The notes under the pieces were generated by a model, which saw nothing but the letters and a program-made list of their open reading frames with translations, made no database searches and was not told where the DNA came from. From Thermoplasmata archaeon (lineage in GTDB: Archaea; Thermoplasmatota; Thermoplasmata; Thermoplasmatales; GCA-001856825), in assembly GCA_021797855.1 (NCBI GenBank), contig JAJZYX010000008.1:1-36091 (forward strand): a stretch of 36,091 bases of DNA. Direction: 5' to 3'. Shown here one piece after another: positions 1-36,091 of the stretch. How positions within the stretch are numbered: the stretch's first letter is position 1; every line of letters begins with the position of its first letter. The position numbers and the translations under genes are program-made.

Positions 1-10
1 AATCCTTGCA

Positions 11-340
11 TTGATAATGCTAGCATTTTCGTTGTTCAACGGTTATGTCAAGATAATCATTTTGAGCTTTGTAGATGGCATCTTGACTCTTGTTGCCGGG
101 ATATCCGGCATACTCTTCTTATTCAGCTACATGAGCAACAATTTCCTTTCATTTTCAATGTCCATAGCCTTTGTCGGTGTGATTCTCACGGATTTCTCAA
201 TCGCCTATTACAGTTCCAGAGATAATCCCGGCAAATCTGGTCATGGTATTGATCCGCTAAGTATATTGAAGAACAGGTATGCAAAGGGTGAAATATCGAA
301 AGAACAGTACGATAAGATGAGGGAGGATTTGGGGAAATGA
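11..340 (+). CDS. SHOCT-tailed membrane protein, possibly 5'-partial
   Basis: About 109 residues with two hydrophobic stretches (roughly residues 8-41 and 46-66) followed by a soluble tail. The last 30 residues (DPLSILKNRYAKGEISKEQY...) match the SHOCT motif, a short helical-hairpin domain often found at the C-terminus of small archaeal and bacterial membrane proteins and thought to mediate oligomerisation. The reading frame is open to the window edge, so the first codon here (TTG at 11, or ATG at 17) may be internal and the N-terminus may lie outside. It ends 30 bases before the TIR-like gene in the same direction, so the two could be co-transcribed. The function is unknown. Confidence 0.7.
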   Translation: MIMLAFSLFNGYVKIIILSFVDGILTLVAGISGILFLFSYMSNNFLSFSMSIAFVGVILTDFSIAYYSSRDNPGKSGHGIDPLSILKNRYAKGEISKEQYDKMREDLGK

Positions 341-370
341 TGGCAATGGAGGAGTTTTTGAGGTAAAATA

Positions 371-994
371 ATGCAGGTCTTTATGTCCCATAGCAAAGAC
401 GACCAGAACGGGAGAGATTTCTTTGATAAACTGTTCAGTTCCACTGAACACAGGGCATTTTGGTACTCCTGGGAAGGGCCTAAGCCTCCTCACGCTAAAT
501 CTATAAGAGATGCTATTGAAGGATCGGCATCCGTCTTCGTGATATTATCGAAACCGATGGAGAAACCTTATACTAGATCTTGGGTTGGATACGAGGTAGG
601 GATAGCGAGCGGATTAAATAAAAATGTATGGGTATTTGAACCAGCATGGATTAAACCAGATTTTGTTGATGTTCCAGTTCCTTTTTTAACAGGCTATATA
701 CAGTATCCACAGAAAATTGATAAAAAGACAATATTCCCTTACATCTCATTGGTAGAAAGTGCAGGAACCGCCATTCCAAAAGATCCTGATCCTAAAAGCC
801 TCCCACTTTTTAAATTAGTTACTTGCCCTAATAAAGACTGTAGGGCCCAATACTATAGATTTGTCTTTGGAGGAAATTACAAGTGTCCGGTATGTAGGGG
901 AGGAATTATCCCAGGAGAAATGCAGAAACCCGAGACTAAAGCAACTCCAGCTCCTCCATCAATTCATCCGCCCTCTCGCTCGACACCTTCGTGA
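371..994 (+). CDS. TIR-like domain protein with C-terminal zinc ribbon
   Basis: A 207-residue protein. Residues 1-125 read as a TIR-like fold: MQVFMSHSKDD at the first strand, a SASVFVILS strand near 52-60, and S-x-S-W71-x3-E75 (SRSWVGYE), which is where TIR NADases carry their catalytic glutamate. Residues 152-175 form a zinc ribbon (C152-x4-C157, C172-x2-C175). The last 25 residues are proline-rich and probably disordered. A GAGGT ribosome binding site at 360-364 lies six bases before the ATG. TIR proteins in prokaryotes commonly cleave NAD+ or make signal nucleotides in antiphage defence; that role here is inference. The 3' end overlaps a convergent small gene (936-1142) by 59 bases. No ThsA-like partner lies in the window, so this is not a recognisable Thoeris locus. 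Confidence 0.8.
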   Translation: MQVFMSHSKDDQNGRDFFDKLFSSTEHRAFWYSWEGPKPPHAKSIRDAIEGSASVFVILSKPMEKPYTRSWVGYEVGIASGLNKNVWVFEPAWIKPDFVDVPVPFLTGYIQYPQKIDKKTIFPYISLVESAGTAIPKDPDPKSLPLFKLVTCPNKDCRAQYYRFVFGGNYKCPVCRGGIIPGEMQKPETKATPAPPSIHPPSRSTPS

Positions 995-1142
995 TCACAA
1001 AGCTCATGTTGTCCTTCAAGAATTCAAAGTACTCATCAATGGTCTTTGAAACCTCACGGCCCTTCATCATGATCTTGTAGTCAATGTCCCACTGGTCCTT
1101 TCTTCCTGTTATGTATTCCTTCTTGAATCCGTTATTCTTCAT
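936..1142 (-). CDS. Small hypothetical protein, 68 aa
   Basis: This reads MKNNGFKKEYITGRKD... to ...ERADELMEELELL, a charged, mostly helical 68-residue protein with no recognised domain. I chose the ATG at 1142 rather than the longer frame because that ATG overlaps the end of the preceding 42-codon frame, as in a tightly packed operon. The protein-like composition of the C-terminal part (FLKDNMSFVITKVSSERAD) argues that it is real. It is the last of three small minus-strand genes (50, 42 and 68 aa) and its 3' end runs into the TIR-like gene on the opposite strand. A toxin-antitoxin role is possible but nothing in the sequence shows it. Confidence 0.55.
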   Translation of the reverse strand: MKNNGFKKEYITGRKDQWDIDYKIMMKGREVSKTIDEYFEFLKDNMSFVITKVSSERADELMEELELL

Positions 1143-1260
1143 TCTCCTCTCCCTCTCTCCTGATCGCTTCAAGAGCTTCCTCCAAATTCCTTTGGCCAAG
1201 TTCCATTAAGCCATCCTTCCATACCAGAATAGTCTGTTGATTTTTAATGTTGCAGTTCAC
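1132..1260 (-). CDS. Very small hypothetical protein, 42 aa (or 24 aa)
   Basis: The frame begins with GTG at 1260, five bases after the stop of the 50-codon gene upstream, and ends with TAA overlapping the ATG of the 68-codon gene. The C-terminal half is a very acidic helix (NLEEALEAIRREGEENEE). An internal ATG at 1206 would give only 24 residues, so the start is uncertain. I do not recognise the product. The main support is the tight packing between two other small frames on the same strand. Confidence 0.35.
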   Translation of the reverse strand: MNCNIKNQQTILVWKDGLMELGQRNLEEALEAIRREGEENEE

Positions 1261-1265
1261 TGAGA

Positions 1266-1418
1266 TCATTCCCCGGAAACTTCGTCTCCATCCCGGTTAT
1301 GTATTGTTGAAACGTTCTCCCTGAAATCCAGTTCTTGCTTCAAATTGATGCGGCTCAGCTTCTTCATTCTCCCGTTTACCAGCTTGTCAAATTCCCTGTC
1401 TAGTTCGTTGTTTTTCAT
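1266..1418 (-). CDS. Small hypothetical protein, 50 aa
   Basis: This frame reads MKNNELDREFDKLVNGRMKK... to ...NRDGDEVSGE. It starts at ATG 1418, with GTGATG a few bases upstream as a weak ribosome binding site. It is a charged, probably helical protein with no family I recognise, and it is the first gene of the three-gene minus-strand group. A TATA-like stretch (CTATAAATTT on the minus strand) lies around 1457-1466. Confidence 0.4.
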   Translation of the reverse strand: MKNNELDREFDKLVNGRMKKLSRINLKQELDFRENVSTIHNRDGDEVSGE

Positions 1419-1518
1419 GCACATCACATACCAAAATTCAGGGTTGGATATTTGAAATTTATAGCTTGTTTAGAGAAATGAATAAAATGAAAAAATGAAT
1501 TCAGAGTTTAGATCTCAT

Positions 1519-1644
1519 TTAAGGAGTGGTGTTTGCAACGATGGAATTGTAGGTCATAAGCAATAGCAGATAATTGAAGGACTCTGTTATTGACCACAAA
1601 TCAGATAAAGCGTCTTTTAAGTGTCTTTTGCAATGTAAAATCAC
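1519..1644 (-). CDS. Possible 41-aa protein coupled to the GHKL gene
   Basis: A GTG codon at 1644-1642 overlaps the TGA stop of the upstream GHKL ATPase gene by the sequence GTGA, the arrangement typical of translational coupling. The frame stays open for 41 codons (MILHCKRHLKDALSDLW... to ...SIVANTTP). It contains a helical, partly hydrophobic segment (SFNYLLLLM). I do not recognise it. Its length alone would not support a gene; the 4-base overlap is the reason to list it. Confidence 0.3.
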   Translation of the reverse strand: MILHCKRHLKDALSDLWSITESFNYLLLLMTYNSIVANTTP

Positions 1645-3632
1645 AGAGTCATTTGACCACATAAGGAATCAAACACCTCCTTCAGAGCTATCACTTGAAC
1701 ATAATTTCTGTTGTGCTTCAGTCTATATCCAACACCTGGCAGATAACCTTTGAAAGAGATGTCTACCTCCTTTGCTACGCTAAAATAGCCAGTAGGGAGG
1801 TCTTCATCTTTGGTTGCTTCCCAAACGATGGCTAGATTCATGTCCTCGAAGATTTGCTTCCTAGAATAGTCAGATTCGCAGAGATCTGCGGTAGACTTTT
1901 TGAATTCCACTGTAAGTAAGTCCCCTTCATTGATCGAACTCAATCCCACATCACCTGAGCTCAGTATGCCATCGTATATTGTATGGTCGCTTAGCCGTAT
2001 TACTTTATAGTATGGTACGTGCCCTTTAGCCATCATGAAGAAAAAAGTCTGAATTATGTCTTCCTCAGTTTCTGGTAAGGTCAAACGTCCCAAGTATTTT
2101 GATCTCATCTCTGCTACATCCTGTTGTGTTCTTGGGACTTTAGTGAGTTCTTCGGTCTTATCGAACCGTTTACCTTGGACGGTTTGGTCGCGGTCTTCTT
2201 GTTGAGCAACTAATAAAGATGCAAGTTGATGAAGTGTGCGCCATAAATCTTTTCCAAGTTGATTGTACAATCCCTTAGACCGGGGGGGAAGGTTTCGTTT
2301 ACCATAACCTAGTGGTTCGTTGACATCCAAAATAAAATGAACAGACGGTAGATAGCCAAGCTCCGCTCCTGTGATCTCTAGTGCTATGTCCGTAGGCAGC
2401 CCATTAACAGAAAGTGCAAATGTTGCTTTGTGTGCGAGTTTCTGCTTAAGAAAAGGCCTAGATGCGATAAAGAGAATGCCGCCATTTACTCGCTCCAAGG
2501 CCGTAGAGTTATTATCAATTACATTTCTGTCCTCTTCAATTATGTTTGGAGCTGAACTAGGACTCTGTGGATCGTCACTTTTACGCTTCCTAACCTTGCC
2601 TAGCAGAGAAACAACATCGTCATGGGTGAGTTTTGCATAGAAAACTGTAGGTGTCTGATATTGGGTACCTGCCTCAAGAATTGATTTGTAATTTGAAACT
2701 ATAGTTGGACGTTCTTTCACAGGGAGTTTAGCAATGAGCTTTGAAAAATCGACATACTCAACTTGGTCTATCTCATCAAAAGTATCTCCATTAGAAAGTA
2801 TTTGCATCCCCTGAATCCTAACGCTTTCGGCCCCCTGCTTATCACAGATCAGCTTCAATTCGAACTTTATAGGAGGTAATCTCGAATCGCCAAGTAGTCT
2901 GGAAACACACCCCAGATAACTATATTTCTTAAGATAGTAGATGAGAACCCTCATCCATTTGAATGGGGGATAATTATTATCCTTATCAATAATTCTCCCA
3001 GAATTATCTACATTGGTATTGTCTAATCCTGCTTGTTCGAAAAACTCCTTTGCACGATCCCTCAAGAAATCAGCGACACTATAATCATTAAGTTGAAATT
3101 CGAGTTTAGTTCCTGAAGGCTCCCCTGAAGGGGTCTCAATTGGCCATTCAACAGTGCTAGGAAATGATGGATCGGCATATCTGCTGAAACCTTCAAGGGA
3201 TGCTTCCCACTTCGACGCTCCATAAACTGTGCTGATCTTGAAGTAGTTCGAAGTGAATACAGTTGATTTTATTCCAACGCCCTGAGACCCTTTTAGCAAA
3301 CGTCTTATGTCTGGCGCATTGACTCGTTTAGTTCCACTACCCAAGTAAAGAAAGTCTGGGAACTTATCGATTGGCACCCCCTTGCCATTGTCCTTGACGA
3401 TGACCTTATTTGACCCAATGTAGAGTTCAAGAGTAATCTTACGTTCTTGTCCATTATTATAAAAAGAGCCATCTGTGTTCAAAAATGAATCGATAGCATT
3501 TTGAATCGGTTCCTGTATCAACCTCCACTCGGGAGGGTAAGTTTCAATTGTGTTTTTTATTAACACCTCAACGAGTTCCTTGTTTAGTTGCCACAAGCTC
3601 ATTCTCTGACGATTTGAAGTCTGATCTGCCAT
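1641..3632 (-). CDS. GHKL/MORC-like ATPase with C-terminal PD-(D/E)XK nuclease domain
   Basis: A 663-residue protein. The N-terminal 180 residues are a Bergerat-fold (GHKL) ATP-binding domain: N-box E41-P-I-Q-N45, G1 box D81-N-G-K-G85, G2 loop G115-S-Q-G-V-G-I, and a G-T near 174-175. The middle resembles the transducer region of MutL/Hsp90-type proteins. The C-terminal part (about 515-605) carries E522/E523, D554 (YDGIL), E576-x-K578 (VEFKK) and a following IVWEA strand, which fits a PD-(D/E)XK nuclease. MutL/MORC-like ATPases fused or linked to nucleases have been predicted in restriction-modification neighbourhoods (Iyer, Abhiman and Aravind, 2008). A defence role here is inferred from the neighbours. 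A TTATA-like box about 28 bases upstream of the ATG suggests a leaderless transcript. Confidence 0.82.
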   Translation of the reverse strand: MADQTSNRQRMSLWQLNKELVEVLIKNTIETYPPEWRLIQEPIQNAIDSFLNTDGSFYNNGQERKITLELYIGSNKVIVKDNGKGVPIDKFPDFLYLGSGTKRVNAPDIRRLLKGSQGVGIKSTVFTSNYFKISTVYGASKWEASLEGFSRYADPSFPSTVEWPIETPSGEPSGTKLEFQLNDYSVADFLRDRAKEFFEQAGLDNTNVDNSGRIIDKDNNYPPFKWMRVLIYYLKKYSYLGCVSRLLGDSRLPPIKFELKLICDKQGAESVRIQGMQILSNGDTFDEIDQVEYVDFSKLIAKLPVKERPTIVSNYKSILEAGTQYQTPTVFYAKLTHDDVVSLLGKVRKRKSDDPQSPSSAPNIIEEDRNVIDNNSTALERVNGGILFIASRPFLKQKLAHKATFALSVNGLPTDIALEITGAELGYLPSVHFILDVNEPLGYGKRNLPPRSKGLYNQLGKDLWRTLHQLASLLVAQQEDRDQTVQGKRFDKTEELTKVPRTQQDVAEMRSKYLGRLTLPETEEDIIQTFFFMMAKGHVPYYKVIRLSDHTIYDGILSSGDVGLSSINEGDLLTVEFKKSTADLCESDYSRKQIFEDMNLAIVWEATKDEDLPTGYFSVAKEVDISFKGYLPGVGYRLKHNRNYVQVIALKEVFDSLCGQMTL

Positions 3633-3733
3633 TTTAATCAGTATTTTATAACACCAAGTATAATTTAATCATTTCTCAGAAACAATTCAAAACTTTGAAT
3701 TGGAATATTCCCACTAGTTTGACAGGCAGCTGC

Positions 3734-4489
3734 TTAGAATTTCCACCAGTACCCGCACAGCCATCTCTTCCTCCCATTCTCGGTCAGAGGATTGGCATAG
3801 TCGATGGTCCTGTTCGGCTTCCCGAAAATATCCTCCATCCCCTCGTCATAGAACGACAGGTTTAGCAGGTAGCTTCCCTGGTGCTCATCCATTGCCTTCT
3901 TCAGGTCTATCAGGTCCTTCAGCTTGAAGCTGTGTCTGTATTTCTTGCCGGATGAGATGTATGGCGGGTCCAGATAATAGAACACCTTCGGCTTGCTGTA
4001 TTTCTTCATCAATGCCCTGAAGTCCATATTCTCGATCGTCCAGTCCTTTACGTAGAGGAAATTCTCTATGTGGAATTTTGGGACCCCTTTATGGCCCTTG
4101 AACCTCCTGCCGAATGTAGAGCCGTCTCCCATGAATGAATATGTTTGAAGGTAGAACACCTTGAACGCAGTATCCAAATCGGACCTGAAATTATGATGCC
4201 TCATCAGGAAGAAAGCGTCATGATCCTGGAAGGCTACCCTCAGCCTCCTGGAGAGCTCCAGGCTCTTCCTCCTATTCTGCAGGACCTTGAAAGTGACGTA
4301 GAGATCCCTGTCAAGGTCGTTGTAGACCTTAAGCTTCTTCCATTCGTCCGGTATATTCAGCAGTACCTTTGCAGATCCACCGAAGACATCCACCACCACG
4401 TCGAAGGAGCCCCTATGCTCTCCCATTACCTCCAATATATCCCGCAGCTGGTTGAACTTGCCTCCATAGTATGGGAAGAGGGACCTCAT
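3734..4489 (-). CDS. Dam-like (D12 class) DNA adenine N6-methyltransferase
   Basis: A 251-residue enzyme that would transfer a methyl group from SAM to N6 of adenine in DNA. Motif X is FPYYGGK (residues 5-11), motif I is DVFGGSA (34-40), ND at 57-58 follows, and catalytic motif IV is DPPY (174-177). The start is the ATG at 4489 because family members begin just before the F-x-x-GGK motif; the frame does extend 30 codons further to a TTG at 4579, but those residues do not look like part of the fold. It has no adjacent matching nuclease, so it is an orphan methylase or works with the neighbouring GHKL or Type III genes. It is divergent from the winged-helix gene, with 89 bases between them. Confidence 0.9.
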   Translation of the reverse strand: MRSLFPYYGGKFNQLRDILEVMGEHRGSFDVVVDVFGGSAKVLLNIPDEWKKLKVYNDLDRDLYVTFKVLQNRRKSLELSRRLRVAFQDHDAFFLMRHHNFRSDLDTAFKVFYLQTYSFMGDGSTFGRRFKGHKGVPKFHIENFLYVKDWTIENMDFRALMKKYSKPKVFYYLDPPYISSGKKYRHSFKLKDLIDLKKAMDEHQGSYLLNLSFYDEGMEDIFGKPNRTIDYANPLTENGRKRWLCGYWWKF

Positions 4490-4578
4490 GTTATTGTCGA
4501 ACAAGCAATCATTTTCTCGCGTATAACCATTATTGCCGAATGAGAAATCATTAAGCACCTCTTTCTCATTACTAAACA

Positions 4579-4860
4579 ATGGATCCTCTGAAGGTCCTGG
4601 AGAAGCAGTCGGGTTTCCTGAGGTTATTAGCCTACCTTTCGGACAAGAAGGAGAAGGCCCTCACGGAGATACTGGACGAGACGGATATCCCGGTGCACCA
4701 GCTGTATTCGAGTATCTCTAAAGCGAAGGAACTGGACCTGGTCAAGACTAGGATGGACAGCAAGAAGTATCCACCCAGGAATATGGTATCACTGACAGCC
4801 AAGGGAAAGAAGTTCTCTAAGAAGCTAGAGGAATTGATGAAGATACTGGAAAATGATTAG
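4579..4860 (+). CDS. Winged-helix DNA-binding protein, 93 aa
   Basis: A small protein that reads as a winged helix: helices 1-20, a helix-turn-helix around residues 28-55 (LTEILDETDIPVHQLYSSISKAKEL), a wing with KKYPPRNMVSLTAKG, and a charged C-terminal helix. Proteins of this kind are archaeal transcriptional regulators. It is divergent from the Dam-like gene and separated from it by 89 bases, so regulation of that gene or of itself is a fair guess. A GGATCC sequence (containing GATC) covers the start codon at 4581-4586, which may matter if the neighbouring enzyme methylates GATC; that target is not shown here. Confidence 0.75.
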   Translation: MDPLKVLEKQSGFLRLLAYLSDKKEKALTEILDETDIPVHQLYSSISKAKELDLVKTRMDSKKYPPRNMVSLTAKGKKFSKKLEELMKILEND

Positions 4861-4904
4861 GGACGTTCGAAAAATAATAATACCGTCCTAGAAATTCAGG
4901 AGGC

Positions 4905-5030
4905 ATGGGGGGAGTTGTTGGGGGGTATTTCAAATTGAAGGTTCATGCGGAACGCTTCGATGAACAATTAGATTATTCAAATTTCAGGAGAACTCGTAAA
5001 GGTAAAAGTCCTGAGAAGAGGAAGGAATAA
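4905..5030 (+). CDS. Possible 41-aa protein behind a strong ribosome binding site
   Basis: An ATG at 4905 follows AGGAGG (4899-4904) directly and opens a 41-codon frame (MGGVVGGYFKLKVHAERFD... to ...GKSPEKRKE). The spacing between the AGGAGG and the ATG is unusually short for efficient initiation. The composition is basic and protein-like, but I recognise no family. The rest of the 390-base gap (4861-5251) shows nothing I can support, apart from a G-rich imperfect inverted repeat near 5080-5115. Confidence 0.25.
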   Translation: MGGVVGGYFKLKVHAERFDEQLDYSNFRRTRKGKSPEKRKE

Positions 5031-5251
5031 GAATAAGTTAAACAAGATTTAGCATTTCCTGTTAAGAGAGAGTTGCCCTTCAAAAGCTCCTCCTAAATCT
5101 TTTGGGGGGCGAGTCATCTTTCAGATCACTCCGAAATAATAAAAGGAGTTACCAGATATGCACCGACAGTCCTTATTTTATCGGCATTAAACGAGAAGGT
5201 TTAACGAACTATCTAAACCACAATTCTTTCTATAATAATACGTCTTGAAAC

Positions 5252-8182
5252 TCAATCATGGTAATCGTCTAGAACCCCCTCCCCTGTTACATAGCTCTGG
5301 GTGGGAATAGAATCAAAAATATCTTTGGTGCTTGCCCCTTTCTCCTTCATATCGTAGAATCGAGACTCGCTCAATAAAACATATTTCCATACATAGCTCC
5401 CTCTTAAGTTAAGAGGAAGGTTGTTAATATTTCTTATGAAGTCGAGAGTAGCTTTCCTTTTACTTACAACATTATATGAATTCATATCTTTCTCGGCCTT
5501 TGTCTCTACAATGTAAATAGTCTCGCCTATTCGCACCAAGAAATCAGGGAAATACTTGGCTAGTATGCCATCTTCTCTAAGATACAAAATACCGACAAAT
5601 GGATGGTTATTCCTATCGATCTTGATAAAACTATCAACCTTGGAATCCCTATCTATAAACTCAGTGAAATTACGTTCGAGACCTCCCATATTGGACGGGT
5701 AGGGTAGCCTGTCATAAATGCACTTTGAAACGCTGAGCGAATACTCTTCCCTTACTCTGATCTCCTTTACTTCTGAGAAGTATCTTCTTTGTACTACCGC
5801 TTCCTCGGTGTTTATAGTGTTGATAGCATTGAATACGGATTCTCCTATGTTTTTCAATATATGTGCCAATAAGTCTCGTTCCGACATAATGAGAATGCGC
5901 CAGTTGTTGTCGTTCAACGGGTCAAAATCGACGCCAAAGAGTCGATGTCTTATATATTGATCCAATGCCTCTGCTATAGAAGCCTCCTCTATCTGGATCA
6001 TGGGATAATAGTCATCCCTGCCAATTCTCTTACGCCTGTACGATGTCATGATTCCATTTACCATCTTTGAAAGGAAGGAATTGTAATTTTTGGCTGTGAA
6101 AATATCGCCTGTCACTTCGTATTCCCCAAACCGCACACCTTTTGTTGCTTCTTCACTGTAGAATTTCTCCGAGTTTGAGCCAACCAAAGACTTGAGTTTT
6201 TCTAGCGGAGTCTGATACTTCTCAAGCCTTTCTATCTCTATGTTCAGTTTGCTCAGCGTCTCTTCCCTGTCCCTTATTATAACTGGCCAAAATAGGTCAT
6301 AGCTCTCATAGTCGGGTTTCAAGGGAACACTCAGAAGGTCTCCAACAGCTCTACGGGGAAGGGAAGTATCGGAGGCTATTACATCGCCTAGTTCATCCTC
6401 ATAGAAGTGTAGGAAAGCAGGATGTTCTACAATACTTAAAATATCAATATAGTTGTCAGGTTCTTGCTTCTTTTGCAATAACTTTACCCTGTTCTCCTTT
6501 CGCATCTCCTCGTACTTTGGGTCTCCTCTCCACATCAACCTCAGTCCTCTTCCAACAATTTGCTCCACTAGGATGTTCGATGACGATGCCCTTAGAGGAA
6601 CAATGACACAGATATTGTTAACGTCAAATCCTTCCCTTAGCATCAATACTGACACTATAATTTTTGGTTTTTCATAGCGATCAATGTTGAACACTTTATC
6701 TTTTATGTCTTCCCATTCCTCTTCCGTTACATAATTTCCTCGTCTCTTAATGCCTGTGTGTATCTGCACAATGTCATCATCGGCATAACCTTCCTGTTTG
6801 AGGAAGTCAACTATTTGAGGGACTATATGAGTATTTTCAGCCAATACGAGCATCTTAGGATGCATATTTTTGTCCAATTTCGTGAATTGCTCTTCCAGTA
6901 ATCTCAGCTTTGAGATCCCTGCTCTCAGCATGGCCCTCTGACCATTTGAAATTGCATATTCCCCGCTTCCAACCTTCTCAGAAGAGAAATCCAGCGGTAT
7001 GGATGTTATCTCCTTCCTCTTATCCATAGCCACTATTTTGACCAACCCTTCCTGTATAGCCTTCTCTACGCCGAAGTCAGTGATTATGTGTGGGAAATAG
7101 TGCTTTGTCTTTCTATTTCCACTACCTGTAACATTGTATGGTGTTGCCGTAAAGTCAAGCTCAATGAACACCTTTTTCCGCTCTGAAATTTGGTCAATGG
7201 ATTTCTGCCACTCTTTCTCATATTCTTCTTCGCCTGATATGTATTCTCCCAGATGATGTGCCTCGTCATTAATTACTACAAGCGATTCCAGTTTAGCAAG
7301 AAAATTTAGAGGCATATTTTTCAAGAAGTTATTATCAAGCTCATCAAGGCTGTGACCCGCCCCAGTGGAAGGCGTTAAAGGAAGGATGTCCTCAACTATT
7401 TCCCAAGGTTCATCGCCGCCGTTTTCAGAAGAAAATGATTCATCTGTCATAATCTGGTGCCAGTTCATCAATCCTATGAAGCCATTACCAGTGACTTTCC
7501 TTCCAACTTCCTCCCTCTCAGCAACGTTGTTCTGCACAAATCCTAGAACTTCGTCTTCATAAGCCGACGGTAGAAACAGGTCCTTATGCAACGAGAAGTC
7601 GGAGGAATTAAAATCCCTCTTCCTTTCCTTCATCCCATTCCCATTTTCCCCCAGAGACTCACGACCCTTGAACGCATTCAACAATCTATCATACACAATT
7701 ATGCCTGGCGTAATGATTAAGAAATTATTGGAATATCTTCCAGAGGGTTCAGGCTCGTGCAAATAATTCAGAACCTGCCAGATCAATAATGCTATCATAA
7801 CCCACGTTTTGCCCGTACTCGTTGCCATCTTCATGCAGTATTTTGGATAGCTATACTTGCCATCCTTTATGACTGAGTTATCCATCTGCTCCAGCAATGT
7901 AGCATCTATCGCTTTGTAAACCTGGCTTATGTTCTTAGCTCTTAAAATTTCGTGGATATAAACTGTGTTTAGTATAGCTTGCCATTGTGCGATGTTGAAA
8001 TTGTCCTTCCTGTCGGAATAAGGACCACTAGGGTCCCAAAAATCTATGAGTTCCCTTGTCACAGGCGTTAATTTATCCAGAAAGGATTTCTTGTCATTCC
8101 ATTCCTTCATTACGGTGTTGGTTAGGGCAGACGCAAGCTTTAGCGGAATGTCCTTTGTTCCAATTGCCTTAGGATACGCCAT
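5252..8182 (-). CDS. res: Type III restriction enzyme, Res subunit
   Basis: A 976-residue protein of the length usual for Type III Res subunits. It has a superfamily 2 helicase core: Walker A ATSTGKT (120-126), DEAH box (306-309), DFTATP (343-348) and motif VI QIVGRGLR (541-548). The C-terminus carries the endonuclease: FPD880, then VE893-T-K895. Res uses ATP to communicate between two inversely oriented recognition sites and cuts unmodified DNA, in complex with Mod. Its ATG at 8182 overlaps the Mod stop by one base (TAATG), so the two are one operon and translation is coupled. All key motifs are intact, so the enzyme should be functional. Confidence 0.95.
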   Translation of the reverse strand: MAYPKAIGTKDIPLKLASALTNTVMKEWNDKKSFLDKLTPVTRELIDFWDPSGPYSDRKDNFNIAQWQAILNTVYIHEILRAKNISQVYKAIDATLLEQMDNSVIKDGKYSYPKYCMKMATSTGKTWVMIALLIWQVLNYLHEPEPSGRYSNNFLIITPGIIVYDRLLNAFKGRESLGENGNGMKERKRDFNSSDFSLHKDLFLPSAYEDEVLGFVQNNVAEREEVGRKVTGNGFIGLMNWHQIMTDESFSSENGGDEPWEIVEDILPLTPSTGAGHSLDELDNNFLKNMPLNFLAKLESLVVINDEAHHLGEYISGEEEYEKEWQKSIDQISERKKVFIELDFTATPYNVTGSGNRKTKHYFPHIITDFGVEKAIQEGLVKIVAMDKRKEITSIPLDFSSEKVGSGEYAISNGQRAMLRAGISKLRLLEEQFTKLDKNMHPKMLVLAENTHIVPQIVDFLKQEGYADDDIVQIHTGIKRRGNYVTEEEWEDIKDKVFNIDRYEKPKIIVSVLMLREGFDVNNICVIVPLRASSSNILVEQIVGRGLRLMWRGDPKYEEMRKENRVKLLQKKQEPDNYIDILSIVEHPAFLHFYEDELGDVIASDTSLPRRAVGDLLSVPLKPDYESYDLFWPVIIRDREETLSKLNIEIERLEKYQTPLEKLKSLVGSNSEKFYSEEATKGVRFGEYEVTGDIFTAKNYNSFLSKMVNGIMTSYRRKRIGRDDYYPMIQIEEASIAEALDQYIRHRLFGVDFDPLNDNNWRILIMSERDLLAHILKNIGESVFNAINTINTEEAVVQRRYFSEVKEIRVREEYSLSVSKCIYDRLPYPSNMGGLERNFTEFIDRDSKVDSFIKIDRNNHPFVGILYLREDGILAKYFPDFLVRIGETIYIVETKAEKDMNSYNVVSKRKATLDFIRNINNLPLNLRGSYVWKYVLLSESRFYDMKEKGASTKDIFDSIPTQSYVTGEGVLDDYHD

Positions 8183-10356
8183 TAAGTAACCACCTTCGTT
8201 ACCACGCTCTCAAAACCAAATATATCTACCGCTTTTATACAGACTTTCCTTGGCCCCATCACTTTCGGAAGAGATAGGACGACCGCCCTGTCCACTTTAA
8301 GCGAGTCGTGATTTTCTCTGTAGTCTTGCCAGATGCTCCTGAAGGTTTTATCATCATAGTCCGGATCTATGCTCCAGTATTCAATCAAAGACAGAGGGTC
8401 TTCATCGATAAGCTTATCCAGCTTCTTTTTGTCTTCATCGTCAAGTGGAAGAGCTTCAGGTGACAGCAGTACATAATTTTCCAGTTCCACCTTCAAGGTT
8501 TCTATAGAATCCTGTGAACTCTCTCTTTTGATAGGTCTCACGGTAAGATACTGCAACGATGAAAAACGTATTTGACCAGTTTTAATAAGCTGTTCGTAGC
8601 TTGACTTCCTCCTTAATTTTTCGAGAAGGTCAGATGGTATGACAAGCAATTCCAGCTTCTTCTTATCTAAGTCCACGCTGAAATCCCTCAGGATATCATT
8701 AATCTTAGGGTCAAAATTCCAGCCTAATATTACTACCTTCTCCCATCCACCGACGAAGTTATCCCTCATTTCAACAGCTCTTCTTATTGTAGCTCTACCA
8801 GTTATCTTATTAGGGGAATCAACAAATACCAGAATTTTCCCCTCCTTCTTGTATCCAAGATTTGAGGGAGTTCCCTCTTCTTGAGGGAACAAGGTAGCGC
8901 CATACAGCCTAAGGATTACTTGGGCCAAGTCGCCCACACGCTTGAATTGTGATCTTTCAAACTGTTCTTTCTGGTAGTCTCCAATTGATTGGTATAGAAA
9001 CGGTTTTGAATCTTGGTCAATAAGACGTTTTCTAGATATCATTATTGCAGGTTTCCCAATATCGCACATAATCCATTTTCTTCCAAGCTTTTCTGCTACT
9101 GCTCCCGTAGTACCCGAGCCTGCGAAGAAATCGGCAACAACCGAATCTTTATTTGAAGATATCTCTATAACTCTCTTAAGAAGTTTTTCTGGTTTTTCTG
9201 TATCGTATCTAGCCCCACCTTTCATTGTTCCAACATCTTGCCAGATGCTCTGTATAGCCATGCCTTCCATTTCATCTAGAAACTTTATGTGGCATCTACT
9301 CGATGCTTTACCGTCCTTCAACAATATTTCGCCATTTTTTAACATTTCATCTAATTTTTCTTTAGAATATCTCCAGCCCGTTGAAGGAGTGAATCCATAC
9401 CATTCGAACATCCTAGAAGGAGTGTATTTTGGTGCTGTAGTATTCTCCAATTTGAAGTATCTACCTGCTTTGCCCTCACTCTGTGCTGCGGGTATAACAG
9501 AGCCGTTATCCAACATAAAATACGAATATTCCGCTAATGCAGATTCAGATGGCTTTATTTTCTTTTGATTAAATATGTAATTAGCACCCTTTTTATATAA
9601 TAGAATGGTTTGGTGAATTTTTCCATAACTTCCCTTTACATTATTTTTAGGGTCTGTAGACTGCCATATTATTTCATTTACGAAGTTTCTCCTGTCAAAT
9701 ATACTATCCATAATTACTTTTACATAATGACTTACGTGCCAATCGAGATGCACATAAATACTACCGCTATCACTCAGTAGTTCATACATAAGGTATAAGC
9801 TAGGAACAATTGTCTCAAGATAAGATTTTGTTCCATCTTTCCACATATCCGAGTAAGCGAACTGTTCTATAACCGACGGTTTTTGTTCAACGTCCGCAGA
9901 GGGAAGGTGTATTTTTGTTCTATAGTCTGCCTTGCTGTCAAAAGGCGGGTCAATATAAATCAGATCTATTTTCCCTCTCATTGACGGAAGCCCAGATTCA
10001 GGGTCTCCAGCTAAGAGTGCTTGCATTACGTACAGGTTATCCCCATAAATCAATCTATTGATAAAATTTCCTTTAGAAGAAATATCGTTGGTCTTAGTTG
10101 GAAGCTTAGAATCAGGTTGAGCTTTAGATGGGATAACAAACTCGTTAGTTTGTAGAGTCATTCTTTCTTTTGAAATATCAGAAAGTATTCTTTCGGCTTC
10201 CCTTTTTCCCTTTTCAACTATCCTAGGAAGCTCCGCTATTAAAGAAACTGACTCTACTGAATTTTTCTCCTTATCTAGATCGGCGCTTACGTCCTTCTTT
10301 GCTATATTGTTCAAAGTCGTTTCTCCGATTTCTAACTGGTTTGGATCTTTCGTCAT
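8182..10356 (-). CDS. mod: Type III restriction-modification methyltransferase, Mod subunit
   Basis: A 724-residue beta-class adenine methyltransferase that recognises the site and methylates N6-adenine on one strand. Motif IV DPPF (136-139) comes before motif [11 protein letters not shown] (409-418), the order that defines the beta class, and TEKP precedes motif I. The roughly 260 residues between the motifs should contain the target recognition domain. The start is the ATG at 10356, not the longer frame reaching 10416, because a TATA box (CTTTATATC, 10379-10387, minus strand) lies about 27 bases upstream and would place transcription initiation on that ATG. No homopolymer or short tandem repeat that would suggest phase variation is visible in the gene. 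Confidence 0.94.
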
Positions 10357-10378
10357 CTTTGTAATTATTCTGCAGTTA

Positions 10379-10388
10379 GATATAAAGG
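10379..10388 (-). promoter_or_regulatory. TATA box of the mod-res operon
   Basis: The minus strand reads CTTTATATC here, centred about 27 bases before the mod ATG. This fits an archaeal TATA box driving a leaderless transcript and separates the true mod start from the upstream in-frame codons. Confidence 0.6.
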
Positions 10389-10581
10389 TATGCAGACTTG
10401 ACAGAACCACAACCAAAAAACTTTAAGATACTTTACACGGTAAACAGGGCCGGGGAAAATTTAGAAGTGACGCTTCTTAGGGTATGTAATCATAAACAAG
10501 TATATGGAAAAGATTAAAAATTAGACCCACCCCTCAACAAACTCCCTCATCTCTTTTTTGCCTTGATAAAGGAATCGGGTC

Positions 10582-10737
10582 TCAAGATAATGCCTGACTT
10601 TCATACAGTGCTAAGTTAACTGCAATGCGATTGGCATGAGATTTAAAAGGAGAACGTTGATAAATAGATTCTATCAATTTATCGGTAATGTACTTCCTCG
10701 AGACCTCAAGGTTATCTCCGTAATACAGCCTGTTCAT
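10582..10737 (-). pseudogene. Decayed fragment of a second DNA methyltransferase
   Basis: A 51-codon minus-strand frame begins MNRLYYGDNLEVSRKYI, which matches the N-terminal motif of Type III Mod and related beta-class methylases (the intact Mod next door has [11 protein letters not shown]). About 25 residues later the frame reads SIYQRSPFKSHAN where a functional enzyme would have LIYIDPPF(N/K)SxAxY; the catalytic D-P-P-F is now R-S-P-F. The frame then stops, and an unrelated-looking C-terminal piece (EMREFVEGWV) follows in another frame to about 10522. This is a relic and it occupies the 375-base gap between mod and the GIY-YIG gene. Confidence 0.65.
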
Positions 10738-10792
10738 TCAGACGATATTTTCATTTAGAATTTCAAGATCATACCTGAGAATAAAAAATATT

Positions 10793-11242
10793 TCAGATAT
10801 TATTGGTAGTTATTCCATTGTCAACGATATCTAAATCCTCTTGAAATTCTGACTTTAAGATCCTGCTATCAGCTCCGTTCAATGGTGGTTTTTCATGATG
10901 TTCCTGCTCGAATCGTCTCAATAAATTATATTCTTCTATCTTGATTCTATCTGAGCTAATTTTTTTCCAAAAGAATTCGGAATCGTGTCCATATTCCTTG
11001 ACAAATCGGTGTATTTTCCTATTAGTCCATTGTGTCCTTCCGGGATTATAATATTGATTAAATCTACGTTTGAGATTTTTCGAACTACCTATGTAAACTA
11101 TGTCTGTTTCTCCCTTGATTCTAGAGAATGGCTTACCCGATTTCAAGCGTAGAAAGTAGACCCCAGGCTCTTCTGGAGCTGATTTAAAGGCTGAATCAAA
11201 ATCGGCATATTCCTCGAATCCTCTAAGGTCAGCAGACTTCAT
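10793..11242 (-). CDS. GIY-YIG family endonuclease
   Basis: A 149-residue protein. The GIY-YIG motifs are G27-V-Y29 and Y50-I-G52, followed by the arginine near 59-60 (NLKRR), E112 (RRFEQE) and N122 (PPLNGAD), so the known catalytic residues are all present. The domain hydrolyses DNA phosphodiester bonds. There is no extra DNA-binding domain beyond the short N-terminal segment, and the ~25 residues after the core are acidic. It lies upstream of the Type III pair on the same strand but is separated by about 430 bases holding a pseudogene and the mod promoter. It has its own TATA-like box (AATATAAAAG, minus strand, about 11275-11284). It could be a stand-alone nuclease or part of the defence island. 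Confidence 0.85.
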   Translation of the reverse strand: MKSADLRGFEEYADFDSAFKSAPEEPGVYFLRLKSGKPFSRIKGETDIVYIGSSKNLKRRFNQYYNPGRTQWTNRKIHRFVKEYGHDSEFFWKKISSDRIKIEEYNLLRRFEQEHHEKPPLNGADSRILKSEFQEDLDIVDNGITTNNI

Positions 11243-11466
11243 AAATTAATAGAGTCAGATGGGAATTAAAATCTTTTATATTATCCCTCTAGGGTTTTGC
11301 GCAATCATGAGAGTGTTCACAGATAAGCTGCAATTCAAAAAGACTATTCTTTAACTTTAGATAACTGTATAGAGAAGGGGGGGCCAAGAGAGGTGCGGTA
11401 TTCAGTAATGTACTAGACATAACTGAATTATTTTGTTGTTTTGGGAGTCTTAAATCTTAATGCGAT

Positions 11467-11477
11467 AATATATATAG
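11467..11477 (+). promoter_or_regulatory. TATA box upstream of the membrane peptide
   Basis: The sequence ATATATATAG lies about 25 bases before the GTG at 11497 and is the strongest TATA-like element in this AT-rich stretch. The rest of the gap from 11243 to 11466 holds nothing I can support. Confidence 0.45.
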
Positions 11478-11496
11478 ATTCAAATAATGATTAATT

Positions 11497-11637
11497 GTGC
11501 CCAAAAAGCACTACCCTCATAAGCCAGAGCCACCAAAGCCAAAGTTATCAAAGAAATGGATAGCAGTAATTTTGGCGATAATTGTACTCATTCCTATAAT
11601 CGCATTATGGAGGAATCGACCGGAGGAAGTTCATTAA
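11497..11637 (+). CDS. 46-aa single-pass membrane peptide, or 5' part of a frameshifted gene
   Basis: The GTG at 11497 opens a 46-codon frame: a basic proline-rich N-terminus (PKKHYPHKPEPPKPKLSKK), one clear membrane helix (WIAVILAIIVLIPIIALW), then RNRPEEVH and a stop. The composition is that of a real archaeal membrane anchor. A TATA box about 25 bases upstream fits a leaderless transcript. It overlaps the start of the HEPN-like frame, which lies in a different phase. Two readings are possible: a tiny membrane protein, or the first part of a longer membrane-anchored protein broken from its C-terminal domain by a frameshift. Confidence 0.5.
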   Translation: MPKKHYPHKPEPPKPKLSKKWIAVILAIIVLIPIIALWRNRPEEVH

Positions 11638-11837
11638 GGAAACTTAGGGAGCAACTGTACAGGGCGAGTGTACTAGGCAGAGAATACGCAGTTACGCTTA
11701 TTGTCCTCATTAAGGTCAGGAACGGAATAGTACACGGACGGATAGTTTCTCCTTTGGCTTTAAAAGAAGCTTATGAGTTGTCAAAGGTTTTAATAAGAGA
11801 ACTGAGTGAAGACATTACAAAAATGAAATCACTCTGA
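11607..11837 (+). CDS. Small HEPN-like protein or fragment
   Basis: About 75 helical residues with R38-N-G-I-V-H43 (VRNGIVHG), the R-x4-H signature of HEPN domains, which in many defence and toxin systems form a metal-independent RNase site at a dimer interface. The surrounding pattern (helix, IKVRNGIVHGR, helix with LKEAYELSKVLIREL) fits the C-terminal two helices of a HEPN fold, but at this length the N-terminal helices are short or missing. The frame opens earlier, at 11556, but those first 17 codons lie over the membrane helix encoded in another frame and are probably not coding. It may be the tail of a frameshifted protein. No cognate MNT antitoxin is seen next to it. Confidence 0.5.
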   Translation: MEESTGGSSLRKLREQLYRASVLGREYAVTLIVLIKVRNGIVHGRIVSPLALKEAYELSKVLIRELSEDITKMKSL

Positions 11838-12042
11838 CTTATTTAAGCTAGGGTGATCCTTCTTCAGCACAATCGCTCTTAGGGAAATGCCTTTTAGAAA
11901 TTTATTAGCAAAACATTGGAAATATTAGTAGGGTAGATATCCTATTAAAATTCACTATGACTAAATTTCCGGTGACTGGCAAAGAGACGGAACAGTACGA
12001 TCTTGGTAAAGAATAGATTAGATGCCGGAGATATATGGCTCT

Positions 12043-12261
12043 TTATTTTCTGTTGATCCTGAAACTCTTCCTTTTTATGGTATTTTCAAAATTTTCAATC
12101 TTTAATTCCAGGGATTTCAAAGGTCCCTTCTTCTGTTGCCTAATTTTCCTACTTTCATCATCTTCCAAGGCCTTTTCGATATTCTTCTTCCTGGTCTTTT
12201 TAACGTACTTCAACTGCCTTCTCTTTTCCTCCTTCTTTACCTCCCTCTTCCAGTTACTCAT
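12043..12261 (-). CDS. Lysine-rich coiled-coil small protein, 72 aa
   Basis: The frame encodes a very basic helical protein (MSNWKREVKKEEKRRQLKY... to ...RKSFRINRK). GGTGA lies a few bases upstream of the ATG as a ribosome binding site. The opposite-strand frame over the same bases is Phe/Leu-rich only because it is the complement of the Lys/Glu codons. No family is recognised; nucleic-acid binding is possible from the charge. The 200 bases between this gene and the HEPN-like gene contain only a 19-codon frame at 11957-12016, which I do not call. Confidence 0.45.
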   Translation of the reverse strand: MSNWKREVKKEEKRRQLKYVKKTRKKNIEKALEDDESRKIRQQKKGPLKSLELKIENFENTIKRKSFRINRK

Positions 12262-12499
12262 CTGTCTTCACCTAATGACCTAAGAAATAATGCGAACATT
12301 GAGAGGTAGAGTTTGAAGACAAGTTTCTCCTATACTTCAAATATTCGAATTTCTCTCTTTTAGTTTAGCACCAATAATTTCCAGATAAACTTTCCTGTCT
12401 ATTTTTGGTTAGACCACAGTATGCTCGTTTCGTTTTTGTTCTCAAGAATCGTCCGGGAAGGAGGAAAGATAATTTCTATGCGATTTTAATAAGGATAAT

Positions 12500-12865
12500 A
12501 TGGCAACCAATCTGAATGAGGTTTTCAAGGTTGCAGACACAATGGATGCGATAGCTTTTTCAAAACTACTTACAAAAGACGTGAGGTTCAGATTTTCAAA
12601 CAACGATGTGTGGACAGGGAGGGGAGCTGTTATTTCGGGATTGAATTATCTATTTTCCAGAATAATCGGCCTCAAGCATAACATCACAGGGGTCTATTCG
12701 AACAACGAAGGGTATGCAGTAGAAGCATTGGCTAAGTACACCATGAAAGATGCCAAAGCGATTACCCTACCAGTGGTGAGCGTTCTAAAATATGAAGGGA
12801 ACCTGATAAAGGATTACAGGATATACATGGACATATCACCTGTTATGAATTATGCAGTCGGATAA
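12500..12865 (+). CDS. NTF2-like (SnoaL-type) protein
   Basis: A 121-residue protein with the layout of an NTF2/SnoaL-like cone fold: an N-terminal helix (LNEVFKVADTMDAIAFSKLL), then KDVRFRFSNNDVWTGRGAVISGL, where a polar strand is followed by a glycine turn and a helix, then strands ending with IKDYRIYMDISPV. Members of the family are isomerases, hydratases or ligand-binding proteins; the sequence does not show which. The 216 bases upstream have nothing I can support beyond AT-rich promoter-like sequence. Confidence 0.65.
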   Translation: MATNLNEVFKVADTMDAIAFSKLLTKDVRFRFSNNDVWTGRGAVISGLNYLFSRIIGLKHNITGVYSNNEGYAVEALAKYTMKDAKAITLPVVSVLKYEGNLIKDYRIYMDISPVMNYAVG

Positions 12866-12915
12866 TTAAGGGTCAATTGGTCAAATCTTTTTAGACCTAA
12901 ATCGTTACTTCTACA

Positions 12916-13545
12916 ATGGCAACATCCTTGAGCATTGTTTTGGGAGCACTCGTAGCTTCCATCATCCTAATCATAGTAATCACTCTGCTGTACGAGAGAA
13001 GGGTTTCGAGGCTCAGAATCCAAATTGAGGGCGAAAGGCTAAACATGCAGAAAACAGCCCAGGACCTTGCCCAGAAACTCTTCAGTCAGTGGAGTGACGC
13101 CAGCCTGCGGTCGATTGAAGCAAAGATAACGGAGACGATAAAGAGGGACTACGAGGTGCAGCTAGAATCTTGGAAGAAGCAGGAAGAAAAGAAGATCAGG
13201 GAAGATGCGGTACAGAAATCAATCAACACCCTCCTTGGAAAGATAGGCGAGGAATTCTCCCCTGTTTTGCTGTCCAACAGGTTTGGAATAAATCTGAAAG
13301 ATTTCAGGCACCTGGGCACCCCGGTGGACTTCATTGCCTTCAAGGGACTAAGCGACGATTCTGAGAATGTTGAAATCCTGTTCCTGGAAATAAAGAGCGG
13401 GAAGAACTCCAGCTTGGTGGAGAGGGAAAGGAAGGTTAGGGATGCGGTGGCGAGCGGAAGGGTGGCATATGAGGTAGTGAATATAAACGATATAGTTGGA
13501 GCATTCAAGGAAGAAGTGGGGAAATTAAGTCAGGATGTCCTTTAG
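12916..13545 (+). CDS. Membrane-anchored Holliday-junction-resolvase-like nuclease
   Basis: A 209-residue protein with one membrane helix (residues 5-26), a coiled-coil (28-100) and a C-terminal PD-(D/E)XK domain: E112/E113, D138 (TPVDFIAFKG), E158-I-K160 (FLEIKSGK). The architecture matches the family annotated as endonucleases related to archaeal Holliday junction resolvases (Endonuc_Holl). The anchor would place the nuclease domain at the cytoplasmic face of the membrane. The substrate is not known. A CTTTTTAGA box about 26 bases upstream of the ATG suggests a leaderless transcript. It is convergent with the exported protein downstream. Confidence 0.8.
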   Translation: MATSLSIVLGALVASIILIIVITLLYERRVSRLRIQIEGERLNMQKTAQDLAQKLFSQWSDASLRSIEAKITETIKRDYEVQLESWKKQEEKKIREDAVQKSINTLLGKIGEEFSPVLLSNRFGINLKDFRHLGTPVDFIAFKGLSDDSENVEILFLEIKSGKNSSLVERERKVRDAVASGRVAYEVVNINDIVGAFKEEVGKLSQDVL

Positions 13546-13578
13546 AGACGATTGTGGATGAGGAAATGGAAAATTAGG

Positions 13579-14976
13579 CTAGTCCACTTGGCGGTAACCA
13601 GCGGTAGAGTCGTCGTAATAGGTGAGGCTCCAAATGGAAGGGGCATCTATGGAAAATGGGAGCATATAGCTGCTGTTGAATTGAATTAAGGCCGATTCAT
13701 TTGTTCCGTAAGATAGGTTGTACATCGACCCGTTGAATCTGTATCCTACCATCTGGGTGGAATTCATTGCAGAAGTTTCCATCTGGGTGTAGGCCGCGTA
13801 AAACGGGGAACCATCATAAGCCACACTTGTGTTCCAGTACCTGTACTGATTGTTCACGCTGTAATCTACAACCTGAAACTCAATCAGGCCAGCTTGCTGG
13901 TCGTACTGGATGGTTAAGCCAAGGACCGTGCCATTCGGTGTCTGGAAGCCGGGCATGAAATCAGGGCTTGGATGATTGCTGAAGTACACAGCAATCGCAT
14001 TGTTGTTAGCAACGTACCAGGGGGCGATTTTCCCGTTGGGGTCCAGGTCTATCCCAAGCTGGAAGAAGCCCTTGGAGGTCTGATGCTCCGCCCCGTAGAG
14101 ATTCATCACGTTTATCTGGAAGCTCAGAGTCGAATAGCGAACAACGGACCAGTTATACAGGATAAAATTGGCATGAAGCACGTAGAATGGATTCAGCAGC
14201 TTCACCACCGCTCCGGACCCCTGACCGTATCCTTCCATGTTATTGTATCCGGGGAGAAATACGGACATCCTGTAGGTTGAGAAAATGATGTTGGTAAAGT
14301 ATGTGGTTCCGTTAGATGAAGCTAACTCTATTCCATCATATGAATACCCGATTGGAGCACTTATGTTTGCAAATACGTAGCTGGTATTGTCGACAAATAA
14401 CTGAAGTCGCCACCCGGAACCGGATGAGTTGCTGTAGTTGAACAAATTTCCGCTCACAAGAGTCCAGGTACTTGCACCGTTCAGATTCCTGGATGTCTCG
14501 CTTGCTATGGCGCCATCTAATGCAAAAGTGCTAACATTTACTCTGCCTTCGATGATGGATATTGATGCCACATACCCTCCGTTAGAACCGGTGATCTCAA
14601 ATATCCCCTTGCTGCCATTCGCATCAACGGCAAATTGGAATGACACTGCGCTATCGCCCTTTATCACATTCTTCCCCGAAAAGACGGAGGTCCCCCCGGG
14701 CACCGAGAGGGAGGGCTCCCCGTAATAACTGGGGTCGCTGGTTATGGAGGGGTTCGACGTTCCACTAACTATGGACCACCCGTAGTCCAGATAGCTCCCT
14801 CCGTTTGCAAAATTTGATACAAATGCAAAACTGCCGTTATTGCCAGATATTTGATATGTATCTTGGGATGAGACGGCCGAAGGATGGGTGTTCTTTACTT
14901 CCACCCCTACAAATGTTGCCGAAGAAGCGAGTACTATTATGGAAAGGATGATCACGAGGGTGTTCCTTGGCAGCAC
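13579..14976 (-). CDS. Large exported, probably N-glycosylated surface protein
   Basis: A 465-residue protein with an N-terminal membrane anchor or signal (residues 5-25, LVIILSIIVLASSATFVGV) and an extracytoplasmic remainder rich in Ser, Asn, Gly, Tyr and Thr. More than a dozen N-x-S/T sequons are present (for example NGS, NVS, NYS, NSS, NTS, NIS), as expected for a cell-surface glycoprotein of an archaeon without a wall. The alternating beta pattern suggests concanavalin/LamG-like sandwiches but I cannot assign the family. The start is the GTG at 14976, with a TTAAATTTAG box about 25 bases upstream. The function is unknown; adhesion or carbohydrate binding is a guess. Confidence 0.75.
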   Translation of the reverse strand: MLPRNTLVIILSIIVLASSATFVGVEVKNTHPSAVSSQDTYQISGNNGSFAFVSNFANGGSYLDYGWSIVSGTSNPSITSDPSYYGEPSLSVPGGTSVFSGKNVIKGDSAVSFQFAVDANGSKGIFEITGSNGGYVASISIIEGRVNVSTFALDGAIASETSRNLNGASTWTLVSGNLFNYSNSSGSGWRLQLFVDNTSYVFANISAPIGYSYDGIELASSNGTTYFTNIIFSTYRMSVFLPGYNNMEGYGQGSGAVVKLLNPFYVLHANFILYNWSVVRYSTLSFQINVMNLYGAEHQTSKGFFQLGIDLDPNGKIAPWYVANNNAIAVYFSNHPSPDFMPGFQTPNGTVLGLTIQYDQQAGLIEFQVVDYSVNNQYRYWNTSVAYDGSPFYAAYTQMETSAMNSTQMVGYRFNGSMYNLSYGTNESALIQFNSSYMLPFSIDAPSIWSLTYYDDSTAGYRQVD

Positions 14977-15087
14977 ATAAAAGTTTAAACTAAATTTAAG
15001 ATAAACATTTCGGTTAAAGGATGGACAGGAAAAGGACCTTATATTTCAACCATCCAATGGTAGGCATAAATCAGCAGAAAGGTCCTT

Positions 15088-15270
15088 CTACTCAATCAGG
15101 ATTTCAATTTCGTCGTTTTCGTCCTTCTTGACCTTTATATCTCCTGTGTAACCGCACCTCTTGCAAACGAACGGTACTCTCACGAAGCATCTGTAAGTAA
15201 TTGCTGCCGGCTCCTCTATAGTGAAATTCTTGTACCCGCAGCGGGGGCAGGAGACCAGCAGCGTTTTCAT
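15088..15270 (-). CDS. Small zinc-ribbon protein, 60 aa
   Basis: It has C8-x2-C11 and C36-x2-C39 knuckles, plus C28, around a short beta core, followed by an acidic tail (KKDENDEIEILIE). This is a classic small archaeal zinc ribbon; the partner is unknown. The ATG lies 18 bases after the DUF981 gene, but two T-tracts occupy that gap on the coding strand, so expression would depend on read-through of a likely terminator. Confidence 0.75.
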   Translation of the reverse strand: MKTLLVSCPRCGYKNFTIEEPAAITYRCFVRVPFVCKRCGYTGDIKVKKDENDEIEILIE

Positions 15271-15288
15271 AAAAAAAGGAAAAAAAGT
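15271..15288 (-). terminator. T-tract terminator after the DUF981 gene
   Basis: The minus strand reads two runs of seven T separated by CC, directly after the DUF981 stop codon and directly before the zinc-ribbon ATG. Such U-rich tracts terminate archaeal RNA polymerase without a hairpin. Confidence 0.55.
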
Positions 15289-15888
15289 TTAGGCTCTCGC
15301 CTTGGCGAAATCGACGAGGTGCCCGCCTATTGCGGTAGTTCCGACGTATAGAGTCAGTATGGCAACTCCGAAGAATGCTATCGCGGCAAGAATTGCGACT
15401 ACCTTTACCGCCTTCTTGTTTGGTAGTACTACGAGGGGCGCAACCAGCATTCCCCCAATTCCGGCCCCAAGGTACATCAGCAGAAGCACCAGCGGGCTTG
15501 AAGTCATCCCCAGTTTGTACCCGTCAACGCCGTACACTATTCCGAAGATGCCGGCGAAGAATGCGAATACGCCGGTGAAACTGAGGGAAACGTGCTTTAT
15601 AATCATTAATCCCGTAATAATAGAAACCAATCCCAGGAAGACAAGGGGGTCACCGAACAGCTCTCCGTAAGCTACTGTGAACGGGCTTGGTACTATTATG
15701 CTGTACAGCATCCCGTAGATCATCGAATAAACCCCCGCCCCTATCAGGAAGTAGGCGAAACCTGTGTTCACTTCCGTGTTGTTCTTGTCCAGCAGAAACC
15801 TATAGATTGCGTAACTCCCGAATCCAAAAAACATGATTCCCACTATAAAGAGGTTCGCAGCCAATGGGTCTGTCATCAACCATGCCAT
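15289..15888 (-). CDS. DUF981 family membrane protein
   Basis: A 199-residue, very hydrophobic protein with about six or seven membrane helices. The N-terminal MAWLMTDPLAANLFIVGIMFFGFG and the pattern of helices with YGELFGDPLVFLG match the archaeal DUF981 family, whose function is unknown. GGTGA lies a few bases before the ATG as a ribosome binding site. It is divergent from the ribbon-helix-helix gene at 15999. Confidence 0.8.
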   Translation of the reverse strand: MAWLMTDPLAANLFIVGIMFFGFGSYAIYRFLLDKNNTEVNTGFAYFLIGAGVYSMIYGMLYSIIVPSPFTVAYGELFGDPLVFLGLVSIITGLMIIKHVSLSFTGVFAFFAGIFGIVYGVDGYKLGMTSSPLVLLLMYLGAGIGGMLVAPLVVLPNKKAVKVVAILAAIAFFGVAILTLYVGTTAIGGHLVDFAKARA

Positions 15889-15944
15889 TTTAGGTCACCA
15901 TTTCAAAATTACATCGCCGTATATCACGTATCACGCTCCAGAAT

Positions 15945-15977
15945 TCACAAATGTGAGCAAGTGAACACATTTATACT
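15945..15977 (+). promoter_or_regulatory. Promoter and candidate operator of the RHH gene
   Basis: The palindrome TCACAAATGTGA (15945-15956) is followed by GTGA...TCAC arms that flank the TATA-like TTTATACT (15970-15977). The box is about 25 bases before the ATG at 15999, consistent with a leaderless transcript. TATCACG is directly repeated at 15922-15935. These are possible binding sites for the RHH protein itself. Confidence 0.4.
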
Positions 15978-15998
15978 CACTAGTATTCCCAATACAGG

Positions 15999-16592
15999 AT
16001 GGCAAGACTCAATATCTCCCTGACGAACGAGATGGCCAAGAGGATTCAGGATTCTGCAGACGAGGATGGGAAAACTATAAGCTCGCTGATAACGGAATCA
16101 GTGGACCTGTATCTTCACCTCAAAAAGATGGGCCTCTCAAGAAACCAGCTGATGAAGCTGATGAAATTCCTGGAAGTTATAAAATCGGTGGATGCGGTCC
16201 CGGTCCCAAGCCTACTGCTAGATACCACCCTCAATCTCGCATTAACAAGCTCAGAGGAGAAGATTTTTGATGTTTGGTGCGAAACTGGAAGGATAGCTGG
16301 TGAATTGATAAAGAGCATAGTTCCTGACATAACGCAGCTATCCAATGAATTCAAGGATTATGCAACATTTACCCCCCTCTCGAAGCTGGAGCTGAAGGCG
16401 GACGGTAAGGAAGTTGAACTAATTCTCATGGGGACGGGTTACAGCATGGGGTCAGCGAAGGTTACCGCAAGCGCACTAAGGTGCTTCCTGCAGGTATACG
16501 GGGTAACGAATCTTAGCGAATCAATTTCTGAAGGTTTCGTGAAGGTGAAGGGAATGCTCAAGGAAGGAGCGGATGTCGCCAAAGAGGAATGA
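15999..16592 (+). CDS. Ribbon-helix-helix DNA-binding protein with a C-terminal sensor-like domain
   Basis: A 197-residue protein. Residues 1-45 (ARLNISLTNEMAKRIQDSA..., KTISSLITESVDLYL) form a CopG/Arc-type ribbon-helix-helix DNA-binding domain. Residues 60-197 form an alpha/beta domain containing a well-ordered block (LILMGTGYSMGSAKVTASAL), which may bind a ligand or mediate oligomerisation; I do not recognise it. RHH regulators act as dimers at short palindromes, and such a palindrome lies in the upstream intergenic region, so autoregulation and control of the divergent DUF981 gene are plausible. Confidence 0.7.
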   Translation: MARLNISLTNEMAKRIQDSADEDGKTISSLITESVDLYLHLKKMGLSRNQLMKLMKFLEVIKSVDAVPVPSLLLDTTLNLALTSSEEKIFDVWCETGRIAGELIKSIVPDITQLSNEFKDYATFTPLSKLELKADGKEVELILMGTGYSMGSAKVTASALRCFLQVYGVTNLSESISEGFVKVKGMLKEGADVAKEE

Positions 16593-16653
16593 CAGGTACA
16601 ATTGTTTCTTAAATCAATAAGATACTGCGGATAGACTATATGGGAGAAAAATA

Positions 16654-17697
16654 ATGGCTGAGGTCCGGAAGGAGTTGGGGGAGAGTTTCTCATATGACGA
16701 TGAAGGATTCAGGATGAGCACTCCAGTGATTATAGCTAACTACAAGGCCAAAAGGCTGAAGTCCAGGGATATTGCGGACCTTGGCGCTGGCATAGGTGTG
16801 CAGGCGCTGAACTTTGCTCTGTTTTCTGACAGGGTAATCGCGGTGGAAAGGGATGCCGCGAGGATAGAATACCTCAGGAAGAATGCAGCTATTATGGGTG
16901 CTGGAAACCTGGAGATAATCCATGGAGATTCACTGGATAGGGAGACGGTAAAAAAGATAGGGAAAGTGGAGACTGTTCACTCCGACCCCTCCAGGTCAAA
17001 GGCAGGGGAAAGGTGGAGTTTTGAAGACCTGTCTCCAAACCCCTTGAGCATAGTGAAGGCATACAACTGCGACAAATTTTCCTTCGATCTTCCCGCGACA
17101 TTCCCTCAGGAGGATATTCCCGGGGACTGGGAGGTAGAGTACATCTCTCTCTTCGGCGAATTGAAGCGGCTAAGCACTTACGGAGGGAGCGCAAGGATTT
17201 TTCACAAGAGCGCAGTAGCCCTTCCCGAGGAGGAAAGGGTAACAGGAGGGGGGGAGAGCCACTCGAAAGGGGAATTAGTGAGGAAAGTTCCGTTGGGTCT
17301 TATATATGACTTGGACGGCTCGTTGTCAAGGGCAGGGCTCGTGCTGGATTTTATCCACGAAAAAGATGGGCTTTTCCTTATCCATGAGGACAGGCAGAAC
17401 GTCTTTCTCACTTCCGAGGTTCAAATGAGAAGCGCGTTCCTGAGAAAGTGCTACCGGATTGTGGATTCAGCGAGAAGTATGAATGAAGTGAAGTCCCTCC
17501 TGAGAAAACATAGAGCCGGAAAGGTGGTGATAAGGAGGTCCATGGACCCAAAGAGGTACTACGATGAAAAGAGGCGGCTGGAGGAAGATCTCGTTGGGGG
17601 CAAAATATTGTATCTTTTTGAATTCAGCGGCATCTTTTACTTGGCAGAAAGGATGAAGGATGGGAGTGAATTCAAACAGCTGAAAGCTAAGTTATAA
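16654..17697 (+). CDS. SAM-dependent methyltransferase with THUMP-like C-terminus
   Basis: A 347-residue class I methyltransferase. Motif I is DLGAGIG (42-48), an acidic VERD follows at the second strand, and motif IV is H-S-D-P-S-R (109-114), like the D-P-x-R of the bacterial and archaeal THUMP-like methyltransferases. The C-terminal half (about 220-347) looks like the THUMP-like domain that accompanies them. The substrate is probably RNA, but this is family-level inference. It precedes the FAD oxidoreductase by about 20 bases on the same strand, so they may be co-transcribed. Confidence 0.75.
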   Translation: MAEVRKELGESFSYDDEGFRMSTPVIIANYKAKRLKSRDIADLGAGIGVQALNFALFSDRVIAVERDAARIEYLRKNAAIMGAGNLEIIHGDSLDRETVKKIGKVETVHSDPSRSKAGERWSFEDLSPNPLSIVKAYNCDKFSFDLPATFPQEDIPGDWEVEYISLFGELKRLSTYGGSARIFHKSAVALPEEERVTGGGESHSKGELVRKVPLGLIYDLDGSLSRAGLVLDFIHEKDGLFLIHEDRQNVFLTSEVQMRSAFLRKCYRIVDSARSMNEVKSLLRKHRAGKVVIRRSMDPKRYYDEKRRLEEDLVGGKILYLFEFSGIFYLAERMKDGSEFKQLKAKL

Positions 17698-17720
17698 TAA
17701 GGGAGAGCATTCATAAAGTG

Positions 17721-18920
17721 ATGGATGCAGATTTCGATTTTGCGATTGTTGGGGCTGGCAGCACGGGAACCAGCATCGCCTACTATCTTAGAAGATTTGG
17801 CACGCGGGTCCTTCTCCTGGACCAGAGGGGAATCGCCGGGGGGAACACCTCAAAATCCAGCGCCCTGATAAGAACCCACTACAGCAATGAGCTCATTGCT
17901 GCCATGGCCAAGTACTCTTTTGATGTGATATCAAACTTTGATTCGATCGGCTTCTCAGGTTTTCACCAACCCGGGATGTTCTTCCCGTTCGACGAGGATT
18001 ACAGGGAAACTGCGATGGAGAACGTTGAGATGCTCAGGCGGCTGGGAATAGAGGAGGTGGAGATTCCTCCCGAGAACATAAGGACCTATTTCCCTGGGAC
18101 CAAACTCGACGGATTTGACTACGTAATATTTGAGCCACACAGCGGTTATGCGGACCCTGTGGCAGTTTCAAACTCATTTGCTGAGGCAGCAAGGAAAGAG
18201 GGTGTGAAGATTGTGCCAGGAAAGGAGGTCAATAGGGTAGAATCCGGCAGGGGTGGAAACAAACTGCACATGGGAGACGGGTCGACGATATCCTCAAAGA
18301 AGGTGATCCTTGCAACCAATGTCTGGACCAATAAGCTTCTAGGGGACTCAGGAGTTTCCCGGGACAGGCTCCTTCCAATTACAGCATCCCTCCACTCCGT
18401 CATATACCTCAGAAGGCCAGAACTTTACCAGGGGGAGAAACCAATACTGTGGGACCCTCCGAATCTTGCATACTATAAGATGGAAGGTACCTCCCTTCTC
18501 GCTCTTGGTAGCCTTGATCCGGAAATAGACAACAGGCCGGTGGATATCTATAGCAACCTTCCAGAGGCAGCAGAATACGATTACATAGAGGACTACGTAG
18601 CCAGATTGATTGACAGGATACCTGGAATGGGTGGGGCAACAGTCGTATCGTCTGTCACTGGGCTTTACGACATGACGCCAGACGGTCAGGCAATAATATC
18701 CCCACTTGACTATCTGGGATTTGACGATGTTTATGTCTGCGCCGGCCTCAGCGGACATGGTTTCAAGTTGTCGCCTGCATATGGACTTATAACATCAGAA
18801 ATGGTGACAGGAATAGACCCAGAAAGGGCAAGGTTTGACTGGAGGAATTTCAGTCCTGCCCGCTTCAGGGAAGGGAGACTGTTGGCTTCCCGCTACAGTA
18901 AGATAGGGACAATTTACTGA
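17721..18920 (+). CDS. FAD-dependent oxidoreductase, DAO (sarcosine/proline dehydrogenase-like) family
   Basis: A 399-residue enzyme. The N-terminal Rossmann motif FAIVGAGSTGTSIAYYL binds FAD, and GGNTSKSSALIRTHY is the usual second part of the DAO-family FAD site. The C-terminal segment (SVTGLYDMTPDGQAIISP, CAGLSGHGFKLSPAYG) matches sarcosine oxidase beta / proline dehydrogenase-like proteins. The substrate is an amine or amino/imino acid. The start is the ATG at 17721; a GTG immediately before it is in frame. The gene is convergent with an ornithine-cyclodeaminase family gene and an APC permease, which suggests an amino- or imino-acid catabolic module. Confidence 0.88.
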   Translation: MDADFDFAIVGAGSTGTSIAYYLRRFGTRVLLLDQRGIAGGNTSKSSALIRTHYSNELIAAMAKYSFDVISNFDSIGFSGFHQPGMFFPFDEDYRETAMENVEMLRRLGIEEVEIPPENIRTYFPGTKLDGFDYVIFEPHSGYADPVAVSNSFAEAARKEGVKIVPGKEVNRVESGRGGNKLHMGDGSTISSKKVILATNVWTNKLLGDSGVSRDRLLPITASLHSVIYLRRPELYQGEKPILWDPPNLAYYKMEGTSLLALGSLDPEIDNRPVDIYSNLPEAAEYDYIEDYVARLIDRIPGMGGATVVSSVTGLYDMTPDGQAIISPLDYLGFDDVYVCAGLSGHGFKLSPAYGLITSEMVTGIDPERARFDWRNFSPARFREGRLLASRYSKIGTIY

Positions 18921-18957
18921 TGCCGCTGCAAACCACTCAATGATCGGATCACAACAT

Positions 18958-19881
18958 TCATTGAAGGAATTGGGAATAGATGAACATCGCCACTGCAAGA
19001 TCTTCAATGCCTACACCTATAGACTTGAAGTAGGCCCCATCTCTATGCCCTTTACGGTTGATCTTTGCATCTCCTGCAACCAGCCCCGCAAGCTCGTTAA
19101 TATCCTCCCTTCTCAGGCAGCCTGAGGACAAGACATCCACGATCTCCCCGGTAGCTACGGAGGTCTCTTCGAGAGAGTCGACGGCGACAACCTTGGAGGC
19201 GCATATCACTGATTTGTCCACCTCTCGCATCGATGGCGTGTAGCTTCCAATGGAGTTGACGTAGCATCTCTCATCCACGTACTCCGAATTGATGACAGGG
19301 TGATCTGAGGTAGTTGCGGTCAATAGTATGTCTGCCTCCCTGAAATCTCCTCCGACCGTCTCTGGAGTGGACGTCTCAAGACCCAGCTTGTCCTCTATTT
19401 CCCTGGAGAGTAAAGTCTGTTTTTGAATGTTGGTGTCGTATATAATGACCCTCTTAATGGACCTGACCTGGGAGATTGCATTGATCTGTTCAGAGGCCTG
19501 GTACCCTGCCCCGATGCACCCCAGCACCCTGGAATCTTTCCTTGAGAGGATCTCTGTAGCGAGTGCAGAAGCGGCAGCAGTCCTTATCCGAGTCAGCTTC
19601 CTTCCTGGGAATAAAGCTAGAATTTCTGAGCTCCTTGTGGAGAAGAGTGAGACCAAAAAATCAATTTTTCCGCCGTAGAAGTACTGCTTTACAGCACCCA
19701 TTTCCCTTTCCTGGTCGATCCCCCCCATAAGGTCCAGTATCCCTTCGCTCGTCTCGAGCCTCTTCCTGTACAGGTTCTTGGACGTACCGTTCCTTAAGCC
19801 AAGGAACTGCTTCCTAAGCTCTTCCGCCAGGACTCTGTAGTCCTGGCTATCCGGGATGTCAGCCTCGCTAATGATCCTCAT
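18958..19881 (-). CDS. Ornithine cyclodeaminase / mu-crystallin family protein
   Basis: A 307-residue protein. The NAD(P)-binding motif is GCIGAGYQASEQINAI, preceded by LTRIRTAAASALATEIL, a hallmark of the family. DILLTATTSDHPVI and VNSIGSY also fit. Members include ornithine cyclodeaminase, alanine dehydrogenase, ketimine reductases and delta-1-pyrroline-2-carboxylate reductase; sequence alone does not separate them. It lies 10 bases downstream of the APC permease on the same strand (operon) and is convergent with the FAD oxidoreductase, which favours amino/imino-acid metabolism. Confidence 0.85.
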   Translation of the reverse strand: MRIISEADIPDSQDYRVLAEELRKQFLGLRNGTSKNLYRKRLETSEGILDLMGGIDQEREMGAVKQYFYGGKIDFLVSLFSTRSSEILALFPGRKLTRIRTAAASALATEILSRKDSRVLGCIGAGYQASEQINAISQVRSIKRVIIYDTNIQKQTLLSREIEDKLGLETSTPETVGGDFREADILLTATTSDHPVINSEYVDERCYVNSIGSYTPSMREVDKSVICASKVVAVDSLEETSVATGEIVDVLSSGCLRREDINELAGLVAGDAKINRKGHRDGAYFKSIGVGIEDLAVAMFIYSQFLQ

Positions 19882-19891
19882 ATCCCCAGGC

Positions 19892-21493
19892 TTACTTTGC
19901 AGATGTCACCGACATTTCGACGTCGGCCCTGTACTCAGGGACCTCCAGTTTCTTCTTTAGGCCAGAGATTATCCCGAGGGGGAAGAACACTGCGAGGGAA
20001 ACCACCACGGTTATGGCAGTCGCATCGTAGAAAGAAATTAGGTTTAGAGCTCCATCGCTGCCAATGTAAGTCATGAACAGCAGGAATGCTATGTAAAAGA
20101 TGTACCACAGGGAATTCGGGAAATTTTTCAGGTCTCTCTTCCAGGTCCCCCTAACGGCAGGCAGGATGAGTCCGAACAGTATGACTGCACCAAGGAGGAT
20201 GAGAACTGCATAATAGACCGTAATCCATCCGCTCCAGAATATGATGAGTGCCGCAGAGGCAAATCCAATGGGTGCGATGACGTATCCTCCAGGCATTCTC
20301 CATCTTGTCTCTCCCTGCCTCCTCGAAACCACAAGGGCTACTGGATTCACGGAGAACCCAAGGTATCCTGCAACGACAGCATCTTCAATGAGCGTGTATA
20401 TGTTCGGGAGAGGAGCGGCAAGGAACGCTAGGAATGCTCCAACTGCAGCCATAATAATGATTGCCCAGTATGGGATCACGAATCTTTTGTGAAGGAATTT
20501 TGTTATTCTCGGCATTATCTGTGTCCTGCTCATGGCGTATATTATCCTTGAACCGCCGCCCAGGTAAATGTACCCTACCACAAAGGGGCCGATCACACCG
20601 ACTATCAGGGTGAGAACAAGAAGGAATCCTGCGTTGTAGTCGTGCGACATAGTTATGAAGGGATTTCCAGATATGGATGATACCGCTGCCCAGTTTCCTG
20701 GAGTAATCCCGAGTTTTGCCCAGTCTATCCCCCCTACGAACACGAGGTCGAACAGGAGGTAGATTAGAAGTTGACCCACTACCACTATCACTATGGCGAG
20801 GGGCAACCGCTTGTAATTCTTCGCCTCTTCTGCATAGTCAGGAAGCACCCTGATGCCCCCGAAAGCGAACATCGCAAATGGCGTTGCGGCAAAGATTCCG
20901 GCTGCACCGAACGGGGCTACCCCCCCGTAGATGGAAAAGTTGACTGCGTGGAAGACGACTGCTGCAAGGCCAAAAGCCACGGCCAGATAGAAGATGAGCT
21001 TAACGATTCCTATGTAGAATGTGGATTTGCCAAAGGCTTTAGTACCAAAGTAATTGAACGGTATCATTATCAGAAGGAGGAGAACAGCAAGAGCAGCACC
21101 TGCTAAAGTTGGAAAACCGCTGGCTGTCACGAGCGAGGGGTAGAAGATAGTCAGGCCGTATACGATGGCGAAAGCTTCTATGGGTGCGATGAAGAGATAC
21201 CAGATCAGGTCAGCAAAGGAATTAATTAGGTTTGTAAACCAACCGTGCGTATACAGCGCATATCTTGAGGGTCCCCCTGCCTCAGGATAAGTCGCAGATA
21301 GCTCCACGTAAGTGAGCCCAATAAAAAGATAGAAAATTCCGCCGAGCAGCCAGGATAGCACACTTGCGGGTCCGGCTATACCCGTCATAGCCGCACTGGA
21401 AAAGAGAACTCCCGTACCCACTGCTCCAACGATTCCAAGTATCACAAGGTCGGCGAACGACAGCTCCTTCTTAAGATGCAGATTTTCTGACAC
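19892..21493 (-). CDS. APC-family amino acid permease
   Basis: A 533-residue transporter with about 12 membrane helices. The first helix contains LGIVGAVGTGVLFSSAA, the APC consensus of substrate binding, and YPEAGGPSRYA follows in helix 3. The start is GTG at 21493: TTTAAGTA at 21514-21522 (minus strand) lies about 25 bases upstream and would start transcription on this GTG. A longer frame runs up to 21676 but its extra 61 residues do not look like membrane protein and would cover the promoter. It imports amino acids by cation symport or exchange and shares an operon with the ornithine-cyclodeaminase family gene. Confidence 0.9.
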   Translation of the reverse strand: MSENLHLKKELSFADLVILGIVGAVGTGVLFSSAAMTGIAGPASVLSWLLGGIFYLFIGLTYVELSATYPEAGGPSRYALYTHGWFTNLINSFADLIWYLFIAPIEAFAIVYGLTIFYPSLVTASGFPTLAGAALAVLLLLIMIPFNYFGTKAFGKSTFYIGIVKLIFYLAVAFGLAAVVFHAVNFSIYGGVAPFGAAGIFAATPFAMFAFGGIRVLPDYAEEAKNYKRLPLAIVIVVVGQLLIYLLFDLVFVGGIDWAKLGITPGNWAAVSSISGNPFITMSHDYNAGFLLVLTLIVGVIGPFVVGYIYLGGGSRIIYAMSRTQIMPRITKFLHKRFVIPYWAIIIMAAVGAFLAFLAAPLPNIYTLIEDAVVAGYLGFSVNPVALVVSRRQGETRWRMPGGYVIAPIGFASAALIIFWSGWITVYYAVLILLGAVILFGLILPAVRGTWKRDLKNFPNSLWYIFYIAFLLFMTYIGSDGALNLISFYDATAITVVVSLAVFFPLGIISGLKKKLEVPEYRADVEMSVTSAK

Positions 21494-21513
21494 AGATAAA
21501 ATTAATTCTGTAG

Positions 21514-21522
21514 TACTTAAAC
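21514..21522 (-). promoter_or_regulatory. TATA box of the permease operon
   Basis: The minus strand reads TTTAAGTAC here, centred 25 bases before the GTG at 21493. It supports a leaderless mRNA and settles the start codon. Confidence 0.6.
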
Positions 21523-21678
21523 ATTTTGAGGCAGCTAATATACGAGGGCCGCCGATCAATCGCATGAATTTGTTGGTGGAGTGCCGGACGTATAGAGGAG
21601 AAGGCAAAGCATGATGAAGGGAGTTGACACAGATGACAACCTTTGAAAAGGTTAAATGATATGGAAAGTTAACCACCT

Positions 21679-22092
21679 ATGAAGCCAAGGGATATGCCTA
21701 TAAGGGAACTGATTGAAAAGCTGAAGGAGGAGCATGCTGCCCTCCCAGGGATAATTGACGACGCCGTGATCACATACAAAACGGGCAACCTCAGCGGTGC
21801 CTTTCCGGTGATAGCTGAAGTCAGGGAAACATTGTCACAGCACATAATAGACGAGGAGGGAACGCTTCTGAAATTCCTGATAGAGAAGATTGGGAAGGGG
21901 TCATCCGAGCCCTACATCAAGATACTGCAGGATCACCCGAAGATCATGAAACTGGTGGAGCAGTCGGTGGAATCCACCTACACCGGATGGACAGAAACCG
22001 AGACCGATCTGAACTTGCTTAAAGAGGCTCTCGCCAATCACCACAAGCAGGAAGAAGAGGAGCTCTATCCCAAGGTCATCTCCCTCCTGTGA
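21679..22092 (+). CDS. Hemerythrin-like (HHE) protein
   Basis: A 137-residue four-helix protein with the ligand pattern of hemerythrins: H19 (EEHAAL), H55 and E59 (QHIIDEE), H86 (LQDHPKIM), H121/H122 and E126 (NHHKQEEEE). The domain binds a di-iron site and senses or carries O2, NO or iron. It is 137 residues long, close to the usual single-domain size. It sits about 130 bases upstream of the rpS12 cluster, which has its own promoter, and it is divergent from the permease. Confidence 0.85.
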   Translation: MKPRDMPIRELIEKLKEEHAALPGIIDDAVITYKTGNLSGAFPVIAEVRETLSQHIIDEEGTLLKFLIEKIGKGSSEPYIKILQDHPKIMKLVEQSVESTYTGWTETETDLNLLKEALANHHKQEEEELYPKVISLL

Positions 22093-22179
22093 TCTTTTGA
22101 ATTATCATTACAGTTTTCAACTGAAAATTACGCAAAAATGCTGTGGGATGTGATTACCCTCCGGTAGCCCATAGGCATA

Positions 22180-22187
22180 TTTTTATA
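22180..22187 (+). promoter_or_regulatory. TATA box of the rpS12 operon
   Basis: TTTTTATACGG lies 25-30 bases before a likely start site at about 22210, followed by a GAGGTGA ribosome binding site at 22215-22221. The same TTTATACGG core appears upstream of EF-1A at 26206-26214. Confidence 0.6.
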
Positions 22188-22226
22188 CGGCTTCACCATT
22201 TTGAAAGGCACCTTGAGGTGAACAGA

Positions 22227-22655
22227 TTGCCTAATGGACTAATGGGTGGAAAACAAGTCAGGATCAACAGGGACAAGTTACGATGGTCGGACAGGGACTA
22301 CAAGAGAAGAGTACTACGGCTGAAGATAAAGAGTGACCCTCTGGAGGGGGCACCTCAGGCGAGGGGAATAGTTATAGAAAAAGTTGGAATCGAGGCTAAG
22401 CAGCCTAATTCCGCCATACGGAAGTGTGTCAAGATTCAGCTGATAAAGAACGGCAGGCAGCTTACTGCCTTTGCACCCGGTGACGGGGCGATAAACTTCA
22501 TCGATGAACATGATGAGGTTGTGGTGGAAGGCATAGGGGGGAGAATGGGAAGGTCCAAGGGAGATATTCCAGGTGTGAGATATAAGGTGATTAAGGTCAA
22601 CAACGTTGCCCTCAAGGAACTTGTAAAGGGAAGAAAGGAGAAGCCGGTCAGGTGA
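22227..22655 (+). CDS. rps12: 30S ribosomal protein S12 (uS12), TTG start
   Basis: A 142-residue protein with the universal decoding-centre sequence [10 protein letters not shown], plus [15 protein letters not shown]. It lies at the A site and helps monitor codon-anticodon pairing. I place the start at TTG 22227: GAGGTGA (22215-22221) is five bases upstream, and the resulting N-terminus ([21 protein letters not shown]) aligns with the archaeal MGNGLFAARKL...N...RWSD. A longer frame to 22143 would extend over the TATA box. It is first in the cluster rpS12-rpS7-EF-2 and overlaps rpS7 by one base (TGATG). Confidence 0.95.
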
Positions 22656-23227
22656 TGGCGATGGCAGGCATTCTTGTTTTTGAGAAATGGAACAGCGAGG
22701 GAATTACAATAGTGGACCCGGGACTTACGAAATACATATCCCTGAAACCGACAGCGACTCTCCACAGCGGTGGGAAACATGCCAATAAGTTCATGGGAAA
22801 GGCTGGAATGAATGTGGTGGAGAGGCTTATTAACAATCTGATGAGGACGGTAAGGTGGACAGGGAAGAAGCAAAGCGCATATAGGACGGTGAAGACTGCT
22901 TTCGAGATAATAGAGAGCAAGACGAAGGAGAACCCCATACAGGTCTATGTGAATGCGATCCAGAACGCCGGTCCTAGGGAGGAGATTACGAGGCTCAAGT
23001 ACGGCGGGATAGCTGTTCCGAAGTCTGTCGACACCAGTTCTTCCAGAAGGCTGGACCTTGCAATAAGGAACATTTCTTTCGGGGCAAGGCAGACTGCGAA
23101 GAAGACAAAAAAGAACATGAGCGAGGCTCTTGCAGAGGAGATAATTGCAGCGGCAAAGAACGATCCCAACTGCTATTCCATCAAGGAAAAGGACGACAAG
23201 GAAAGGCAAGCGGCTTCAGCCAGGTGA
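22655..23227 (+). CDS. rps7: 30S ribosomal protein S7 (uS7)
   Basis: A 190-residue archaeal-type S7 that nucleates assembly of the 30S head and contacts the E site. Recognisable blocks are HANKFMGKAGMNVVERLINNLMR, GKKQSAYRTVKTAFEII and GPREEITRLKYGGIAVPKSVDTSSSRRLDLAIR. The ATG at 22655 overlaps the S12 stop (TGATG); another ATG at 22661 is possible. EF-2 follows six bases after the stop, in the same operon. Confidence 0.96.
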   Translation: MAMAGILVFEKWNSEGITIVDPGLTKYISLKPTATLHSGGKHANKFMGKAGMNVVERLINNLMRTVRWTGKKQSAYRTVKTAFEIIESKTKENPIQVYVNAIQNAGPREEITRLKYGGIAVPKSVDTSSSRRLDLAIRNISFGARQTAKKTKKNMSEALAEEIIAAAKNDPNCYSIKEKDDKERQAASAR

Positions 23228-23233
23228 TTTTAA

Positions 23234-25438
<2,205 letters not shown>

Positions 25439-25455
25439 TAATCCCTCAAACAGAT

Positions 25456-25488
25456 GCCGGGGTAATGGACCCGGCCCCCATTTTTTTC
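25456..25488 (+). terminator. Hairpin terminator after EF-2
   Basis: GCCGGG (25456-25461) and CCCGGC (25470-25475) form a six-base-pair stem with an eight-base loop, followed by a run of seven T (25481-25487). This separates the rpS12-rpS7-EF-2 unit from the membrane-protein gene downstream. Confidence 0.7.
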
Positions 25489-25539
25489 CTTCATTCTCGC
25501 TTCTTCACTCAAGAGGGTAGGACTTAACCAAGATGCGTA

Positions 25540-26121
25540 ATGTATTCTCTATCGGTATTCATAGCGGTTGCCGTCTCCCTTGCATCTCTACATATGATCG
25601 CACCTGACCACTGGCTCCCCCTCACGGCCCTATCGATCAAGAGAAAGTACGGGAAGGGGAGAGTATTCCTATTTTCAATTTCCCTAGGTTTCCTGCATGG
25701 GCTTACGTCGGTTGCGCTCTCCATCCTAGCACTTTTCCTCGGCGTAAAGCTGTTCGGTCCGGAAGCGCTGAAGGAGATATCCATCCTGATTCTAGCGGCT
25801 GTTGCAGTCTACATGCTGGCAGTGGCTTTGCGCGAGGGGAACGGGTCAAGGAAAATCGAGAACACCTCTCTGATTGTCAGCGTTCTTCCCGACCCTGTAC
25901 TTCTGCCCATCGTAGTGGCATCATACGCCCTAAGCTTACAGGCCCTAGCAATAGTTTCCGTCGCATTTGTCCTTGCAACTATTCTTTCTCTCGGGGCGGT
26001 TATGGGAGCGATAATGGCCGGGATAGGTCGATCTCTATACCGCCTGAAGCCGACGGAAATTGATTTCATCGTCATAGGGGCGTTGGTTGTGACTGCAGTA
26101 TACATATACCTATTCGGGTGA
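25540..26121 (+). CDS. NicO/NiCoT-like integral membrane protein
   Basis: A 193-residue protein with about six membrane helices. The first helix has H-M-I-A-P-D-H-W, close to the H-x4-D-H metal-binding motif of nickel/cobalt transporters, and GFLHGLTSVALS is like the next conserved helix. Metal transport is therefore the best guess, but the match is partial and TauE-like or other exporters are possible. It lies alone between EF-2 and EF-1A, an unusual insertion in the translation cluster. Confidence 0.6.
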   Translation: MYSLSVFIAVAVSLASLHMIAPDHWLPLTALSIKRKYGKGRVFLFSISLGFLHGLTSVALSILALFLGVKLFGPEALKEISILILAAVAVYMLAVALREGNGSRKIENTSLIVSVLPDPVLLPIVVASYALSLQALAIVSVAFVLATILSLGAVMGAIMAGIGRSLYRLKPTEIDFIVIGALVVTAVYIYLFG

Positions 26122-26203
26122 GACTGGCTGAAGCTTCAAGAGCACCTCCAAATTCTCCGCCGAGAGGTCGGATGTTCAACGGAGAGTGACCGACACAACA
26201 AAA

Positions 26204-26214
26204 GATTTATACGG
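26204..26214 (+). promoter_or_regulatory. TATA box of the EF-1A operon
   Basis: GATTTATACGG precedes a ~30-base leader that carries GGAGGT (26247-26252), eight bases before the EF-1A ATG. The box shares TTTATACGG with the rpS12 promoter. Confidence 0.6.
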
Positions 26215-26260
26215 AGATAAAATAGGCGGTAGCTAGGTACAAATATGGAGGTACAATAGT

Positions 26261-27541
26261 ATGGCTACGCAAAAACCACATCTGAATCTCGTAACCATTG
26301 GTCACGTAGATCATGGTAAATCGACAACGGTAGGCAGACTTCTGTTTGAGCACGGGGAAATACCTGCCCACATTATAGAGGAATACAAGAAGGAAGCCGA
26401 GGAGAAAGGAAAGGCAACTTTTGAGTTTGCATGGGTTATGGACAGACTGAAGGAAGAGAGGGAGAGAGGTGTAACGATAGACGTCGCTCACAGGAAGTTT
26501 GAGACCGACAAGTACTACTTCACGCTCATAGACGCACCCGGCCACAGGGACTTTGTGAAGAATATGATAACAGGGACAAGCCAGGCAGATGCAGCCCTGC
26601 TGGTTGTATCTGCCAGGGACGGGGAAGGTGTTATGGCACAGACGAGGGAGCACGTATTCCTTGCCAGAACGCTTGGAGTACCGCAGATGATCGTCCTGAT
26701 CAACAAGATGGACGCGACTCAGCCTCCGTACTCCCAAAAGAGGTTCGAGGAGGTCAAGAAGCAGATAGAACAGCTCCTTCTTTCAGTTGGATACAAGAAC
26801 GTTCCAGTTGTCCCGACTTCAGGCTACAAGGGGGACAATATCATGAAGAAGAGCCCCAACCTGCCCTGGTGGACAGGGCCTACGCTCCTCGATTTACTCA
26901 ACCAACTAACGATTCCCCCCAAGCCGACCGACAAGCCCCTGAGGCTGCCGGTTCAGGATGTGTACTCAATTACAGGCATAGGTACTGTCCCAGTGGGAAG
27001 GGTTGAGACAGGGGTTATGAAGGTAGGGGACAACATAATCTTTGAACCCTCACATAAGGTAGGGGAAGTAAAATCGATAGAGGAGCATCACGAGCAGATA
27101 CAGCAGGCTGAGCCGGGAGACAACGTTGGGTTCAATGTAAGAGGGATAGCGAAGACGGACATCAGGAGAGGCGACGTCGCAGGACATGTGTCAAACCCGC
27201 CGACGGTGGTTTCCAGCTTTACGGGCCAGATAGTAGTCCTCAACCATCCTTCCATAATTGCTCCAGGATACACTCCCGTTTTCCACGCGCACACCGCTCA
27301 GGTGGCCTGCACAATCACGGAGATCATAAAGACCATTGACCCGAGGCAGGGGACGACAAAGGAGGAGCACCCCCAGCATATTCAGACAGGTGATGCGGCA
27401 ATAGTAAAGATTGTCCCGTCCAAACCAATGGTCATAGAGAAAATGTCGGAATTCCCCCCGATGGCAAGGTTCGCGGTAAGGGATATGGGGCAGACTGTCG
27501 CCGCAGGCCAGTGCATCGACCTGGAAAAGAAATCTCAGTAG
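26261..27541 (+). CDS. tuf: Elongation factor 1-alpha (aEF-1A / EF-Tu)
   Basis: A 426-residue GTPase that delivers aminoacyl-tRNA to the ribosome. G1 is GHVDHGKS (14-21), the Dxx[10 protein letters not shown] switch I follows, G3 is DAPGH (91-95) and G4 NKMD (148-151). Domains II and III are complete. It starts at ATG 26261 behind GGAGGT. It is followed after nine bases by rpS10, as is usual in archaea. Confidence 0.98.
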
Positions 27542-27550
27542 TGGATGTAG

Positions 27551-27865
27551 ATGCCTTCCTACCGAATGAAGATATCACTGTCAGGAACTGACGTAAAGAA
27601 AGTGGACAACGTTTGCAGCGAGATTAAACAGCTGGCAGGAAGGACTGGGGTGGAGATGAAGGGCCCGATTCCGCTGCTTACAAAGAGACTGGTAGTGCCG
27701 ATAAGAAAGGCACCAAACGGTGCCGGTACTGCCACATGGGACAGATGGGAGATGAGGGTCCACAGAAGGCTCATCTATATCGACGCAGACGAGAGGACTA
27801 TCAGGCAGGTGATGAGGATACAGCTGCCTGACGGGATAAACATAGAAGTGAAACTGCAGTCATAA
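27551..27865 (+). CDS. rps10: 30S ribosomal protein S10 (uS10)
   Basis: A 104-residue protein with the S10 signature: [31 protein letters not shown]..., [12 protein letters not shown]. It binds the 30S head near the A site. It lies nine bases after EF-1A and is followed by CT-rich sequence and TTATTTTTATA (27873-27886), a likely T-rich terminator. Confidence 0.97.
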
Positions 27866-27989
27866 CTCCTCCTCTTATTTTTATACCCAGGGCTTAGCTG
27901 CCTTTTCATCCAGCTTGCCAAATTCGGTACAATCCCAATTCTTCGACTTCTGCATTCAACAGATTTGCCCGGGAAATCAAAAAAGAACG

Positions 27990-28150
27990 GACCTATAGGA
28001 TTCTGACATCCTCTCCTCGCTAAAGCATAGGAGGTTCCTGCTTTAACGATACGTAGCTAATACCTTCATGACTCAGGTATCCCGCCAGAGGTATCTCCAC
28101 AGGCGTGAATTCGGGAATGCCCTTCCCTATTTTTATGAGACCTATATTGC
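27990..28150 (-). ncRNA. Candidate omega RNA (right-end guide RNA) of tnpB
   Basis: The coding-strand sequence around the tnpB stop forms a hairpin: AGGAG (28029-28033) with CTCCT (28013-28017) around a GC/GC inner pair and a TAAA-type loop (plus-strand reading). The region that overlaps the 3' end of tnpB and ends past the right end is where such RNAs are encoded, and the sequence beyond it (CAGAATCCTATAGGTCC on the minus strand) would be the guide. The limits are inference. Confidence 0.3.
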
Positions 28151-29198
28151 GGATATTTATTGCAGCATTAAGGTCCCTGTCCATCTCAAGACCGCACAAA
28201 TCACAGTGATACGTCCCATCGGACAGCTTCAGGTCTTTCTTGATGTTCCCGCATCTAGAGCATATCTTCGAGGACTGTTCATATCTTCCTATCTCTATGA
28301 GGTTTGCGTTTCTCCATTCCATCTTGTGCCTGAGCATCTGCTTGAACTGATACCATCTCTGATCCGCTATGCCCTTTGCAAGATTGTGGTTCTGTGCCAT
28401 TCCCTGTATGTTCAAATCCTCGGCCACAACGGTATCGTAATGCTTGGCTATCGCAGTGGATACCTTGTGGTTGAAATCTGTCCTTGCATCCCTTATCCTC
28501 TGGTACAACTTCTGAAGCTTAACCATCTGTTTTCTCCTGTTATTCGACCCTTTCTTTCTTCTTGACAACCTTCTGTGTTCTCTCTTGAGTTTCTTTTCAA
28601 ATTTCCTATATACATTCAGTGGTTCGACCTGCACACCATCAGATGTGGTGAGAAATGATTTTATTCCCATGTCAATGCCTATGATGCCATCTCCTTTGGG
28701 CATTTCCTCATCCCTCTCATACAGTATGGAAGCGTAATATCTATGCACATCCCTTATTATGACTATTTGTTTTACATCCTTTGGAATAGGAGATTTGTCC
28801 TTGAATTTAATTTCCCTCTTAAACTTGGGAAGTCTTATTTCTGATTTGCTGAACGAGAAATGCTGTGGTACAATGAAATACTGATTTCCTTTCCTTGATT
28901 TGAATTTTGGATATTGTGCATTATGTTTGAAAAATGCCCTGAATGCTGTATCGAGCTTCATCAGGGATTGTTGTAACGATTGGGAGTTAATCTCAGTCAG
29001 CCATACATATTGCTTCTTGAGGGCTGTCAGCCCTTTTAATGCATCGAACTTTGATAATGCCTTTCCATTATTGTGATATTCTTTCGTCCTCTTCTCAAGG
29101 AAGTAGTTCCAGACGAATCTCGTAGAACCGAAATGTTTCTCGATTAGTATTCTTTGTTCTTCGTCTGGATATATCCTGACCTTGAGGGTTTTAATCAC
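28020..29198 (-). CDS. tnpB: TnpB (IS200/IS605 OrfB), RNA-guided nuclease
   Basis: A 392-residue TnpB with the catalytic RuvC residues D176 (IGIDMGIK), E260 (VAEDLNI) and the D340-R-D342 pair in DRDLNAAINI, and with a zinc finger C313-x2-C316 / C332-x2-C335. All catalytic residues are intact. TnpB proteins cut DNA next to a short target-adjacent motif, guided by an RNA made from the right end of the element. The gene runs opposite to its neighbours and separates rpS10 from the unknown gene at 29327. It has no recent disruption. Confidence 0.95.
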   Translation of the reverse strand: MIKTLKVRIYPDEEQRILIEKHFGSTRFVWNYFLEKRTKEYHNNGKALSKFDALKGLTALKKQYVWLTEINSQSLQQSLMKLDTAFRAFFKHNAQYPKFKSRKGNQYFIVPQHFSFSKSEIRLPKFKREIKFKDKSPIPKDVKQIVIIRDVHRYYASILYERDEEMPKGDGIIGIDMGIKSFLTTSDGVQVEPLNVYRKFEKKLKREHRRLSRRKKGSNNRRKQMVKLQKLYQRIRDARTDFNHKVSTAIAKHYDTVVAEDLNIQGMAQNHNLAKGIADQRWYQFKQMLRHKMEWRNANLIEIGRYEQSSKICSRCGNIKKDLKLSDGTYHCDLCGLEMDRDLNAAINIRNIGLIKIGKGIPEFTPVEIPLAGYLSHEGISYVSLKQEPPML

Positions 29199-29254
29199 TT
29201 ATATAAAATTGAATATTAAGATAAATAACTCTTCATTAAGGGGAGTCAGTGTAT

Positions 29255-29274
29255 CTCCTCCCTAAGGGTCGGAG
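29255..29274 (-). repeat. Second copy of the tnpB end hairpin
   Basis: The sequence CTCCTCCCTAAGGGTCGGAG (plus-strand reading) matches CTCCTCGCTAAAGCATAGGAG at 28013-28033 in sequence and in folding (outer CTCC/GGAG, inner CCC/GGG around TAA). It lies about 60 bases upstream of the tnpB start, in the same orientation as the right-end hairpin. Confidence 0.5.
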
Positions 29275-29326
29275 TTTACCTGCTTCCCACAAACCCCCAA
29301 TTTCTCTATAAAGTCATGAATATTTT

Positions 29327-29812
29327 ATGCCTATGCCTGAAAATGTTGGATTCCCCAAGTTTGGATGTGCTATATCGAACACGGAAGTGGAATACGACTC
29401 AGAGGTAGAGACGTTCTTTACTGAACTAGCGTCTCTGGAGTCTGATCTGGGCCTGCTGCTCATAAAGGATGTGGAGTGGAAGGAGAATTATAAGAAATTT
29501 CTGGGATATCTCTCCGATCTTGAGACTTCAATTATCTTCAAGAGGGGTGCCCCGACCGTTGACTTTTTCAAGGGGCTTCTGGAAGGCGAGGTCCCGCAGG
29601 ATGAAGTGACGGATGTCCTGCTGCGGGCGAGAGATGAGCTTCCTGCTACGCTGATCAGGGCACAGGCAAAGGCGAGGGACGTTATGACTCTCTACGTGAG
29701 AATGTCCAAGATACCGCGTTTCAAAGAGGGTTTCACTGTTGAGAGATTCGGCGGTCTTTTATATCTCAGAAGGGCGTTGATAAGGCGCGCCGTTGCAAAG
29801 TCTAAGGAATGA
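29327..29812 (+). CDS. Hypothetical protein, 161 aa
   Basis: A mostly helical protein with no domain I recognise. It reads MPMPENVGFPKFGCAISN..., a central KRGAPTVDFFKGLLEGEVPQDEV and a basic C-terminus (LRRALIRRAVAKSKE). A CTATAAAG box at 29306-29313 lies about 25 bases before the second ATG (29333), so translation may start there, leaderless, rather than at 29327. It is convergent with the EamA transporter. Confidence 0.65.
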   Translation: MPMPENVGFPKFGCAISNTEVEYDSEVETFFTELASLESDLGLLLIKDVEWKENYKKFLGYLSDLETSIIFKRGAPTVDFFKGLLEGEVPQDEVTDVLLRARDELPATLIRAQAKARDVMTLYVRMSKIPRFKEGFTVERFGGLLYLRRALIRRAVAKSKE

Positions 29813-29834
29813 TTGTGCGACTATCTCCAAAGTC

Positions 29835-30686
29835 TCATTTCTTTTTATTTTCCCTGTTTATCGCGAGAACCATGGAGACGAGAATGATGGCACCCCCTAC
29901 AATCATCAGAACAGAGACAGGAAAATTGAAGAATAGCGTGGAAACGACAACTGCGGACACGGGCTCGATCACCAGAATCAGGGCAGATATGTAGGCACTA
30001 GTGCTCTTGATAGCAACACTCATGAGCCATATAGCCATCGTAGAACCAAGGATGGCGTTGAACAATACCGAGAAAAGTACGTAACCGTTCGTCAGAGTGT
30101 CAGCCTTCATAACTGAAGAAGGATCGAAAACGAGACTGAGCACTGCCACTTCCGCAAGTTGGAAGAACGTGAACACAAGGGGATTGCCCTTGACAAGGTA
30201 CTTCTCTGTGAGAACCATCTGCATCGCATAGCTGAATGCGGTGCCAACGGTCAGAATGTTTCCTATAGCCTCCCCTGACGTTGAGGATACGGTCATAAGC
30301 GCCATTCCTACGAATGCGGACAGCGCCAGGGAGATCTTGACCGCATCGAACCGGCTTTTCAGTACGAATATTGAGAGGATGGGAGTAAGGACGATGTAAA
30401 TTCCAGTTATCAGACCAGACATCGAGGGGGAGGTATAGTTCAGACCTATAGTCTGGGTCACATATCCGACGAAGAGGGGTATTCCTACCAGGGAGCCATA
30501 GATTGCATCCCTCCTGTTTATCTGTCTCAGGACGAAAGGAAGCATGACCAAGGTCGCGACAAGAAACCTGTAGAACAGGAAGGAAATGGGGTCTATGTAA
30601 CCAAGTGAAACCTTAATTATTGGAAAGGTGGTTCCCCAGACTACAGCAACGAATACAAGACCGGCATATGAGAGCTTCCTGTCCAC
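29835..30686 (-). CDS. EamA/DMT-family transporter
   Basis: A 283-residue protein with ten predicted membrane helices in two EamA repeats. The first repeat begins GLVFVAVVWGTTFPIIKVSL and the second has the IEPVSAVVVSTLFF element near its end. Members export metabolites, drugs or amino acids; the substrate cannot be read from the sequence. It is divergent from the FKBP gene. Confidence 0.88.
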   Translation of the reverse strand: MDRKLSYAGLVFVAVVWGTTFPIIKVSLGYIDPISFLFYRFLVATLVMLPFVLRQINRRDAIYGSLVGIPLFVGYVTQTIGLNYTSPSMSGLITGIYIVLTPILSIFVLKSRFDAVKISLALSAFVGMALMTVSSTSGEAIGNILTVGTAFSYAMQMVLTEKYLVKGNPLVFTFFQLAEVAVLSLVFDPSSVMKADTLTNGYVLFSVLFNAILGSTMAIWLMSVAIKSTSAYISALILVIEPVSAVVVSTLFFNFPVSVLMIVGGAIILVSMVLAINRENKKK

Positions 30687-30784
30687 TACGCCGAAGCATC
30701 ATTAACGAGAAATGCTTTGCGTTCTCTGGCAATCTGGGCTTAGGAGATGAGTAGTTTTTTATTCGTGATGTTGTTGCAGAGTAA

Positions 30785-31600
30785 ATGCAATTGAGGACCC
30801 TGATCATACTACTGATCGCACTGGTGATCGTAGTTCCCGTAGCCTCATACGGTGCATACCAGTACATGCAGCCCCGGCTTGACGTTATAAAGCAGGGGGA
30901 TAACGTCTCTCTCTGGTACTACGGCTACATAGTCGTAGACGGGACCCCCCTTGTTTTTGACACGAACATGGCAAGCGTGGCTAACAACAACACCTCGTAT
31001 CCAAAGGCTCCTGATTTCAACTACCATCCACCATTCAAGCCTCTGAACGATACAGTGGGCTCAGGGTCCATGATAAAGGGGTTCGATGACGGGCTCATAG
31101 GCATGGCAAAGGGGCAGTCAGGGGTCATTACGGTCCCGCCGTCCCTGGGTTATGGCCTCGAAAATTCAAGCAAGATCACGAAACACAGCATCAACGGAAC
31201 CGTCCCAGCATATCAGACGATGAACTACACCTCTTTCAGGGCGGAATTCGGAGTCTTCCCAGACCAGGGAATGACCATAAGGAGTCCGGTTTACGGATGG
31301 AATATCTACGTTATGAGCTTCAACGGGTGGTACGCGGTCATCCAGAATGAACCTGTGGTGGGGGGCCAGTATTTCCCATACAATTCAACTAAGGCATTCA
31401 GCATAGTGGTGGAAAATATCACTGGAACCGGAAATAATACCACTATCAGCTACTACACAAGCGTTGCAAACGGTACCATGATATCCTCAAGCCTATACGT
31501 CAGTGAAGTGTCGGGAGGGTATTACTACTTGAACGGCAATCCCTATCTGGCCGGAAAGACACTCTACTTCTACGTCCAGATAATCACCGTAAAGCCCTGA
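30785..31600 (+). CDS. Membrane-anchored FKBP-type peptidyl-prolyl isomerase
   Basis: A 271-residue protein: an N-terminal membrane anchor (5-27), then an extracytoplasmic FKBP domain (VKQGDNVSLWYYGY..., VFDTN, GSGSMIKGFDDGLIGMAKGQSGVITVPPSLGYG), which catalyses cis-trans isomerisation at proline and helps folding of exported proteins. About 110-130 further residues with many NxT/NxS sequons (NGT, NYT, NST, NIT, NNT, NGT) follow, longer than a minimal FKBP. A TTTTTATT box lies about 25 bases before the ATG, suggesting a leaderless transcript. Confidence 0.85.
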   Translation: MQLRTLIILLIALVIVVPVASYGAYQYMQPRLDVIKQGDNVSLWYYGYIVVDGTPLVFDTNMASVANNNTSYPKAPDFNYHPPFKPLNDTVGSGSMIKGFDDGLIGMAKGQSGVITVPPSLGYGLENSSKITKHSINGTVPAYQTMNYTSFRAEFGVFPDQGMTIRSPVYGWNIYVMSFNGWYAVIQNEPVVGGQYFPYNSTKAFSIVVENITGTGNNTTISYYTSVANGTMISSSLYVSEVSGGYYYLNGNPYLAGKTLYFYVQIITVKP

Positions 31601-31678
31601 TGATTCGCTATTCTAGGGAGTAGTATTGACAGTATTTCCTTTCGTTGGGACATCGAAGGGAGGGAGATGGGATATCGC

Positions 31679-32083
31679 TTAATGGGTTATTGTGAATTTG
31701 TACCCGTACTGGATTATGCCCTCTTTGCCCTCCGTCCTTACCTTCCTGAGGGTGGCAGAAACCTTTGTCCCGATCTTGACCTCGCCTGGTGAGCAATCCA
31801 CGATCTGCCCGGTGACAAACGGCCCTTCCTTCATCCTGATCAGGGCTATCACGTACGGTACCTGCATTTTAAACTGCTCCAGGCCGTCGTGCACCACAGT
31901 GAAGGAATATATTTCCCCTTCACCGGACATCTCCTCCTCCCTCATGGCACCTACCGATTCCCTTCTGCAGGAAGGGCATATGACCCTAGGGGGGAAATAG
32001 AGAGTGTCGCACTTCCCGCACCTTGTTCCAACGAGCCTGTATCTGTGCCTGGACTCCCTCCAGAACCTTGGTACTTCACTCAT
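31679..32083 (-). CDS. DUF35 OB-fold / zinc-ribbon protein of the HMG-CoA synthase complex
   Basis: A 134-residue protein with a rubredoxin-like zinc ribbon (C22-x2-C25, C36-x2-C39) and an OB fold (EIYSFTVVHDGLEQFK..., PYVIALIRMKEGPFVTGQIV). In archaea such proteins hold thiolase and HMG-CoA synthase together so that acetoacetyl-CoA passes directly between them (the structure is known from a methanogen). The start is the ATG at 32083, one base after the thiolase stop (TAGGATG); an in-frame TTG at 32092 is less likely. It is the last gene of the three-gene operon. Confidence 0.9.
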   Translation of the reverse strand: MSEVPRFWRESRHRYRLVGTRCGKCDTLYFPPRVICPSCRRESVGAMREEEMSGEGEIYSFTVVHDGLEQFKMQVPYVIALIRMKEGPFVTGQIVDCSPGEVKIGTKVSATLRKVRTEGKEGIIQYGYKFTITH

Positions 32084-32084
32084 C

Positions 32085-33242
32085 CTAATCAACCCCTATG
32101 ATGGTGGAAACTGACGTAGTCCCAAGACCACCCATGTTGTGTATCAGGAAATTCCTCGGATCCTTGACCTGCCTCTCCCCAGCCTTCCCACGCAATTGTA
32201 AAGTTGCCTCCACAGCTTGATAGAGTCCGCTTGTGCCGAGCGGATTACCGTGTGCCTTGAGGCCCCCGGATACGTTGAGTGGAGAGGACGAGTTGTAGTA
32301 GAAATCGTTTCCCTCCGTCATCCTCACGCCCTGCTTACCAAAAATCTCTTCCACCTGAATGAGGGTGGCAATGCTGTATGAATCGTGAAGCTCAAATGCA
32401 TCTATCTTCCCGAGATCTAGATTTGCCAGCCTCAAGGCATCCTTGGTGCTCTTGGCGACAGCCTTGAACTGATCTATCTTTTTCCTGTCGTGCAGTGAAA
32501 GGAAATCGTTGGCCGCTGAACTGGACTTTATCCTTATCGGGTTCGGGGATTCCCTTATCTTTTTCTGGTCAGAAGATATCACCAGCGCAGAAGCACCGTC
32601 GCTAATGGGTGCGTTGTCAAAGACGGTCAGAGGCTCAGCCACCGGAGACGCGTTTATGACGTCTTCAATCTTAATCGCGTTTCTGAAATGCGACGTTTCA
32701 TTCATGGACGCGTGTTTGTGTGATATCACTGGGAATACTGCATAATTCTCCCGTTTCGCAGATCCTTCGTACTCATGCCTTCTTGCTATCAGGGCAGCTA
32801 TTGAGCATTCAGTGGCCCCGAAGAAGGTTTCCCACTCTGCATCCAGAGAACCCCCTATAATCTCATTCGCGACTTCGGACGGGACGTCGGTCATCTTTTC
32901 CACACCACCGACTACAACCGTGTTGTACTGGCCGGATTTTACGGCGAGATAGGCCTGCATGAGTGCAGCTCCCCCGCTTGCGGAACCCGCCTCTATCCTG
33001 ATAGAGGGAATGTTCAGCTCGGTGATGCCTGAATAATCTGCTATCAGCGCGGCTATCTGCTCCTGGTCAACGAACTGCCCCCCACTGGTATTTGCTCCGT
33101 AAAGAGCGTCCACATCCTCTGCATAGATACCCGCATCCATTATCGCCTTCAGACCAGCTTCAGACGCCAGCTCCCTTAGGCTCGAATCCCAGAGCTCCCC
33201 GAACTTTGTTGTGCCTACTCCAAGGATGTATACGTCCCTCAT
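32085..33242 (-). CDS. Archaeal thiolase (acetyl-CoA acetyltransferase), noncanonical active site
   Basis: A 385-residue thiolase-fold protein that should condense two acetyl-CoA into acetoacetyl-CoA. The two histidine regions are present (FELHDSYSIATL and LKAHGNPLGTSG). The nucleophile region reads I-E-A-G-S87-A-S-G-G where family members usually have E-A-x-C-A-S-G; the expected cysteine is serine. The second cysteine region near the C-terminus reads HNMGGLGTTSV, also without cysteine. The only cysteine in the protein is in GATECSIAAL. It starts four bases after HMG-CoA synthase stops, and it is in the operon with HMGS and DUF35. See finding. Confidence 0.88.
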   Translation of the reverse strand: MRDVYILGVGTTKFGELWDSSLRELASEAGLKAIMDAGIYAEDVDALYGANTSGGQFVDQEQIAALIADYSGITELNIPSIRIEAGSASGGAALMQAYLAVKSGQYNTVVVGGVEKMTDVPSEVANEIIGGSLDAEWETFFGATECSIAALIARRHEYEGSAKRENYAVFPVISHKHASMNETSHFRNAIKIEDVINASPVAEPLTVFDNAPISDGASALVISSDQKKIRESPNPIRIKSSSAANDFLSLHDRKKIDQFKAVAKSTKDALRLANLDLGKIDAFELHDSYSIATLIQVEEIFGKQGVRMTEGNDFYYNSSSPLNVSGGLKAHGNPLGTSGLYQAVEATLQLRGKAGERQVKDPRNFLIHNMGGLGTTSVSTIIGVD

Positions 33243-33246
33243 TGCA

Positions 33247-34293
33247 TCAAGCCCCCCTCATGATGATCTTCCCTCTGAATTTCACGTACGTCGCATAATC
33301 AATCCATATGGGGTTGTTTACCTGTTCCATTACCCCCTTCGCCCTCTCGCGCCTGAATGTTTTTATCCTATCGTTCACAGTTATATCAAAAACATCAGAG
33401 CCAGCTCCGCTCCCGAACGCCACAGCCAGTATCCTATCCCCGCTTTCTGCCTTGTCAAGTATCGCAGATAGCCCTATGATCATCGAGCTTGAGTATGTAT
33501 TCCCTATGTAGGGTGTAAGAAGGCCATCCTTCACCTGTTCGTCCTTGAATCCTAGCATCTTTGCAGCCCTAGTCGGGAACTTCCCGTTTGGCTGGTGGAA
33601 TACGGCATAATCGTAATCCCCAGGCTTAGTTTTCTGTCGTTCCATCATCTTCTTCGCTCCCGTCAGGACGTGCTTGAAGTACGCAGGCTCACCCGTGAAT
33701 CTTCCCCCATGACTGGGGTACTTTTCTCCCTCCCTCCGCCAGAAATCTGGTGTATCGGTGGTGAACGACAGCGTGGCGTTGAAGTCTGCGAATCCGTTCC
33801 TGCCTATGAGAATCGCCGTTCCTCCTGCAGAAGCTGAGTACTCCAGGGCATCTCCAGGGGCTCCTTGGGATGTGTCTGCCCCTATCGCAATCCCGTTTTC
33901 TATCTGACCGCTGTCGACCATGGCCATCACGTTCTGCACGGCGGCAGTTCCGGCCTTGCAGGCAAATTCGTAATCAGCAGAGTGGATGTCGTACGACAGC
34001 CCTAGGGCTTCCACAAGGATTGAGGAAGTTGGCTTGACAGCGTATGGATGACTCTCAGATCCGACATATATGGCTCCAATCTTCTTCCTGTCGACATCAC
34101 TTCTCTTTAGCGTATTCTTCGCAGCTTCGGCAGAAATGGTGAGAACATCTTCATCAGGTCCTGGGACTGATTTGCTGTAAATGAACAGACCGCTCTTTAT
34201 GTTCTCTGGATTTTCCCCCCATTCCTTCGCTATCTCCTCCGCCTTTATTCTATATCTTGGAATGTATGACCCGTAGGATACTATTGAACTCAT
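33247..34293 (-). CDS. HMG-CoA synthase
   Basis: A 348-residue archaeal HMG-CoA synthase, making HMG-CoA from acetyl-CoA and acetoacetyl-CoA for the mevalonate route to archaeal lipids. The nucleophile is the cysteine in [12 protein letters not shown] (about residue 112), the general base/acid histidine is in FHQPNGKFP, and the catalytic glutamate region is [10 protein letters not shown]. The start is the ATG at 34293: a TAAATAAG box (34318-34325, minus strand) lies 25-30 bases upstream. A frame extends to a GTG at 34305 in the palindrome. The gene leads the three-gene operon. Confidence 0.95.
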
Positions 34294-34325
34294 TGTGTTC
34301 AGCACACAATTTTATCACTTATTTA
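34292..34325 (-). promoter_or_regulatory. Promoter and 19-base palindrome of the HMG-CoA synthase operon
   Basis: ATTGTGT-TCAGC-ACACAAT (34292-34310) has seven-base arms around a five-base centre and covers the start codon and the predicted transcription start. The TATA-like TAAATAAG (minus strand) is just upstream. A repressor here would block polymerase loading. Confidence 0.5.
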
Positions 34326-34361
34326 GCCTTTGCCGATATCAGTATACGTCAATTGTCTAAT

Positions 34362-35348
34362 TCATATCAAGAGCGCGCCGATTCTTGCAACAAAATTTGG
34401 GACTAACCTCGGATAGAGTCCTACCGACGTTTCTATTGTTCCACACTTTTCCAAAGCATTTTCAATTGATACGATCTCAGATTTTGAAAGACTGATTGAA
34501 TTGGAAGCGACAATTTCTGATACCTGCTTCCTGGTCCTGAAACCGGGTATGGGAATTACTCCGAGGAATTTTTCATATGCCAGCGCAATTTGGGTCGGCG
34601 TCATCCTCCTTCCTTCAGAAATATATCGCATAACCTCGAGGAGGGGGGCGAATCTGGTGAAATTTGCCTCTGAAAATAGTCTGTTAATCCTCCTGACTGC
34701 CCCCTTAGGTCTGTTTCCGTGCGAATAGTTGCCGGAGAGGAATCCCTGCGCCAACGGGCTCCAGGCGATCAATTTGATGTCATTCATCTTCATAAATTCC
34801 TGAAGATCATGGCTGGGCCTCTCAACAAGATTGAATTTTATCTGGTTGCTCACTACTTTTCTATACTTCATTGATTCGTTTGCCTTCTTGATAGTTTTGA
34901 TTGAAAAGTTTGAGACACCTATGTGATTGATCAGACCTTCATCAGCTAAGTTTTCCAGTTCTCTGAAAAGTTCAGGTATGCTGGTATAGATGCTAGGCTC
35001 CCAGTGAACCTGGTACAAATCTATGTAATCAAGTTTCAGTCTCCTTAGGCTCATCGTTAATCTTTTCCTAACCATTCTGGAGGAAGAATTGAATCCTGCA
35101 AGTTTCGTTGCCACGAAGTATTGTTTTCTGTCGAATTCCTGAAGGGCATTTCCGACAAGCGTTTCCGATCTTCCCATTCCGTAGACCTCAGCAGTATCTA
35201 TGAAGTTGAGTCCATTTCTGATCCCAATTCTGAGTGATTCGACAAGTTCATCTCCGTTGTAATCCGGTCCCCACCCTTTCAGACCCAACTGCCATGTGCC
35301 AAGACCTATCCTTGAGATCGTACTGTTGTCAAAAATGCCCTTCTCCAC
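34362..35348 (-). CDS. Aldo/keto reductase
   Basis: A 328-residue NAD(P)H-dependent oxidoreductase of the AKR (TIM-barrel) superfamily. The catalytic tetrad is complete: D51 and Y56 (FIDTAEVYG), K82 (VATKLAG) and H115 (YQVHWEP). HIGVSNF and LIAWSPLAQGFLSG are also typical, and the cofactor site near the C-terminus contains VIPIPGFRTRKQV. The substrate is not readable. It is convergent or tandem with nothing; it lies upstream of the mevalonate operon on the same strand but with 69 bases and a separate promoter between. Confidence 0.92.
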   Translation of the reverse strand: MEKGIFDNSTISRIGLGTWQLGLKGWGPDYNGDELVESLRIGIRNGLNFIDTAEVYGMGRSETLVGNALQEFDRKQYFVATKLAGFNSSSRMVRKRLTMSLRRLKLDYIDLYQVHWEPSIYTSIPELFRELENLADEGLINHIGVSNFSIKTIKKANESMKYRKVVSNQIKFNLVERPSHDLQEFMKMNDIKLIAWSPLAQGFLSGNYSHGNRPKGAVRRINRLFSEANFTRFAPLLEVMRYISEGRRMTPTQIALAYEKFLGVIPIPGFRTRKQVSEIVASNSISLSKSEIVSIENALEKCGTIETSVGLYPRLVPNFVARIGALLI

Positions 35349-35542
35349 CTTTCATGATATTGAGAACGGATTAATCGTTTTCTGTTTTTGGAAATTACAT
35401 AAGCCTTGGACGGCACGGTAGGACAGATGCAATTCAATAATCTCAACTTCACCGTGCCAACTCATATTTGAGGTTGCTTTGAGATAAACAGAAACGAGGT
35501 AGTTTGTTCAAAGTATTATATTCGTGAAATTCATCTGACATC

Positions 35543-35950
35543 GTGCGGGTCTACTACGAGTTCCCAATGACAGATCAACCTGAGGATGCTTTCGAAAAGC
35601 TTTACGAAAGCATTGACGATACCACCATCTGGAAGGGACACATTGCAATAAAGAAGATAGACCAGAATTATAGGGAATCTATACTTGCGTTCAGGAACAA
35701 GAGGCAGTTGGAATGGGTAGGAAAGAGAAAAGATGACCTCTCCATCATAATCAAGTATGGCAAGGGACCACTCAAGGGATTCCAGACATTCCAAGTCTAC
35801 CAGGATAAGATACTGATAAGATTGGACCTTAAGATGAGGGGATTTTGGTTCCCGTTCACGAAACTTGCTGTCTCTCACATTCTAGAGGGGGACATAAATG
35901 CGCTAAGGAGACTTTTTCCTCCTACTCCCCTTCAAGAAAACATTATATAA
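35543..35950 (+). CDS. Hypothetical protein, 135 aa, GTG start, leaderless
   Basis: I recognise no specific family. The alternating beta pattern (IWKGHIAIKKID, LSIIIKYGKGPLKGFQTFQVYQDKILIRLDLKM) followed by a helix could fit a START/SRPBCC-like lipid-binding fold, but this is weak. The GTG at 35543 lies 25-26 bases after TATTATATT (35514-35522), a TATA box, so it is probably leaderless. Its stop codon lies inside the TATA box of the tRNA gene. Confidence 0.6.
   Translation: MRVYYEFPMTDQPEDAFEKLYESIDDTTIWKGHIAIKKIDQNYRESILAFRNKRQLEWVGKRKDDLSIIIKYGKGPLKGFQTFQVYQDKILIRLDLKMRGFWFPFTKLAVSHILEGDINALRRLFPPTPLQENII
35942..35950 (+). promoter_or_regulatory. TATA box of tRNA-Asp, inside the upstream stop
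   Basis: ATTATATAA ends 22 bases before the tRNA 5' end, the usual archaeal spacing, and includes the TAA stop of the preceding gene. Confidence 0.65.
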
Positions 35951-35971
35951 AGTCAGTCAATACGACGCAAA

Positions 35972-36044
35972 GCCCCGATAGTGTAGTGGCCTATCATCCG
36001 AGTCTGTCGAGCTCGGGACACGGGTTCAAATCCCGTTCGGGGCG
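35972..36044 (+). tRNA. tRNA-Asp (GTC)
   Basis: A full cloverleaf: acceptor GCCCCGA (35972-35978) pairs with TCGGGGC (36037-36043), discriminator G; anticodon stem CGAGT/GCTCG with loop CTGTCGA and anticodon GTC; T-arm ACGGG/CCCGT around TTCAAAT. CCA is not encoded, and there is no intron in the usual place. The archaeal box B sequence GGTTCAAATCC is present. Confidence 0.95.
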
Positions 36045-36091
36045 TGGGATTCATAGCAGGTTCGCCTCCCCTAGAAAAAAGTCCGGCTTCT

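Follow-up and report, generated by a model that had tools for sequence, protein, structure and literature searches.

The window, i.e., the whole 36,091-nucleotide stretch of Thermoplasmata archaeon DNA that was analyzed, has a low GC content (36-46%) from 1 to 13 kb; beyond this the GC content is mostly 43-53%, and core genes are found, such as those for EF-2 and EF-1A. The low-GC island of ~13 kb holds TIR-like, P0001, D12 methylase, winged-helix, Type III-like Res and Mod, and GIY-YIG genes. An earlier note on this DNA had spoken of an archaeal defense island, and an AT-rich region with restriction-modification (R-M), TIR-like, and GIY-YIG genes was indeed found. The features of the locus are listed below.

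371-994, plus strand: gene with a TIR-like domain, at the end of the contig (PF13676, E 0.0014, below cut-off; weakly similar to ThsB)
1641-3632, minus strand: P0001, predicted GHKL ATPase-nuclease fusion gene (663 residues; full-length relatives found)
2868-3632, minus strand: N-terminal GHKL (Bergerat) ATPase domain of P0001, residues 1-255 (E41, N45, D81-N-G-x-G85, K102, G115, G118-V-G120)
2193-2867, minus strand: middle S5-type transducer domain of P0001, residues 256-480 (basic finger G444-K445, codon 2300-2298)
1644-2120, minus strand: putative C-terminal PD-(D/E)XK-like nuclease domain of P0001, residues 505-663 (conserved motif and AlphaFold2 model)
2066-2064, 1973-1971, and 1907-1899, minus strand: nuclease-motif codons for E523, D554, and E576-F-K578, respectively
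3734-4579, minus strand: D12-class (Dam-like) N6-adenine methylase gene (PF02086, E 2.2e-14), upstream of P0001 with a gap of ~100 bp
4579-4860, plus strand: divergent winged-helix regulator gene (PF13601, E 4.6e-5, below cut-off)
5252-8182, minus strand: Type III-like Res helicase gene (PF04851, E 1e-12; PADLOC REase_III, E 1.8e-24)
8182-10416, minus strand: Type III-like Mod methylase gene (PF01555, E 8.7e-43; PADLOC MTase_III, E 4.9e-75)
10793-11242, minus strand: gene for a small GIY-YIG nuclease (PF01541, E 4.9e-6), upstream of Mod
12916-13545, plus strand: endonuclease gene related to Holliday junction resolvases (PF10107, E 4.5e-55), close to the island's GC boundary (~13 kb)

The reading frame of P0001 had previously been given, with no strand, as 1641-3632 and 663 residues; both figures were exact, and the gene lies on the minus strand. 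The complete Bergerat ATP site that had been described was present (E41, N45, D81-N-G83-x-G85, G115, and the G118-V-G120 loop), as were D554, E576, and K578 under their correct numbers. Of the two acidic residues that had been proposed at 522 and 523, E523 is the invariant acid and is followed by E524, whereas residue 522 is a threonine. Other residues of note in the C-terminal domain are Y553, Q593, and W604. When P0001 was compared with Pfam, HATPase_c_3 scored under its curated cut-off (E 0.0012) and HATPase_c was also weak, and the C-terminal part matched no Pfam family and none of the PADLOC models. A scan for TATA-like boxes returned the counts expected by chance, and no promoter is claimed.

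Conservation of the ATPase and nuclease motifs

Relatives were gathered by profile searches from distant archaeal and plasmid matches, together with one scan of genome contigs. We found 17 distinct full-length relatives in bacteria and archaea (n = 18 with P0001), and the family spans archaea, Pseudomonadota, Bacteroidota, Bacillota, and Actinomycetota, the hosts being Psychrobacter, Pontibacter, Streptomyces, Metabacillus, Brevundimonas, Rhizobium, Lactiplantibacillus, Halobacterium, a Thermoplasmatales MAG, and others. The sole close relative, L032, whose source is probably an archaeal MAG in the class to which the host of P0001 belongs, was 51% identical by tblastn (50%, 55%, and 44% in the N-terminal, middle, and C-terminal domains, respectively). 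Identity of the remaining relatives to P0001 was ~16-22% overall and, in the C-terminal domain, about 14-22%. Because residues 407-625 of P0001 alone aligned to the relative L028 (E 7e-7), the homology of the C-terminal half is independent of the ATPase.

At the ATP site, E41, Q44, N45, D81, G83, G85, G115, G118, and G120 were invariant in all 18 proteins, and K102 (17/18), V119 (17/18), and N82 (16/18) were less strictly kept. Outside the ATP site the invariant residues were G241, G444, E523, Y553, D554, E576, and K578, including the three (D554, E576, and K578) whose conservation the earlier note had singled out as decisive. Position 445 was always basic (Arg in 16 proteins, Lys in P0001 and L032). 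The spacing of the nuclease motif was also rigid: E523 and D554 were 31 residues apart in 18/18, and 15-17 residues past the E-x-K there was a K, Q, or R in every member (position 593), followed 11 residues later by a W, which is replaced by F in L028.

A search of PDB sequences gave no match with P0001 alone, GHKL proteins only with the family, and a single match (E 0.87) with the nuclease domain; a scan of viral sequences with P0001 alone gave no match, and a CoiA_nuc match in one family member (E 0.08) was too weak for use. Matches to Hsp90/HtpG (among L008-L018), topoisomerase VI B (L019), and T4-type topoisomerases of phages (L046-L049) were dropped from the family, having the GHKL fold alone in common with it. 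In the copy on a plasmid of Halobacterium sp. DL1 (L004:8962-10953), a single in-frame stop separates the ATPase half from the nuclease half, so that the gene is probably broken or misread. No experiments on the P0001 family were found in the literature searched.

Predicted structure

The AlphaFold2 model of full-length P0001 was of low confidence (mean pLDDT 60, pTM 0.49). Its N-terminal and middle parts have an Hsp90-like fold, aligning to Hsp90 over ~490 columns with a best E of 2.6e-12 and ~14% identity, and the Bergerat motifs and the S5-type middle domain with its basic finger are features of the GHKL superfamily. P0001 resembles Hsp90/HtpG in having N and middle domains with a basic finger in the latter. 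It differs in that the middle domain is followed by the predicted nuclease domain, and the C-terminal dimerization domain of Hsp90 was not identified in it.

When modeled alone, the C-terminal domain gave a pLDDT of 86 and a pTM of 0.84. The order of its elements, alpha-beta-beta-beta-alpha-beta, is the PD-(D/E)XK topology; E523 lies in the first helix, D554 at the second strand, and E576-x-K578 in the third, and the domain has the residue pattern of that fold, i.e., a helix-1 acid, D, E-x-K, and a later K/Q/R. Foldseek searches with this model returned nothing significant (best E 0.13 in the PDB and 0.044 among viral entries); the weak matches were repeatedly PD-(D/E)XK proteins, i.e., Bax1, Can2, MspJI, and Mrr-type and phage endonucleases, which is suggestive only. 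A PD-(D/E)XK-like fold, as had been predicted, is seen in the model but not in a significant match to a solved structure. The conserved motif and the model strengthen the prediction that the C-terminal domain is a nuclease, and they back the earlier claim that a GHKL ATPase and a restriction-type nuclease are combined in a single polypeptide.

Comparison with Shedu, paraMORC3, and Tiamat

VcSduA, described in 2025, is a Shedu protein with a GHKL N-terminus in which both sites are needed for phage protection; protection was lost with either E27A or K557A, and cultures were protected at every MOI tested (PMC12137116). It resembles P0001 in its domain order within one polypeptide and in its conserved GHKL motifs. 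For comparison we collected VcSduA-like proteins (L059 and L062-L065). Their N-domains were related to those of the P0001 family by profile (E 2.9e-11). The nuclease profile of the P0001 family, when compared with SduA_C/DUF4263, gave a probability of 0.3% (E 0.22), and the positive control, i.e., Shedu against the VcSduA-like nuclease profile, gave an E of 3e-24. There was no match to PF14082 in P0001, in its order, or in six genomes holding relatives. With an unrelated nuclease profile and no SduA_C match, membership of P0001 in Shedu was rejected.

In the tree, the VcSduA-like GHKL domains formed a separate clade (98/96), and the branch uniting the whole P0001 family had a weak bootstrap of 54 and an SH-aLRT of 96. 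Three groups made up the P0001 family: one, on a long branch, was the pair of P0001 and L032; another included the methylase-linked relatives L007 and L027; and the genes of the third are mostly standalone. P0001 and L032 are a divergent archaeal branch. Of four VcSduA-like genes examined on plasmids, three (L062, L063, and L064) lie directly after a cytosine methylase gene, which two of them overlap, suggesting a linked methylase; P0001 and L032, by contrast, do not follow a cytosine methylase gene. By analogy, the best reading is that P0001 would work like VcSduA, yet is no member of Shedu.

This architecture has precedents. Iyer, Abhiman and Aravind (2008) described paraMORC3 as GHKL and S5 domains with a C-terminal RE-fold domain carrying E-D-ExK, distributed sporadically among bacteria and archaea, with some members encoded by standalone genes that have no conserved neighbors (PMC2292703). 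P0001 fits that architecture and motif, a likeness drawn from the published description. P0001 and L032 differ in that they make up a long branch of archaeal proteins, in which the S5 finger has Lys in place of Arg and the E-x-K is followed by Gln instead of Lys. The idea in the earlier note of an ATP-gated nuclease directed at foreign DNA, which we propose as the best reading, is therefore not new, given the 2008 prediction for paraMORC3 (PMC2292703) and the 2025 work on phage defense by VcSduA (PMC12137116). The predicted nuclease domain of P0001, however, falls under no Pfam or PADLOC family and differs from that of Shedu.

The GHKL N-domain of some relatives also scored against TmtA or MzaB models. 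The models for TmtA, the Tiamat protein, are 1063-1782 positions long, and only ~50-110 residues of the ATPase domain of some relatives match them. P0001 itself matched neither TmtA nor MzaB, and identity with these systems was rejected.

Distribution, gene neighborhood, and proposed function

At a threshold of E 1e-10, two of the 117 genomes of the order gave a match, i.e., that of the window itself and one with a match to the N-domain only (142 positions). No match came from the 10 other genomes of the genus, and samples of two other groups yielded 1-2 per 200-300 genomes, the center genome included. The distribution of the family is sporadic.

The earlier note had linked P0001 with the Dam-like methylase and the Type III system, a link that was not supported. 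An OLD-type nuclease gene adjoins L032, near which there is neither a methylase nor a Type III gene; in the window itself, the winged-helix gene stands between the methylase/GHKL pair and the Type III genes. The neighbors of other relatives vary: L029 and L031 have cytosine methylase (Dcm) genes nearby; L027 has Dcm, Vsr, and UvrD genes beside it; L026 sits on a prophage contig, and some other relatives are on plasmids; and housekeeping-looking genes surround L034, L038, and others. Most of the distant relatives are standalone or next to unrelated restriction genes, with methylases of varying type or none. Neither Mod nor Res was recognized beside the other relatives, so that the conserved linkage expected of a Type III R-M subunit was not seen. 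With no conserved partner, a protein of the P0001 family most likely acts alone. Since many relatives lie among housekeeping genes, context does not prove a defense role.

We consider it probable that P0001 is an ATP-gated DNA nuclease, complete in one protein, that works by itself against foreign DNA. Its GHKL and S5-type middle domains, the latter with the basic finger residue K445, would make up an ATP-driven, dimeric clamp like those of Hsp90 and MutL, and the PD-(D/E)XK-like domain would sit where Hsp90 and MutL carry a C-terminal dimerization or endonuclease domain. Binding of ATP may close the clamp on DNA and so bring two nuclease domains together, with DNA being cut via E523, D554, E576, and K578 around Mg2+; cutting would hence depend on engaging foreign DNA. 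The antiviral or antiplasmid role is suggested by analogy with VcSduA. This reading is favored by the invariant residues of both sites, the confident C-terminal model with its PD-(D/E)XK order, the alignment to Hsp90, the patchy distribution, the low-GC island beside core genes, and the defense genes or prophage near several relatives; the nonsignificant Foldseek matches, the poor full-length model, and the many housekeeping neighborhoods count against it.

A different possibility, which we regard as unlikely, is that P0001 is a MutL-type nuclease of repair or recombination, whose clamp would find host mismatches or branched or damaged DNA for the nuclease to nick. Endonuclease-type MutL likewise combines GHKL, S5, and nuclease domains, and NCBIfam MutL models match some members of the family weakly. 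Several relatives have housekeeping genes around them, e.g., a UvrB-like gene by L033 and a RecN-like gene by L044 (both judged from the sequence start only), and similar recruitment has been suggested for standalone paraMORC3 (Iyer et al., PMC2292703). However, a core repair role does not fit the patchy distribution, the lack of homologues in the other genomes of the genus, or the location in an island, and the plasmid and prophage copies also argue against it. Less likely again is that P0001 belongs to an R-M system as a subunit, with the D12 methylase, the Type III Mod-Res pair, or both as its partners; it might, for example, loop the DNA that lies between the sites of recognition and cleavage, a role that has been proposed for MORC/paraMORC. 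Although the methylase gene is on the same strand and only ~100 bp upstream, the Type III genes are within 2-7 kb, and cytosine methylases occur beside some relatives, a protein as similar as L032 has neither partner nearby, the methylases beside other relatives vary in type or are absent, and the cluster itself is interrupted by a divergently oriented regulator gene. It is very improbable that the C-terminal domain is something other than a DNA nuclease (cleaving RNA, or binding nucleic acid with the residues kept for structure), as the lack of Pfam and significant solved-structure matches might allow, because a metal-dependent PD-(D/E)XK site requires just what is seen here, namely E, D, E-x-K and a later K/Q/R, rigidly spaced in 18/18 members, and the predicted topology of the core.

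Returning to the ATP-gated nuclease that acts alone, a broader proposal, to which we give somewhat less than an even chance, is that the P0001 family comprises independently assembled, standalone GHKL-nuclease immune enzymes, with a nuclease unrelated to Shedu and outside Pfam and PADLOC, and with P0001 and L032 as its most divergent branch bar single long-branch rows; the layout would then have arisen more than once. In VcSduA, both the GHKL and the nuclease site are needed for phage protection. A second family with the same plan and another nuclease domain would make the ATP clamp a reusable gating module, extended to archaea, and defense catalogues would gain a model for a standalone gene that is now missed.

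Two other gene neighborhoods were seen among the relatives. The Streptomyces gene (L043:8944-12208) is followed ~90 bp on by a gene for an AspBHI-N/Mrr_cat endonuclease, i.e., of the modification-dependent type. Near L029:3852-6194 (genome G434) there are genes for an HhH-GPD glycosylase and a C5 methylase, two genes apart, an arrangement like that of R-M modules with mismatch correction.
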